From positions 434,001 through 498,000 of the forward strand of contig CANGHH010000001.1 in assembly GCA_947453725.1 (NCBI GenBank): DNA of 64,000 nucleotides. Direction: 5' to 3'. Below are positions 1 through 64,000 of the stretch, piece by piece. The notes below the pieces were generated by a model that was not told the origin of the DNA, made no database searches, and saw only the letters and a program-made list of their open reading frames with translations. The stretch's first letter is position 1. Every line of letters begins with the position of its first letter. Both the position numbers and the translations under genes were made by a program. Source of the stretch: Betaproteobacteria bacterium. GTDB lineage: Bacteria > Pseudomonadota > Gammaproteobacteria > Burkholderiales > Burkholderiaceae_C.

Positions 1-929
1 GCGACGCGGCGGATGTGGCTGTCGCCGACCACCGCGTCGCCGTCCAGCGCGGCCAGCGCGCGCGCCGCGCGGATCACCGTCAGCTCGCCGCGCAGGCCGT
101 CGGTACCCAGGCCCATGCACAGCTGGGCGGCGCGTTCCAGCGCGGCGTCGGGGGCCTGAACCCCGGCCAGCCGTTCGCGGGCGGCGACGATGCGCTTGCG
201 CACCTTGTCGTCGTCCTTGTGCCACTTCTGGGTGAAGGCAGCCGGGTCGCGCTCGAAGTCGTCGCGGCGGCGCACGACCTCGACGCGCGAGGCGAGGTCC
301 TGCGGCGTGCGCACTTCCACTGCCAGGCCGAAGCGGTCCAGCAGTTGCGGACGCAACTCGCCTTCCTCGGGGTTGCCGCTGCCGACCAGCACGAAGCGCG
401 CCGGGTGGCGCACGCTCAGGCCCTCGCGTTCGACGACGTTCTCGCCCGAGGCCGCGACGTCGATCAGCAGGTCGACCAGGTGGTCTTCGAGCAGGTTGAC
501 CTCGTCGATGTAGAGAAAGCCGCGGTGGGCGCGCGCCAGCAGGCCGGGCTCGAAAGCCTTGATGCCAGCGGTCAAGGCCTTCTCGAGGTCGAGCGCGCCG
601 ACCACGCGGTCTTCGGTGGCGCCCAGCGGCATGTCGACCACCGGCACCGGGATCAGGCGGCTCTTGACCTTGCCACCGGCCTTCAGCGTGGCGCAAGCTG
701 CGCACGAGGCGCTGTTGTCGGCCGGGTCGCAGCCGTAGACGCAGCCGACCACGGCGCGCATCTTGGGCAGCAGCGCGGCCAGCGCGCGCACCGCGGTGCT
801 CTTGCCGGTGCCGCGGTCGCCGAAGACCAGCACGCCGCCGATGCGCGGGTCGACCGCCGCACACAGGATGGCCAGCTTCATTTCGTCCTGGCCGACGATG
901 GCGGAAAAGGGAAAGTAGAGGGTCGACAT
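1..929 (-). CDS. bchI: Magnesium chelatase subunit I (partial, C-terminus beyond window)
   Basis: AAA+ ATPase subunit of the BchHID magnesium chelatase, which inserts Mg2+ into protoporphyrin IX, the first committed step of bacteriochlorophyll synthesis. The protein starts MSTLYFPFSAIVGQDEMKLA. Walker A is GDRGTGKST at residues 37-45, and the family segment GCDPADNSASC and a Walker B-like FLYIDEVNLL follow. About 309 codons are present; BchI is usually about 340-350 residues, so the C-terminal lid is cut by the window start. The ATG at 929 opens directly into the conserved FPFSAIVGQ region. It lies 31 bases after the stop of the DUF3422 gene on the same strand, so the two may share a transcript. 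A paralogous ChlI-type chelatase is unlikely given the photosynthetic electron carriers 8 kb away, but BchD is not visible. Confidence 0.93.
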   Translation of the reverse strand, partial: MSTLYFPFSAIVGQDEMKLAILCAAVDPRIGGVLVFGDRGTGKSTAVRALAALLPKMRAVVGCVYGCDPADNSASCAACATLKAGGKVKSRLIPVPVVDMPLGATEDRVVGALDLEKALTAGIKAFEPGLLARAHRGFLYIDEVNLLEDHLVDLLIDVAASGENVVEREGLSVRHPARFVLVGSGNPEEGELRPQLLDRFGLAVEVRTPQDLASRVEVVRRRDDFERDPAAFTQKWHKDDDKVRKRIVAARERLAGVQAPDAALERAAQLCMGLGTDGLRGELTVIRAARALAALDGDAVVGDSHIRRV

Positions 930-960
930 GCGCGGAGGGCAGGGCTTGAATGCGGTGAGA

Positions 961-2283
961 TCAGTGGCCGGGATCGGCGGCCTGGGCGTGGCGCCGCGCG
1001 CGGCGCACAGCGGCCAGCACGGCCACCGCGAGCAAGGGCACGCTGAGGCCGACGACGAGGTCGGGGTTGAGTGGCAGGCCGGCGGCTTTCAGCGCTTTCG
1101 CGGTGTAAGCCACCAGGCCGGCCGCGTAGTAGCAGATCGCCGCCACCGACAGGCCTTCGACGGTCTGCTGCAAGCGCAGTTGCAGCTGGGCGCGCTGGTC
1201 CATGCTGGCCAGCAGTGCCTGGTTCTGCCGTTCGCGCGTGATGTCCACGCGGGTCGACAGCAGGCTGCTGGCCTGGGCCACGCGTTCGGACAGGTCGTGC
1301 AGGCGCTGCGACACGGTGGCGCAGGTGTCGACGGCCGGCGTGAAGCGGCGGGCCATGAATTCGTCATAGGTCTGCATGCCGGGCAGTCGCGTCTCGCGCA
1401 ACTCGGCGATGCGCCGCGTCACCAGTTCGAAGTAGGCGCGGCAGGCGCCGAAGCGGAACTGGCTGGCGGCCAGGCCGCTTTCGACTTCGGCGGCCAGCCG
1501 CGTCAGTTCGTGGAGCAGGGTTTCGTCCTGCTGCTGGCGGTTCGCCGCGCTGTTGGCGGCCTGCGCCTGGGCCTGCGCGATGCCGTCGGTCAGCGTCGCC
1601 AGCGCGCCTTCGATCTCGACGATGCGCGGCGACTGCCGACGCGCGATGGGCAGCGCCAGCAGGGCCAGCATGCGGTAGGCCTCGATCTCGAACAGGCGCT
1701 GCAGCATGCGCCCGCTCTGGCGTTCGGTCAGACCCTGGTCGAACAGCATCAGCCGCGTGCAGCCGTCGTGCAGCTGGAAGTCGGTGTAGACCTGGGCGGT
1801 GCCGTCGGCGATGCCGGAACCGACGACGATCTGGCCGTCGAACGCCTCGTTCAGCCGTTCGGGCGTGGCGGGCGTGTCGGCCGCCGACAGCAGTTCGGCG
1901 TGCACCGCGGCGATGGTCGCGCCCGGTGTGGCGGCCAGCCAGCCGACGGGCAGCAGCGTGGCGGCCAGGCTGTCGAAAGGCTGGCCCTGGGCGCTGCCGG
2001 CCGCGATGAAGGTGTAGCCGGAGAACTCGCCGTGGCGTTCCCACTTCAGGCGCAGCGCGCCGAGCTGCGCGCGGAAGTGGGTGGCACCGGCGGCCGGCGG
2101 CGCCACGCCATGGCGCGCGCAGAGCGCGGTGATGTGCGCCAGTTCGTGGCTGCGCTCGTCGGCGTCGACCAGCACCGCCATGTAGCTGGCCCTGGCCGGC
2201 GCGCGGACCGGCTCGGGCGGTCGGGCATGCACCTCCTCGGCCAGCGTGATCCTCAGCGCGTGATCCGGGGGAAACATCAACAT
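961..2283 (-). CDS. DUF3422 family membrane protein
   Basis: A 440-residue protein of the DUF3422 family; its biochemical role is unknown. The start at 2283 gives MLMFPPDHALR followed by the family-typical N-terminal motif EEVHARPPEPV. The middle is mainly helical with a coiled-coil-like stretch (about residues 225-370). Two hydrophobic segments lie near the C-terminus (LSVAAICYYAAGLVAYTA and VVGLSVPLLAVAVLAAV), so it is probably anchored in the inner membrane with a large soluble N-terminal part. An in-frame start 60 bases upstream is possible but would add a non-conserved tail. It diverges from ribE across 95 bases and lies directly upstream of bchI. Confidence 0.8.
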   Translation of the reverse strand: MLMFPPDHALRITLAEEVHARPPEPVRAPARASYMAVLVDADERSHELAHITALCARHGVAPPAAGATHFRAQLGALRLKWERHGEFSGYTFIAAGSAQGQPFDSLAATLLPVGWLAATPGATIAAVHAELLSAADTPATPERLNEAFDGQIVVGSGIADGTAQVYTDFQLHDGCTRLMLFDQGLTERQSGRMLQRLFEIEAYRMLALLALPIARRQSPRIVEIEGALATLTDGIAQAQAQAANSAANRQQQDETLLHELTRLAAEVESGLAASQFRFGACRAYFELVTRRIAELRETRLPGMQTYDEFMARRFTPAVDTCATVSQRLHDLSERVAQASSLLSTRVDITRERQNQALLASMDQRAQLQLRLQQTVEGLSVAAICYYAAGLVAYTAKALKAAGLPLNPDLVVGLSVPLLAVAVLAAVRRARRHAQAADPGH

Positions 2284-2378
2284 CGTTGGCCAAGTCGCCC
2301 GCCAGCCGGGCCCAGGGTGGAAGCGGCAGTATGTCACGGGCACCGGACGCTGCCGCCACGCTGTTAAGCTCAGCGCCC

Positions 2379-3119
2379 ATGTTCACCGGCATCGTTCAAG
2401 GCATCGCCCACGTCCGCGCGCTCACCGAGCGGCCCGGCCTGCACACCTTCACGCTGGGCTTTCCGCCCGGTTTCTGCGCCGGTCTGGCGGTCGGGGCGAG
2501 CGTGGCGGTCGACGGCACCTGCCTGACCGTGACCGCGCTGCACGGCGCTGGCGAGGGCGAGGGCGAGGGCGGCAGCGCCGCCGACTTCGACGTGATGGCG
2601 CAGAGCCTGGCGCTGACCACGCTGGCCGGCCTGCGCAAGGGCAGCGCGATCAACGTCGAACGCGCCGCCAAGGACGGTGCCGAGATCGGCGGCCATCCGC
2701 TGTCGGGCCACATCGACTTCATGGCCACGCTGGCCGAGGTGCGCGCGCCGGAGAACAATCGCGTGCTGCGCATCGCTGTCCCTGCGCCGTGGATGCGCTA
2801 TGTCTTCGCCAAGGGCTACATCGCCGTCAACGGCGCCAGCCTGACCGTCGCCGAGGCGCAGCGCGATCGCGACGGCAGCGGCTGGTTCGAGGTCTGGCTG
2901 ATCCCCGAAACGCTGCGCATGACGACCTTCGGCGACAAGGCCGTGGGCGACGCGCTGAACATCGAGATCGAGCGCAGCACCCAGGTCTTCGTTGACACCG
3001 TGCGCGACGCGATCGACGAGCGCCTGGGCCCGCTGCTGCCGCTGCTCGAAGGCCTGCTGCGCGAGCGCGGCCTGAGCCTGGACGAGCTGGCGCGGCCGGC
3101 CGTGCTGCCGCCGCGCTGA
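2379..3119 (+). CDS. ribE: Riboflavin synthase alpha subunit
   Basis: Catalyses dismutation of two 6,7-dimethyl-8-ribityllumazine molecules to riboflavin. The protein opens with the invariant MFTGIVQG, which fixes the start at 2379. The two lumazine-binding barrels show the expected repeats: GASVAVDGTCLTV in the first, and the second with GHPLSGHIDF and VNGASLTVAEA. At 246 residues it is longer than the usual 200-220. Part of the excess is a glycine/glutamate insertion in the first barrel (GAGEGEGEGG, from a GCGAGG hexanucleotide repeated at 2551-2568) and a Leu-rich C-terminal tail. No other rib gene is adjacent, and the 95-base leader is too short for an FMN riboswitch. Confidence 0.93.
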   Translation: MFTGIVQGIAHVRALTERPGLHTFTLGFPPGFCAGLAVGASVAVDGTCLTVTALHGAGEGEGEGGSAADFDVMAQSLALTTLAGLRKGSAINVERAAKDGAEIGGHPLSGHIDFMATLAEVRAPENNRVLRIAVPAPWMRYVFAKGYIAVNGASLTVAEAQRDRDGSGWFEVWLIPETLRMTTFGDKAVGDALNIEIERSTQVFVDTVRDAIDERLGPLLPLLEGLLRERGLSLDELARPAVLPPR

Positions 3120-3129
3120 AGGGCCCCCG

Positions 3130-4665
3130 ATGCGCTGGCGCCGCCGCCATCTGCTGGCCGGGCTGACCGCGCTGTCGGCCGGCGCTGCGCCAGCCTTCCT
3201 GCGCCACGCCCGCGCCGCCGACACGCCGCGCTTCGCGCTCGGCATCGCCTCGGGCCAGCCGCAAAGCCGCACCGTGGTGCTGTGGACCATGCTGACCGGC
3301 GCCGACCTGCCGCCGCAGGCGGCGGTGGCCTGGGAGCTGGCCGAGGACGAGGCCTTCCAGCGCATCGCCGCGCGTGGCAGCGAAGCCGCGCGGGTCGAGG
3401 ACCACCACGCCGTCCACGCCGAACCGCAGGGCCTGGCACCCGACCGCTGGTACTGGTACCGCTTCACCGCACTGGGCCAGCAGAGCGCTGCGGGCCGAAC
3501 GCGCACCGCGCCGGCGGCCGACGCCCGCGTGCAGCAGCTCCGCTACGCCATCAGCAGCTGCCAGCGCTACGACGTGGGCCACTACGCCGCCTGGCGCCAC
3601 GCTGCCACCGAGCCGCTGGACCTGATGGTCTTCCTGGGCGACTACATCTACGAATACGGCGCCGCCCCGGCCGCCAGCGCGGTGCGTGCGATCCACAGCG
3701 GCCGTGTCAGGACGCTGGCCGACTACCGCGCCCGCTACGCCCTGCACAAGAGCGACCCGGCGCTGCAGGCCGCGCACGCGGCCGCGCCCTGGCTGCTGGT
3801 CTGGGACGACCACGAAGTGGAGAACGACTACGCCAGCCTGCAAGGCGAATTCCTGCAGGCCGATTTCGCCGCCCAGCGCGCCGCCGCCTACCAGGCCTAC
3901 TGGGAGCACCTGCCGCTGCCCAAGGCGGCGCGACCGGTCAACGGCGAGATGCGCATGCACGGCCGGCTCGACTGGGGCCAGCTGGCGCGCATTCACCTGC
4001 TCGACGACCGCCAGATGCGCGACGCCCAGGTCTGCCCCAAGCCCGGCCGCGGCGGCAGCAACACGGTGCGCGTCGCCGATTGCCCGGGCCTGATGGACCA
4101 CCGGCGCACGCTGCTGGGCGCCGAACAGGAACGCTGGCTGGCTGACGGCTGGACCAGCGACCGCCCGTGGAACCTGGTCGCCCAGCAGACGCTGATGGCG
4201 CGCTTCAGCTGGGAAGAACCCAGCGCTGCGAACCAGGGCGGGATGTACTGGACCGACGGCTGGGACGGTTACCCCGCCGCCCGCCGCCGCCTGCTGCAAA
4301 CCGTGGCCGACAAGCGCGTGCCTGGCGTGGTGGTGCTCGGTGGCGACGTGCACGCCAACTACGTGGCCGACCTGAAGGTCGATTTCGATGACCCGCGTTC
4401 GCCGGTCATCGCCAGCGAGTTCTGCGGCACCTCGATCACCAGCCTGGGCCTGGACACCGCGCGACTGACCGCCGCCCGCGCCTTCAACCCGCATGTGCAT
4501 TTCGCGCGCAGCGACCAGCGGGGCTATGTGCGCTTCCAGCTGACGCCGCAGGCGCTGCAGGGCGAGCTGATGGTGCTCGACAACGCGCGCGACGCGGCCA
4601 GCGCCATCCAGGTCGGCGCGCGCTACGCGGTGGCCGCTGGCCAGCCGGGCATCCAGCGCGGCTGA
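3130..4665 (+). CDS. phoD: PhoD-type alkaline phosphatase (Tat-exported)
   Basis: A 511-residue PhoD-like phosphodiesterase/phosphomonoesterase that would act in the periplasm. The N-terminus RWRRRHLLAGLTALSAGA is a twin-arginine signal ending near HARA. The PhoD N-terminal beta domain (FALGIASGQPQ, VVLWTMLT) is followed by the metallophosphatase domain, with FLGDYIYEYG, WDDHEVENDY and GGDVHANYV carrying the metal-binding Asp, His and Asn residues. It starts 10 bases after ribE on the same strand, so the two may be co-transcribed. No Pho-box was identified. Confidence 0.9.
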   Translation: MRWRRRHLLAGLTALSAGAAPAFLRHARAADTPRFALGIASGQPQSRTVVLWTMLTGADLPPQAAVAWELAEDEAFQRIAARGSEAARVEDHHAVHAEPQGLAPDRWYWYRFTALGQQSAAGRTRTAPAADARVQQLRYAISSCQRYDVGHYAAWRHAATEPLDLMVFLGDYIYEYGAAPAASAVRAIHSGRVRTLADYRARYALHKSDPALQAAHAAAPWLLVWDDHEVENDYASLQGEFLQADFAAQRAAAYQAYWEHLPLPKAARPVNGEMRMHGRLDWGQLARIHLLDDRQMRDAQVCPKPGRGGSNTVRVADCPGLMDHRRTLLGAEQERWLADGWTSDRPWNLVAQQTLMARFSWEEPSAANQGGMYWTDGWDGYPAARRRLLQTVADKRVPGVVVLGGDVHANYVADLKVDFDDPRSPVIASEFCGTSITSLGLDTARLTAARAFNPHVHFARSDQRGYVRFQLTPQALQGELMVLDNARDAASAIQVGARYAVAAGQPGIQRG

Positions 4666-4684
4666 AGCCCGGGGTTGCCGGCTG

Positions 4685-4711
4685 CGGCCGCCAGCGCTCA
4701 GCTGGCGGCCG
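4685..4711. terminator. Hairpin between convergent phoD and sppA
   Basis: A perfect 11-bp stem (CGGCCGCCAGC / GCTGGCGGCCG) with a 5-base loop GCTCA fills the gap between the phoD stop and the sppA stop. There is no T-tract on either side, so this is at best a bidirectional hairpin that assists termination. Confidence 0.45.
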
Positions 4712-6580
4712 TCAGGGCGCTGCGCACAGGCAGTGCGTCGCCGCCGCCAGGGGCTGCGGTCGCGCCGTCAGCTCGCCCAGCCAGGCCAGTTCGTCGGCCA
4801 TCTGTGCGGCCACCGGCGGCAGCAGGCCCAGCGCGACCAGCGCGCCCTGCCAGGGTGAGGTGGGTCCGGCCAGCGCCTGCACGTCCAGCGTCAGGCCCAG
4901 CCGCTGCAGCCACCGCTGCAGGCGCCCCGGCTCGGCTTCGATGTATTGCACGCGGTAGCCAGGCAGCAAACGAGCGCGCTTCGCGGCGGCGTCCAGCGCG
5001 TCGCCGGTGCGGCCCAGGCGGTCCACCAGGCCGAGCTTCAGCGCGTCCTGGCCGGTCCAGACGCGGCCCTGCGCGACCGCGGCGATCTGTTCACGGGTCT
5101 GCTTGCGGGCTTCGGCGGCGCGCCGCGTGAATTCCGAATAGGTGTGGTCGACGCTGGTCTGGATCAGTTTTTCCAGACGCGGCTCCAGCGCCCGGCGCGG
5201 GTCGAAGCCACCGCCGAGCCAGGTCGTGCTGACGCCGCTGGCGTGCACGCCCAGCTTGTCCAGCGCGCGCTCGGCGGTGGGCAGCATCGCGATCACGCCG
5301 ATGCTGCCGGTGATGGTCGCAGCGTCGGCGATGACTTCGTCGGCGGCCAGGCTGATCCAGTAGCCGCCGGAGGCCGCGACGTCGCCCATCGACACCACCA
5401 CGGGCTTGCCGGCCTTTCGGGTCAGTTCCAGTTCGTGGCGGATGAGTTCGCTGCCGAAGGCGCTGCCGCCCGGTGAGTTCACGCGCAGCACCACGGCCTT
5501 GACCTGTTCGTCGTCGCGCGCCTGGCGGATCAGTTCGCTGGTGCTCAAGCCGCCGATGGCGCCGGGGCCGGCGCGGCCGTCACCGATGCTGCCTTCGGCG
5601 ACGATCACGCCGACCGCCGGGCCGCTGCTCGGCGGCTTGATGCGGCCCAGGTAGTCGCCGAAGGCCACCTGGCGAAAGGTCTTCCTGTCGTCGCTGGCCG
5701 CGCCGCGTTCGACCAGCGCTGACCGCATCTCGTCGCGTGTCTTCAGCGCGTCGACCCAGCCGCGTTCCTTCGCCCAGCGCGCGGCATCGCCGCCGACGGC
5801 GGCGAGGCTGTCGGGCAGGCTGTCGATGGCCGCCATCACGCTGCCGGCGGGCTGCTTGCGGGCCTGCTCCACCGCCTTCGTCCAGCCGGCCCACAGCGTG
5901 CCGTACAGCAGCGTGTCGGCTTCGGTGGTTTCGGGCGACGGGCCGTTGGCGGTGTAGCCCTCGTTGAAGTTCTTGAACTTGCCGGCGCGCAGGACGTGGG
6001 CCGTCAGGCCGACCTTGTCCAGCAGGTCCTTGTAGTAGCTGCGCGGGCGGCCGTAGCCTTCGACCTGCACGCCGCCCATCGGGTGCAGCCAGACTTCGCT
6101 GGCCTGCGCCGCCAGGAAGTACTGGCGCTGGTCGAAATTCGACCCCCAGGCGATGACCGGCTTGCCCGCCGCCTTGAAGCGCGCCAGCGCCGCGCCGACC
6201 TCGTGCAGCGTGGCGCCGCCGGCGCCGGCGAAGTCGTCGAGCAGCAGCAGGGCGTGGCTGATCTGCGGGTCCCGGGCGGCCGCGTCGAGCACCGCCAGCA
6301 GGTCGCGCAAGCGCAGGTGCGGGTCGTCTTCGCCCTGCAACTGGCGCATCGCGCCGCCGCGCAGGGAACCGGCGCGCTGCTCGGTGATGCCGCCGTCCAG
6401 CTTCAGCACCAGCGCCGTCCTGGGCTGCAGCGGCGGCGGACCGCCGCGCCAAAGCCCGACCGCCAGCGCCACCAGCAAGGCCAGCAACACCAGGTTCAGC
6501 AGGGCGCGCCGCGTGCCGTCGAGCAGCCACCAGGCGCCACGCAGGCCGCGGCCGATGAAGGAGAAGGTCGACTTGAACAT
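4712..6580 (-). CDS. sppA: Signal peptide peptidase SppA, 67 kDa type
   Basis: A 622-residue inner-membrane serine protease that degrades cleaved signal peptides. One N-terminal transmembrane helix (LLNLVLLALLVALAVGL, about residues 28-44) is followed by two tandem S49 domains. The catalytic lysine is in RAGKFKNF (K201), and the nucleophilic serine is in GDVAASGGYW (S404), matching the K209/S409 arrangement of the E. coli enzyme. Length agrees with the long SppA class. It is convergent with phoD. Downstream of its start (toward the tolC-like gene) lie 391 non-coding bases. Confidence 0.93.
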   Translation of the reverse strand: MFKSTFSFIGRGLRGAWWLLDGTRRALLNLVLLALLVALAVGLWRGGPPPLQPRTALVLKLDGGITEQRAGSLRGGAMRQLQGEDDPHLRLRDLLAVLDAAARDPQISHALLLLDDFAGAGGATLHEVGAALARFKAAGKPVIAWGSNFDQRQYFLAAQASEVWLHPMGGVQVEGYGRPRSYYKDLLDKVGLTAHVLRAGKFKNFNEGYTANGPSPETTEADTLLYGTLWAGWTKAVEQARKQPAGSVMAAIDSLPDSLAAVGGDAARWAKERGWVDALKTRDEMRSALVERGAASDDRKTFRQVAFGDYLGRIKPPSSGPAVGVIVAEGSIGDGRAGPGAIGGLSTSELIRQARDDEQVKAVVLRVNSPGGSAFGSELIRHELELTRKAGKPVVVSMGDVAASGGYWISLAADEVIADAATITGSIGVIAMLPTAERALDKLGVHASGVSTTWLGGGFDPRRALEPRLEKLIQTSVDHTYSEFTRRAAEARKQTREQIAAVAQGRVWTGQDALKLGLVDRLGRTGDALDAAAKRARLLPGYRVQYIEAEPGRLQRWLQRLGLTLDVQALAGPTSPWQGALVALGLLPPVAAQMADELAWLGELTARPQPLAAATHCLCAAP

Positions 6581-6971
6581 GGTGCTTTCGTTGCGGTCGT
6601 GAAAGCGTGAGCTTACGCACCCTGAACCGGAGGCCCGCAGCCATGACCCACAACCGACTGGAGGGGGGCCGCGAAGCTTCTCAAGCTTGATTCAAGCCGT
6701 CGCTGGAACCATGCGCCGACACACCTCGATGCCTTCAGCAAGCCGCTGCGCGCCAAGTGCAGACTTCGAGGGACGTCCTCCATGAGACACAGCCAGCCCT
6801 GGCCGAGGCGGCGAAACGCCTGGGCACCAGCCTCGGTCCTCGGCCGGCGGCCCGGCCGAGGCCGAACAGCCACCGAAAGATGCGCCATTTCCGGCCTTCG
6901 CGCCATGGGGGCGGCCCGCAGACTCGGTCCTGCGTGCCCCTCGGCGGGCGCCTTGCTGGAGTCCCTTGCGC
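6581..6971. other. Intergenic region between sppA and the tolC-like gene (391 bp)
   Basis: No credible gene here: the open frames have neither family resemblance nor ribosome-binding sites. A near-perfect 14-base dyad, GCGTGAGCTTACGC, lies at 6605-6618, about 25 bases upstream of the sppA ATG, and could be an sppA operator. AAGCTT occurs twice near 6675-6690. No convincing -35/-10 pair was found. Confidence 0.4.
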
Positions 6972-8363
6972 ATGCCTGCCCCGCTTTCCGCCCGGTCACC
7001 CGCCCTGTGTGCGCTGGGTTGCGCCATCCTGCTGCTGGCCGCGCCGGCCTGGGCCGGCCGCTGCGTCGACGAAGAAAGCCCCGACCCGGCGCCCGACACC
7101 AGCACCGCCGCCGAAGTGGCCGCCGCGCAGAACCCGCTGGATCCGCGGACCGTGATGCAGAACCTGGTGCGCGACGCGCTGGCGCGCAGCCTGGGCATCG
7201 GCGCAGCCGAACTGCAGGCCCAGGCCGCGCTGGACGACATCCAGGAAACCATCGCCACCCGCAAGCTGCAAGCCAGCGCCAGCGCCGGCCTCGGGCCGGG
7301 CGGCTCGCAATCGCTGGCCGGCACCGAGGTCTCGCCCTTCCAGCTGCGCGGCTCGGTCACCGTCGGCCAGCTGCTCTACGACGGCGGCCGCACCGACCGC
7401 CTCGTCGACTGGCGCACGCAACTGGCCGAATCGGCCCGCCAGGGCCATCTCACGGCGCGCGAACAACTGGCGCTGAATGCCGTGTCGCTGGCGCTGGAGC
7501 GCAACCGCTACCGCCAGCATGTGCTGGTCTACGGCCAGTACGTGCGCAAGATGGGTTGCCTGGTCGATGCGCTGGAAACCATCATCAAGGCCGACCGCGG
7601 CCGGGCCAGCGAACTGGTGCAGGCCCGCAAGACCCTGTTGCAGGCCGAGATGTCGCAGACCCAGGCAGCGTCGCAGGCGCGGCAGGTGGAAGTCAAGCTG
7701 CGCCGCCTGGTCGGCGACGGCCTGCCGCCGGTGCGCGGCGTCTCGGGGCTGCTGCTCCAGGTGCCGGCGCTGGAGTCGCTGCTGCCCGAAGTCGAGCGCA
7801 GCAGCGAGATCGCCGGCATGACGGCCCAGGCCCAGGCGGCTGCCGACTACGCGCGCTCGATCGAGGCCGGCAACAAGCCGCAGCTCAGTTGGAACCTCAG
7901 CGGCAGCGAGTCGCTGGCGCGCAGCCGGGTCAGCGGGGCCGGCAGCAGCACGGTGCGCAGCGGCCAGTTCTCGCTCGGGCTGGCGGTCAATGTGCCGCTG
8001 CTCAACCCCGGCGTGGCCAACGCCACCGACGCCGCCCGCAAGCGCGCCCGCGCCGCCGACCTGCAACGCGACGACGCGCTGGAAGCCCGCCGCTTCCGCA
8101 TGGCCGAAGTCCACGAGCAAACGCTGTCCAGCTTCGACCGCATGCGCCGGACGGCGGCGGTGCTGCGCGACAGCGAGCTGGTCCGCAACTTCACCCTGCA
8201 GCAGTGGCAGCAGTTGGGCAAGCGCAGCCTGTTCGACGTGATGGGCGCCGAGGCCGAGCACTACAACCTGCGCATCAGCTACATCAACGCGCTGTGCGAC
8301 GGCCAGCAGATGAACGCCAATCTGCTGTCGCTGGGCCGGGGCGTCACCGAGTGGCTGCGTTGA
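6972..8363 (+). CDS. TolC family outer-membrane protein
   Basis: A 463-residue outer-membrane factor. A Sec signal (LCALGCAILLLAAPAWA) precedes a Cys-containing mature start GRCVDE. Two long helical repeats typical of TolC follow, with the SVTVGQLLYDGGRTD element in the first half and FSLGLAVNVPLLNPGVANA in the second, both TolC hallmark strands. The ATG at 6972 is preceded by CTGGAG 12 bases upstream; a TTG two codons earlier is less likely. No inner-membrane pump or adaptor gene is adjacent, which makes its partner unclear. It lies 197 bases upstream of the tetrahaem cytochrome gene on the same strand. Confidence 0.82.
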   Translation: MPAPLSARSPALCALGCAILLLAAPAWAGRCVDEESPDPAPDTSTAAEVAAAQNPLDPRTVMQNLVRDALARSLGIGAAELQAQAALDDIQETIATRKLQASASAGLGPGGSQSLAGTEVSPFQLRGSVTVGQLLYDGGRTDRLVDWRTQLAESARQGHLTAREQLALNAVSLALERNRYRQHVLVYGQYVRKMGCLVDALETIIKADRGRASELVQARKTLLQAEMSQTQAASQARQVEVKLRRLVGDGLPPVRGVSGLLLQVPALESLLPEVERSSEIAGMTAQAQAAADYARSIEAGNKPQLSWNLSGSESLARSRVSGAGSSTVRSGQFSLGLAVNVPLLNPGVANATDAARKRARAADLQRDDALEARRFRMAEVHEQTLSSFDRMRRTAAVLRDSELVRNFTLQQWQQLGKRSLFDVMGAEAEHYNLRISYINALCDGQQMNANLLSLGRGVTEWLR

Positions 8364-8409
8364 ACAGGCCTGCGACAGGGCCGGTTGGCAAGGATCGACC
8401 AAATGCAAA

Positions 8410-8441
8410 TTGACGAGACGGATTGTCACGTTAACATGACA
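8410..8441 (+). promoter_or_regulatory. Putative promoter with PpsR/CrtJ-type operator upstream of the tetrahaem cytochrome gene
   Basis: TTGACG (8410-8415) and TAACAT (8432-8437), 16 bases apart, resemble a sigma70 promoter. Overlapping the -10 is TGTCACGTTAACATGACA (8424-8441), which fits TGT-N12-ACA exactly and is a near-perfect dyad (8 of 9 positions). TGT-N12-ACA is the established recognition sequence of the aerobic photosynthesis repressor PpsR/CrtJ. Its position over the promoter suggests repression of the downstream cytochrome gene. The factor itself is not encoded in the window. Confidence 0.6.
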
Positions 8442-8560
8442 CGTCCCTGGGCCTCAGTGTTCGGGACCGCACCGCCGGTAGCTGCCGCCGGACCGGTCCG
8501 AGTTGCTGCGGGCCAGCCGTCAACGCAAGCGTCCTGCCGCCATGGCAGCAGAGTATCCGC

Positions 8561-10144
8561 ATGGTCCGGTCGGTCAATATTCGGTGGCGCCTGTTCGGCG
8601 GCCTGCTGGCGCTGGCGTTCTGCCTGTTGGTGTCCGCCGTGGCGGTCCTGCGCGGCCTCGACCGCTCGCAGCAGGCCGACCCGCTGCAGACCGGCTACCG
8701 CGGCACCGGCATGGTCCAGATCCGCGGCGATGCGGCGCTGAAGGCCCAGGCCCTGCTGCAGGCCGCGCCGCCGATCGCTTCGGCGGCCCGTTCACGGCCC
8801 AATGGACCGCTGGCCGGCAAGGTCTACAAGAACGTCCAGGTGCTGGGCGACCTGCCGCTGGGTGAGTTCGGCCGCACCATGTCGGAGATCACCAACTGGA
8901 TCGCGCCCAACGAGAGTTGCGTCTACTGCCACGTCGAAGGCAACTTCGTCGCTGACGACAAGTACACCAAGGTGGTGGCAAGGCGCATGTTCCAGATGGT
9001 CCAGCAGATCAATGCCAACTGGAAATCGCACGTCGCCGGCACCGGCGTCACCTGCTACACCTGCCACCGTGGCAATGCCTTGCCGCAGCAGCGCTGGTTC
9101 CGCCAGCTGCCGCCGGTGGCGGGTGCCGACTTCATCGGCGGCCGCTCCGTCGCCCAGCCGCTGCAGGTGCGTACCGGCACGCTGCCGGGCGACCCGCTGG
9201 CGACCTTCCTGCTCAGCGAAACGGCCGCACCCTCGGTCCGCGTGGCCAGCCCGCGGGTGCTGGCGCAGGTCGTCGGCCAGCCCATCCAGCAGGCCGAAAA
9301 GACCTACGCGCTGATGCTGCATGTGTCGCAGTCGCTGGGCGTGAACTGCAGTTTCTGCCACAACACGCGGGCCTTTTCGAGCTGGGAACAAAGCTCGCCA
9401 CAGCGCCAGACTGCCTGGTACGGCATCCGCATGGTGCGGGACATCAACAGCCAATTCCTGGAGCCGCTGAGCAGCGCATTCCCGGCCTCGGCGCCGGGCC
9501 GACTGGGGCCGGCCGGCGACACGGCCAAGGTCAACTGCGCGACCTGCCACCTGGGCGCCAACAAGCCGCTGTACGGCGCACAGATGGCCCAGCACTACCC
9601 GGCGCTGCTGCTGCCGCCGCGGGCGGCTTCGGCGCCGCCGGCCGCGGCCTCGGCGGCCGAGCCCGCACCCGATGCCGCCGCCCTGGAGGCCGCCGCCTCG
9701 GCCGCCTCAGCCGCCTCAGCCGCCTCAGCCGCTGCGCAGATCGCGGTCGCCGCTTCGGCGCCGCAGGCCGCCGCGGTACTGGCGGCTGCGCCGGCTGCCG
9801 TGGTCGCCCCCAAGCCGGCTTCTGCGCTCCCGGCGCCGGCAGCTCTGGCCTTTCCGAGCGTGCCAGCGGAGGGCGACTGTGCGTCCTTGGCGGTGGCGGC
9901 CGGCAAAGCCAGCGTGGCCGTGCCAGCGGCGCAGGCCCAGCGGCGTGTCAAGGGCAAAGGGCGGCTGCAGTTCTATATCGCGCCGGCCTCGACCTGTGCC
10001 ATGCCGGGCGTCTTCATCCTGGCCACCGAACCGGTGATCGCCTACGCCACGCTGGCGGGCTACACGCGGGTGAAGTACGTCAACCCGCGCACGGGCCTCG
10101 AAGTGGTGGGCTGGGTCGACGCCCAGCGCGTGGCATCCGACTGA
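8561..10144 (+). CDS. pufC: Reaction-centre tetrahaem cytochrome subunit (PufC-like) with extra C-terminal SH3-like domain
   Basis: PufC carries electrons from HiPIP or cytochrome c to the photo-oxidised special pair, on the periplasmic face of the reaction centre. A single N-terminal anchor (LFGGLLALAFCLLVSAVAVL, residues 11-30) lacks a lipobox. Four CxxCH motifs lie at C120, C165, C263 and C326. Probable axial ligands are M107, M143, M252 and M291, plus H157 in the segment preceding the second motif, as in the Blastochloris subunit, so the core looks functional. Unusually, the core (to about 345) continues into an Ala-rich linker (355-435) and an extra domain (440-527) with C440 and C479 and a VGWVD ending, SH3-like by eye. 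No pufL, pufM or antenna gene is nearby, so this may be a second copy. The GTG/ATG context is weak; ATG 8561 is chosen. Confidence 0.85.
   Translation: MVRSVNIRWRLFGGLLALAFCLLVSAVAVLRGLDRSQQADPLQTGYRGTGMVQIRGDAALKAQALLQAAPPIASAARSRPNGPLAGKVYKNVQVLGDLPLGEFGRTMSEITNWIAPNESCVYCHVEGNFVADDKYTKVVARRMFQMVQQINANWKSHVAGTGVTCYTCHRGNALPQQRWFRQLPPVAGADFIGGRSVAQPLQVRTGTLPGDPLATFLLSETAAPSVRVASPRVLAQVVGQPIQQAEKTYALMLHVSQSLGVNCSFCHNTRAFSSWEQSSPQRQTAWYGIRMVRDINSQFLEPLSSAFPASAPGRLGPAGDTAKVNCATCHLGANKPLYGAQMAQHYPALLLPPRAASAPPAAASAAEPAPDAAALEAAASAASAASAASAAAQIAVAASAPQAAAVLAAAPAAVVAPKPASALPAPAALAFPSVPAEGDCASLAVAAGKASVAVPAAQAQRRVKGKGRLQFYIAPASTCAMPGVFILATEPVIAYATLAGYTRVKYVNPRTGLEVVGWVDAQRVASD
9692..9727 (+). repeat. 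In-frame 9-bp tandem repeat in the pufC-like linker
   Basis: Four consecutive copies of GCCGCCTCA (the first with one mismatch) encode Ala-Ala-Ser repeats inside the Ala-rich linker of the tetrahaem cytochrome. Slippage would lengthen or shorten the linker without breaking the frame. Confidence 0.8.
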
Positions 10145-10156
10145 TCGCGCCCGGAC

Positions 10157-10621
10157 TTATTCGCGCCGCTCGCCCCTGAAATCGTCGTGGCAGGCCTTGC
10201 AGGCATGCGCCACCGAGCCGGAAGCGGTCTTCACCAGGTCGAAATTGCCGGACTTGGCCGCCGCCGACAGCTTGGCGGCCTCGGTGATCATGCGGTCGGA
10301 AGCGGCCTTGAACTTGACCGGGTCCTTCCAGATCTCGGCCTTGGTGCGGTTGGGCAAGCCCTTGTCGCTGCCCGGTACGAAAGCCGTGAAGGGCAGGGCG
10401 GCCAGGCTGCTGATCAGGTCGGCGTTTTCCGCAGCGGCCTTGGCGTCGAAGGGCGTGATGCCCTGGGCCATGAAGGCGACGCGCGCGAAGTGTGTGGCCA
10501 GCACCTGGAACGCGCCCTGGCGGTAGCGGATGGCGCTGTCGGGGGTCTGGAATTGGGCGGCTGCAGGACCTGCGAAGGCCGCGCAGACCAGGGCCAGCAG
10601 GCCCAGTCTTTGTATTTTCAT
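10157..10621 (-). CDS. Cytochrome c'
   Basis: A 154-residue periplasmic class II c-type cytochrome. A Sec signal (LGLLALVCAAFAGPAAA) is followed by a four-helix-bundle sequence and the C-terminal haem motif CKACH (residues about 141-145) seven residues before the end, the class II layout. The conserved RYRQGAFQVLATHFA helix at the start of the mature protein supports cytochrome c' rather than cytochrome c-556. Roles in this family include NO binding and protection; the physiological partner is not visible. The ATG lies 1 base after the HiPIP stop, so the two form one operon, convergent with the tetrahaem cytochrome gene. Confidence 0.9.
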   Translation of the reverse strand: MKIQRLGLLALVCAAFAGPAAAQFQTPDSAIRYRQGAFQVLATHFARVAFMAQGITPFDAKAAAENADLISSLAALPFTAFVPGSDKGLPNRTKAEIWKDPVKFKAASDRMITEAAKLSAAAKSGNFDLVKTASGSVAHACKACHDDFRGERRE

Positions 10622-10622
10622 G

Positions 10623-10934
10623 TCAGCCCGCCTTGACGTAGGAACTGCACCAGCCGCCGTTGCTGACCAGTCGGTCGGGGGTCAGGTCGCATTCGGACCA
10701 GGGGTCGGCGGCCTTGCCCAGCCAGGCCATGCAGTTGTTGCACTTCTCGGACGCCGTGTGCTTGGGGAAGCGCTTGGCGTCGACCTGGGCCGAGTCGTGC
10801 TTGTAGCCGAGCGAAGCGGCCTTGGGTTCGCTTTCCTCGATCTTCTTCGGTCCGGCGTGCGCGCTGCCGCAGGCCAGGGTGGCGCCGCTGGCGACCACCT
10901 GGAACATGAAAATTCGACGGTTGCTGGATTTCAT
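10623..10934 (-). CDS. hip: High-potential iron-sulfur protein (HiPIP)
   Basis: A 103-residue soluble [4Fe-4S] electron carrier of the periplasm. The N-terminus SNRRIFMFQVVASGATLA is a twin-arginine signal ending at GSAHA, as expected for a protein exported with its cluster. Four cluster cysteines occur in KCNNC, SEC and GGWC, with the characteristic C-terminal GGWCSSYVK. In Rubrivivax gelatinosus HiPIP is the main donor to the reaction-centre cytochrome, so its place next to a PufC-like gene fits. The start has AGGA immediately upstream. It is the first gene of the HiPIP-cytochrome c' pair; its leader to the chemoreceptor gene is only 66 bases. Confidence 0.92.
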   Translation of the reverse strand: MKSSNRRIFMFQVVASGATLACGSAHAGPKKIEESEPKAASLGYKHDSAQVDAKRFPKHTASEKCNNCMAWLGKAADPWSECDLTPDRLVSNGGWCSSYVKAG

Positions 10935-11000
10935 TCCTAGGGCTCCGGTGGTGTGCCCGCCTTGTAGGGTGGGCTGAGGGGTTGCGGTGGGGCCTGGGAC

Positions 11001-12611
11001 TCAGGCGGCTGCGGCTTCGAGGCGGAATACCCGCACCGACTCGAGCAGTTGGGCGGCCTGCTGCCGCAGGCTCTCGGCCGCGGCAGCCGATTCCTCGACC
11101 AGCGCCGCGTTTTGTTGGGTGGTCTGGTCCAGTTCCGAAACGGCCTGGCCGACCTGGTCGATGCCGCTCGTCTGTTCGCTGGCGGCGTGGCTGATCTCGC
11201 CGATCAGCGTGGTCACGCGCTCGACCTGGGCGACGATGTCCTGCATCGTGCTGCCGGCGCGGCCCACCAGCTGCACGCCGCGCTCCACGCTGTCGGCGCT
11301 GGCGCCGATCAGGCCCTTGATCTCGCGCGCCGCCGAGGCGCTGCGCTGCGCCAGGTTGCGCACCTCGCCGGCCACCACGGCAAAGCCGCGGCCCTGTTCA
11401 CCGGCCCGGGCGGCTTCGACGGCGGCATTCAGCGCCAGGATATTGGTCTGGAAGGCGATGCCGTCGATGACGCCGATGATGTCGCCGATGCGCCGGCTGG
11501 CCGTCTTGATCGCTTCCATGGTCTGCACCACCTCGCCCACCTCCTCGCCGCCCTTGCGCGCCGCAGCGCTGGCCCCTTCGGAGATGGCGTTCGCGGTGCG
11601 CGCCGTTTCGCTGTTGTTGCGCACGGTGGCGCGCAGCTCTTCCATCGCGGCGGCGGTTTGTTCCAGGCTGGCGGCCTGACGCTCGGTCCGTTCGCTGAGG
11701 TCGGTGTTGCCCCTGGCGATCTCTTCGGTGCCGGTGACGATGTGTTCGCTGCCGTCGCGCACGCTGCCGACCACGCCGGCCAGGTGCCGGCTCATGGCCC
11801 GCATCGCGTCGAGCAGTTCGCCGGTCTCGTCCTGGTAATGCGCGGTGGTCTGCACCGTGAGGTCGCCGGTGGCGGCAATCTGGGCCAGCCGGGCGGCTTC
11901 GCCGATGGGTCCGGTGATCGAACGCGTGACGCACAGGGCCAGCAGGGCGCCCAGGCTCAGCGCGGCGGCGACGAAACCCCACAGCAGCCAGCGCGCCTGC
12001 CGGTAGGCGGCTTGCGAATCGGCCACGTACTCGTCGCTGGTCTTGGCCTGCAGGCCTGACAGCGTCTGCAGCACGGTGATCCACCGCGCCTGGCGCGCCC
12101 TGACCTTGTCCATCACGAAGGCGGTGGCCTCTTCGGTCTTGCCCGACAGGCCCAGTTCGACGGCTTGCGCCAGCAGCGTGCCGTTGACCTTTTCGGCGTT
12201 GTCGATGGCGTCCATCAGCGCCTTCTCGGCCTCGCTGGCGTCGTAGCGTGCGATCAGCGCATGCAGCTCGTGCTTGGCGTTCTCGTAGCGCTTGGTGGCG
12301 TCGTCGATCGAGGCCAGCTCGGCCTTCTTCAGGTCGCTGTCCGACAGCATCGTCAGGTTGCGGATCGCCACGGCCCGCTGGCGCACCGAATCGATCATCT
12401 GGCTGGCGCGGGCAATCTGCTGGTTGTTGTTCTGTGCGATGTGCGCCATGCGGTCGTTGATCTCCGACAGGCGCAGCGTGGCGAAGACGGCCATTGCCGC
12501 CATCAGGACAAAGACGCCGGCGAAGGCGATACCCAGGCGCGGCCCGATGCGCAGCTTCAGCAGTGGCTGGATCAGCCACAAAGACCAATCGGCCTTCCGG
12601 AACGAATTCAT
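11001..12611 (-). CDS. Methyl-accepting chemotaxis protein
   Basis: A 536-residue transmembrane chemoreceptor. TM1 is about residues 22-42 ([19 protein letters not shown]), then a roughly 150-residue four-helix-type periplasmic domain, TM2 ([21 protein letters not shown]), HAMP, and the cytoplasmic signalling hairpin with the strongly conserved tip [20 protein letters not shown], which contacts CheA and CheW. There is no C-terminal CheR/CheB-binding pentapeptide (it ends LEAAAA). The ATG at 12611 has GGGGAG 7 bases upstream. The ligand cannot be inferred. The adjacent pseudaminic acid cluster is often linked to flagellin glycosylation. Confidence 0.92.
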
Positions 12612-12980
12612 GCGATCAACTCCCCTGCTTGCGGGCCCGCCTGCGGCGGCGCCACCCACGACCATCTATGGACTGCCTGTGTAGTGCTCGATGCGTGCCG
12701 CGGTGTTGGCGGGCGGAGACCGTCGTCGAGGCAGTCCTCGGAGGCGGGCGCCGCTGTCATGCACACACTGCAAGCAGGGACAAGCGGGCTATCGGTCGGC
12801 CGTGGCTCGACTTGAGTGCCGCGGTGACCGGCCGCGCCGGCCGCCGCGGCCTGATCGCGCCGCAGCGGCCGGCTTCGTGAAATAGGGGCGTACTGGGCGG
12901 GGCTGGATGAAGCAATTGAGGGTGAATGCCGGTGGATATCGACTGACTGCCGTGGGGCCTGCGAAATCAGACTTCAAGCC
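12612..12980. other. Intergenic region between the chemoreceptor and the pse cluster (369 bp)
   Basis: Divergent promoter region. It contains a very GC-rich patch at about 12830-12875 with self-complementary GGCCG repeats that could form hairpins. No sigma28 (TAAA/GCCGATAA) or sigma54 (TGGC/TTGC) promoter was found for either flanking gene, and no gene is visible. Confidence 0.4.
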
Positions 12981-14780
12981 ATGTTCAACGCACCCGCCAT
13001 CGACGCGCTGCTGGTCCTGCAGCGCAGCGACGTCGCCCCGCTGATCGCCCAGCGCGAGCGCTACGACGGCGTGCGCCTGCTGTTCATCGATCCGGGCACG
13101 CTGGACGCGGCGCTCCAGGGCGGCTTGTCGAACTACGAACTGCGCCGGCTGGACATCGCACGCGACCTGCCAGCCGAGGTCTACAGCGAGGCGCTGACCC
13201 GCGCCACGCTGATCGACCAGTTGCTGAGCGCCGAGCGCCGCGCGCTGTGGGCGGAGGGTCCTGCCGACGTCACGCCCTACAGCGGCTGGGACCAGATGCT
13301 GCTGTACCTGTCGCTGCAGCGCGCTTTCATGGCCCGTGCGCTGGGGCGCTGCGTGGCCGCCCAGTTCCCCGAAGCCCGCATCGGTCTGCTGCGCCCCGAC
13401 AACGCCCAGCTGATGCAGTTCGACGGCATGCTGTCGGCCGAGATGGCGGCGTTCGACCCGGCGCGTTTCTGCTTCGTCGACCGCTACGACGGCGTGCGCT
13501 TCCACCACCCGCAGATCACACAGCTGGCCTGGCACGGTCCGGCGTTGGCCCGCCAGGTGCAGGAGCAGGGCGTCGACGCCGTGGTGCACATCGCCACCTG
13601 CTTCTACGACGCCGCCGCCTACGGCGAGGCGCTTCGCGCACGCTTTCCGCAGATCCTGGACCTGCCCGGCACCTACTGCGACGTGCCGGTGGCGCGTCCG
13701 GCGCCGCTGCTGATGCGCATCGCCGACCTGCCGCCGCAGGCGCAGGACCCGAGCGCGCTGCGCTACCGCGAACGCGCGCTGGCCGTCTTCACCGAACAAC
13801 TGGCAGGCTGGATTCCGCAGCGCGCGGCCTTGCAGCAGCAGGCTGCGCTGTGGGCCGACCGCAGCCACCAGCAGGCACTGAACTTCCTGTCGCTGCGCGC
13901 CGCGCTGCAAGGCCGCCGGCCGCACTTCGTCGTCGCCGACCACGACACCGGCATGAACGGGCCCTTGTACAGCGTGGCCGCCGGCCTGGGCAGCGACATC
14001 ACGGTGCTGCCGCATTCGGGCTATGTCACCTCGGCGCTGCCGCACGGCCGCCGCGTCACCGCGGTCGAACGCCACGGCTTCGGCGCCGCGGTCCGCACGG
14101 CCTTCAACCAGCCGGTGGCGGTGCGTGCGGTGCGCTTTCGCGCCACGCCGCCGCCGCAGCCGCGCCAGACCGCGCGCCGCGTCTGCTTGCTGCTGAACAC
14201 CATGCTCAGCGAAGGTGTCAGCCACGTCGACTTCTTCCCGCTGGTCGCCTTCTACCGCCGCCTGGCGCTGCTGTGCCAAAGCGTCGGCGCCGAACTGCAG
14301 GTGCGGCTGAAGCCCAGCGTGCCGGCGCTGCAGGTCGTGGCCGGCGCCTTCGGTCAGCCGCCGGCATGGTTCCAGCGCACCTTCCTGAAGCCCATCGACG
14401 AGGTGGCCGTCGAGTCCGACCTGACCATCGCCTATGGCGAGATGACCAGCGGCGTGGCCACCTTCCTGGACGCTGCCAGCCTGGTCCTGCACGCCAGCGA
14501 ACAGTGCTGGCCGGCCGACACGCTGATCACCCCGCCCTACATCCGCGACGGCCTGGTGGCTTCGCTGGACGGCCAGGCCGCGCTGGTCCTGGTCGGCGCG
14601 CTGCTCAACGACCCTGCGCAATACCGCCGCGTGCAGGGCGAGCAGGCGACGGCCTATGCCGCGCGCTGCCGCCAGGCCCACGCCGACTTCTTCGACCCCC
14701 GCCCGCTGTCCCAAAACCCGCCACAACCTCAGACCGGGCTGCACAGCCCGGCTGCAGACCTTTGCCTTTCGGAGACCTGA
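12981..14780 (+). CDS. Unrecognised 599-residue protein of the pse cluster, glycosyltransferase-like
   Basis: I do not recognise this family with certainty. It is soluble, without signal or membrane segments. The central part contains VADHDTGMNGPLYSVAAGLG followed by ITVLPHSGY, resembling the nucleotide-sugar region of GT-B or capsule-type glycosyltransferases. A second domain begins near residue 395 (RRVCLLLNTMLSEGVSHVDF) and includes LQVRLKPS, another GT-B-like feature. The C-terminal 35 residues look disordered. It begins the run ending in pseGH, with pseB only 3 bases after its stop. The context suggests transfer of pseudaminic acid or related sugar to flagellin or a surface glycan. It lacks NeuB-like motifs, so it is not a PseI. 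Base composition matches its neighbours. Confidence 0.6.
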   Translation: MFNAPAIDALLVLQRSDVAPLIAQRERYDGVRLLFIDPGTLDAALQGGLSNYELRRLDIARDLPAEVYSEALTRATLIDQLLSAERRALWAEGPADVTPYSGWDQMLLYLSLQRAFMARALGRCVAAQFPEARIGLLRPDNAQLMQFDGMLSAEMAAFDPARFCFVDRYDGVRFHHPQITQLAWHGPALARQVQEQGVDAVVHIATCFYDAAAYGEALRARFPQILDLPGTYCDVPVARPAPLLMRIADLPPQAQDPSALRYRERALAVFTEQLAGWIPQRAALQQQAALWADRSHQQALNFLSLRAALQGRRPHFVVADHDTGMNGPLYSVAAGLGSDITVLPHSGYVTSALPHGRRVTAVERHGFGAAVRTAFNQPVAVRAVRFRATPPPQPRQTARRVCLLLNTMLSEGVSHVDFFPLVAFYRRLALLCQSVGAELQVRLKPSVPALQVVAGAFGQPPAWFQRTFLKPIDEVAVESDLTIAYGEMTSGVATFLDAASLVLHASEQCWPADTLITPPYIRDGLVASLDGQAALVLVGALLNDPAQYRRVQGEQATAYAARCRQAHADFFDPRPLSQNPPQPQTGLHSPAADLCLSET

Positions 14781-14783
14781 ACC

Positions 14784-15794
14784 ATGCTGAACAACAAGTC
14801 CATCCTCGTCACCGGCGGCACCGGTTCCTTCGGCAAGGCCTTTGCGCACACGGTGCTGCAGCGCTACCCCGGCATCAAGCGCCTGGTGATCTATTCGCGC
14901 GACGAGCTCAAGCAGTTCGAGATGGCGCAGACGCTGAACGAGAAGGTGCACCCGGGCATCCGCTACTTCATCGGCGACATCCGCGACCAGAACCGCCTGT
15001 CGCGCGCGCTGGAAGGCATCGACATCGTGGTCCATGCCGCGGCGCTGAAGCAGGTGCCGGCGGCCGAATACAACCCCTTCGAGTGCATCAAGACCAATGT
15101 GCTGGGTGCGCAGAACCTGATCGAGGCCTGCATGGACAACAAGGTGCAGCGCGTGGTTGCGCTGTCCACCGACAAGGCCGCCGCGCCGATCAACCTCTAC
15201 GGCGCCACCAAGCTGTGCAGCGACAAGCTCTTCGTCGCCGCCAACAACATCAAGGGCAACCGCGACCTGCGTTTCAGCGTCGTGCGCTACGGCAACGTGA
15301 TGGGCAGCCGCGGTTCGGTGATTCCCTTCTTCGCCGACCGCCGCGCATCCGGCGTGCTGCCGATCACCCACCCCGACATGACGCGCTTCAACATCAGCCT
15401 GACCGACGGCGTCGAGATGGTGCTGTGGGCGCTGCAGAACGCCTGGGGGGGCGAAATCTTCGTGCCCAAGATCCCGTCCTACCGCATCACCGACGTGGCT
15501 TCGGCGGTGGCGCCGCTGGCCGAACAGCGCGTCGTCGGCATCCGCCCCGGCGAGAAGATGCACGAGGAAATGATCACCCCCAGCGACAGCTACAACACCG
15601 TCGACCTGGGGCCGTATTTCGCCATCCTGCCGACCAGCGGCGAGTTCACGATGGACGATTACTGCAGCAGCACTGGGGCCACCCGCGTGGCGCCGGGCTT
15701 CAGCTACACCAGCGGCAACAATGACGAATTCCTCAGCGTCGGGCAGCTGCGCGACATGATCTCGCAAGAGGTCGCGCCGCTGGCCCAGCACTGA
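14784..15794 (+). CDS. pseB: UDP-N-acetylglucosamine 4,6-dehydratase (inverting), pseudaminic acid pathway
   Basis: First enzyme of CMP-pseudaminic acid synthesis, converting UDP-GlcNAc to UDP-2-acetamido-2,6-dideoxy-beta-L-arabino-hexos-4-ulose. A 336-residue extended SDR with NAD(P)-binding VTGGTGSFGKA at the N-terminus, HAAALKQVPAAEYNP, the catalytic STDKA element and YGATK (Tyr-x3-Lys). The length and the RDELKQFEMAQ segment are typical of PseB rather than the membrane-bound PglF/FlaA1 class. GGAGA lies 11 bases before the ATG. It is followed after 17 bases by pseC. Confidence 0.95.
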   Translation: MLNNKSILVTGGTGSFGKAFAHTVLQRYPGIKRLVIYSRDELKQFEMAQTLNEKVHPGIRYFIGDIRDQNRLSRALEGIDIVVHAAALKQVPAAEYNPFECIKTNVLGAQNLIEACMDNKVQRVVALSTDKAAAPINLYGATKLCSDKLFVAANNIKGNRDLRFSVVRYGNVMGSRGSVIPFFADRRASGVLPITHPDMTRFNISLTDGVEMVLWALQNAWGGEIFVPKIPSYRITDVASAVAPLAEQRVVGIRPGEKMHEEMITPSDSYNTVDLGPYFAILPTSGEFTMDDYCSSTGATRVAPGFSYTSGNNDEFLSVGQLRDMISQEVAPLAQH

Positions 15795-15811
15795 AGCGCC
15801 GCCACCACCCC

Positions 15812-16990
15812 ATGCGCCACATCCCTTACAGCCGCCAGAGCATCAGCGACGCCGACATCGCCGCCGTCAGCGCCGTGCTGCGCTCGGACTTCCTGACCCA
15901 GGGCGAAGAAGTGCCGCACTTCGAAGCCGCCTTCGCCGCTGCCCACCAGGTGGCGCACGCCGTCGCCGTCAGCAACGCCACCGTGGCGCTGCACCTGGCC
16001 TGCATCGCGCTGGGCGTGGGCCCGGGTACGCGCGTCTGGACGACCCCGATCAGCTTCGTGGCCAGCGCCAATTGCGCGCGCCATTGCGGCGCGGAGGTCG
16101 ACTTCGTCGACATCGACCCGCAGACCCGCAACCTCAGCGTCAGTGCCCTGCGCGCCAAGCTGGAAGTGGCCGAGCGCGAGGGCCGCTTGCCCTGCGTGCT
16201 GATCCCGGTGGACTTCGCGGGCCTGCCGGCCGACCTGGCCGAGATGCGCACGCTGGCCGACCGCTACGGCTTCGCGATCCTGGCCGATGCCTCGCACGCT
16301 ACCGGCGCCAGCTACCGCGGCGCACCGGTGGCCAGCGCCTGGGCCGACGCCACGGTGTTCAGTTTCCACGCGGTGAAGGTCATCACCACCGCCGAAGGCG
16401 GTCTGATCGCCACCCAGAACGCGGCGCTGGCCGACCAGCTGCGTCTGCTGCGCAGCCACGGCATCACGCGCGACGCTGCTCAGATGAGCGAGGCGCCCGA
16501 AGGCGACTGGGTCTACGAGCAGATCGAACTGGGCTTCAACGCGCGCATGACCGAACTGCAGGCGGCGCTGGGTCGTTCGCAACTCAGCCGCCTGCGCAGC
16601 CAGCAGGCGCGCCGGGTTCGCCTGGCCGACCGCTACGACGCCTTGCTGGCCAGCCTGCCGCTGCGCCTGCCCGCGCGCCAGGCCGACCGCAGCAGCGCCT
16701 GGCACCTGTACGCCGTGGAGATCGTGCCCGGTGCCGACGTGCCGACCCGCGCTGCGGTGTTCGCCGCCTTGCGCGCGGCGCAGATCGGCGTCAACGTGCA
16801 CTACATCCCGATCCACACCCAGCCCTACTACCGCGCGCTGGGCTTCGAGCGCGGCGACTTCCCGCACGCCGAGCGCTACTACGCCAACGCCCTGTCGCTG
16901 CCGCTCTACCCCGAGCTCGGCGACGCCGACCAGGACCGCGTCGTCGAGGTGCTGGCCAGCGCGCTGAACCGGGTCGCCGTGCCGGCTTGA
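15812..16990 (+). CDS. pseC: UDP-4-amino-4,6-dideoxy-N-acetyl-beta-L-altrosamine transaminase
   Basis: PLP-dependent aminotransferase of the DegT/DnrJ/EryC1 family performing the second step of pseudaminic acid synthesis with glutamate as donor. 392 residues. The N-terminal IPYSRQSISDADIAAV and SDFLTQGEEVPHFE motifs are typical. The cofactor lysine is in SFHAVKVITTAEGG, with the DASHATGA pocket upstream. The product of PseB is its substrate, and the two genes are adjacent. Confidence 0.94.
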   Translation: MRHIPYSRQSISDADIAAVSAVLRSDFLTQGEEVPHFEAAFAAAHQVAHAVAVSNATVALHLACIALGVGPGTRVWTTPISFVASANCARHCGAEVDFVDIDPQTRNLSVSALRAKLEVAEREGRLPCVLIPVDFAGLPADLAEMRTLADRYGFAILADASHATGASYRGAPVASAWADATVFSFHAVKVITTAEGGLIATQNAALADQLRLLRSHGITRDAAQMSEAPEGDWVYEQIELGFNARMTELQAALGRSQLSRLRSQQARRVRLADRYDALLASLPLRLPARQADRSSAWHLYAVEIVPGADVPTRAAVFAALRAAQIGVNVHYIPIHTQPYYRALGFERGDFPHAERYYANALSLPLYPELGDADQDRVVEVLASALNRVAVPA

Positions 16991-17004
16991 GGGGTGCAAC
17001 TGCC

Positions 17005-17703
17005 ATGACCGAGCGGCTGGCTGTCATCCCCGCCCGCGGCGGCAGCAAGCGCATCCCGCGCAAGAACGTGAAGCCCTTCGCCGGACGGCCGATGATCGGC
17101 CACGCCATCGCCGCGGCGCAGGCTGCCGGCGTCTTCGACCGCATCGTCGTCAGCACCGACGACGACGAGATCGCCGAGGTGGCGCGCGCCTGCGGCGCCG
17201 AGGTGCCTTTCCGCCGCCCGGCGGATCTGGCCAATGACCATGCCGGCACGCTGCCGGTCATCGCCCATGCCATCGCGGCGCTGGGCTGGCCCGACGGCGG
17301 CCCGGTCTGCTGCCTCTATCCCGGCGTGCCGCTGCTGGCCCCGGCCGACCTCGGCCGCGGACTGGACCTGCTGCAGGCCGGCGGCTGCGACTTCGCCTTC
17401 CCGGTGCTGGCCTTCGAGAGCCCGGTGCAGCGCGCGATGCGCCGCGACGCGCAGGGCCGCGTGCAGCCGCTGCAGCCCGAACACGCGCAGACCCGCACGC
17501 AAGACCTCGAGCCGGCCTTCCACGACGCCGGGCAGTTCTACTGGGGCTGGCCGGCGGCCTGGCGGGCCGGCGTCAGCCCGCACGCCGGGGGGCGCACGCT
17601 GGTGTTGCCAGCGTGGCGCGCGGTGGACATCGACACCCCCGACGACTGGACCCGCGCCGAGGCGCTTTACGCGGCGCTGCGCAGCAGCCGCGACCCGGCA
17701 TGA
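17005..17703 (+). CDS. pseF: Pseudaminic acid cytidylyltransferase
   Basis: Activates pseudaminic acid with CTP to CMP-Pse, the last step of the pathway. 232 residues of the CMP-NeuAc synthetase family. The nucleotide-binding motif is IPARGGSKRIPRKN near the N-terminus, followed by VSTDDDEIAEVA and the substrate-binding FHDAGQFYWG near residue 175. The start at 17005 lies 14 bases after the pseC stop. The stop overlaps the pseGH start by 4 bases (ATGA), indicating translational coupling. NeuA or a legionaminic acid synthetase is the alternative, but PseB and PseC context favours PseF. Confidence 0.9.
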   Translation: MTERLAVIPARGGSKRIPRKNVKPFAGRPMIGHAIAAAQAAGVFDRIVVSTDDDEIAEVARACGAEVPFRRPADLANDHAGTLPVIAHAIAALGWPDGGPVCCLYPGVPLLAPADLGRGLDLLQAGGCDFAFPVLAFESPVQRAMRRDAQGRVQPLQPEHAQTRTQDLEPAFHDAGQFYWGWPAAWRAGVSPHAGGRTLVLPAWRAVDIDTPDDWTRAEALYAALRSSRDPA

Positions 17704-19223
17704 ATCCGCCGCGCATCGCCTTCCGCGTCGACGCCACGCCGGCCATCGGCCACGGCCACCTCAAACGCTGCCTCGCGCTGGCGCTGGCGCTGCGCGCGCA
17801 GGGTGCCGAGATCGCCTTCGCCGGGCGCTGGCTGGGCGGTGCCGCGGGCGGCACGGTGGCCGACATCCTGGCCGCCGAGGACATCCCCGGCTGCGCCGTG
17901 CCGATGGGTGACGCCGGTCCCGAGGCCGACGCCTCGCTGTGCGTGGCCCGGCTGCCGTGGCAGCCCGACGCCGTCGTCGTCGACCACTACGCGCTGGACC
18001 GCCGCTGGCACGCCGGGATGCGCGCCGCCACCGGCGCGCGCATCGTCGCCATCGACGACCTGGCCGACCGCGCGCTGGCGCCCGATCTGCTGATCGACCC
18101 CAACCCGGCGCCCGGTCCGGATGGCGACCACGCCGCCAAGTACGCCCGCGTGCTGCCGGCCGGCGTGCCGATCTGCGGCGGACCGGCCTACGCCTTGCTG
18201 GATGCCGCCTACGCCGGCCACGCGCTGGCGCCGCAGCGTGCACAGGTGGCAACCATCACCCTCTTCCTGGGCGGCACCGACCCGCAGCAGCACAGCGCCT
18301 GGGCGCTGCGCGTGCTGCGCCAGGACGTCGGCTGGACCGGCGCGGTGCGCATCGCCAGCACCTCGGGCCATCTGCACCTGGACCGCCTGCGCGCCGCGGC
18401 GGCGGCGGCCGGTGCCGTGCTGCTGCTCGACCAGGCCAATCTGGCCGACTTCCACGCCAGCAGCGATCTGCAGATCGGCGCCGGCGGCGGTGCGCTGTGG
18501 GAACGCTGCTGCCTCGGCCTGCCGACCGTCGCCCTGATCTGCGCCGACAACCAGCGGCTGTCGGTGCCCCACGCGGCGGCCGCGGGCGCGGTGATCGGGG
18601 TGGACGCCATCGGCCAGACCGCGGCCCAGGCCGCTGCGCTGGCCGAAGCGCTGCGCGAGCTGATCGCCAGCCCGGCGCGTCGGCAGGCCCTGCGCGAGCG
18701 CGGGCTGGCCCTGGTCGACGGGCAGGGCGCGCCGCGCGCCGCCGCCGCGGTGCTCGGCCTGCTGCGCCAGCCGCCGGTGGCTGCCACGCTGAGCCTGCGG
18801 CCGGCGGCGCTGACCGACGCTGGCCTGCTGCTGGCCTGGCGCAATGACGAGCAGACGCGCGCCGCCAGCCACCACAGCGAGCCGGTGCGCTGGGACGCCC
18901 ACCTCGACTGGCTGCGCCGCAGCCTGGCCGATCCCTTGCGCCGGCTGTGGATTGCCTGCCGCGGCAACCAGCCGGTGGGCACGGTGCGCGCCGATGGCCC
19001 TTGCGACGGCGGTCCGACGATGCTGTCGTGGACGGTGGCCCCTGACCAGCGCGGCAGCGGCGTCGGCCGGGCGATGGTGCAGCTGGCGGCTCAGAGCCTG
19101 AGCGGGCCGCTGCATGCCGAGGTCAAGGCCGGCAACGCCGCTTCGGCGCGCATTGCCGAAGCCGCCGGGCTGCACTGCGCCGAGCGCGTCGGCGACACGC
19201 TGCACTTCCGCCGTCCCGCCTAG
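17700..19223 (+). CDS. pseG: Fused UDP-2,4-diacetamido-2,4,6-trideoxy-beta-L-altropyranose hydrolase and N-acetyltransferase (PseG-PseH)
   Basis: A 507-residue two-domain protein. Residues 1 to about 350 are PseG, a GT-B-fold hydrolase removing UDP; IGHGHLKRCLALA at the N-terminus carries the family GHxxR motif (H20), and GAGGGALWERCCLGLP lies in the second lobe. Residues 364-507 are a GNAT acetyltransferase matching PseH, which acetylates the 4-amino group before hydrolysis, with the acetyl-CoA motif QRGSGVGRAM near residue 450. Here the two consecutive enzymes are one polypeptide. The predicted activity order is PseC, PseH, PseG. No pseI (pseudaminic acid synthase) follows; the gene is convergent with the DUF1501 gene 21 bases away. 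Confidence 0.9.
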   Translation: MNPPRIAFRVDATPAIGHGHLKRCLALALALRAQGAEIAFAGRWLGGAAGGTVADILAAEDIPGCAVPMGDAGPEADASLCVARLPWQPDAVVVDHYALDRRWHAGMRAATGARIVAIDDLADRALAPDLLIDPNPAPGPDGDHAAKYARVLPAGVPICGGPAYALLDAAYAGHALAPQRAQVATITLFLGGTDPQQHSAWALRVLRQDVGWTGAVRIASTSGHLHLDRLRAAAAAAGAVLLLDQANLADFHASSDLQIGAGGGALWERCCLGLPTVALICADNQRLSVPHAAAAGAVIGVDAIGQTAAQAAALAEALRELIASPARRQALRERGLALVDGQGAPRAAAAVLGLLRQPPVAATLSLRPAALTDAGLLLAWRNDEQTRAASHHSEPVRWDAHLDWLRRSLADPLRRLWIACRGNQPVGTVRADGPCDGGPTMLSWTVAPDQRGSGVGRAMVQLAAQSLSGPLHAEVKAGNAASARIAEAAGLHCAERVGDTLHFRRPA

Positions 19224-19244
19224 CTGCGCAGCGCCGCCGGGCTT

Positions 19245-20462
19245 TCAAGCCCTCAACAGGTCCAGTTTCGCCAGGCCGGCGCTGCCCGGCAGCACGCTGT
19301 GGTCCAGCGCCGCGCGCGGCACGCGCAGGTGGTCGGCCAGCACGCTGCGCACGACGGCGCGCAGGTCGGTCGTGATGCGCAGGTCGCGGCCCTCGAAGCG
19401 GTCTTTCTTCGCCAGGCCGGGCCAGTCGGCGATGACCCGGCCGCCGTGCACCGCACCGCCGAGCACGAAGGCCGCGCCGCCGGTGCCGTGGTCGGCGCCG
19501 GCGTTGCCGTTGACGGCCACCTCGCGGCCGAATTCGGTCGCCACCAGCACCACGCTGCGCTTCCACAGGCCGCCCGGCAGCAAACCTTCGCGCAGCGCCG
19601 CCAGCGTGGCGTCCAGCGTGCGCAGGTTGTTCGACAGCGCGCCGTTGGCGTTGGCCGCATTGACGTGGCTGTCCCAGCCGCCCATCTCCAGCACCGCCAC
19701 CTGCGAGCCGTGCTGCAGGAATTCGGCGGCCTTGCTGGCCAGGCCGACCGCGGCCTTGCGACCGGCCTGGTTGCCACCGCCGCCAGCACCGCCCATGGCT
19801 GGCGGGTTCGCGCCCATGCCCGGCTCCTCGCGCAGGCCGCGTGCACGGGCCAGGGCCTGCGCCAGCGCCGGGTCGTTGCGGTACATCGCTTCCAGCCGCG
19901 CCACCAGGTCGGCCGACGGGTCGGGCAGCGCCGACGGCGCCCAGGTGTCGACTTCGGTGGGCCCGCGCAGCACCAGCGGCACGGCGGTTTCCAGCGCCAC
20001 CGCCTTGAGCCCGCCGGCCGTGCCGCCGGGCCCATCCGACGCGGCTGCCAGCGCACGGCCCAGCCAGCCGGTGGCCAGCTCGTGCGGCTGGCTGCCACCG
20101 CTTTCCAGCACCTGCTGCGCGTCGAAGTGCGAACGCTCGCGATAGGGCAGGCCGGTGGCCTGGACAACGGCCAGCTCACCCTGGCCGTACATCGCGTGCA
20201 GCTGCGGCAGCAGCGGGTTCAGCGCGAAGCTGTTGTCCAGCTTCAGCGGCGTGCCGTCGAACAGCGCCAGCGGGCCGCGCGCGCCCGCGAAGCTCGGGTC
20301 GCCGACCGGCGGCACGGCGATCAGGCCGTCCATGCCGCCGCGCAGGATCAGGAAGACAAAGCGGGGTGCCGCCGGGTGGGCGGCGGCCGGCGCGGCGGCC
20401 AGGCCCAGACCGGTGAAGGGCGCCAGCGCAGCGCCCAGGAGCAAGTGGCGGCGAGCGGTCAT
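19245..20462 (-). CDS. DUF1501 family protein (Tat-exported)
   Basis: A 405-residue member of the DUF1501 (sulfatase-like fold) family. The N-terminus TARRHLLLGAALAPFTGLGLA is a twin-arginine signal. Family motifs are FVFLILRGGMDGL just after the signal and the C-terminal DHGTGGAAFVLGGAVHGG, equivalent to the metal-site region of alkaline phosphatase-like enzymes. It follows the DUF1800 gene by 18 bases, the usual pairing of these two families. The function of the pair is not established. Confidence 0.88.
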   Translation of the reverse strand: MTARRHLLLGAALAPFTGLGLAAAPAAAHPAAPRFVFLILRGGMDGLIAVPPVGDPSFAGARGPLALFDGTPLKLDNSFALNPLLPQLHAMYGQGELAVVQATGLPYRERSHFDAQQVLESGGSQPHELATGWLGRALAAASDGPGGTAGGLKAVALETAVPLVLRGPTEVDTWAPSALPDPSADLVARLEAMYRNDPALAQALARARGLREEPGMGANPPAMGGAGGGGNQAGRKAAVGLASKAAEFLQHGSQVAVLEMGGWDSHVNAANANGALSNNLRTLDATLAALREGLLPGGLWKRSVVLVATEFGREVAVNGNAGADHGTGGAAFVLGGAVHGGRVIADWPGLAKKDRFEGRDLRITTDLRAVVRSVLADHLRVPRAALDHSVLPGSAGLAKLDLLRA

Positions 20463-20480
20463 GTCGAGGTCTCTGCGGTT

Positions 20481-21953
20481 TCAGCGGCGCTGGAATTCGG
20501 GTGCCAGCAGCAGGAGCGTCAGCGCCTGCGGGCCATCGGCGGCGCGGGCGATCTGGCGGGCGGTGTCGTCGTTCAGCAGCGGGCCCAGGCTGGCCAGCGC
20601 CAGCGCGCGGGCGTCGCTGCGGCGGCCCACGCGGTCGGCCACGCGGGTGGCCCATTCGACGCGCTTCCAGACGGCGTCGGGGCCCAGCCATTCTTCGGCG
20701 CGATCGGGCCAGCCGGCCGGCGAGGGCGCGGCCTGCACGCGCTGGCCCAGCGCGCCGATGCCGCCGTCGGCCAGCCGCGCAAAGGCGGCTTCGCCCAGCT
20801 GCAGCAGGCGGGCGCTGCTGACGACAAATTCTTCGGGCGACTTCAACTTGGCCGGCTGCGGCGCCCAGGCTTCGGGGGCTTCGATCAGCGCGCGGTACAC
20901 GCTGGGCAGGTCGCCGCCGCTGCGCTGCCAGGCGGCCACCAGCCGGGCCACCAGCGCCGGTGCCGGCTCGTCGGCGACGAAATGCCGTGCCAGCTTGCTG
21001 CAGACGAAACGCGCCGTCGACGGGTGCTGCGCCAGGTCGTGCAGCACGGCGTCGAGCGCCTCGGGGCCTGCGGCGTAGGTCTTGCCGATGACAGTCTTGC
21101 TGCCCGGCTGGTGCCAGGCGGCTTCGAAGCGCGTCGTGGCCGTGCCGGCCGGTGCGGCCACGAGCTGCAGCAGGGGCACCCGCCAGCCGGTCAGCAGGCG
21201 GGCGAACTCGGTCACGTCGGCCTGCGTGTAGCCGCCCCAACCGCCGTAGGCCGATCCGCCACCGGCCACGCCCAGCGTATGCAGTTCCAGCACCTCGCGC
21301 GCCAGGTTCTCGTTCAGGCCGCGCGGGATCAGCGGGTTGTCGGCGGTCGCGCGGTCGGCGCGACGCCGCACCAGCGGCGAATCGGGGCCGGCTGAGCGGT
21401 CGTTGTCCAGGTAGCGCAGCATGCCGGCGTGGTGGGTGGACGCCTTCAGCAGGGTTTCGAAGCTGCCGGCGATGTGCGGCCGTATGGCTTCGCGTTCGAA
21501 GGCGCCGACGATGCCGCGCGCGCTGGCCTTGGCCAGCGAGACCGTGAAGTGGTTGGCCCAGAACAGGGCCAGCCTCTCGTTGAAGGGCCGGCTGCTCAGC
21601 ACCGCGGTGCTCAGGCGGGCGCGCACGTCGGCCTGCACCAGACTTCTGAAATGCTCGGCGAAGGTCTGCTCGGTGCTGGCGTTCATCGCCGGGCCCTCGG
21701 GCCCCGCAGCGCTGGCGGCCGCGGCGGCCGGCGGGCCTTCCCGCTGCAGCCGCTGGATGAACTGGGCGTAGCGCTTGAGCCCTTCAGCGCCGCTGGCCAG
21801 GCCTTCGCCACGCTGCGCTTCGGCCGGGCCGATCTGCGCCTGCAGCCAGCCGGCGGGGTCGTCGCCCACGGTGACCAGGCTGGCCTCGCCCAGCCCGAAA
21901 CGGTGGGCGGCCAGGGCCGCCAGCTCGGTCCTGCGGTTCACGGGTGTTGCCAT
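20481..21953 (-). CDS. DUF1800 family protein
   Basis: A 490-residue protein of the DUF1800 family, mostly helical. Recognisable elements are AALAAHRFGLGEA at the N-terminus, RLALFWANHFTVS, NENLAREVLELHTLGVAGG and FARLLTGWRV in the middle. No signal peptide or membrane segment is clear. The ATG at 21953 is preferred to a TTG 18 bases upstream. It is the first gene of the pair with the DUF1501 gene and lies head-to-tail after tolC (stop at 22011) on the same strand. Confidence 0.86.
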   Translation of the reverse strand: MATPVNRRTELAALAAHRFGLGEASLVTVGDDPAGWLQAQIGPAEAQRGEGLASGAEGLKRYAQFIQRLQREGPPAAAAASAAGPEGPAMNASTEQTFAEHFRSLVQADVRARLSTAVLSSRPFNERLALFWANHFTVSLAKASARGIVGAFEREAIRPHIAGSFETLLKASTHHAGMLRYLDNDRSAGPDSPLVRRRADRATADNPLIPRGLNENLAREVLELHTLGVAGGGSAYGGWGGYTQADVTEFARLLTGWRVPLLQLVAAPAGTATTRFEAAWHQPGSKTVIGKTYAAGPEALDAVLHDLAQHPSTARFVCSKLARHFVADEPAPALVARLVAAWQRSGGDLPSVYRALIEAPEAWAPQPAKLKSPEEFVVSSARLLQLGEAAFARLADGGIGALGQRVQAAPSPAGWPDRAEEWLGPDAVWKRVEWATRVADRVGRRSDARALALASLGPLLNDDTARQIARAADGPQALTLLLLAPEFQRR

Positions 21954-22010
21954 GGCCGCAGTGTTGCGCAAGCCGGCCTGGCGCGGCAGCGCTGCCGCGT
22001 TAAGTTGTGT

Positions 22011-23363
22011 TTACTTGGCCAGCAGGCTGTTCACGGCGGCCACGTCGGCGGCCGTCACCTGGCCCGCTGCCTGGCGCAGCTTCAGGCTGCCGACCAGCAC
22101 GTCGTAGCGCGCCTTGGCCAGATCGCGCTGGGTGGTGAAGAGCTGGGTCTGCGCGTTCAGCACGTCGAGGTTGACGCGCACGCCCACCTTGTAGCCCAGC
22201 TGGGTGGCTTCCAGCGCCAGCTTGGACGAACTTTCGGCCGCTTCGAGGGCTTTCACCTGGGCCAGGCCCGACTGCACGTTGAAGAAGGCCACCCGGGTAC
22301 CCTGGGTCACGCCGCGGCGGGCGGCTTCCAGATCGAAGCGCGCCTTCTGCTCCAGCGCCAGGGTTTCCTTGATGCGGCTTTCCAGGTTGCCGCCGGTGTA
22401 CAGCGGCATGTTCAGCACCAGGCCCAGCGTGGCCGACTTGGTGGTGCCCGGCAGGCTGACGCCCAGGCCGTTGCTGTAGGTCGCGCCGGCGGTGCCGACT
22501 GCGTCGACCGTGGGCATCTTGGCCGCGCGGGCCTTGTCGATTTCCAGCTGCGCCACCTCCAGCGACAGGCGCGACTTGCGGATCGACGGGTGCTCGGTGT
22601 CGGCCTTGCTGACCCAGGCTTCGGGTTCGGCCGGCACGGTGGCCGGCAGCACCACCGGCGTGTTCAGCGGCCGCGGCGTCACGTTGATCTGCCCAACCAG
22701 CTGGTCGAGCGTGATGCGTTTGGTGCGCAGGTCGTTCTCGGCGGCGATTTCCTGCGCCGTCGCCAGGTCGAACTTGGCCTGCGCTTCCCGCGTGTCGGTG
22801 ATGGTGGCGGTGCCGACTTCGAAGTTGCGCTTGGCCGAGGCCAGTTGCTCGGTGATCGCCGCCTTGTTGGCACGCGTGGTGCCCAGCGCGTCCTGCGAGG
22901 CCAGCACGTCGAAGTAGGCCTGCGAGACCCGGATCACCAGGTCCTGCTCGGCGGCTTCGAGATCGGTCTGGGCCACCAGCAGGGCCTTGCGCGCCTGGTT
23001 GATGTTGACGCCGTTGGTCCGGTTGAACAGCGCGTAGGTCCCGGTGGCCGTGGCGCCCAGGCCGTTGGTGCCGCCGCTCCCGAGCTTGGGCAGGTCGAGC
23101 TGGTTGCGCGTGGCGTTGGAGCGCAGCGAGGCCTGCGGGTTGGCCACCGCTTCGGCCTGGTCGGCCTTGAACTGCGCCGACTCGGCTTGCGTGCGAGCGG
23201 CCAGGTAGGTGGCGTCATAGGCGCGGGCGGCCTCGTACAAGGTCTGCAGGTTCTGCGCCGACGCCAGGCCGGGCAGGGCCAGCAGGGCGGCGGCAGCCAG
23301 GGCGCTCAGCGCGGACGCGACAAGGCCGGCGGGTTGCTGTGAGCGGGAGGACATCGGACGCAT
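22011..23363 (-). CDS. tolC: TolC family outer-membrane channel protein
   Basis: A 450-residue outer-membrane factor. The signal (SALAAAALLALPGLASA) is followed by NLQTLYEAARAYDATYLAARTQ, the hallmark mature N-terminus of TolC, and two structural repeats each with a beta strand and long helices (LFNRTNGVNINQARKAL, LNMPLYTGGNLESRIKETL). AAGGAA sits 5 bases before the ATG. It comes last in a same-strand run with the TetR, adaptor, pump and methyltransferase genes, and is the likely outer-membrane partner of that RND pump, although a 169-base gap separates it from the methyltransferase. Confidence 0.9.
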   Translation of the reverse strand: MRPMSSRSQQPAGLVASALSALAAAALLALPGLASAQNLQTLYEAARAYDATYLAARTQAESAQFKADQAEAVANPQASLRSNATRNQLDLPKLGSGGTNGLGATATGTYALFNRTNGVNINQARKALLVAQTDLEAAEQDLVIRVSQAYFDVLASQDALGTTRANKAAITEQLASAKRNFEVGTATITDTREAQAKFDLATAQEIAAENDLRTKRITLDQLVGQINVTPRPLNTPVVLPATVPAEPEAWVSKADTEHPSIRKSRLSLEVAQLEIDKARAAKMPTVDAVGTAGATYSNGLGVSLPGTTKSATLGLVLNMPLYTGGNLESRIKETLALEQKARFDLEAARRGVTQGTRVAFFNVQSGLAQVKALEAAESSSKLALEATQLGYKVGVRVNLDVLNAQTQLFTTQRDLAKARYDVLVGSLKLRQAAGQVTAADVAAVNSLLAK

Positions 23364-23532
23364 GCGGTTTCCTTGAGGGTGTTCAGTGGCGCAGCCGACA
23401 CGGGCCGTCCAGCTGCAGGGTTATAGCGGCGGGCCTGGCTGCGGTGCGGCGGCGATGCGATGGCCTGCTGCTGGCGGGTGCCCACGGGTTGGCAGGCGCG
23501 ACCGGCTGCATCGGCAAGTCGGCCATCGGCGT

Positions 23533-24225
23533 TCAGAAGTGGAAGCGGCTGGGTTCGCCGAAGCCCTCCAGGCGCGGCGCCACGGTGTCGAACAGATCGG
23601 TCTGGCTCCAGGCGGCTTCGCCGGCTCGGGAGTAGAGCCGGGCCTGCATCACGGGCTCGTTGCCGACCACGGCGGCCAGCCGGCCGCCGACTTTCAGCTG
23701 CGCCAGCAGGGCCGGGGGCACCTCGGCCACCGAGCCCGACAGCAGGATCACGTCGAACGGCTCCTCGGCCGGCAGGCCGCGCGAGCCCGCTTCGGCGCTG
23801 ACGTCGAGCACGGTGACGTTGGCCACGCCGTTGCGCGCCAGGCTGGCCCGCGCCATCGCGGCCAGCGCCGGGCGGCATTCCAGGCTGAAGACCCACTGCC
23901 CGCGGTGTGCCAGCAGGGCGGCCATGAAACCCGAACCGGTGCCGATCTCCAGCACCTTCTCGTGGCGCTGGACCTGCAGTTCCTGCAGCAGACGGGCTTC
24001 GACCTTGGGTTCGAGCATGCAGGCGGCGTCGGCCGCGGTCGCGGTGCCGTCCGTCGCCTTTTCCAGCGGCACCTGGGTGTCGACGAAGGCCAGCCCGCGC
24101 AGCGCCGGCGGCAGGAAGTCTTCGCGCCGCACGGTGGCCAGCAGCGACAGCACGGACTGGTCGAGCACATCCCACGGGCGGATCTGCTGCTCGATCATGT
24201 TGAAGCGGGCGATTTCGGTGTTCAT
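23533..24225 (-). CDS. pcm: Protein-L-isoaspartate O-methyltransferase family protein
   Basis: A 230-residue SAM-dependent methyltransferase of the PCMT family. It has the SAM motif VLEIGTGSGFMAALLA, preceded by ARLLQELQVQ, with FDVILLSGSV (motif II) and an IEQQIRPWDVLD N-terminus. True Pcm repairs L-isoaspartyl residues. This member belongs to the divergent class common in Burkholderiales, next to tolC, whose substrate is less certain. It lies 51 bases after the RND pump stop. Confidence 0.8.
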   Translation of the reverse strand: MNTEIARFNMIEQQIRPWDVLDQSVLSLLATVRREDFLPPALRGLAFVDTQVPLEKATDGTATAADAACMLEPKVEARLLQELQVQRHEKVLEIGTGSGFMAALLAHRGQWVFSLECRPALAAMARASLARNGVANVTVLDVSAEAGSRGLPAEEPFDVILLSGSVAEVPPALLAQLKVGGRLAAVVGNEPVMQARLYSRAGEAAWSQTDLFDTVAPRLEGFGEPSRFHF

Positions 24226-24276
24226 GGCGCGATGTTCGGCTGGGGGGTGAGCGAAGAATTCTAGGCGGCGACCTGC

Positions 24277-27200
24277 TCAGTCGCCGGACACCGCCGGGGC
24301 GACGCTGGCCGCCACCACAGGGCCCGGCACAGAGCCCGGCACCGGGGGCGGTTTCAGGAAGCGGCGGCGGCCCCAGGCGGCCAGGTCGTCGAGCCAGCAG
24401 TAGACCACCGGCACCACCACCAGCGTCAGCAGCGACGAGGTGATGACGCCGCCGATGACGGCCTGGCCCATCGGTGCACGCTGCTCGGAGCCTTCGGTCA
24501 GCGCGAAGGCCAGCGGCACCATGCCGAAGACCATCGCCAGCGTCGTCATCAGGATCGGCCGCAGCCGCACGCGGGCGGCTTCGAGCAGGGCGGCGCTGCG
24601 CGCCATCCCTTGTTCCCGCATCCGGATCGCGAAGTCCACCAACAGGATCGCGTTCTTGGTCACCAGCCCCATCAGCATCACCACGCCGATGATGGAGAAC
24701 ATGTTCAGCGTGCTGCGGAACAGCAGCAGCGCGCCGACCACGCCGATCAGCGTCAGCGGCAGGCTGCTCATCAGCGCCAGCGGCTGCAGGAAGCTCTTGA
24801 ACTGGCTGGCCAGGATCATGTAGATGAAGACCACCGCCAGCGCCAGCGCGCCGACCGCGTAGCCGAAGGACTCGTTCATGTTCTTCGTCGAGCCGCCGAA
24901 CACATAGCGGTAGCCGGGCGGCCAGGCGATGCTGTCCAGCGCGGTCTTGATGTCGGTGGTGACCTCGCCAGTGCTGCGGCGCAGCGGGTTGGCGTCGATG
25001 TTGATTTCGCGGCTCATGTCGCGGCGGTTGATCTGGTTCGGTCCCGTCGATGGCGTGACATCGGCCACCTGCGACAGGCGCACCACCTTGGCCGTGCCGT
25101 CGGTGTTGCTGCCGATGACCAGCGGCAGGCCGCTGAGGTCGGCCATCGCGTCGCGGCTGTCGGGCCCCAGGCGCACCCGCACGTCGTAGTTCTCGCCGTC
25201 ACTGGCGCGCCAGTTGCCCACCGAGACACCGGCCAGCAGCGTGCGCAGCGTGGTCGCCAGCGTGTTGACGTTGAGTCCGAGGTCGGCGGTGGCGTCGCGC
25301 TTCACGTCGATGGCGATGGTCGGCTTGTCGGCCTTCAGCGAGCTGTCCAGGTCGACCAGGCCGGGGATCGCGTTCAGCTTGGCGAAGATCTGGTTCGACA
25401 GCCGGTTCAGCTCGCCCAGGTCGGGGCCCTGCACGCTGAAGACGATGCTCTTGCTGCCGCCCAGGTCGGTGGCGCCGATGTTGGTGACGGTGATGCCCGG
25501 GATGCGCGCCAGCCGCTCGCGCATGGGCGTGACCAGGTCGGCCACGCTGCGCTGGCGGTTCTTGCGATCGACCAGGCGCACGTAGAGGCTGCCGTAGATC
25601 TTGCCGGCCGCGAAGCCGCTGTTGATGGTGGCCACGGTATGGCGCACCTCGGGGAATTCATGCAGCGCGGCGTCGATCTGGCGGGCCCGCATTTCCGTCA
25701 CTTCCAGCGAGGAGCCGACGGGCGTGTAGAAGTTGACCTGGGTCTCGCTGAAGTCGGCCTTGGGCGTGAATTCCTTGCCCACGCCGCCCAGCAGGAACAT
25801 CGCCAGCACGAACGTGCCGAGTGCCGCCAGCACGGTCTTGATCTGGTGCTGCAGCGCCCAGCCGAGGAGCTTCTGGTAGCCGTCGGACAGCGTCTCGGTG
25901 AGGCGGTCGAACCAGCCGGTCACGCGGCCGAACGTCTTGTCGTAGAGCGTGACCGGCGGTCCCTGGTGGTGGCCGTGGGCCTGCGGGTCGTGCCACACGC
26001 TGGACAGCATCGGGTCGAGCGTGAAGCTGACGAACATGCTGATCAGCACCGCCGCGCAGATGGTGATGCCGAACTCGTGGAAGAACTTGCCGACGATGCC
26101 GCCCATGAAGCCGATCGGCAGGAAGACGGCCACGATGGACAGCGTGGTGGCCAGCACGGCCAGGCCGATCTCGTTGGTGCCGTCCAGCGCCGCGTCGTGC
26201 GCGGACTTGCCCATCTGCACGTGGCGCACGATGTTCTCGCGCACGACGATGGCGTCGTCGATCAGCAGGCCCACGCACAGACTCAGCGCCATCAGCGTGA
26301 TGGTGTTGATCGTGAAGCCGAAGAGGTACATGAACAGGAAGGTGCCGATCAGCGAGATCGGCAGCGTCAGCCCGGTGATGACGGTGCTGCGCCAGCTGTT
26401 CAGGAACAGGAAGACGATCAGCACGGTCAGCGCTGCGCCTTCGATCAGCGTGCGCTGCACATTGGCCACGCTGACGCGGATGCTGCGCGAGTTGTCGCGG
26501 TTGATCTCGGTGCGCATGTTCGGCGGCGTGACGGCCTTGGCCGCGGCCAGTGCCTCGGTCAGGCCGTCGACCACGGCGATGGTGTTTTCGCCCTGGCTCT
26601 TCTGCACGCTGAGCAGCACCGTGCGCTGGCCGTTGTACAGCGCCAGGCTTTCCATTTCCTGCGGGCCGTCGACGATATCGGCCACCTGCCACAGCTTGAC
26701 CACGCTGCCACCGGCACTGCCGGCGGTGCCGGTCGCGGTCGGCGCCACGCCCTTGCGCGCGACCACGATGTCGCGGAAGTCCAGTGGCGTCTTCAGCCGG
26801 GCGTTGATCTGCACCACGCGGTCCTGTTCGCGCGAACGGATGTTGCCCAGCGGCAGCTCCTGGTTCTCGCTGCGGATGGCCGCGGTGACTTGGTCGGTGC
26901 TGATGCCCAGCGCCTCCATCGCCTGCGGCTTCAGGTAGACGTTGATCTGCCTGTCGACGCCACCGACGACGCTGACGGCACCGACGCCGCGGACGTTTTC
27001 CAGCTTCTTCAGCAGGACCTGGTTGGCCCAGGTCGTCAGTTCCTGCGGGCTGGCGGTCTGACCGTCGGCGGCCAGCACGGCGATGTTGAAGATCGGCTGC
27101 GCCGCCGGGTCGAAACGCGAGATGCGCGGGTCTTTCACTTCGTCGCGCAGCAGCGGGCGCATCAGCGCCACCTTCTCGCGCACGTCGTCGGCGGCCTTGC

Positions 27201-27504
27201 GGCCGTCGACGTCGAGGTTGAACTCGACGATGACCACCGAGGTGCCCTCGTAGGAGCGCGACGACAGCGCGCTGATGCCGGCCACCGTGTTGACGGCTTC
27301 CTCGACCTTGCGCGTGACCTCGGCCTCGACGATCTCGGGGCTGGCGCCGGGGTAGTCCATCGTCACCACGACGGTGGGGAAGTCGATGTTCGGGAACTGG
27401 TCCAGGCTCAGGCGCTGGTAGCTGAACAGCCCCAGCACGACGAAGGCCAGCATGACCATCACCGCCATCACCGGGTTGCTGATCGAGACGCGGGTGAACC
27501 ACAT
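24277..27504 (-). CDS. RND efflux transporter, HAE1-type inner-membrane permease
   Basis: A 1075-residue proton-driven drug exporter. The N-terminal cytoplasmic MWFTRVSISNPVMAVMVMLA and TM1 are followed by the porter domain, then TM4 with the proton-relay acidic pair in GLLIDDAIVVREN and the TM10 lysine in GLVTKNAILL. Twelve transmembrane helices are expected, with two large periplasmic loops. It follows the adaptor gene by 13 bases. Substrates cannot be read from sequence; the closest architecture is AcrB/MexB/MdtB-like. Confidence 0.94.
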   Translation of the reverse strand: MWFTRVSISNPVMAVMVMLAFVVLGLFSYQRLSLDQFPNIDFPTVVVTMDYPGASPEIVEAEVTRKVEEAVNTVAGISALSSRSYEGTSVVIVEFNLDVDGRKAADDVREKVALMRPLLRDEVKDPRISRFDPAAQPIFNIAVLAADGQTASPQELTTWANQVLLKKLENVRGVGAVSVVGGVDRQINVYLKPQAMEALGISTDQVTAAIRSENQELPLGNIRSREQDRVVQINARLKTPLDFRDIVVARKGVAPTATGTAGSAGGSVVKLWQVADIVDGPQEMESLALYNGQRTVLLSVQKSQGENTIAVVDGLTEALAAAKAVTPPNMRTEINRDNSRSIRVSVANVQRTLIEGAALTVLIVFLFLNSWRSTVITGLTLPISLIGTFLFMYLFGFTINTITLMALSLCVGLLIDDAIVVRENIVRHVQMGKSAHDAALDGTNEIGLAVLATTLSIVAVFLPIGFMGGIVGKFFHEFGITICAAVLISMFVSFTLDPMLSSVWHDPQAHGHHQGPPVTLYDKTFGRVTGWFDRLTETLSDGYQKLLGWALQHQIKTVLAALGTFVLAMFLLGGVGKEFTPKADFSETQVNFYTPVGSSLEVTEMRARQIDAALHEFPEVRHTVATINSGFAAGKIYGSLYVRLVDRKNRQRSVADLVTPMRERLARIPGITVTNIGATDLGGSKSIVFSVQGPDLGELNRLSNQIFAKLNAIPGLVDLDSSLKADKPTIAIDVKRDATADLGLNVNTLATTLRTLLAGVSVGNWRASDGENYDVRVRLGPDSRDAMADLSGLPLVIGSNTDGTAKVVRLSQVADVTPSTGPNQINRRDMSREINIDANPLRRSTGEVTTDIKTALDSIAWPPGYRYVFGGSTKNMNESFGYAVGALALAVVFIYMILASQFKSFLQPLALMSSLPLTLIGVVGALLLFRSTLNMFSIIGVVMLMGLVTKNAILLVDFAIRMREQGMARSAALLEAARVRLRPILMTTLAMVFGMVPLAFALTEGSEQRAPMGQAVIGGVITSSLLTLVVVPVVYCWLDDLAAWGRRRFLKPPPVPGSVPGPVVAASVAPAVSGD

Positions 27505-27517
27505 GGCGGCGGGCCTT

Positions 27518-28711
27518 TCAGCGCGGCGCGCTGGCCGCGGGCCAGGCGGCAGCGGCGGCCTTGCCCAGCGTCAACCGAGTGCCTTCGCGCAGCGCGCCCA
27601 CCGTGCCGCGCAGCACCACGGTGCCCTCGGCGAGGCCTTCGGTGATCTCGACGGCGCTTTCCGGCCGGCCGTCGATCAGCACGTCGCCGCGCGCGGCGAC
27701 GGTCACGTTGTGAGCCACCGCGCGGCCGTTTTCCAGCGCCAGCACATAGGGCCGCGCCTGGTCGTAGCGCAGCGCCGAGGTCGGCACCACCAGCGCCGGC
27801 TGGCGCTGCAGCGCGATGCTGGCGCGGCCGAACAGGCCCTGGCGCAGGCCGGCCTGCTGGGTCGCTGTGCCGGCCAGCGCCAGGTAGGCCATCACCGAAC
27901 GGGTGCCCGACTGGGTGCTCGGCGCGATGCGGCTGACCTTGGCCGCCACCGGGTCGGCCAGCCCGTCGATCTGCACCTGGGCGGCCTGCCCGACGCGCAA
28001 CTGCAGCACGTCTTCGGGCGCCACGGCGGCTTCCAGTTCGATGCGGCTCAGGTCGACGATCTCGACCAGCCGCGTGTCCAGCGCCACGCGTTCCCCCGGC
28101 TGCACCAGACGCGAGGCCACAAGCCCGGCGATCGGCGCCCGGATCTCGCTGTCGGCCACCGCCTTGCGCGTCAGGTCAGCGGCAGCGCGTGCGGCCTGCA
28201 GCGTCGCCTGCGCGCCGGCGCGGCTGCTGACCGAAGTGTCCAGCGCGGTTCGCGAGATGAAGCCCTGGTTGACCAGCGCCTGGTTGTTGTCCAGCGTCTT
28301 CTGCGCGATGTCCAGCTGGGCCTGCGCGGCCCCGGCCTGGTCGTCGGCCTGGCGCAGGCGCAGCTTGAATTCCGTCGCGTCGAGCTGGCCGATCAGCTGG
28401 CCGGCCTGCACGCGGTCACCCTCGCGCACCGTCAGCGTCTGGACCTCGGCCGCCACGCGGGCCTTGACGACGGCGCTCTGCACGGCCTTCAGGCTGCCGG
28501 TGATGGCCAGCATGCGGGTCAGCTCGGTGCGTGCTGCCCGGGCCACGTCGCCTGGCGCGAGCTCGATGCCTTCGGCTGCAGATGCCGCCGCCGCCGATGT
28601 CGCCGCGGCACGGGCCTTGGCCGCCCCGGGGCCCATCAGTGCGCGCGCGCCCAGCCCGGCGGCCAGCAGCAGCACCGCGCCCAGCGCCATCCAGCGCGTG
28701 CGGGCCTTCAA
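27518..28711 (-). CDS. RND efflux periplasmic adaptor (membrane fusion protein)
   Basis: A 397-residue HlyD-family adaptor linking the RND pump to a TolC channel. An N-terminal hydrophobic anchor (ALGAVLLLAAGLGARAL) precedes a lipoyl/hairpin region (VKARVAAEVQTLTVREGDRV, then a coiled-coil hairpin with QAQLDIAQKTLDNNQALV) and a beta barrel (RAPIAGLVASRLVQPGERV). The proposed TTG start overlaps the TetR stop by 4 bases (TTGA), suggesting translational coupling; the alternative is the ATG 21 bases downstream. The pump gene follows at once. Confidence 0.9.
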   Translation of the reverse strand: MKARTRWMALGAVLLLAAGLGARALMGPGAAKARAAATSAAAASAAEGIELAPGDVARAARTELTRMLAITGSLKAVQSAVVKARVAAEVQTLTVREGDRVQAGQLIGQLDATEFKLRLRQADDQAGAAQAQLDIAQKTLDNNQALVNQGFISRTALDTSVSSRAGAQATLQAARAAADLTRKAVADSEIRAPIAGLVASRLVQPGERVALDTRLVEIVDLSRIELEAAVAPEDVLQLRVGQAAQVQIDGLADPVAAKVSRIAPSTQSGTRSVMAYLALAGTATQQAGLRQGLFGRASIALQRQPALVVPTSALRYDQARPYVLALENGRAVAHNVTVAARGDVLIDGRPESAVEITEGLAEGTVVLRGTVGALREGTRLTLGKAAAAAWPAASAPR

Positions 28712-29424
28712 CGCGCACCCCCTGGGCGGGCGGGCGCAGGCGGGCTGGCGGGTGCTTCGCGCACCGCCAGGCCGCGCAGGATCAGGTCGAGGTGGGTGCG
28801 CAGCACCTGCGCGGGGTCGACGAGCACCGCGCCCTGGATGGGGCAGCAGCCGAAGGAATGGCGGGACAAGGCCATGAAGATCATCGGGGCCATCAGGGCT
28901 TGCGCCACCTCGTGCAGGGGCAGGGGGCGGAACTCGCCGCTGGCTATACCGCGCTGCACGCAGGACGTGAACAGCCGGTCGGCCGGGATGATGACTTCGT
29001 CGCTGTAGAACTGTGCCAGTTCCGGGAAATTGCGCACTTCGGCGAAGACGATCTTGTGGATGCCCGCCGCCGGCGTGTTGCCCACGCGGTCCCACCAGAC
29101 GCCCATCAGCTGCACCAGCAGGTCGGCACTGGGGCCGACAAACTGCGCCACCATCTCCTGCCCTTCGGCGATCAGCGCCGACAGGTTGTGCCGCACCACG
29201 GCCTTGAAGAGTTCTTCCTTGCTCGGGTAGTACAGGTAGAGCGTGCCCTTGGACACGCCGGCGTGCTGCGCCACCTCGTCGGTGCGCGTGGCGGCGTAGC
29301 CCTTCTCGACGAAGAGGTCCAGCGCGGCAGCCAGCAACTCTTGCGGGCGGGCTTCCTTGCGGCGCTGGCGCGGCGCGTGTCCAGCCGGGGCAGGCGGTGC
29401 GGTGACGGGGGTGTGCGTGTGCAT
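28708..29424 (-). CDS. TetR family transcriptional regulator of the RND operon
   Basis: A 238-residue repressor with an N-terminal TetR helix-turn-helix ([20 protein letters not shown], about residues 51-70) preceded by [19 protein letters not shown], and a helical ligand-binding C-terminal domain (CCPIQGAVL near residue 197). It is the first gene of the efflux operon. A dyad with TGACT half-sites lies 8-21 bases upstream of its ATG, so it probably represses itself and the pump genes until an effector binds. Confidence 0.9.
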
Positions 29425-29431
29425 CTTCTAA

Positions 29432-29445
29432 TGACTGGAGAGTCA
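29432..29445. promoter_or_regulatory. Putative TetR operator upstream of the efflux operon
   Basis: TGACT-GGAG-AGTCA is a perfect 5-bp inverted repeat with a 4-base spacer, located just upstream of the TetR start codon. Its position and form suit autoregulation by the TetR protein it precedes. Confidence 0.55.
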
Positions 29446-29576
29446 GTAATGCTAAGCCGGGGCTGCGGGAGGGTCAAGCCGCCGCCGCGGTCCAGGGCGG
29501 GAGCCCTGAAGGCAGGTCGCTATCATCCGCCGCCTTGCGTGGCGCCCGCCGCGCCAACGCGCTGGAGCCTCACGCC

Positions 29577-30416
29577 TTGGACCTGATCCTGCTCATCAAA
29601 GCCGCCATCATGGGCATCGTCGAGGGGCTGACCGAGTTCCTGCCCGTGTCGTCCACCGGCCACCTGATCCTGGCCGGCTCGCTGATCGACTTCACGGGCG
29701 GCCCGCTGACGCCCGAGAAGGTCAAGGCCTTCGAGATCTCGATCCAGACTGGCGCCATCCTGGCCATCGTGCTGCTGTACTGGCAGCGTTTGTCGGGCGT
29801 GGTGGCCAACATGGGCCACGACCGCAACGCGCGCAAATTCCTCATCAACGTGCTGGTCGGCTTCCTGCCGGCCGTGGTGCTGGGCCTGACCTTCGGCAAG
29901 AAGGTGCAGGCCGCGCTGTTCAACCCGATGGTGGTGGCCAGCACCTTCATCCTGGGCGGCCTGATCATCCTGTGGGCCGAAAGCCGCAAGGGCGTCGTGG
30001 TGCGGGTCGCCGAGGTCGAGGACATGGACGCGCTGGACGCGCTGAAGGTCGGCCTGGTGCAGTGCCTGGCCTTCATCCCGGGCACCAGCCGATCGGGCAG
30101 CACCATCATCGGCGGCATGTTGTTCGGCCTGAGCCGCAAGGCGGCCACCGAGTTCACCTTCTTCCTGGCCATCCCCACGCTGTTCGGCGCCGGCGCCTAC
30201 AGCCTGCTGAAGGTGCGCCACAGCCTGGGCGCGGCCGACCTGCCGCTGTTCGGCGTCGGCTTCCTGTTCAGTTTCATCTCGGCCTGGCTGTGCGTGCGCT
30301 GGCTGCTGCGCTACGTGTCCACACACAATTTCATCGCCTTCGCCTGGTACCGCATCGCCTTTGGCGGGGTCATTTTGTTGACCGCCTATTTCCACTGGGT
30401 GACCTGGGCCGACTGA
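29577..30416 (+). CDS. uppP: Undecaprenyl-diphosphatase
   Basis: Recycles undecaprenyl diphosphate to the monophosphate carrier for cell-wall synthesis, acting in the inner membrane; it also confers bacitracin resistance. A polytopic protein with the family catalytic elements [18 protein letters not shown] near the N-terminus and [15 protein letters not shown] in the centre. A TTG at 29577 with CTGGAG 9 bases upstream gives 279 residues, the family norm; an earlier TTG at 29535 would add a non-conserved tail. It is convergent with trmB. Confidence 0.93.
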
Positions 30417-30444
30417 TGCTCGTCAGCGGCCCGGCGAAGCGGGG

Positions 30445-31218
30445 TCAAATGCGGTGGAACAGCAGGTCCCACACCCCGTGGCCCAGTTTGAGACCGCGGT
30501 CTTCGAACTTGGTCAGCGGGCGCCAGTCGGGCTTGGGCGCGTAGCCTGAACCCGCGGTGTTGACCAGCCCCGGCTCGGCGTTCATCACCGCCAGCATCTG
30601 CTCGGCGTAGGGCTGCCAGTCGGTGGCGGCGTGCAGGTAGCCGCCGGGCGCCAGGCGGGTGATCAGGGCCGCCACGAAGTCCGGCTGTATCAGGCGCCGC
30701 TTGTTGTGGCGCTTCTTGTGCCAGGGGTCGGGAAACCAGATGTGCACGCCGGTCAGCGCGCCGGGCGGGATCATGTGGGCCAGCACTTCGACCGCGTCGT
30801 GCTGCAGCAGCCGCACATTGCTCAACGGCAGGGCGCCGATGTGCTTGAGCATCGCGCCGACGCCGGGCTGGTGCACCTCGATGCCGATGAAGTCGGTGCC
30901 GGGCTGGGCGGCCGCCACCTGCGCGGTGGCGTCGCCCATGCCGAAGCCGATTTCCAGCACCCGCGGCGCATGGCGGCCGAAGACGGCGTCGAGGTCCAGC
31001 GGCCGCGGCGCGTAGGGCAGCAGGTACTGCGGCCCCAGGTCGGCCAGCGCGCGCTGCTGACCGGTGCCCAGGCGGCCGGCGCGCAGCACGAAGCTGCGCA
31101 GCGGCCGGCCGCGCAGCCCAGCATGGGGGTCGCCGGCCTCTCCGGGTTCGGGGGCGCTGGGCTGTTCGCTCGCGCTGTCGGCAGCCGGCGGGGCGGCGGG
31201 GTGTGGGGTTTCAGGCAT
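30445..31218 (-). CDS. trmB: tRNA (guanine-N7-)-methyltransferase
   Basis: SAM-dependent enzyme making m7G46 in tRNA. 257 residues. The SAM motif is [14 protein letters not shown], the catalytic/tRNA-binding segment [14 protein letters not shown], and the C-terminal signature [18 protein letters not shown] Pro/Ala/Glu-rich N-terminal tail of about 35 residues precedes the conserved region starting at [11 protein letters not shown]. Confidence 0.94.
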
Positions 31219-31253
31219 CGGGCGGCGATTGTGCCCGCGCAGCCTGGGGCCCC

Positions 31254-32501
31254 TCAGATCACGCGTTCGGCGCGCAAGGCGGCGATCTGCGCGCCGCTGT
31301 AGCCGAGTTGCTCCAGCACCTCGACCGTGTGCTCGCCCAGCAGCGGTGAGCGAGTGACTTCGGTCGGGCTGTCGGACATCTTGATCGGGTTGCCCACGCT
31401 CAGGTACTTGCCGCGCACCGGGTGGTCGACCTCGACGATGGTGCCGCTGGCGCGCAGCGACTCGTCGGCGGCAATTTCCTTCATCGACAGGATCGGGCCG
31501 CAGGGGATGTCGTAGCCGTTGAGGATCTCCATCGCCTCGATCTTGTCCTTGGTCATCGTCCACTTCTCGATGCGCTTGAAGATGGGCTTGAGGTGCAGCA
31601 GCCGCGCCTGGGGCGTGGCGAAGGCCTCGTCGGTGATCCAGCCTTCCTCGCCGATGACCTTGCACACCGCCGGCCACACCGCGGCCTGGGTGATGAAGTA
31701 GATGTAGGCGTTGGGGTCGGTTTCCCAGCCCTTGCATTTGAGGATGGATCCGGGCTGGCCGCCGCCGCTGGCGTTGCCGGCACGCGGCACCGAATCGCCG
31801 AACTGGCCGTCGGGGTACTGCGGAAATTCATGCAGCGTGCCGGTGCGTTCCAGCCGCTGCTGGTCGCGCAGCTTGACCCGGCACAGGTTCAGCACGGCGT
31901 CCTGCATCGGCGCCAGCACCTTCTGGCCGCGGCCCGTCGTGTGGCGCTGCAGCAGCGCGGCCAGGATGCCCAAAGCCAGGTGCAGGCCGGTGCCGCTGTC
32001 GCCGATCTGTGCGCCCGTGACCAGGGGCGGGCCGTCTTCGAAGCCGGTGGTCGACGCCGCGCCGCCGGCGCACTGGGCCACGTTCTCGTAGACCTTGCAG
32101 TCTTCGTAGCGGCCGGGGCCGAAGCCCTTCACCGAGGCCACCACCATCTTCGGGTTCAGCGCGTTGATGCGCTCCCAGGTGAAGCCCATGCGGTCGAGCG
32201 CGCCGGGCGCGAAGTTCTCGACCAGCACGTCGCAGGTCTTGATCAGCGTTTCCAGCACCTCCTTGCCCGCCGGCTTCTTGGTGTCGATGGTGATCGAACG
32301 TTTGTTGTGGTTGAGCATCGTGAAGTACAGGCTGTCGGCGCCGGGGATGTCGCGCAACTGCCCGCGGGTGGCGTCGCCTTCGCCCGCGCGTTCGACCTTG
32401 ATCACGTCGGCGCCGAACCAGGCCAGCAGCTGGGTGCAGGTCGGACCCGACTGCACGTGGGTGAAATCCAGGATGCGGTAACCCGCCAGTGCCTTGCTCA
32501 T
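31254..32501 (-). CDS. frc: Formyl-CoA:oxalate CoA-transferase family protein
   Basis: A class III CoA transferase (CaiB/BaiF) of 415 residues, closely resembling formyl-CoA transferase. Family segments include [52 protein letters not shown] and GGGGQPG-type loop [17 protein letters not shown]. The catalytic Asp (D169 of the Oxalobacter enzyme) is in [10 protein letters not shown]. The ATG at 32501 has TTGGAG 8 bases upstream. No oxalyl-CoA decarboxylase is in the window, so a role in oxalate use is a family-level guess. Confidence 0.85.
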
Positions 32502-32761
32502 AGCCAACTCCAAAGGTTCAAAGTGAGAATTCAGGGTCAGGCGAACGCGGGCGTGCGCCGTCGATGGGGGGTGCTGCCGACGCGGGCGGTCGGCGTCTTG
32601 GCGAAGCGGTCTGAAGGCCGCGCCGCAGTCGCCATTTTGAGCCGCCGGGCAGGGCCTAGTGTGTCGCTGCCGATCGACAAGAATGCGCAGCCGGCGTCCA
32701 CACAAACCCGAATGGGTCCGGCCCGCCGCGCGTTGCCAGATGGCTAGAATGGAGAGCTGCT

Positions 32762-32835
32762 GCGGGTGTAGTTCAATGGTAGAACGGCAGCTTCCCAAGC
32801 TTCATACAGGGGTTCGATTCCCCTCACCCGCTCCA
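32762..32835 (+). tRNA. tRNA-Gly (anticodon CCC)
   Basis: Acceptor stem GCGGGTG/CACCCGC with encoded CCA end. D arm GTTC-AATGGTA-GAAC; anticodon loop TTCCCAA gives anticodon CCC; T arm AGGGG-TTCGATT-CCCCT. The anticodon stem GCAGC/GCTTC has one mismatch (C28 opposite U42) where most glycine tRNAs of this type have GCTGC. A -10-like TAGAAT lies at 32745-32750. Confidence 0.95.
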
Positions 32836-32837
32836 TC

Positions 32838-32864
32838 GGTCCGCCCGGTCCGCCCGGTCCACCC
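32838..32864. repeat. Three tandem 9-bp repeats after tRNA-Gly
   Basis: GGTCCGCCC occurs twice in tandem, followed by GGTCCACCC with one change, immediately after the tRNA CCA end. No function is apparent. Confidence 0.6.
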
Positions 32865-32893
32865 CGTTCGTCCATGCGGACTGCCGATCGGAC

Positions 32894-33883
32894 TCAGAAC
32901 TTCATCTTGATGCCGGCGCCCAAGGCCCAGGCTCGGCTGCGCGCGGTCAGCGCGTCGGGGCGCGGCCAGAAGTGGCCGACCAGGATTTCACCGAGCAGCC
33001 AGTCCTTGTGGACCGGCTGCTCCCACTTCAGCTGCAGGCCGATGTCGGTGGCCGGTACGCCCGAGCCTTGCAGGCCGCTGCACAGCGCTTCCAGCGACAG
33101 CAGTTGCTGCTGGCCGTAGGACTGGTAGGCGCCCAGGCTGCTGGACCATTCGAATTTCTTCGAGTCCTGTGTGATGGTGGCCGCGTTCAGCCAGCGCAGC
33201 ACCAGCGTCGACGACCAGGCATGCTCGTAGGACATCGCGGTGGTCGAGCCGATGTGGTCGTCGGGCGTCCAGAACAGCGTCTCGCGGAAGTCGACGCGGT
33301 CGGCGGCGCCCAACGGCCAGGCGTGGCTGTAACGGGCATGCGCGTAGGGCTTCAGGCCGCCGTGAAAGCCGATGCGGAACTGCAGCGCATCGTGCAACGC
33401 AAAGCCCAGGCCGGCGAAGAAGGACGTGTCGGCGTTGTTCTCCTTGAGCAGCCGCTGCTGGCGCGACAGCGCATCGGGCTGGTCGGTGACGGTCTCGCGG
33501 CTGTCGTCGCGGCCCAGGAAGAGGTAGGCGCGGTCTTGCAGATTGGGCAGCCAGACGCGGGCGTTGAAGCGCACGCTGAGGTCTGGCGTCTCGTGCTGCC
33601 GCGTCAGCAGGAAGACGCTGAGGCGGCCGTCGCTGACCTTGCCGCCGTCGGAGAAAGGCTTGTCGCCGAACCAGCTGTCGACACCGCGGGCGAGCCATTC
33701 GGTGGTCGAGCGCACCGACTGGCGCGCGGGCTCGAAGACCGGGTCGGCCCTGGCATCGGCCGCTGCAGCGGCCACCGCGGCAACCTCGGCCGGTGCCGGT
33801 GCCGGTGCCGCGTGGACGGCCGCGCCACTGCCCGATACAGCCAGCATCCCGCTGATCAACCCGACTTGCCAGAACTGGATCAC
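32894..33883 (-). CDS. Putative outer-membrane beta-barrel protein
   Basis: I do not recognise the family. About 330 residues from a GTG start, giving a signal-like N-terminus (QVGLISGMLAVSGSGAAVHA) and a long Ala/Pro-rich mature start. The rest has alternating hydrophobic/polar strands (RVWLPNLQDRAYLFLGR, LQFRIGFHGGLKPYAHARYS, ALGAGIKMKF) and ends in a C-terminal Phe, the outer-membrane insertion signature. The start is uncertain: an ATG lies 36 bases further in, and the frame stays open upstream. It is divergent from the EamA transporter gene. Confidence 0.6.
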   Translation of the reverse strand: MIQFWQVGLISGMLAVSGSGAAVHAAPAPAPAEVAAVAAAAADARADPVFEPARQSVRSTTEWLARGVDSWFGDKPFSDGGKVSDGRLSVFLLTRQHETPDLSVRFNARVWLPNLQDRAYLFLGRDDSRETVTDQPDALSRQQRLLKENNADTSFFAGLGFALHDALQFRIGFHGGLKPYAHARYSHAWPLGAADRVDFRETLFWTPDDHIGSTTAMSYEHAWSSTLVLRWLNAATITQDSKKFEWSSSLGAYQSYGQQQLLSLEALCSGLQGSGVPATDIGLQLKWEQPVHKDWLLGEILVGHFWPRPDALTARSRAWALGAGIKMKF

Positions 33884-34067
33884 CTTGCAACACCTGCCTG
33901 AATCGCGATCGGCCCAGCCTATACTGGCGGACCGCCGCGCGCTGTGCGCTGACGCACCGAGACGAAGGACAGGCCCGCGCCGAGCGGCCCGTCCATGGTA
34001 CAAAACCGGATGCTGCGGAGATCATCCCATCGCTAACCCGGATCGCCTCGGGCGCCCGGCCGCGCTG

Positions 34068-34904
34068 ATGTTGCTGACCCTGCTGGCGCTGCTCGCCTTC
34101 GCTGGCAATTCGCTGCTGTGCCGCCTGGCGTTGCGCCACACCGCCATCGACGCGGCCAGCTTCACGCTGGTCCGTCTGGTCGCGGGCGCGCTGGGCCTGG
34201 GTCTGATCGCCCGCTGGCGTGACGGCGCGCGCAGCCCGGGCCAGGCCGCTGCCGGCAACTGGCCGTCGGCGTTGGCGCTGTTCGCCTACGCCGCGGCCTT
34301 CTCCTTCGCTTACGCCAGCCTCAGCGCCGGCACTGGGGCCTTGTTGCTGTTCGGCGCGGTGCAGGCTTCGATGATCGGCTGGGGCCTGTTCCAGGGCGAG
34401 CGCCTGCGCGGCCTGCAGGTGGCGGGCTGGGCCGTGGCGCTGGCGGGCCTGGTCGGCCTGGTGCTGCCGGGCTGGGCCGCGCCGCCCTGGCAGGGCAGCG
34501 GTCTGATGCTCGCCGCCGGCATGGCCTGGGCGGTCTACACCGTGCGCGGCAAGGGGCAGGGCGATCCGCTGCAGGTGACGGCCGGCAACTTCGCGCGCGC
34601 GGTGCTGCCGGCGGCGCTGTGCAGTGCCTTGTTGTGGCGCGGCACCACGCTGGATGCCGCCGGGCTGGCCTGCGCGGTGGCTTCCGGCGCGCTGGCTTCG
34701 GGCGTCGGCTACGCGGTCTGGTACACGGTGCTGCCCGCGCTGCGGGTGACGACTGCCGCCACCCTGCAACTGGCCGTGCCGGTCATTGCGGCTGCCGGCG
34801 GCATCGTCTGGCTGGGCGAGGCGCTGAGCCTGCGGCTGCTGCTGGCCGCGCCAGCCATCCTGGGCGGCATCGCGCTGGTGGTGGCCGGCGGCAGGCGCCG
34901 CTGA
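34068..34904 (+). CDS. EamA/DMT family transporter
   Basis: An inner-membrane permease of about 278 residues with ten predicted hydrophobic helices arranged as two EamA repeats (for example LLTLLALLAFAGNSLLCRLAL and LMLAAGMAWAVYTVRGK opening the halves). It resembles the RhaT/YdcZ-like drug and metabolite transporter superfamily. The substrate is unknown. The frame is open upstream and no good Shine-Dalgarno is seen, so the ATG start is provisional. Confidence 0.8.
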   Translation: MLLTLLALLAFAGNSLLCRLALRHTAIDAASFTLVRLVAGALGLGLIARWRDGARSPGQAAAGNWPSALALFAYAAAFSFAYASLSAGTGALLLFGAVQASMIGWGLFQGERLRGLQVAGWAVALAGLVGLVLPGWAAPPWQGSGLMLAAGMAWAVYTVRGKGQGDPLQVTAGNFARAVLPAALCSALLWRGTTLDAAGLACAVASGALASGVGYAVWYTVLPALRVTTAATLQLAVPVIAAAGGIVWLGEALSLRLLLAAPAILGGIALVVAGGRRR

Positions 34905-34995
34905 GCCGGCCGCCGCCAGACCGCTGCGGCCACCCGCGGGACTGGGTCGGGTGTTCCTGGAGGCCGGGCGCATGGGCATGCGGCATCATCGGTCG

Positions 34996-35898
34996 ATGAC
35001 TGCGCACCATTTCACGGTCCTGCTGCTGGACCCCAACGACGCCACCCGATCGGCCCTGCAGGCGGCGGGTCTGGCCGTCACCGAGGCGGCCGACGCCAGC
35101 CTTGCCCGCCACCACGACGCCGTGGTCTGGTGCGCCGAAACGCCCGCCGCACTGCGGGCGCTGGCGGCGCGGCCCGACCTGACGCAGACCGCCTTCGACA
35201 CCGCGCTGGTGGTGCTGGCCGGCGAGGCCGACGAGGCGCTGGAAAACGAATTGCTGGGCTGCGGCGTCGAAGCCTTGCTGCTGGCCGAGCACCGTGCCGC
35301 GCTGCCGCGCTCGCTGCGCCATGCCGTGCTGCGCAAACGCCTGGAGCGCGCTGCCCGCACCGCCTACGCCACCGACCTGGCCACCGGCCTGCCGCACCAG
35401 GCGCAGTTGCTGGAGCACATGACGCAGTTGCTGGCGCTGCGCGAACGCGAACCGGCGCCGATGGTGCTGCTGGTGCTGCGCATCGACGGCTTCGGCGCTG
35501 CCGCCGCACGCCTGGGCGGCGAGTCCGGCAACGTCCTGCGGCGCAAGGTGGCGGTGCGCCTGCGCAGCGCGCTGCGCGCCAGCGACGTGGTCGCTGCCAT
35601 CGGCCCCGATGCCTTCGGCGTGCTGCTCGGCCGGCTGGAATCGCGCAGCGACGGTGAACGCGTGGCCGGCAAGCTGGTCCGCACGCTGCAGCAGCCGGTG
35701 ACGGTGGCCGGCCAGCCCTGCACCGTGACGGCGGCGGTCGGCCTGGCGCTCTACCCCGACCACGGCAAGGACGCCAACACCCTGCTGCAGCGGGCCAGCG
35801 CGCAGGCCGGCTCGGTGGCCACGCTGGGCCAGGCCGGCTTCGCGGTGCGCACCGACCGCAGCGGCAATAGCGCCGCCGCCAACGACGAACCGGCCTGA
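34996..35898 (+). CDS. Receiver-like plus degenerate GGDEF-domain protein
   Basis: About 300 residues. The N-terminal part (FTVLLLDPNDATRSALQAAG) has a response-regulator-like fold, but its phosphoacceptor region (AVVWCAETPAALRAL) is not canonical. Residues about 118-285 are a GGDEF-like domain: TDLATGLPHQAQL and a C-terminal GLALYPDHGKDANTLLQRAS are typical of diguanylate cyclases, while the signature is GPDAF in place of GGDEF. The lost Gly and Glu predict no cyclase activity, so it may bind GTP/c-di-GMP or be regulatory. The start codon is a best choice; earlier in-frame starts exist. Confidence 0.72.
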   Translation: MTAHHFTVLLLDPNDATRSALQAAGLAVTEAADASLARHHDAVVWCAETPAALRALAARPDLTQTAFDTALVVLAGEADEALENELLGCGVEALLLAEHRAALPRSLRHAVLRKRLERAARTAYATDLATGLPHQAQLLEHMTQLLALREREPAPMVLLVLRIDGFGAAAARLGGESGNVLRRKVAVRLRSALRASDVVAAIGPDAFGVLLGRLESRSDGERVAGKLVRTLQQPVTVAGQPCTVTAAVGLALYPDHGKDANTLLQRASAQAGSVATLGQAGFAVRTDRSGNSAAANDEPA

Positions 35899-35906
35899 AG
35901 CGGCGT

Positions 35907-36919
35907 TCAGCCGTTCAGCCGTTCAGGGCCCTGCAGGCTGGCCAGCATCGCCTCGGACACCGCCACGCCATCCGCGCGGGCCTGCTGCAGCAGCGCTTCG
36001 CGGCGCGCGCCGGGCAGGCGCACGCCCTCGTCGCGCAGCATTTCCGTCACCAGCACTTCCAGCCGGTCGAGGTAGCGGTCGTTGCCGGCCAGCGCGCCGG
36101 GGTTGATGACGATGAAGGCCTGGCCGATGCCGGGCCGATTGCCGGCGTCGACGAAGAAGCTGGAGGCTTCGAAACCGAATTGCGCGCCGATGACTGCGCT
36201 GACCAGCAACTCGACGACCAGCGCCAGCATCGCGCCCTTCGGCGACGAGGCGGCGCCAATCGGCAGCATCGAGCCGGCCAGGCCGGCGTGGGGGTCGGTG
36301 GTTGGCTGGCCTTCGGCGTCCAGCGCCCAGCCCGTCGGTATCGCGCGGCCTTCGTTCGCCGCCACCATCAGCTTGCCGCGCGCCACTTCGCTCAGGCTCA
36401 GGTCGATCATCAAGGGGCCGTCGCCGCGCCGCGGAAAGACCGCTGCCACCGGGTTGGTGCCGAAGACCGGGTGCCGGCCGCCGGCGGCTGGCATGGCCGC
36501 CGGCGAGTTGGCAAAACCCAGGCCGACCATGCCCACTGCGGCCACCGCGCGCAGGTGGTCGACGAGCACGCCGGCGTGGTGGCTGCGCACCACGCCGGCG
36601 AAGGCGATACCGTGCTCGCGGGCGGCGGCGATGGCCTGCGCCACCGCCAGCTCGCAGGCCGGGAATGCCAGCCCTTCCTGCGCGTCGACGACCAGCGCGC
36701 CGCCCTGGCGCCGCAGCAACTGCGGCTGCGCCGCACCGTTGGCGCGGCCGTTGCGCAGGTGGGCGGCGTAGGGGATGACGCGGCTGAGGCCGTGCGAGCC
36801 CAGACCCTGCGCTTCGGCCAGCACCAGCGCGTGCGCCGTGCAGTCGGCCATCGCCGCGTTGGCGCCGGCGGCCTGCAGGCTGCGCGACACCAGCGCCCGC
36901 AATTCCCCCATCGCGACCT

Positions 36920-36923
<4 letters not shown>
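35907..36923 (-). CDS. Ldh2-type malate/lactate dehydrogenase family protein
   Basis: A 338-residue NAD(P)-dependent oxidoreductase of the Ldh_2 family (YlbC/YbiC, ureidoglycolate and sulfolactate dehydrogenase relatives). Family motifs: [21 protein letters not shown] near the N-terminus, [16 protein letters not shown] with the active-site His, and [11 protein letters not shown]. The substrate is not deducible. Its ATG overlaps the histidine kinase stop by 4 bases (ATGA), making it the third gene of the PYP-like/kinase unit. Confidence 0.85.
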
Positions 36924-39420
<2,497 letters not shown>

Positions 39421-39433
<13 letters not shown>

Positions 39434-39819
39434 CGGACCGCGATGAACTGCATTTCATGCGCCGGTGAACTGAGCAGTCGCAAGACGACGGGGCTGGGCT
39501 TCATGCGCAGCGTGAAGGTGTAGGCCAGCGTCTCGTCGAGCCGTTGATGACCTGCCACCGCATCTTCGAAACGCTGGGCGACCCAGTCGTTGTTCATGCA
39601 CTGCGCGACGACGCCGAACAGCGCCTGCCCCAGCACGCGGCGGCGGTCGAGGCCCGAACCCCGGCTCTCGAAGGCGTTGTAGCGGACGATCCGGGCTTCA
39701 GGCTCCTTGCCGAAGCCGATCACCCCGTAGCCTAGGCTGTCCAGGGCGGCTTCATCCAGCGCGGCCAGAACCTGCATCAAATTCGGCTGATCGAACTCGG
39801 GTGCAGGCGGTGCCGTCAT
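39421..39819 (-). CDS. pyp: Photoactive yellow protein-like PAS photoreceptor
   Basis: 132 residues, a single PAS domain the size of PYP (125). The chromophore region aligns without gaps from PYP Y42 to C69 (28 residues): Y47, N48 and E51 match Y42, N43 and E46, S55 replaces T50, and C74 in VVAQC matches C69, the p-coumarate attachment cysteine in VAPC. The C-terminal YTFTLRMKP parallels YTFDYQMTP. R52 is replaced by L57 and Y98 by L104, so spectral behaviour may differ. It precedes a hybrid kinase that starts inside its last codons, suggesting a light-signalling pair. The tyrosine ammonia lyase and coumaryl-CoA ligase needed for the chromophore are not in the window. Confidence 0.75.
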
Positions 39820-40185
39820 GGTGCGCTTTCAGGGTTCTCGGCAGGCGAGCCGGATTGGAGAAACAGATCTTGGGGTATGGCGCTGCAGCCGAGTGAAGCG
39901 GGGTCGCAAAGGCTGTAACAGTTGCACTATCTCAGATAAGAATAATAGCTGCCGGCAGGGTTAACCTGTGTGGCGGGATGCTCGACGCCTTGGTCCGGGA
40001 CAAGCGCCAGGTACTGCTTGACAGTCCGGTCCCCGTCGTCCGCTGCGAAGCTGGCGCGTCGTTGCGCAAGCTCAATCGGGTCGCGCGGGGACCGCCTTAA
40101 ACAGGGTATTGCGCAGTTCGTTTTCTTCGGGAACTGCCTTCGTCGTCAGGACGGATACCCATGCCGAAGCCTCGTGGAGACCACC
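39820..40185. other. Divergent intergenic region between pyp-like gene and small secreted-type unknown (366 bp)
   Basis: A short palindrome TATCT-C-AGATA lies at 39928-39938 in an AT-rich stretch that probably holds the divergent promoters (TAATAG/TATTAT-like -10 elements). No TGT-N12-ACA site was found. The right half (about 39970-40185) is open in the frame of the downstream gene but lacks conserved features. Confidence 0.4.
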
Positions 40186-40623
40186 GTGCAAACCAAGCCT
40201 GCATTCAACAGCCCCGCGGACCTGTCCGCGCCCGAAGTCCGGGAAGTTCCGGTCAACCCGGAAGTCCGGACCATCGTCAACCCCGGCAGCCTGATCGGCA
40301 GCTGGGTCAACGTCGACCCAGCCACACGCGGCATCACCAAGATCGTGGTCGGCTGGGGCGGCGGCGGCCACCTCAGCGTGCATGCCTACGGCGCCTGTTC
40401 GCCCACGCCCTGCGACTGGGGCGGCGTGGCTGGCATCGCCTACGGCCCCGACGTTGCCAACCGGGTCGCCGATGCTTTCACAGCCGTCTACAGCGTGGCC
40501 TTCAAGGACACCATCGTCGCCGGTGTGATGCAGGGCAACCTGCTGTCCGTGAACTCGTTCAGCCACTTCAAGGACAGCAGCGGCCGTTCCGATTACCACT
40601 CGCGCGACTTGTTCCGCAAGTAG
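40186..40623 (+). CDS. Small protein of unrecognised family (GSWVNxxPATRG domain)
   Basis: About 145 residues from a GTG with GGAG 7 bases upstream. I cannot assign a function. It contains LIGSWVNVDPATRGITKIVV followed by HAYGACSPTPCDWG and IAYGP, a compact beta-rich domain seen as a recurrent module in other bacteria (a lipocalin-like barrel is my guess). No signal peptide is seen. The frame is open another 216 bases upstream without conserved sequence. Convergent with gabD. Confidence 0.6.
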   Translation: MQTKPAFNSPADLSAPEVREVPVNPEVRTIVNPGSLIGSWVNVDPATRGITKIVVGWGGGGHLSVHAYGACSPTPCDWGGVAGIAYGPDVANRVADAFTAVYSVAFKDTIVAGVMQGNLLSVNSFSHFKDSSGRSDYHSRDLFRK

Positions 40624-40630
40624 TCTCGCC

Positions 40631-40662
40631 GCGACATCCTGCGCTTCAGCGCAGGATGTCGC
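40631..40662. terminator. Perfect 14-bp hairpin between convergent genes
   Basis: GCGACATCCTGCGC-TTCA-GCGCAGGATGTCGC. The loop holds the gabD stop codon and the right arm encodes its last residues. No T-tract follows on either strand. Likely a bidirectional terminator or mRNA 3'-end stabiliser for both genes. Confidence 0.55.
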
Positions 40663-42133
40663 CGAGGCAGAGATACTTCAACTCGACGTAGTCGTCGATA
40701 CCTTGGTGGGCGCCTTCTCGGCCCAGGCCGCTTTGCTTGACGCCGCCGAAGGGCACTTCCGCGGTGCTGATCAGCCCGGTATTGATGCCCACCATGCCAT
40801 ATTCCAGCGCTTCGCCGACGCGGAAAACGCGGCCGATGTCGCGGCTGTAGAAGTAGCTGGCCAGGCCGAATTCGGTGTCGTTGGCCAGCGCGATGACTTC
40901 GGCCTCGGTCTCGAAGCGGAACACCGGTGCCACCGGGCCGAAGGTTTCTTCCTTGGCGCACAGCATGTCGCCAGTCACCTCCGACAGCACGGTGGGGGTG
41001 TAGAAGCGCTCACCGTGGCGCGTGCCGCCGACGACCACCGTGGCGCCCTTGGCGACGGCGTCGGCCACATGCGCCTCGACCTTTGCGATGGCCGCGTCGT
41101 CGATCATCGGCCCCTGCGTCACGCCGGCCTCGAAGCCGTTGCCGATCTGGATGGCGCCGGCCTTGGCCGCCAATTTGTCGACAAAGGCGTCGTAGACGCC
41201 GGCCTGCACGTACAGGCGGTTGGCGCAGACGCAGGTCTGGCCCGCGTTGCGGTACTTGCTGACCATCGCGCCCTCGACAGCGCTGTCGATGTCGGCGTCA
41301 TCGAAGACGATGAAGGGCGCGTTGCCGCCGAGTTCCAGGCTCAGCTTCTTCACCGTCGGCGCGCACTGGCGGGCCAGGATGCGGCCGACCTCGGTCGACC
41401 CCGTGAACGACAAATGGCGCACAACGTCGGATGAGCACAGCACGTTGCCGATCTCGATGGAATTCGCACTGTCGGCGCACAGCACATTCAGCACGCCGGC
41501 CGGCATGCCGGCGCGCTGTGCCAGTTCGGCCAGTGCCAGGGCCGACAACGGCGTCTGCTCGGCCGGCTTGATGACCACCGGGCAACCGGCGGCCAAGGCC
41601 GGGGCCACCTTGCGCGTGATCATCGCGATCGGGAAGTTCCACGGGGTGATGGCCGCGCACACGCCTACCGGCTGCTTGATGACGATGTAGCGCTTGTTGT
41701 TGTCGGTGGTCGGGATGGTCTCGCCGTAGACGCGCTTGGCTTCCTCGGCGAACCACTCGATGAAGCTGGCGCCGTAGCCGACCTCGCCGCGCGCCTCGGC
41801 CAGCGGCTTGCCCTGCTCGGCGGTCATGATGCGGGCCAGGTCGTCGGCATGCTGGTGGATCAGGGCGTACCACTTCATCAGCACCGCGCCGCGTTCCTTG
41901 GCGGTCTTGGCGCGCCAGGCGGGCCAGGCTTTCTCGGCCGCCGACAGCGCCGCAGCCGCGTCGATGGCGCCCAGGTTGGCCACCTGCGCCAGTTCCAGCC
42001 CGGTAGCCGGGTCGGTGACGGCAAAGCGCGCCTGGCCGTTCTGTGCGTTGACCCAGGTGCCGTTGATCAGGCCGTCGGTCTTCAGCAGGCTGGCGTCGGC
42101 GAGTCGGCCGAGCGGCGAAGTGCGGGTGTCCAT
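40646..42133 (-). CDS. gabD: NAD(P)-dependent succinate-semialdehyde dehydrogenase
   Basis: A 495-residue aldehyde dehydrogenase oxidising succinate semialdehyde to succinate. The catalytic Cys is in NAGQTCVCANR, the general-base Glu in LELGGNAPFIVF and the cofactor region in TPWNFPIAM and FTGSTEVG. QTCVCANR and the C-terminal GREGAHQGIDDYVELKYLCL are typical of GabD. AAGGAG lies 8 bases before the ATG at 42133. No gabT or regulator is adjacent. A broader semialdehyde specificity (glutarate semialdehyde) cannot be excluded. Confidence 0.9.
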   Translation of the reverse strand: MDTRTSPLGRLADASLLKTDGLINGTWVNAQNGQARFAVTDPATGLELAQVANLGAIDAAAALSAAEKAWPAWRAKTAKERGAVLMKWYALIHQHADDLARIMTAEQGKPLAEARGEVGYGASFIEWFAEEAKRVYGETIPTTDNNKRYIVIKQPVGVCAAITPWNFPIAMITRKVAPALAAGCPVVIKPAEQTPLSALALAELAQRAGMPAGVLNVLCADSANSIEIGNVLCSSDVVRHLSFTGSTEVGRILARQCAPTVKKLSLELGGNAPFIVFDDADIDSAVEGAMVSKYRNAGQTCVCANRLYVQAGVYDAFVDKLAAKAGAIQIGNGFEAGVTQGPMIDDAAIAKVEAHVADAVAKGATVVVGGTRHGERFYTPTVLSEVTGDMLCAKEETFGPVAPVFRFETEAEVIALANDTEFGLASYFYSRDIGRVFRVGEALEYGMVGINTGLISTAEVPFGGVKQSGLGREGAHQGIDDYVELKYLCLGDILR

Positions 42134-42216
42134 GGCGGTCTCCTTGCAAGGCCGGCGACGATAGCAAGCCTGGGCGGCCAGTGCCATCGGTGCCCGCTCG
42201 CTGCAGGGCCACGCCC

Positions 42217-42222
42217 TAGAAT
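42217..42222 (+). promoter_or_regulatory. Possible -10 element of alaS
   Basis: TAGAAT lies 55 bases upstream of the alaS start in the short divergent gap to gabD. It equals the -10-like element of the tRNA-Gly gene. No recognisable -35 was found. Confidence 0.3.
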
Positions 42223-42277
42223 CCGGGCTCTTTGCGCCGTCGCGCACGCCCCACCCGGAAGACCATGAAAGCAGCCG

Positions 42278-44917
42278 ATGAACGCAGCTGAAATACGCAG
42301 CACCTTCTTGAAGTTCTTCGAGAGCAAGGGCCACACCATCGTGGCCAGTTCGCCGGTGGTGCCGGGCGACGACCCGACGCTGCTGTTCACCAATGCCGGC
42401 ATGAACCAGTTCAAGGACGTGTTCCTGGGCCACGACAAGCGGTCCTACTCGCGTGCCACCACCAGCCAGAAGTGCATCCGGGCCGGCGGCAAGCACAACG
42501 ACCTGGAGAACGTGGGCTACACGGCGCGCCACCACACCTTTTTCGAGATGCTGGGCAACTTCAGCTTCGGCGACTACTTCAAGCGCGATGCGCTGCACTT
42601 CGCCTGGGAACTGCTGACGGTCCACTTCAAGCTGCCAGCCGACAAGCTGTGGGCCACGGTCTACGCCGAAGACGACGAGGCCTACGGCATCTGGTTGAAC
42701 GACATCGGGCTGCCGGCCGAGCGCATCATCCGCATCGGCGACAACAAGGGCGCGCGCTACGCGTCCGACAACTTCTGGATGATGGGCGACACCGGTCCCT
42801 GCGGACCGTGCAGCGAGATCTTCTTCGACCACGGCCCCGAGATCGCCGGCGGCCCGCCGGGCAGCCCGAACGAAGACGGCGACCGCTACATCGAGATCTG
42901 GAACAACGTCTTCATGCAGTTCAACCGCACCGAAGACGGTGTGATGCACCAGTTGCCCAGGCCGAGTGTCGACACCGGCATGGGCCTGGAGCGCCTGAGC
43001 GCCGTGCTGCAGCATGTCCACAGCAATTACGAGATCGACCTTTTCGTGACGCTGCTGGCGGCGGCGAAGCAGGCGGTCGATGCGGCCGTGGATGCAAAGG
43101 AGCACGGCGACTGTGACGCGTCATCGCCTTCGCTGAAGGTCATCGCCGACCACATCCGCGCCTGCAGTTTCACCGTCGTCGACGGCGTGATCCCGGGCAA
43201 CGAAGGCCGCGGCTACGTGCTGCGGCGCATCGCCCGCCGGGCCATCCGCCACGGCTACAAGCTGGGCGCCCGCAAGCCTTTCTTCCACACCCTGGTGGCG
43301 GCGCTGGACGCCGAGATGGGCGAGGCCTACCCCGAACTGCGCCGCGCGGCCGCCCGCGTCACCGAGGTGCTGAAGACGGAGGAGGAGCGCTTCTTCCAGA
43401 CCATCGCCAACGGCATGGAGATCCTGGAAACGGCGCTGTCGGGTGGCGCACAGCTCATCGATGGCGACCTGGCCTTCAAGCTGCACGACACCTTCGGTTT
43501 CCCGCTGGACCTGACGGCCGACGTCTGCCGCGAACGCGGCGTGCGTGTCGACGAAGCGGGCTTTCAGGTGGCCATGACGCGGCAGCGCGAACAGGCGCGG
43601 GCTTCGGCCAAGTTCAAGATGGCGGCGGGCCTCGAGTACACCGGCGACGCGACGAACTTCCACGGCTACGAACATCTGGTCTGCGAGACCAGCCAAGTCA
43701 CGGCGATCTACATCGACGGCACGCCCGTGCAACAGGCCAAAGCCGGCGACGACGTGCTCATCGTGCTCGACCACACGCCCTTCTACGCCGAGAGCGGCGG
43801 TCAGGCCGGCGACGCCGGCGAACTGCGCAACCCGAGAACCCGGGTCGTCGTCGAGGACACCATCAAGGTCCAGGCCAGCGTGCACGGCCACCACGGCCGC
43901 GTCGTCGAAGGCACCGTCAGCGTCGGCGATGTCTTCACCGCCCGTGTCGACGCCGAGCGCCGCCTGCGCACCGTGCGCAACCACAGCGCCACCCACCTGA
44001 TGCACAAGGCGCTGCGCGAAGTGCTCGGCGACCACGTCCAGCAGAAGGGCTCGCTGGTCACGGCCGAGCGCACGCGCTTCGACTTCGTGCAGAACACGCC
44101 GCTCTCGGACGCGCAGATCACGCAGGTCGAAGCGCTGGTCAACGCCGAGATCCTGGCCAACGCGGCCACCCGGTCGCGCGTGCTGCCCATTGAGGAAGCG
44201 CAGAAGCTGGGCGCGATGATGCTGTTCGGCGAGAAGTACGGCGACGAGGTGCGCGTGCTCGACATCGGCAGCAGCCGCGAACTGTGCGGCGGCACCCACG
44301 TGCAGCGCTGCGGTGACATCGGCCTGTTCAAGATCGTCTCCGAGGGCGGCGTCGCGGCCGGCATCCGCCGCGTCGAGGCGGTCACCGGCGGCAACGCGCT
44401 CGCCTATGTCCAGCAACTGGAAGGCACCGTCAACGGCCTGGCTGGCACGCTGAAGGCTACGCCGGCCGAGGTGCCGGTTCGCGTCGCCGCGGTGCTCGAC
44501 CACGTGCGCGCGCTCGAGAAGGAAATCACCGCGCTGAAGAGCAAGCTGGCGTCTTCGCAGGGCGACGAACTGGTGGCGCAGGCCGTCGACGTGGGCGGCG
44601 TCCAGGTGCTGGCTGCGGTGCTGCAAGGCGGCGACGCCAAGTCGCTCCGCGAAACCATGGACAAGTTGAAGGACAAGCTCAAGCGTGCCGTGATCGTGCT
44701 GGCGGCGGTGGACGGTGGCAAGGTGCAACTGGCCGCCGGCGTCACGGTAGATCTGCTGGCCCGGGTCAAGGCCGGCGAACTCGTGAACTTCGTGGCTTTG
44801 CAGGTCGGCGGCAAGGGCGGCGGCAAGGCTGACCTGGCGATGGCCGGCGGCAGCGACGCTGCGGCCCTGCCGGCGGCTCTGGCCTCCGTGGTCGCGTGGG
44901 TCACCGCCCGGCTCTGA
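42278..44917 (+). CDS. alaS: Alanine-tRNA ligase
   Basis: An 879-residue class II synthetase charging tRNA-Ala. The N-terminal catalytic core opens with [15 protein letters not shown] and contains [32 protein letters not shown] and the class II motif 3 segment [12 protein letters not shown]. The editing domain carries [12 protein letters not shown] and the zinc-site CGGTHVQ. The C-terminal oligomerisation/C-Ala region ends [15 protein letters not shown]. Full length and intact. Confidence 0.97.
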
Positions 44918-45145
44918 AGCGGACGGGGCGGGCCCGGCTTCGCCAGTCCCACCCTGAAGTCGGGGGTGCGGGCGGCAGATGTTGCACTCGCGCGACAGCT
45001 TGAAGGGAGAATGCGTCGGCGTTGGGGCTCTCGGCAGGCTTGAAGCAGGCCGGTTTTCGGCCCGCTTGTCATGCCCCTGTCGCCGCGCATTCCGGACAAT
45101 CGAGCAACTTCCTTCGCTGCCATGCGCTCCCACCCCGCCCACTCC

Positions 45146-45853
45146 ATGTCCGCGCCTCAGCTGCCCTATGCGCCCAAGCATTCGGCGCGCGGCGTGCTCG
45201 TCGTGCTGGGCATGCATCTGCTGTTGGCTTGGGCGCTGGTCAGCGGTCTGGCGCAGCGCATGGTGGACGTCGTTCGCGAGCCCATCGAGACGCGGCTGAT
45301 CGACGAGAAAATGGCCCCGCCCCCGCCACCGCCCGATTTGCCCAAGCCGAGCACACCGCCGCCGCCGACCGCCGTGCAGGTGCCGGTCCCGGTGGTGATC
45401 GCGCAGGTCGCGCCGCCGCCACAGATCACCTTGCCACCGCCCGCGCCCACGGCGCCGCCACCGGTCACGGCCGCGCCCGCGCCGGTCGATGCCATCCGGA
45501 CGCCGGCGCCGTCGCCCGCGCCGACGCCGGCCACGGCGGGTCGTGCCAGCCCCGAGGAGCTCTACGTCGGTGGCTTGCGGGCCTACCTGAACAGCATCAA
45601 GCGCTACCCCACCAGCCGCGAGGCCCGGCAACTGCGCCCCCAGGGCACCGTCAAGCTGAAGCTCGAGATCGACCGCAGCGGCCAATTGCTGAACGCCACC
45701 GTCGAGCTCGGTTCGGGCTCCTTGCTGCTCGACAACGAGGCTTTGCGCACGGTGCGCAACGGTCGTTTCCCGGCCATTCCCGCCGAGGCCTTTGCCGGCC
45801 AGGCCAGCAAGACCTTCATCGTGCCGGTCGAGTACCTGCACGAGGGCGGCTGA
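45146..45853 (+). CDS. tonB: TonB family energy-transducing protein
   Basis: About 235 residues. A single N-terminal membrane anchor (GVLVVLGMHLLLAWALVSGLA) is followed by a long Pro-rich periplasmic spacer (PPPPPPDLPKPSTPPPP onward) and a C-terminal TonB domain beginning YVGGLRAYLNSIKRYP and including GTVKLKLEIDRSGQLLNATV. It would couple the proton-motive force to outer-membrane receptors. The next gene, 55 bases on, is a TonB-dependent receptor, probably its client. ExbB and ExbD are not in the window. The start is uncertain (an ATG at 45122 is also in frame). Confidence 0.88.
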   Translation: MSAPQLPYAPKHSARGVLVVLGMHLLLAWALVSGLAQRMVDVVREPIETRLIDEKMAPPPPPPDLPKPSTPPPPTAVQVPVPVVIAQVAPPPQITLPPPAPTAPPPVTAAPAPVDAIRTPAPSPAPTPATAGRASPEELYVGGLRAYLNSIKRYPTSREARQLRPQGTVKLKLEIDRSGQLLNATVELGSGSLLLDNEALRTVRNGRFPAIPAEAFAGQASKTFIVPVEYLHEGG

Positions 45854-45908
45854 TGCCGCCGCTGCGGACGATTTCCACTTTTCTGTCACTTCATACCGAG
45901 GACCATCC

Positions 45909-48320
45909 ATGAAGAAGTTTCCCCTCTCACTGATCAGCCTGGCCTTGTTGGCCCTGGGTTCGGCGGCCCACGCGCAGCAAGCCACCGAAGTCGGCAAGAT
46001 CACCGTCACGGGCGAAGGCGACAAGCTGGGCACCGGCCTGCTGATCGACGAAGACACGCCCAAGGCCAAGAGCACGGTCACCAAGGCGCAGATCGACAAG
46101 CTGCGCTCGTCGGGCAACCCCTTCCAGGCGATGGCCCTGCTGCCGGGCGTGAACAGCAACAGCCAGGATGCCACCGGCCTGTTCGGCGGCAACCTGCGCG
46201 TGCGCGGCTTCAACAGTGACCAGATGGGCTTCACCATCAACGGCGCGCCGGTCAACGACTCGGGCAACTTCGCGGTCTACCCGCAGGAGTACTCGGACGC
46301 CGAGAACCTCTGCGAGATCTTCGTCACGCAAGGCGCCACCGACACCGAAGCGCCGCACGTCGGCGCCTCGGGCGGCAACGTGGGCCTGAACACCTGTGCG
46401 CCCAAGGATGTGGCGGGTGGCAAGGCGGCTTTCTCGGTCGGTCAACTGTCCTACACCCGCATGTTCCTGCGCGGTGACACCGGCAAGATCGGCGGCTTCA
46501 AGGGCTTCCTGTCGGCCTCGCAAACCCAGGCCAACAAGTGGAAGGGCCAGGGCGCTGCCGACCGCAAGCACATCGACGCGGGCGCCGAGTACGACCTGGG
46601 CATGGTCAAGCTGTCGGGCAGCTTCCTGTGGAACAAGGCGGTCAACAACAACCTGCGCACGCTGACGCTCGCGCAGATCGCCACCGAGGGCTACTACGCC
46701 GACTTCGCCACCACGCCGACGCAGCACACCACCGGCGTCAACGGTACCAAGCAGACCGAAACCTTCGGCACGGCCTACTACGGCTATTCGCTGAACCCCT
46801 TCGAGAACTACCTGATCACCACCAAGGCCAACATCCAGATCACGCCGGCCTTGCGTGTGGATATCGCGCCTTACTTCTGGTATGGCTACGGCACCGGCGG
46901 TGTCCAGCAAACCACGGTCACCGAAGGCCTGGGCACCAACCGCCTGCACGGCGGCCTGGGTGACATCAACGGCGACGGCGATGCCCTCGACCAGGTCATG
47001 ATCTACCGCGGCAGCGTCACCAAGACCAATCGCCCCGGTGTGAACCTGACGGCCAGCTACACGCTGGACAACCAGCGCATCCTGGGCGGTCTCTGGTACG
47101 AGCGTGCGCGCCATCGCCAGACCGCGCCGGCAACGACCTTCAACAACGCCGGTCAGATTGGCGACCTGTGGCTGGCCAACGACGCGGCGCTGCTGCACTA
47201 CGCCGACGGCTCGCTGTACCAGAACCGCGACGCGCTGACGATCTCGACCGGCGAGAGCGCCTTCATCCAGGACACCATCGACCTGTTCAACAGCAAGGTG
47301 CAGGTCACGCCGGCACTGAGCTACCGCCGCATCAACCGCGACTTCACCAACTTCGCGGCCTCGGGCGCGAACACGGCGTACACGACCTCGGCCTTGAACT
47401 TCAGCGCCGCCGCGCCGTACACGATCAACAAGACCTACTCGCAGGCCTTGCCGAGCCTGGCCGCCAGCTTCCAGGCCACCTCGGAACTGCAGCTCTTCTC
47501 CAGCCTGTCGAAGAACTTCAAGGCGCCGGGCAACTTCGAGTACTTCAGCCTGGCCAACGGTGTGGCGATCGCCAGCGGCGTGGGCACCTGGACCTCGCTG
47601 GCCCCGCTGACCGTCAAGCAGGAGACCTCGGTCAACCTGGACATGGGCGCGCGCTACAAGGCCAGCCTGTTCAAGGCCTCGGCGACGGCCTTCCTGACGA
47701 AGTTCAAGGACCGCATCGCCTCCAGCTTCGACCCGGTCACGGCCAGCAGCCACGACTTCAACGTCGGCAGCTCGACGATCAAGGGCCTGGAACTCGAAGC
47801 CGGCACCGTGCCGGTCGGTGGCTTCAGCGCCTACGCGTCGGCGACCTACACCAAGAGCGTCATCGACAACGACATGCCGGCCGCCGGCACCTTGGGTAAC
47901 GTGACCGCCTTCTTCCCGGTCAGCGGCATCCAGTTCCCGGACACGCCGAAGGGCATGGCCGCCTTGTCGCTGCAGTACACCTCGGGCCCCTTGCTGGTCA
48001 ACGCGTCGGGCAAGTACACCGGCCGTCGCAACATCACCTTGGTCGGTGACCAGAGCCTCGCCGGCTACACGACTTTCGACCTGAATGCCGCCCTGCAGCT
48101 GCCTTCGGACCGCCTGTTCAAGAACCCGACGTTGCGCCTGAACATCAGCAACATCACCAACAAGCAGTTCCTGCTGGCCAACTCCGGCAGCGGTTCGTCG
48201 ATCACCACCAATGCGGTTTCCTTCGTCAACAATGGCGTCACCGTGCCGGTGGGTGGTACGCCGAGCGTCTACGGTGGCGCGCCGCGCTTCACCAGCATCA
48301 CGCTGCAAAGCGACTTCTAA
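45909..48320 (+). CDS. TonB-dependent outer-membrane receptor
   Basis: An 803-residue receptor. A signal peptide ([17 protein letters not shown]) is followed by a TonB-box-like [11 protein letters not shown], the plug domain ([49 protein letters not shown]), and a 22-strand-type barrel ending in a C-terminal Phe (SITLQSDF). GAGGA lies 9 bases before the ATG. The transported ligand is not evident; no iron or cobalamin uptake genes or Fur box are adjacent. A strong terminator follows. Confidence 0.92.
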
Positions 48321-48374
48321 GTCGTGACCGCCGCGCCCGGGACTGTTCACGGTCCCTGGCGCCCCGGTGGTTTG

Positions 48375-48409
48375 AACAGCAGACCGGTGCAAGCCGGTCT
48401 GCTGTTTTT
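48375..48409 (+). terminator. Rho-independent terminator after the TonB-dependent receptor gene
   Basis: A 13-bp perfect stem (AACAGCAGACCGG / CCGGTCTGCTGTT) with loop TGCAAG runs straight into TTTTT. It ends the tonB-receptor transcript before the UPF0149 gene. Confidence 0.9.
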
Positions 48410-48448
48410 CTTCTGCCTTCGAACAAGCCCGTTCAGAATCCACCGACC

Positions 48449-49219
<771 letters not shown>

Positions 49220-49250
49220 TGCCGGCGGGCGGCTGCTAGAGTCGCGCGCC

Positions 49251-50471
49251 ATGGCGATACCGACACCCCTGCCCCTGCACGGCAAGCACATCGTGCTGGG
49301 CCTGTCCGGCGGCGTGGCCTGCTACAAGGCCGCCGACTTCGCGCGCGAACTGGTCAAGGCCGGTGCCACCGTGCAGGTGGTGATGACCGAGGCGGCGACG
49401 CAGTTCATCACGTCGGTGACGATGCAGGCCTTGAGCAACCGCCCCGTCTACACCAGCCAGTGGGACGCGCGCGAGCCCAACCACATGCCGCACATCAACC
49501 TCACGCGCGAGGCCGATGCCATCGTCGTCGCACCGGCCAGTGCCGACTTCATTGCGCAGCTGGCCCAGGGCCGGGCGGGTGAGTTGCTGGCCCTGCTGTG
49601 CCTGGCGCGGCCGATCGAGCGCTGCCCGCTGCTGGTGGCGCCGGCGATGAACCGCGAGATGTGGTCGCACCCGGCCACGCAGCGCAACGTGGCGCAGATC
49701 CGGGCTGACGGCGCCACCGTGCTCGGTCCGGCGGCCGGCGACCAGGCCTGCGGTGAAACCGGCGACGGCCGCATGCTGGAAGCCGATGAACTGCGCGACG
49801 AGCTGGTCGCCTTCTTCCAGCCCAAGCTGCTGGCCGGCCGTTCGGTGCTGGTGACGGCCGGGCCGACCTTCGAAGCCATCGACCCGGTGCGCGGCATCAC
49901 CAACCATTCCAGCGGCAAGATGGGTTTCGCCATCGCCCGCGCGGCGGCCGAGGCCGGCGCCCGCGTGACGCTGGTGGCCGGCCCGGTGCACCTGCCCACG
50001 CCGCGTGGCGTGCGCCGCATCGACGTGCAGAGCGCAGCCCAGATGTTGGCTGCCGTGCTGCCCGAAGCGCCGCTGCACGGCATCTTCGTGGCCACGGCCG
50101 CGGTGGCCGACTGGCGGCCGGCGAACGCCACCGATGCCAAGATCAAGAAGGACGGCAGCGGCCGCGTGCCGGCGCTGGCGCTGACCGAGAACGCCGACAT
50201 CCTGGCCACGGTCGCGCGCCTGCCTGCAGGCCAGCGCCCCTGGTGCGTGGGCTTCGCCGCCGAGAGCCACGACCTGGCGCGCCACGCCCGCGACAAGCTG
50301 CAGCGCAAGGGCGTGCCGCTGGTCGTCGGCAACCTGGGTCCGGCCACCTTCGGCCGCGATGACAACACGCTGCTGCTGGTCGATGCGAACGGCGAGCGCG
50401 AACTGCCGACTGGCGACAAGCTCAGCCTGGCGCGGCTGCTGGTGGCCGAGATCGCCGCCCGATCGCCATGA
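49251..50471 (+). CDS. coaBC: Bifunctional phosphopantothenoylcysteine decarboxylase/phosphopantothenate-cysteine ligase
   Basis: 406 residues carrying two steps of coenzyme A synthesis. The CoaC flavoprotein half shows [19 protein letters not shown], the active-site His in [13 protein letters not shown] and [16 protein letters not shown]. The CoaB half shows [40 protein letters not shown] and [10 protein letters not shown]. Dut follows 10 bases later, as in many proteobacteria. Confidence 0.96.
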
Positions 50472-50481
50472 AAGCAGCCCT

Positions 50482-50943
50482 GTGACCACCATCGCCGTCA
50501 AGGTCCTCGATGCCCGCATGGTCGAGCACCTGCCGGCCTACGCCACGCCGGGCAGCGCCGGATTGGACCTGCGCGCTTGTCTGGACCAGCCGCTGGTGCT
50601 GGAACCGGGGCAGGCCGCGCTGATCGCCACCGGCCTGGCCGTGCACATCGCCGACCCCGGCCTGGCCGCGATGCTGTTGCCGCGGTCGGGACTGGGCCAC
50701 AAGCATGGCATCGTGCTGGGCAATCTGGTCGGCCTGATCGACAGCGATTACCAAGGCCCGCTGATGGTCAGTTGCTGGAACCGCGGCACCCTGGCCTACA
50801 CCGTGCAGCCCTTCGAGCGCATCGCTCAGATGGTCATCGTGCCGGTGGTGCAGGCCCGCTTCGAGCGGGTCGAATCGTTCGTGGACAGCAGCCGCGAAGG
50901 CGCGCGCGGCAGCGGCGGTTTCGGCTCGACGGGCCAGTCGTGA
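50482..50943 (+). CDS. dut: Deoxyuridine 5'-triphosphate nucleotidohydrolase
   Basis: 153-residue trimeric dUTPase hydrolysing dUTP to dUMP and PPi. All five motifs are present: [13 protein letters not shown] (I), [10 protein letters not shown] (II), [13 protein letters not shown] (III), [10 protein letters not shown] (IV) and the C-terminal [10 protein letters not shown] (V). A GTG start gives the normal N-terminal length. Downstream of coaBC. Confidence 0.95.
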
Positions 50944-50949
50944 CGCGCC

Positions 50950-51285
50950 GTGTCTGACGACAACCAGATCGTCGTTCCGCCGGCCTTCATTGCCCTCTAT
51001 GTGCCGCCCGGGCGCATCAGGCCCACCGAGAGCCGCGATTTCATCGCCGAGCGCCTCGAGCTGTGCGAAGACATGGCCTGCATGCTGACCGAGACCGCGC
51101 AGACCCAGCTCTGGCAACTGGGCATCACCGAGGCCCTGGTGCTGGAACGGGTGCACCGCGGCTTGCAAGGTGGCACGGCCGGTCTGAATGCCGCCGAAGC
51201 CGGCTGGGTCGTCCACCGGCTGGCCGAGTTGCTGGAATGGGAGGACCCCGAATTGCCCGCGCCTGAATCTGACGAAGCCGCCTGA
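50950..51285 (+). CDS. Conserved hypothetical protein
   Basis: 111 residues from a GTG 7 bases after dut. No family recognised with certainty. A helical, acidic soluble protein opening QIVVPPAFIALYVPPGR, with MACMLTETAQTQLWQLG and GWVVHRLAELLEWEDP. It seems to belong to the coaBC-dut transcript. The short gap and consistent codon use support a real gene. Confidence 0.7.
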   Translation: MSDDNQIVVPPAFIALYVPPGRIRPTESRDFIAERLELCEDMACMLTETAQTQLWQLGITEALVLERVHRGLQGGTAGLNAAEAGWVVHRLAELLEWEDPELPAPESDEAA

Positions 51286-51335
51286 AAGCGGCCTGAAACC
51301 GGCTTGAAGGCGACCGCTTCGGCGGCCTCAGGCGC

Positions 51336-51866
51336 TCAGTGCAGCATCGAATTCGTCGGTGTCGCCGTGCCGCCACCCAGCACGGTCAGCGCCGTGCCGC
51401 CGACGGTGCGGGCTTCGAGTTCGTCGTCGCTGGCCTCGCGCACGGCGCGCACCTGGATGTCCAGCCGCAGCGCCATGCCGGCCAGCGGGTGGTTGCCGTC
51501 CAGCACCACGTGGTCGGGGTAGATCTCGGTGACCAGGTAGATCGCGTCGCCCGGCATGTCGGGCGTCGCGGCACCTTTGGGCAGGCCTTCGAAGGCCATG
51601 CCGACTTCCAGCTGCTCGGGAAAGAGCTTGCGGTCTTCGAAACAGACCAGCGCGGCCTTGTACTCGCCGAAAGCGTGCTCGGGTTCCAGTTGCAGCTGCA
51701 CGCCGGCACCGGCCTCGAAGCCGGCCAGCGCTTCTTCGACCTTGGCCAGCAGGTCGTCGCCGCCGTAGAAGAATTCAACGGGCTCGCTCAGTTCATCGAT
51801 GGGGCGGTTCTGGGCGTCGTTGAGCTTCCAGCTCAGGCTCACGACGCAAGGGACGGTGATCTGCAT
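51336..51866 (-). CDS. FKBP-type peptidyl-prolyl isomerase (SlyD/SlpA-like)
   Basis: A 176-residue cytoplasmic isomerase/chaperone with the FKBP core interrupted by an IF domain: CVVSLSWKLNDAQNRPIDELSEPVEFFYG, then GGDDLLAKVEEALAGFEAG, EPEHAFGEY and, in the IF domain, EIYPDHVVLDGNHPLAG (the last is the SlyD hallmark). There is no His-rich metal tail as in E. coli SlyD, so it is closer to SlpA-type. Convergent with the coaBC-dut operon. Confidence 0.88.
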   Translation of the reverse strand: MQITVPCVVSLSWKLNDAQNRPIDELSEPVEFFYGGDDLLAKVEEALAGFEAGAGVQLQLEPEHAFGEYKAALVCFEDRKLFPEQLEVGMAFEGLPKGAATPDMPGDAIYLVTEIYPDHVVLDGNHPLAGMALRLDIQVRAVREASDDELEARTVGGTALTVLGGGTATPTNSMLH

Positions 51867-51927
51867 GCGGGAATGATGGCACAGGGCGCGGCGGCGGGCC
51901 GCCACCGCACTGCGCCAGAATCGGGCG

Positions 51928-53073
51928 ATGGACGTGAATCTGGAAGTCAACGCACCCTGGCCGCTGCTCGGCGGCATCAGCCCGGCCACCTTCATGAAGC
52001 GGCATTGGCAGAAGAAGCCGCTGCTGGTCCGCCAGGCGCTGCCTGGCGTGCAGCCGCCGCTGTCGCGCGCCGCGCTGTTCGCGCTGGCGGGCAGCGAAGA
52101 CGCCGAATCGCGCCTGGTGGTGCAAGCCGAAGGCGGCTGGCGCGTGCGCCACGGTCCGCTGCTGCGCAGCGCGCTGCCGCCGATCTCGCGCCCCGGCTGG
52201 ACGCTGCTGGTGCAGGGGCTGGACCTGCATGTGCCGGCGGCGCACGAACTGCTGTCGAAATTCTGCTTCGTGCCCGCCGCGCGGCTGGACGACCTGATGG
52301 TGTCCTGGGCCAGCCCGGGCGGCGGCGTCGGGCCGCACCTCGATGCCTACGACGTCTTCCTGCTGCAGGTGCACGGCCGGCGGCGCTGGCGGGTGGGCCA
52401 GGTCAAGGACGCCACCTTGGTCGAAGGTGTGCCGCTGAAGCTGCTGCGCCACTTCGAGCCGACCGAGGAATGGCTGATGGAACCCGGCGACCTGCTCTAC
52501 CTGCCGCCCGGCTGGGGCCACGACGGGGTGGCCGAGGGCGGCGACTGCATGACCTGCTCGATCGGTTTCCGCGCCCCGGCGGCGGGCGAACTGGCGCGCG
52601 AACTGCTGATGCGCCTGGCCGACGAAGGCGACGAGGGTGCGTCAAGCGCCAGCGCGTTGTACCGCGACCCGCAGCAGCCGGCGACGGCGACGCCGGGTGC
52701 CTTGCCCGACGGTCTGCTGGCCTTTGCCCGTGCGGCGCTCGAGCGCCAGCTGGCCGAGCCCGACGCGCTGGCCCGTGTCTTCGGCGAGATGCTGACCGAG
52801 CCCAAGCCCCAGGTGTGGTTCGAGGCCGGCGCACCGCGCCGGGCGGGCGCAGTGCGGCTGGACGCCCGCAGCCGCATGCTCTACGACGACCGCCATGTCT
52901 TCATCAACGGCGAAGCCCTGCGTGCCGGTGGCCGCGACGCCGGCCTGATGCGCCGGCTGGCCGACACGCGGGCGCTGGGTGCCGCCGACTGCGCCCGCCT
53001 CAGCGCGCCGGCCGCCGCGCTGCTCGACGAGTGGCTGGCTGCCGGCTGGCTGCGCCAGGACGACGGATGGTGA
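51928..53073 (+). CDS. roxA: Ribosomal protein oxygenase, JmjC/cupin (RoxA/YcfD type)
   Basis: A 381-residue Fe(II)/2-oxoglutarate dioxygenase; the E. coli homologue hydroxylates Arg81 of ribosomal protein L16. The iron triad is H137 and D139 (GPHLDAYDVFLLQ) and H198 (LPPGWGHDGVAEG). The GRRRWRVG segment and KPLLVRQALPG N-terminal motif are typical. A C-terminal winged-helix-like domain follows from about residue 270. Its stop overlaps the next gene by 7 bases. Confidence 0.88.
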   Translation: MDVNLEVNAPWPLLGGISPATFMKRHWQKKPLLVRQALPGVQPPLSRAALFALAGSEDAESRLVVQAEGGWRVRHGPLLRSALPPISRPGWTLLVQGLDLHVPAAHELLSKFCFVPAARLDDLMVSWASPGGGVGPHLDAYDVFLLQVHGRRRWRVGQVKDATLVEGVPLKLLRHFEPTEEWLMEPGDLLYLPPGWGHDGVAEGGDCMTCSIGFRAPAAGELARELLMRLADEGDEGASSASALYRDPQQPATATPGALPDGLLAFARAALERQLAEPDALARVFGEMLTEPKPQVWFEAGAPRRAGAVRLDARSRMLYDDRHVFINGEALRAGGRDAGLMRRLADTRALGAADCARLSAPAAALLDEWLAAGWLRQDDGW

Positions 53074-53558
53074 CCGCCGCGCCGCCGGTCATCGACAGCC
53101 GCAGCAGCTACGTCGCTGCCGTGGCCTGGGGCTTCGAGGCCGCCATCGAATCGGGCGCCCGGCGCATCGTCTGCGCCGACAGCGACTTCACGGTCTGGCC
53201 CTGGGACGACAGCGCAACGCTCGACCGACTGACGGTCTGGCTGCGCCTGCCGCAGCGCAGCCTGCAGCTGCTGGCGCGTGATTTCGACGCGCTGCCGCGC
53301 TGCCACCCGCGCTTCACCGCCTGGCGACGCGATTGGGTACATGCCATCAGCGGCTGGCAGGTGCCGGCCGACTGGCCGCAGGAGATCCCGACGCTGCTGG
53401 TCGCCGACCCGGCGATCAGCGTGCAACTGATCGACCGCGTGCACTGGCGTGGCCGCGCGCAAGCCGACGAGCGCACCGCCCAGCAGTGGCGCACGGGCAT
53501 TGACGCGGTTTTGCAACGATCACAGCCCGCATTGGCGGTAAGAACGCTCGGTCTCTAG
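53067..53558 (+). CDS. Hypothetical protein following roxA
   Basis: 163 residues; function unknown. Conserved-looking segments are VDSRSSYVAAVAWGFEAAI-type N-terminus, RIVCADSDFTVWPWDDSATLDRL and WVHAISGWQVPADWPQ. Rich in Trp and Arg and without signal or membrane helices. It starts in the last codons of roxA (ATG overlapping the TGA by 7 bases), which suggests coupled translation. Confidence 0.7.
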   Translation: MVTAAPPVIDSRSSYVAAVAWGFEAAIESGARRIVCADSDFTVWPWDDSATLDRLTVWLRLPQRSLQLLARDFDALPRCHPRFTAWRRDWVHAISGWQVPADWPQEIPTLLVADPAISVQLIDRVHWRGRAQADERTAQQWRTGIDAVLQRSQPALAVRTLGL

Positions 53559-53583
53559 GGAATGCCCTAGCGCAGGCTATAAT
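53555..53583 (+). promoter_or_regulatory. Promoter with inverted repeat upstream of the small lipoprotein gene
   Basis: A perfect consensus -10, TATAAT, lies at 53578-53583. Just upstream, CTAGGG-AATG-CCCTAG (53555-53570) is a perfect 6-bp inverted repeat covering the -35 position, which itself does not match TTGACA. An operator or activator site is likely. Confidence 0.6.
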
Positions 53584-53711
53584 TGAAGGCTAGGCAGATG
53601 GAGGGTTTCCTTCTTCGCCTTGTCGATCTTCCCGAACCGGGTCTCTGAGCGTTGGCAAGGAGTGCCCTTAAGAAGCTCCGTTTCACGACTCCACAACTCC
53701 TGAGGACACAC

Positions 53712-53906
53712 ATGAACAAGTCGATCGTTTTGGCTTCCCTGGTTGCTGCTTTCGCCCTGACCGCTTGCGGCAAGAAGGAAGAAGCGCCGGCGCCTGCTCC
53801 CGCTCCCGTGGCTGCCCCGGCTCCGATGGCTTCGGCCCCGGAAGCGTCGGCCAGCGCCGCTTCGGCCGCTGAAGCCCCGGCTTCGGGCGCCAGCGCCGCC
53901 AAGTAA
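53712..53906 (+). CDS. Small Ala/Pro-rich lipoprotein
   Basis: A 64-residue predicted lipoprotein. The signal peptide MNKSIVLASLVAAFALTAC ends in the lipobox LTAC, so the mature protein would start at Cys19 followed by a charged GKKEE and then a disordered Pro/Ala then Ala/Ser/Glu tail. TGAGGA lies 7 bases before the ATG. It has its own strong promoter and terminator, so it is a single-gene unit. Function unknown. Confidence 0.82.
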   Translation: MNKSIVLASLVAAFALTACGKKEEAPAPAPAPVAAPAPMASAPEASASAASAAEAPASGASAAK

Positions 53907-53937
53907 GTCCAGCGCGCTCCGGCGCACTGTGACGACG

Positions 53938-53961
53938 AAAGCCGCCTCAGGGCGGCTTTTT
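53938..53961 (+). terminator. Rho-independent terminator after the small lipoprotein gene
   Basis: AAAGCCGCC-TCAG-GGCGGCTTT: nine paired bases and a four-base loop, with a TTTTT run at the end. The A-rich left flank also makes it bidirectional for the convergent GntR gene. Confidence 0.9.
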
Positions 53962-54036
53962 CCATTCCGGCGCCTGATACCGGATCGATACCCGATCGAC
54001 ACGACCTGTCGGCAAGCGCCCGGCGCGGGCTGCGCT

Positions 54037-54693
54037 TCAGGCCGCCGCTTCGAGTCCGGCGGCGAAGTGCAGGCGCATCAGCCGGGCTGCCGCTCCGCCG
54101 TCCTGGGCCGCGATGGCCTGCATCAGGGCGCGGTGCTCGGCCAGCGATTCGGCCAGGCGACCGCGCTTGAACAGCGAGTGGTGGCGGTTCAGCTTCATCA
54201 CCTTGCGCAGGTCGAGCGCGCACTGCAGCGCCCAGCGGTTGCCCGCCATCTGCAGCAAGGTCATGTGGAACTGCTCGTTGGTGGCGAAGAAGGCATCGCG
54301 TCGCCGCACCTGCGCCTCCAGCTGCGCGTGCAGCTGCGCCAGTTGCTCGCGCTGGGCCGGGCTGGCCTGCTGCGCCACCGTGCTGGCGGCCTCGCTTTCC
54401 AGCAGCGCCAGCAGTTGGTAGACCTGCGTCACGTCGTCGCGCGACATCTCGGTGACGTAGGCGCCGCGCCGCAGCTTCATCGTCACCAGGCCTTCGACGG
54501 CCAGTACCTTCAGCGCTTCGCGCAGCGGCGTGCGGCTGATGCCGTACTCGGCGCACAGCTTCATCTCGTCGATCCAGCTGCCGGGTTCGAGCTGTCGGGC
54601 AAAGATCTGCTGGCGCAGGCGTTCGGCCACGTCCTGGTACAGCGCACGCCGCGTCAGGCTGGCGGGCGGCGGGTTGATGGGCAGGTCGACCAA
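54037..54693 (-). CDS. GntR family (FCD domain) transcriptional regulator
   Basis: 218 residues: an N-terminal winged helix ([44 protein letters not shown]) and a helical FCD ligand-binding domain with the metal/acid-binding residues in [14 protein letters not shown]. It is divergent from the methylmalonyl-CoA mutase gene, so it probably regulates the propionyl-CoA pathway, perhaps in response to a short-chain acid. The start is TTG at 54693; no better start was found. Confidence 0.86.
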
Positions 54694-54730
54694 GGTAGGG
54701 TGTCAGCTTTGCGTGAGGTTTGAATTCATA

Positions 54731-54742
54731 ATTATTGATAAT
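54731..54742. promoter_or_regulatory. AT-rich palindrome between the GntR and mutase genes
   Basis: ATTAT-TG-ATAAT lies centrally in the divergent region, within an AT-rich stretch unlike the flanking GC-rich DNA, with GAATTC at 54722-54727. GATAAT could be the -10 of the mutase promoter. A candidate GntR operator. Confidence 0.45.
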
Positions 54743-54802
54743 ACGGGTTGGATCGACAAGGGCTGGACCTTGATGGCCGGCCCGCAGTCCAGGAGTGCAG
54801 AG

Positions 54803-56998
<2,196 letters not shown>

Positions 56999-57020
56999 CC
57001 GGGCTGAGACGGGCTTGAGC

Positions 57021-58010
57021 ATGTTCGCGGCCGATGCGTTGTTGATGCAGCAGGTGCTGGGGCCGTCTGGTGCCGCGCAGCGCCGCGCCGTCGCCAAGGC
57101 CATCACGCTGCTGGAAAGCACGCGCGCCGACCACCGCGCGCGAGCCGACGACTTGCTGAATGCGCTGCTGCCGGCCACCGGCCGCTCATTCCGCCTCGGC
57201 ATCAGCGGTGTGCCCGGCGTCGGCAAGAGCACCTTCATCGAGGCGCTGGGCCTGTTCCTGATCGCGCGCGGCCACCGCGTGGCGGTGCTGGCGGTGGACC
57301 CGAGCAGCAGCGTCAGCGGCGGCAGCATCCTGGGCGACAAGACGCGCATGGATCGCCTGAGCATGGACGAGCGGGCCTACATCCGCCCCAGCCCGGCCAG
57401 CGGCAACCTGGGTGGCGTCGCCGAGAAGACGCGCGAAGCGTTGCTGGTCTGCGAGGCCGCCGGCTTCGATGTCGTGATCGTCGAAACCGTGGGTGTGGGC
57501 CAGTCCGAGACCGCCGTCGCCGGCATGACCGACCTCTTCGTGCTGCTGCAACTGCCCAACGCCGGCGACGATCTGCAGGCCATCAAGAAGGGCGTGATGG
57601 AGATCGCCGACCTGGTGGTCATCAACAAGGCCGACCTCGACGAAGCCGCCGCGACGCGGGCGCGGGCGCAGATCACGAGCGCGCTGCGCTGGTTCGGTCC
57701 GCACGGCCACGGCTCGGCGCAGGTGCTGCAGCTCAGCGCGCTGAAGGGCAGCGGGCTGGACGATTTCTGGCAGGCCGTGACCGCCTTGCGCGAAGCGCAA
57801 GACCGCAGCGGCCGGCTGACCGAACGCCGCCACGCGCAGGACGAAGCCTGGATGTGGGAACGCATCGAGAGCGGCCTGCGCCTGCAGTTTCACCAGCGTG
57901 CCGCCGTTCGCGCTGCGCTGCCCCAGATCACCGCCGAGGTGCGGGCCGGCCGGCTGGCGGCGTCGGTGGCCGCGCGCCGGCTGCTGGATCTGTCAGCCCT
58001 CGCCAATTGA
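57021..58010 (+). CDS. meaB: Methylmalonyl-CoA mutase-associated GTPase MeaB
   Basis: A 329-residue G3E GTPase that loads and protects cobalamin in methylmalonyl-CoA mutase. Walker [10 protein letters not shown], the [10 protein letters not shown] switch segment, and the NKAD guanine-specificity motif are all present. It lies 22 bases after the mutase stop, the usual arrangement. Confidence 0.94.
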
Positions 58011-58033
58011 TCGCCGAACGAAGAAGGAACGCC

Positions 58034-59566
<1,533 letters not shown>

Positions 59567-59605
59567 CCCCGCCTGAGATTGCCATCCGCGCAAGAGACCG
59601 ACTAA

Positions 59606-59625
59606 TCCTTACAATCGGGTAAGGA
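59606..59625 (+). promoter_or_regulatory. Inverted repeat and -10 upstream of the toxin-antitoxin pair
   Basis: TCCTTAC-AATCGG-GTAAGGA is a 7-bp perfect inverted repeat 19 bases before the antitoxin ATG, overlapping a TACAAT -10 (59610-59615). Consistent with antitoxin autoregulation and a promoter separate from the pcc operon. Confidence 0.6.
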
Positions 59626-59643
59626 AAACTGCAAGGCCGAACG

Positions 59644-59907
59644 ATGTCCACTGCCACATTGACCAGCAAGGGCCAGATCACCATTCCCGCTGACGTGCGC
59701 CGCGTCCTGAATGTCCAGGCGGGTGACCGGGTCGAGTTCGTCCAGGTCGAGCCCGGGCGCTTCGAACTGGTCGCCGCGACGCGCTCGGTGCGCGAACTGA
59801 AGGGTCTGTTCGGCAAGGCCAGCCGCACGGTGTCCATCGAGGACATGAATCGAGCGATTGCCCAACAGGGTGCGCGGGCGGCGGGCCTGCCAGGGTCTGC
59901 GAAGTGA
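59644..59907 (+). CDS. vapB: AbrB-type antitoxin
   Basis: An 87-residue protein with the SpoVT/AbrB (MazE/VapB) DNA-binding fold: ATLTSKGQITIPADVRRVL and GDRVEFVQVEPGRFEL. The C-terminal part (ELKGLFGKASRTVSIEDMN) would bind the toxin. The stop overlaps the toxin GTG start by 4 bases. It sits between pccB and pccA, 77 bases after pccB. Confidence 0.88.
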   Translation: MSTATLTSKGQITIPADVRRVLNVQAGDRVEFVQVEPGRFELVAATRSVRELKGLFGKASRTVSIEDMNRAIAQQGARAAGLPGSAK

Positions 59908-60299
59908 TCGGCCTGGACACCAACGTCCTGGTGCGCTATGTCATGCAGGACGACCCGCGCCAGTCGCCGCGGGCCAACCGCCTGATCGAGTCGCTCAGCA
60001 CCGATGAGCCGGGCTACGTGACCCTGGTCGCGGTGGTCGAACTCGTGTGGGTGCTCGCGGGCAGCTATGGCCTGACGCGGGCACAGGTGGCCACGGTGCT
60101 GGAAACCCTGCTGCGCAGCAAGGAACTGGTGGTGGACCGCGCCGAGCTCGTCACGCAGGCCCTGAAGCGCTTTGGCTCGGGTGGTGCTGACTTTGCCGAC
60201 ACGCTGATCGAGCGCATTGCTGCGACGGCGGGTTGCTCGGCGACGATGACTTTCGATGCAGGCGCGGTGAAGGCGGCCGGGATGATCCCGGTGCCTTGA
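59904..60299 (+). CDS. vapC: PIN-domain toxin (VapC-like)
   Basis: A 131-residue PIN ribonuclease. Catalytic acids D5 (MIGLDTNVLVRY), E46 (VVELVW), D96 (GGADFADT) and D118 (TFDAGA) fit the family. A GTG start overlaps the antitoxin stop (GTGA). Typical VapC toxins cleave RNA, often initiator tRNA; the target here is unknown. PccA starts 48 bases downstream. Confidence 0.9.
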   Translation: MIGLDTNVLVRYVMQDDPRQSPRANRLIESLSTDEPGYVTLVAVVELVWVLAGSYGLTRAQVATVLETLLRSKELVVDRAELVTQALKRFGSGGADFADTLIERIAATAGCSATMTFDAGAVKAAGMIPVP

Positions 60300-60347
60300 G
60301 GCCCTGGCTGCCCAGCACAAGCTGATGATTTTTCCTGGAGCCCCAGC

Positions 60348-62405
60348 ATGTTCAAGAAGATCCTGATCGCCAACCGCGGCGAGATCGCCTGCCGTGTCAT
60401 CAAGACCGCGAAGCGGATGGGCATCCTGACGGTGGCCGTCTACTCCGAAGCCGACCGCGATGCGCTGCACGTGACCCTGGCCGACGAGGCCGTCCTGCTC
60501 GGGCCGGCGCCGTCGCGCGAAAGCTACCTGGTGGCCGACAAGATCATCGCCGCCTGCCTGGCCACGGGTGCCGAGGCCGTGCACCCGGGCTACGGCTTCC
60601 TGTCCGAGAACCAGGACTTCGCGCGGCGCGTCGAGGAAGCCGGCGTGGTCTTCATCGGACCCAAGCACCACAGCATTGCGGCCATGGGCGACAAGATCGC
60701 ATCCAAGAAGCTGGCCCAGGCGGCCCAGGTCAGCACCATCCCGGGCTGGAACGAGGCCATCGAAACCCCCGAGCGGGCGGTCGAGATCGCCCGCGACATC
60801 GGCTACCCGGTGATGATCAAGGCCAGTGCCGGCGGCGGCGGCAAGGGCCTGCGCGTGGCCTTCAACGACCCGTCAGCCTTCGAGGGTTTCAGCAGCTGCC
60901 GCAACGAGGCCCGCAACAGCTTCGGCGACGACCGCGTCTTCATCGAGAAGTATGTCGAGGAGCCGCGCCACATCGAGATCCAGGTCCTCGGCGATGCCCA
61001 CGGCCATGTCGTCTTCCTGCACGAACGCGAGTGCAGCATCCAGCGCCGGCACCAGAAGGTGATCGAGGAAGCGCCGTCGCCCTTCATCAGCGACGCCACC
61101 CGCCAAGCCATGGGTGCGCAGGCCGTGCAACTGGCCCAGGCCGTGAACTACCAGAGCGCGGGCACCGTGGAATTCGTGGTCGGCAAGGACCAGCGCTTCT
61201 ACTTCCTGGAGATGAACACGCGGCTGCAGGTCGAGCACCCGGTGACCGAGAGCATCACCGGCATCGACCTCGTCGAGCAGATGATCCGCGTCGCCGCCGG
61301 CGAGCCGCTGGGTTTCGAACAGCAAGACATCCCGCGTCAGGGCTGGGCGATGGAATGCCGCATCAACGCCGAAGACCCCTTCCGAGGCTTCCTGCCGTCG
61401 ACCGGCCGGCTGGTTCGCTACCTGCCGCCGCCGCAGACCCTGGAAGCGGCGCATCCGGTGCCGTCCCGGACAGACGAGGCGGGCCGCGTCGTCGTGGGCG
61501 GCGGCGTGCGCGTCGACACCGGCGTCTACGAAGGCGGCGAGATCCCGATGTTCTACGACTCGATGATCGCCAAGCTCATCGTGCACGGACGAGACCGCGG
61601 GGACGCGATCGCCAGGATGCGCGAAGCGCTGAACGGCTTCGTGATCCGCGGCGTGTCGAGCAACATTCCTTTCCAGGCGGCGCTGCTGGCGCACCCGAAG
61701 TTCGTCGCCGGCGACTTCAACACCGGCTTCATTGCCGAGCACTACGCCCACGGTTTCCGCGCCGAGGACGTGCCGCACGAGGACCCCGATTTCCTGGTCG
61801 CGCTGGCCGCCGCCGCCTACCGCCGCTACCGCGAACGCGCGGCCGGCATCAGCGGCCAGCTCGAAGGCCACCAACTGGCGATGGCCGAGCACTTCGTCGT
61901 CGTCATCAGGGGCGAACGGGGCCTGCACCAGCATGTGCCGGTACACCTCGTGCCCGGCCCGGCCACGACCGTGAAGGTCGGCGACAAGTCCTACGCGCTG
62001 GCCAGCGACTGGCAATTCGGTGGCATCCGTGCCAGCGGCCGCTGCAACGGTCGTGATTTCACGGCGCAGGTGGAACGCCATGGCCTGTGGCTGCGCGTGG
62101 AGCACAACGGCCTGCGCATCGAGGCCCAGGTGATGAGCGCCCGCGCCGCCGAACTGCTGCGCGTGATGCCCTTCAAGGCACCGCCCGACCTCAGCAAGTT
62201 CCTGCTCTCGCCGATGCCGGGCCTGCTGGCCGACATCGTCGTGCAGCCGGGGCAGAAGGTGGCGGCTGGCGAAAGGCTGGCGGTCATCGAGGCGATGAAG
62301 ATGGAGAACATCCTGACCGCCACCCAGGACGGCACCATCGGTGAATTGCTGGCCACCAAGGGCGAAAGCCTGGCCGTCGACCAGCCCATCCTCAGCTTCG
62401 CCTGA
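60348..62405 (+). CDS. pccA: Propionyl-CoA carboxylase alpha subunit (biotin carboxylase and biotin carrier)
   Basis: A 685-residue biotin-dependent subunit. Biotin carboxylase domain: KKILIANRGEIACRVI, ATP-grasp KASAGGGGKGLRVA and EMNTRLQVEHPVTE. The biotin carrier domain at the C-terminus has the lysine acceptor in VIEAMKMENIL. Between them a roughly 150-residue BT-like region links to PccB. It and PccB form the holoenzyme; the toxin-antitoxin pair lies between the two genes, and the gap to it is 48 bases. Confidence 0.94.
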   Translation: MFKKILIANRGEIACRVIKTAKRMGILTVAVYSEADRDALHVTLADEAVLLGPAPSRESYLVADKIIAACLATGAEAVHPGYGFLSENQDFARRVEEAGVVFIGPKHHSIAAMGDKIASKKLAQAAQVSTIPGWNEAIETPERAVEIARDIGYPVMIKASAGGGGKGLRVAFNDPSAFEGFSSCRNEARNSFGDDRVFIEKYVEEPRHIEIQVLGDAHGHVVFLHERECSIQRRHQKVIEEAPSPFISDATRQAMGAQAVQLAQAVNYQSAGTVEFVVGKDQRFYFLEMNTRLQVEHPVTESITGIDLVEQMIRVAAGEPLGFEQQDIPRQGWAMECRINAEDPFRGFLPSTGRLVRYLPPPQTLEAAHPVPSRTDEAGRVVVGGGVRVDTGVYEGGEIPMFYDSMIAKLIVHGRDRGDAIARMREALNGFVIRGVSSNIPFQAALLAHPKFVAGDFNTGFIAEHYAHGFRAEDVPHEDPDFLVALAAAAYRRYRERAAGISGQLEGHQLAMAEHFVVVIRGERGLHQHVPVHLVPGPATTVKVGDKSYALASDWQFGGIRASGRCNGRDFTAQVERHGLWLRVEHNGLRIEAQVMSARAAELLRVMPFKAPPDLSKFLLSPMPGLLADIVVQPGQKVAAGERLAVIEAMKMENILTATQDGTIGELLATKGESLAVDQPILSFA

Positions 62406-62438
62406 GCCCGCCACCGGACCGACCCGACCGAACCGACC

Positions 62439-62900
62439 ATGAGCAAGCCTTTCCGCATCCTCGGCCTCCAGCAGATTGCCATCGGCGGCACCGACAAGCA
62501 GCGCCTGAAGCGCCTGTGGGTCGACATGCTGGGTCTGACCGTGAAGAGCAGTTTTGTCAGCGAGCGCGAGAACGTCGACGAGGACATCTGTGCACTGGGC
62601 AGCGGCCCGGCGGCGATCGAGGTCGACCTGATGCAGCCGCTGGACCCGGACAAGAAGCCGGCGGTGCACGGCACGCCGCTGAACCACGTCGGCCTGTGGG
62701 TCGACGACCTGCCCCAGGCCGTCGCCTGGATGAGCGCACAGGGCGTTCGCTTCGCGCCCGGCGGCATCCGCGCCGGTGCCGCCGGCCACGACATCTGCTT
62801 CATCCACCCCAAGGGCAATGAAGAATTCCCGCTCTGCGGTGAAGGCGTGCTGATCGAACTGGTGCAGGCGCCGGCCGAGGTCATCGCCGCCCTGGGCTGA
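62439..62900 (+). CDS. VOC-family protein, probable methylmalonyl-CoA epimerase
   Basis: A 153-residue vicinal-oxygen-chelate protein with two beta-alpha-beta modules: [19 protein letters not shown] at the N-terminus, [14 protein letters not shown] centrally and [10 protein letters not shown] at the end, each with metal-ligand-type His/Glu (H in NHVGLWV, E in LIELVQ). It lies 33 bases after pccA. It would convert (S)- to (R)-methylmalonyl-CoA, the only step otherwise missing from this operon. A lactoylglutathione lyase-type activity is the alternative. Confidence 0.65.
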
Positions 62901-63033
62901 TCGGGCTGCTGATCGCGCGAGCCATCGCGTTCCCGAAAGCGCCGCCACGGGCCCGCCCGGGCGCCTGGCGCAGGCCGGGTGGAAGCCGCGTTGATAATTG
63001 CCGGCAGCCTCCACCCGACCCAGACCGCCCGCC

Positions 63034-64000
63034 ATGATCGCCAGAACGCTCTACGACAAACTGTGGGACGAGCACGTCGTCCACACCGAAGAAGACGGCA
63101 CCGCCACCCTCTACATCGACCGCCACCTGGTGCATGAGGTCACCAGTCCGCAAGCCTTCGAAGGCCTGCGCCTGGCCGGCCGCAAGGTCTGGCGCGTCAG
63201 TTCCATCGTCGCCACCGCCGACCACAACACGCCGACCACCGGCTGGTCCGACGGCTACGACGGCATCACCGACCCGATCAGCAAGCTGCAGATCACCACG
63301 CTGGACGCCAACATCCAGGCCAGCGGCGCGGCGGCCTACTTTCCGTTTCTGGACCAGCGCCAGGGCATCGTCCACGTCATCGGCCCCGAGAACGGCGCGG
63401 TGCTGCCGGGCATGACGGTGGTCTGCGGCGACAGCCACACCAGCACCCACGGTGCCTTCGGCGCGCTGGCCCACGGCATCGGCACCAGCGAAGTCGAACA
63501 CGTGATGGCCACGCAGACGCTGCTCGCCAAGAAGGCCAGGAACCTGCTGGTCAAGGTCGAGGGCAAGCTCGGTCTGGGCGTCACCGGCAAGGACGTGGTG
63601 CTGGCCATCATCGGCAAGATCGGCACCGCCGGCGGCAACGGCAGCACCATCGAATTCGCCGGCAGCGCGATCCGCAGCCTGAGCATGGAAGGCCGCATGA
63701 CGGTCTGCAACATGGCCATCGAGGCCGGCGCCCGCGCTGGCCTGGTGGCGGTCGACGAGAAGACCATTTCGTATTGCAAGGGCCGGATGTTCTCGCCGAC
63801 CGGCGTCGAATGGGACCACGCGGTGGCCCACTGGCGCACGCTGCAGTCCGACCCCGGCGCGCACTTCGACACGGTGGTGGAACTGGATGCCACGCTGATC
63901 CAGCCGCAGGTCACCTGGGGCACCAGCCCCGAGATGGTCCTGCCGGTGGACGGCCGGGTGCCCGACCCCGACAAGGAAAAGGACGCCGTCAAGCGCGACG
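63034..64000 (+). CDS. leuC: 3-isopropylmalate dehydratase large subunit (partial)
   Basis: The start of LeuC, a [4Fe-4S] isomerase of leucine synthesis. About 322 residues are visible; the gene runs off the window end. Family motifs present are [28 protein letters not shown]-like [42 protein letters not shown] and [13 protein letters not shown]. The first cluster cysteine lies in [12 protein letters not shown]. It follows the epimerase-like gene after 133 bases, with GATAAT (62993-62998) as a possible -10. Confidence 0.95.

Follow-up and report, generated by a model that had tools for sequence, protein, structure and literature searches.

The window, by which we mean the whole 64,000-nucleotide stretch of DNA analysed here, carries at 8561..10144 (plus strand; C1:442561-444144 on the contig) a gene for a 527-residue tetrahaem reaction-centre-type cytochrome, which we call PufC2. 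The protein matches PF02276 at E 1.3e-116 and the NCBIfam PufC equivalog NF040706 at 399 bits (cut-off 150). The start codon is preceded at 119 bp by the palindrome TGTCA-N8-TGACA (8424..8441, plus strand), which fits the PpsR/CrtJ consensus TGT-N12-ACA. Downstream lie three genes on the minus strand: one for a cytochrome c' (10157..10621; PF01322, E 2.2e-33), one for a HiPIP that we propose as the electron donor to PufC2 (10623..10934; PF01355, E 5.7e-20), and one for a methyl-accepting chemotaxis protein (MCP) with a 4HB sensor domain (11001..12665; PF00015, PF12729 and PF00672). At its left end the window begins inside bchI, the edge of the photosynthesis gene cluster (3..923, minus strand, running off the window; Mg_chelatase E 5.9e-14, 68% identity to a BchI-like open reading frame at locus L078).

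The CytoC_RC core of PufC2 (residues 39-349; 8675..9607, plus strand; PF02276 match) contains CxxCH motifs at residues 120, 165, 263 and 326. In the alignment, M107, M143, M146, H157 and M252 are identical in 119 of 119 operon-type PufC proteins and include the expected axial positions. The initial annotation had described four complete haem motifs with the expected axial Met and His residues, and that description holds. Additional Cys residues are at 21, 440 and 479, and the lipobox Cys of the relatives is replaced in PufC2 (C33L). A predicted N-terminal helix (residues 3-32; 8567..8656, plus strand), taken from a full-length model of poor overall confidence (mean pLDDT 62), is a likely membrane anchor, and PufC2 is probably held by this helix instead of by lipid. 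A lipid-anchored Cys is not universal in PufC. The PufC of Rhodopila globiformis likewise has no lipid-carrying Cys and is anchored by a helix; there, however, the helix-anchored protein is the ordinary PufC, whereas here the other proteins of the PufC2 clade keep the Cys (PMC9640540).

PufC2 also passes the NCBIfam exception model for non-photosynthetic proteins (93 bits, cut-off 70), but this model does not discriminate, because the ordinary PufC of the same genome passes it too (94 bits). A partial likeness in the haem segments to the Puf2C cytochrome c-554 amounts to 53.6 bits against a cut-off of 800 (NF043009), and that identity was rejected.

PufC1 and the photosynthesis gene cluster

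The gene had been described initially as lying away from any puf operon, in a window free of pufL, pufM and antenna genes, and as possibly encoding a second cytochrome subunit. A profile search of the genome's contigs placed pufL at C1:420571-421302 and pufM at C1:419619-420377. These are the two Photo_RC matches in the genome, both within C1:419619-421302, and both precede the window, which begins at C1:434001. With the genome's own LH beta protein as probe, no significant match was obtained in the window (best E 1.5). Directly after pufM lies pufC1 (C1:418546-419472), which encodes an ordinary lipoprotein PufC, and the presence of this separate gene makes the window gene a second PufC. The absence of pufL, pufM and antenna genes and the suspected second subunit were thus borne out. 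The location was only half right: the operon is indeed distant (23 kb from the PufC2 gene to pufC1, 21-23 kb to pufLM), but since the window begins inside bchI, the gene stands 7.6 kb from the photosynthesis gene cluster and flanks it.

With pufC1 in its place behind pufM, we rejected the possibility that PufC2 is the genome's only pufC, relocated. PufC2 is not a recent copy of pufC1 either; the two proteins are 48% identical and fall in different supported clades. Contamination or an assembly artefact was rejected as well, as the gene sits on a 506-kb contig together with pufLM and bchI in a genome that is 99.6% complete. A look for inverted repeats yielded no convincing ones.

The genome holds a third, partial PufC relative on contig C7 (L048:6623-7996, also L005; minus strand), which is lipoprotein-like and has three CxxCH motifs, two of them inside a CytoC_RC match to profile positions 45-140. 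By our reading it appears to keep haems 1, 2 and 4 and to miss the haem-3 segment. It also has two SH3-like domains, which share 52% and 43% identity with that of PufC2. A partial match of this type was listed for this genome only in the genus and family searches.

The C-terminal extension

Past the tetrahaem core PufC2 has about 175 further residues, which end in an SH3-like domain. An Ala-rich linker (residues 350-438; 9608..9874, plus strand; 44 Ala of 89 residues) leads to a C-terminal domain with two Cys (9869..10141, plus strand), assigned as SH3-like by alignment, structure modelling and Foldseek. Built from four sequences, the model renders the last ~90 residues as a helix and the strands of an SH3-like barrel (mean pLDDT 81). 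SH3 folds rank high when this model is searched with Foldseek, the best E being 0.024 and none reaching 0.001; the bacterial SH3 structure 2krs is matched at E 0.073 with a TM score of 0.71 by target. The initial annotation had proposed searching residues 440-527 against domain databases; the tail matched no Pfam or NCBIfam family up to E 1. Its picture of an Ala-rich linker followed by a two-cysteine SH3-like domain nonetheless stands, with the SH3-like fold supported by the model, not proven.

Cys 440 and Cys 479 are invariant across the four domain copies aligned. The domain turned up in the window PufC2, at L060 and twice in the C7 protein. A search of 81 relatives, a set without genome G091, gave as its next best match one at E 0.002. 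Only two of the five PufC2 loci have the extension; the proteins of L047, L082 and L083 have short tails. The SH3-like extension is a lineage-specific addition, secondary to whatever sets PufC2 apart, and the likeliest guess at its role is that of a periplasmic tether; the initial annotation had suggested peptidoglycan or another periplasmic partner as what it might hold on to.

Other PufC proteins end differently. Twenty-nine of the 119 operon-type tails finish in an OmpA-like domain (PF00691; for example L054:5382-7751 and L027:1162-2814, both plus strand), which is different from the PufC2 domain. The notion that the extension is a general PufC tail thus holds for other PufC in the form of the OmpA-like domain, and not for the SH3-like one. 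The extension is not what marks PufC2 out. More informative is the genomic context, with a HiPIP gene, a chemoreceptor gene and a PpsR-type site, which the initial annotation had passed over. Most of the listed OmpA-like copies have GYHSA or something similar, and GxADK is found in L014, L027 and L044. We take the Asp of GxADK to be the peptidoglycan-binding residue; because a GYHSA-like motif replaces it, most OmpA-like PufC tails may lack that Asp. Such fusions resemble PufC2 in joining a C-terminal periplasmic domain to PufC, and differ in using another domain family and in occurring on operon-type PufC. They are already published, in a report that calls them relatively rare and allows for errors in the gene models (PMC12650329).

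Extra PufC proteins and their linked genes

In the genus, PF02276 was found in 46 of 81 genomes and pufL/M in 46 of 81, by eye the same ones. In the family sample, where up to five PF02276 candidates were scored per genome, the figures were 65 and 64 of 399; the odd genome, G387, is 78% complete and has its PufC in two pieces. Two nearly full-length PufC proteins are present in nine of the 81 genus genomes. For G021 and G063 both copies lie near pufL/M, the second in a second puf operon, so these were rejected as further cases of the PufC2 kind and seven genus genomes have a PufC outside the puf operon. The family sample adds up to at least six such genomes (G000, the window's own, and G085, G091, G154, G450 and G471). 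A class-wide draw of 369 genomes yielded, besides the window's own genome, five with one full-length PufC each and six with partial matches.

We built PufC trees from 64 rows and then from 70 rows, the latter drawn from 138 aligned with operon rows thinned at 72% identity. In both trees the extra PufC proteins split into two clades: clade A, with nine rows (support 100/99), and clade B, which contains the PufC2 proteins of the window, L060, L047, L082 and L083 (99/95); the bootstrap of the 70-row tree had not settled, and its support values are to be read in that light. Clade B nests among operon-type PufC, apart from the genome's own pufC1. L060 and L084 were taken as one place, on a 654,939-base contig of Rubrivivax pictus strain W35; L082 comes from the MAG Umea_bin-02404, which also holds a pufLMC stretch (L139).

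Several single loci deserve mention here. L078:8760-9890 is the only PufC found in G339; it is surrounded by bch genes, on a contig different from that of pufLM (L179), and has two TGT-N12-ACA sites upstream. It falls near clade B, grouping with two operon rows (92/96, 70-row tree), and was counted in neither clade. In a MAG labelled uncultured Ferrovum sp., the PufC behind pufM is joined at a distance of ~5.6 kb by another one, a divergent protein with four haems (L134:7049 onward). At L065 (G450:C3) the operon pufC reads in two overlapping frames and is therefore broken or misassembled; the HiPIP-linked PufC of that genome, L064, is whole. The clade-A loci are L039-L043, L059, L062, L063 and L064, some of which have as neighbours a LysR regulator, a calcineurin-like phosphoesterase and a SoxA/TsdA-type monohaem cytochrome; to judge by these genes, the surroundings of clade A may form an electron-donor gene cluster.

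Both clades are tied to HiPIP genes. For clade A, a HiPIP gene lies directly upstream of PufC in nine of nine loci. For clade B, one lies near PufC2 in four of five, adjoining it in L047, L082 and L083 and standing next but one in the window; in the fifth (L084/L060) the contig breaks off inside the PufC2 frame, short of the downstream side. Identity of the window HiPIP is 68% to that of L082, 65% to L083 and 48% to L047, compared with 45% and 36% to the genome's other two HiPIPs. When 15 HiPIPs were placed in a tree, the proteins linked to clade B and those linked to clade A formed separate groups (97/95 and 99/99). Because its rows comprised the linked HiPIPs and the other two of this genome, the tree shows co-inheritance and not exclusivity. 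The cytochrome c' gene also lies beside PufC2 in L084; tblastn did not find it in the other three clade-B loci as fetched.

The upstream palindrome may tie PufC2 to the photosystem genes. Two sites in the 4.40-Mb genome read TGTCA-N8-TGACA (for the window, 0.03 would be expected): one upstream of PufC2 and one at C1:412534, which stands 152 bp ahead of a pucBA-type pair, an LH beta gene and then an alpha-like gene. The pattern read backwards occurs once in the 4.40 Mb. The loose form TGT-N12-ACA is not unusual in the window (seven found, 5.2 expected), and it lies at most 500 bp upstream in four of five clade-B loci (window, L084, L047 and L083), L082 having none within that distance. It was found in none of the nine clade-A units, scanned before the HiPIP gene (over 194 bp in L043). 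Among 2000 pieces of 560 bp taken at random 7.7% contain it, a rate that may understate chance in intergenic DNA because the pieces were mostly coding. The genome has a PpsR gene at C1:392642 (467 bits, cut-off 275), and a second homologue nearby (C1:388834-390114, minus strand) scores 248 bits, below that cut-off. PpsR of Rvi. gelatinosus acts on such sites at pucB and crtI, sites that are partly imperfect there (PMC4452267). PufC2 would thus be under the photosystem regulator PpsR/CrtJ, with PpsR presumably binding the palindrome.

PufC2 and the reaction centre

To ask how far PufC2 retains the residues of a reaction-centre subunit, we compared it with the 119 operon-type PufC proteins, having set apart beforehand repeat-locus rows, fragments and five rows of unclear kind. 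Linkage of these rows to pufL/M was seen where the contig allowed, and for short genus loci by coordinate comparison only. At 101 columns fixed in at least 95% of them, PufC2 departs at 12 and the other clade-B rows at 4, 6, 6 and 9; the values are 12-22 for clade A, with an operon-row median of 1 and a maximum of 9. Near haems 3 and 4 PufC2 has no more unusual residues than the operon range allows, but it exceeds that range in the rest of the protein, including the donor end; the clade-B mean is slightly above the operon range at haem 4. In a published account, haem 1 is the electron entry and haem 3 is nearest the special pair, as is also generally held (PMC7889895).

Clade B has signature residues: I72, R79, G104 and E126 in five of five, S119 and G313 in four of five, E126 being partly a selection effect because the patterns used to retrieve L082 and L083 included HVEG. 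G104 occupies the position of Thr91 of Tch. tepidum, a HiPIP contact, and is Gly in all five clade-B proteins and in 0 of 119 operon-type ones. At the Val95 position PufC2 has Ser and the other clade-B rows Asn or Thr; Tyr76 and Thr98 are kept, and the Trp116 position has Phe, which 76 of 119 operon rows also have. Such conservation is consistent with an alternative subunit that has a different donor, without proving it.

We therefore consider, with about even confidence for and against, that the photosynthetic reaction centre has in PufC2 a second, functional tetrahaem cytochrome subunit. The protein would be held by its N-terminal helix with no lipid, made under PpsR/CrtJ control, receive electrons at haem 1 from its own adjacent-encoded HiPIP, pass them towards the special pair, and stand in for PufC1 in some of the reaction centres or in certain conditions. 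For this reading speak the separate pufC1, the clade-B grouping, the HiPIP and MCP neighbours, the intact core and the palindrome common to PufC2 and the pucBA-type pair. Binding to PufLM and a preference for its own HiPIP are, on these sequence grounds, what we infer. Against it stand the larger number of departures from fixed positions than in any of the 119 operon rows (12 against a maximum of 9), the poor full-length model, the C7 derivative, L082 with its missing site, and the high rough dN/dS of the window gene (0.38-0.78, by a method unreliable at this G+C).

In an alternative that we regard as possible, if on the unlikely side, PufC2 works off the reaction centre as a periplasmic hub, held by helix and SH3-like tail, that swaps electrons among soluble carriers with the HiPIP and the cytochrome c'. 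The C7 protein, which lacks the haem-3 segment and carries the tail domain twice, shows that a PufC relative can part from the reaction centre; the PufC2 gene is unlinked to pufLM, and cytochrome c' and HiPIP genes adjoin it. However, on the side of the special pair, around haems 3 and 4, conservation in PufC2 equals that in operon PufC, the promoter palindrome is common to PufC2 and pucBA, and PufC2 was never seen without pufL/M in the genomes searched.

The chemoreceptor admits a further reading. The MCP lies beside PufC2 in four of five clade-B loci (window, L082, L083 and L084), upstream and co-directional in L084, downstream and convergent in the other three; these differing orientations indicate that the closeness of the two genes survived rearrangement. 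The window protein matches the other three over nearly its whole length, and its first 240 residues, which contain the sensor domain, are 62, 62 and 55% identical to those of L082, L083 and L084. Other MCPs among the fetched loci (L070 and L131) match more weakly, at 48 and 52%, and give no match with the first 240 residues alone. When residues 30-240 were searched against the 399 family genomes, close relatives appeared in G000 and G091 only, the two genomes of that sample with a clade-B PufC2, and the next best was at most 32% identical; with up to seven candidates scored per genome, the search may have overlooked relatives. An MCP of this kind is absent from L047, where the PufC-HiPIP pair is followed by a hybrid histidine kinase whose Tll0287-like domain contains CVTCH.

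PufC2, HiPIP and MCP might accordingly form a sensory unit, in which the chemoreceptor reads the redox state of the branch (in L047, the kinase with its haem motif) and steers motility or expression. The orthologous sensor part, its near-confinement to the two genomes and the L047 kinase favour this, but the MCP has no haem-binding family match, the three genes may be merely inherited together, and the number of candidates scored bounds the search; we think a sensory unit rather unlikely. A broader version, which we find unlikely though slightly less so, combines this idea with the alternative subunit: PufC2, HiPIP and MCP would be one inherited unit under photosystem control, whose dedicated receptor monitors a dedicated donor branch, letting the bacterium use electron flow through its own reaction centres to steer or regulate.

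We think it very improbable that PufC2 is being lost, as a redundant duplicate or as a relic of transfer. Clade B is rare (G000 and G073 of 81 genus genomes, G000 and G091 of 399 family genomes) and the rough dN/dS of the window gene reaches 0.78, but all ligands are intact in five loci, the protein is no recent copy of pufC1, the equally rough dN/dS between L082 and L083, again by a method unreliable at this G+C, is 0.23, and partners and promoter site are conserved.

To our knowledge, the purple bacterial reaction centre has been described with one cytochrome subunit. PufC2 has in common with PufC (PF02276, NF040706) the full core, the four haem motifs and the axial ligands; unlike it, PufC2 is a second copy outside the puf operon, lacks the lipobox Cys, has an SH3-like tail and shows changed HiPIP-contact residues. 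A second pufC in one genome, acquired by transfer, is known from Citromicrobium JL354; there it lies in an incomplete second photosynthesis cluster, whereas the window gene has a HiPIP and a chemoreceptor beside it and no pufLM (PMC12654162). Within the open PubMed Central literature, as far as the texts were accessible, we found no report of a second PufC tied to a HiPIP.

Two separate lineages of extra PufC, each with its own HiPIP group, suggest that some Burkholderiales may keep alternative donor branches, and PufC2 with its own HiPIP and sensor suggests an unrecognised alternative electron route into photosynthesis. The PufC2 branch adds a photosystem-type promoter site and a private chemoreceptor. 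If this is true, how taxis or regulation reads photosynthetic electron flow would become testable by single deletions. A relative of the PufC2 locus is carried by Rubrivivax pictus strain W35, a named isolate record.
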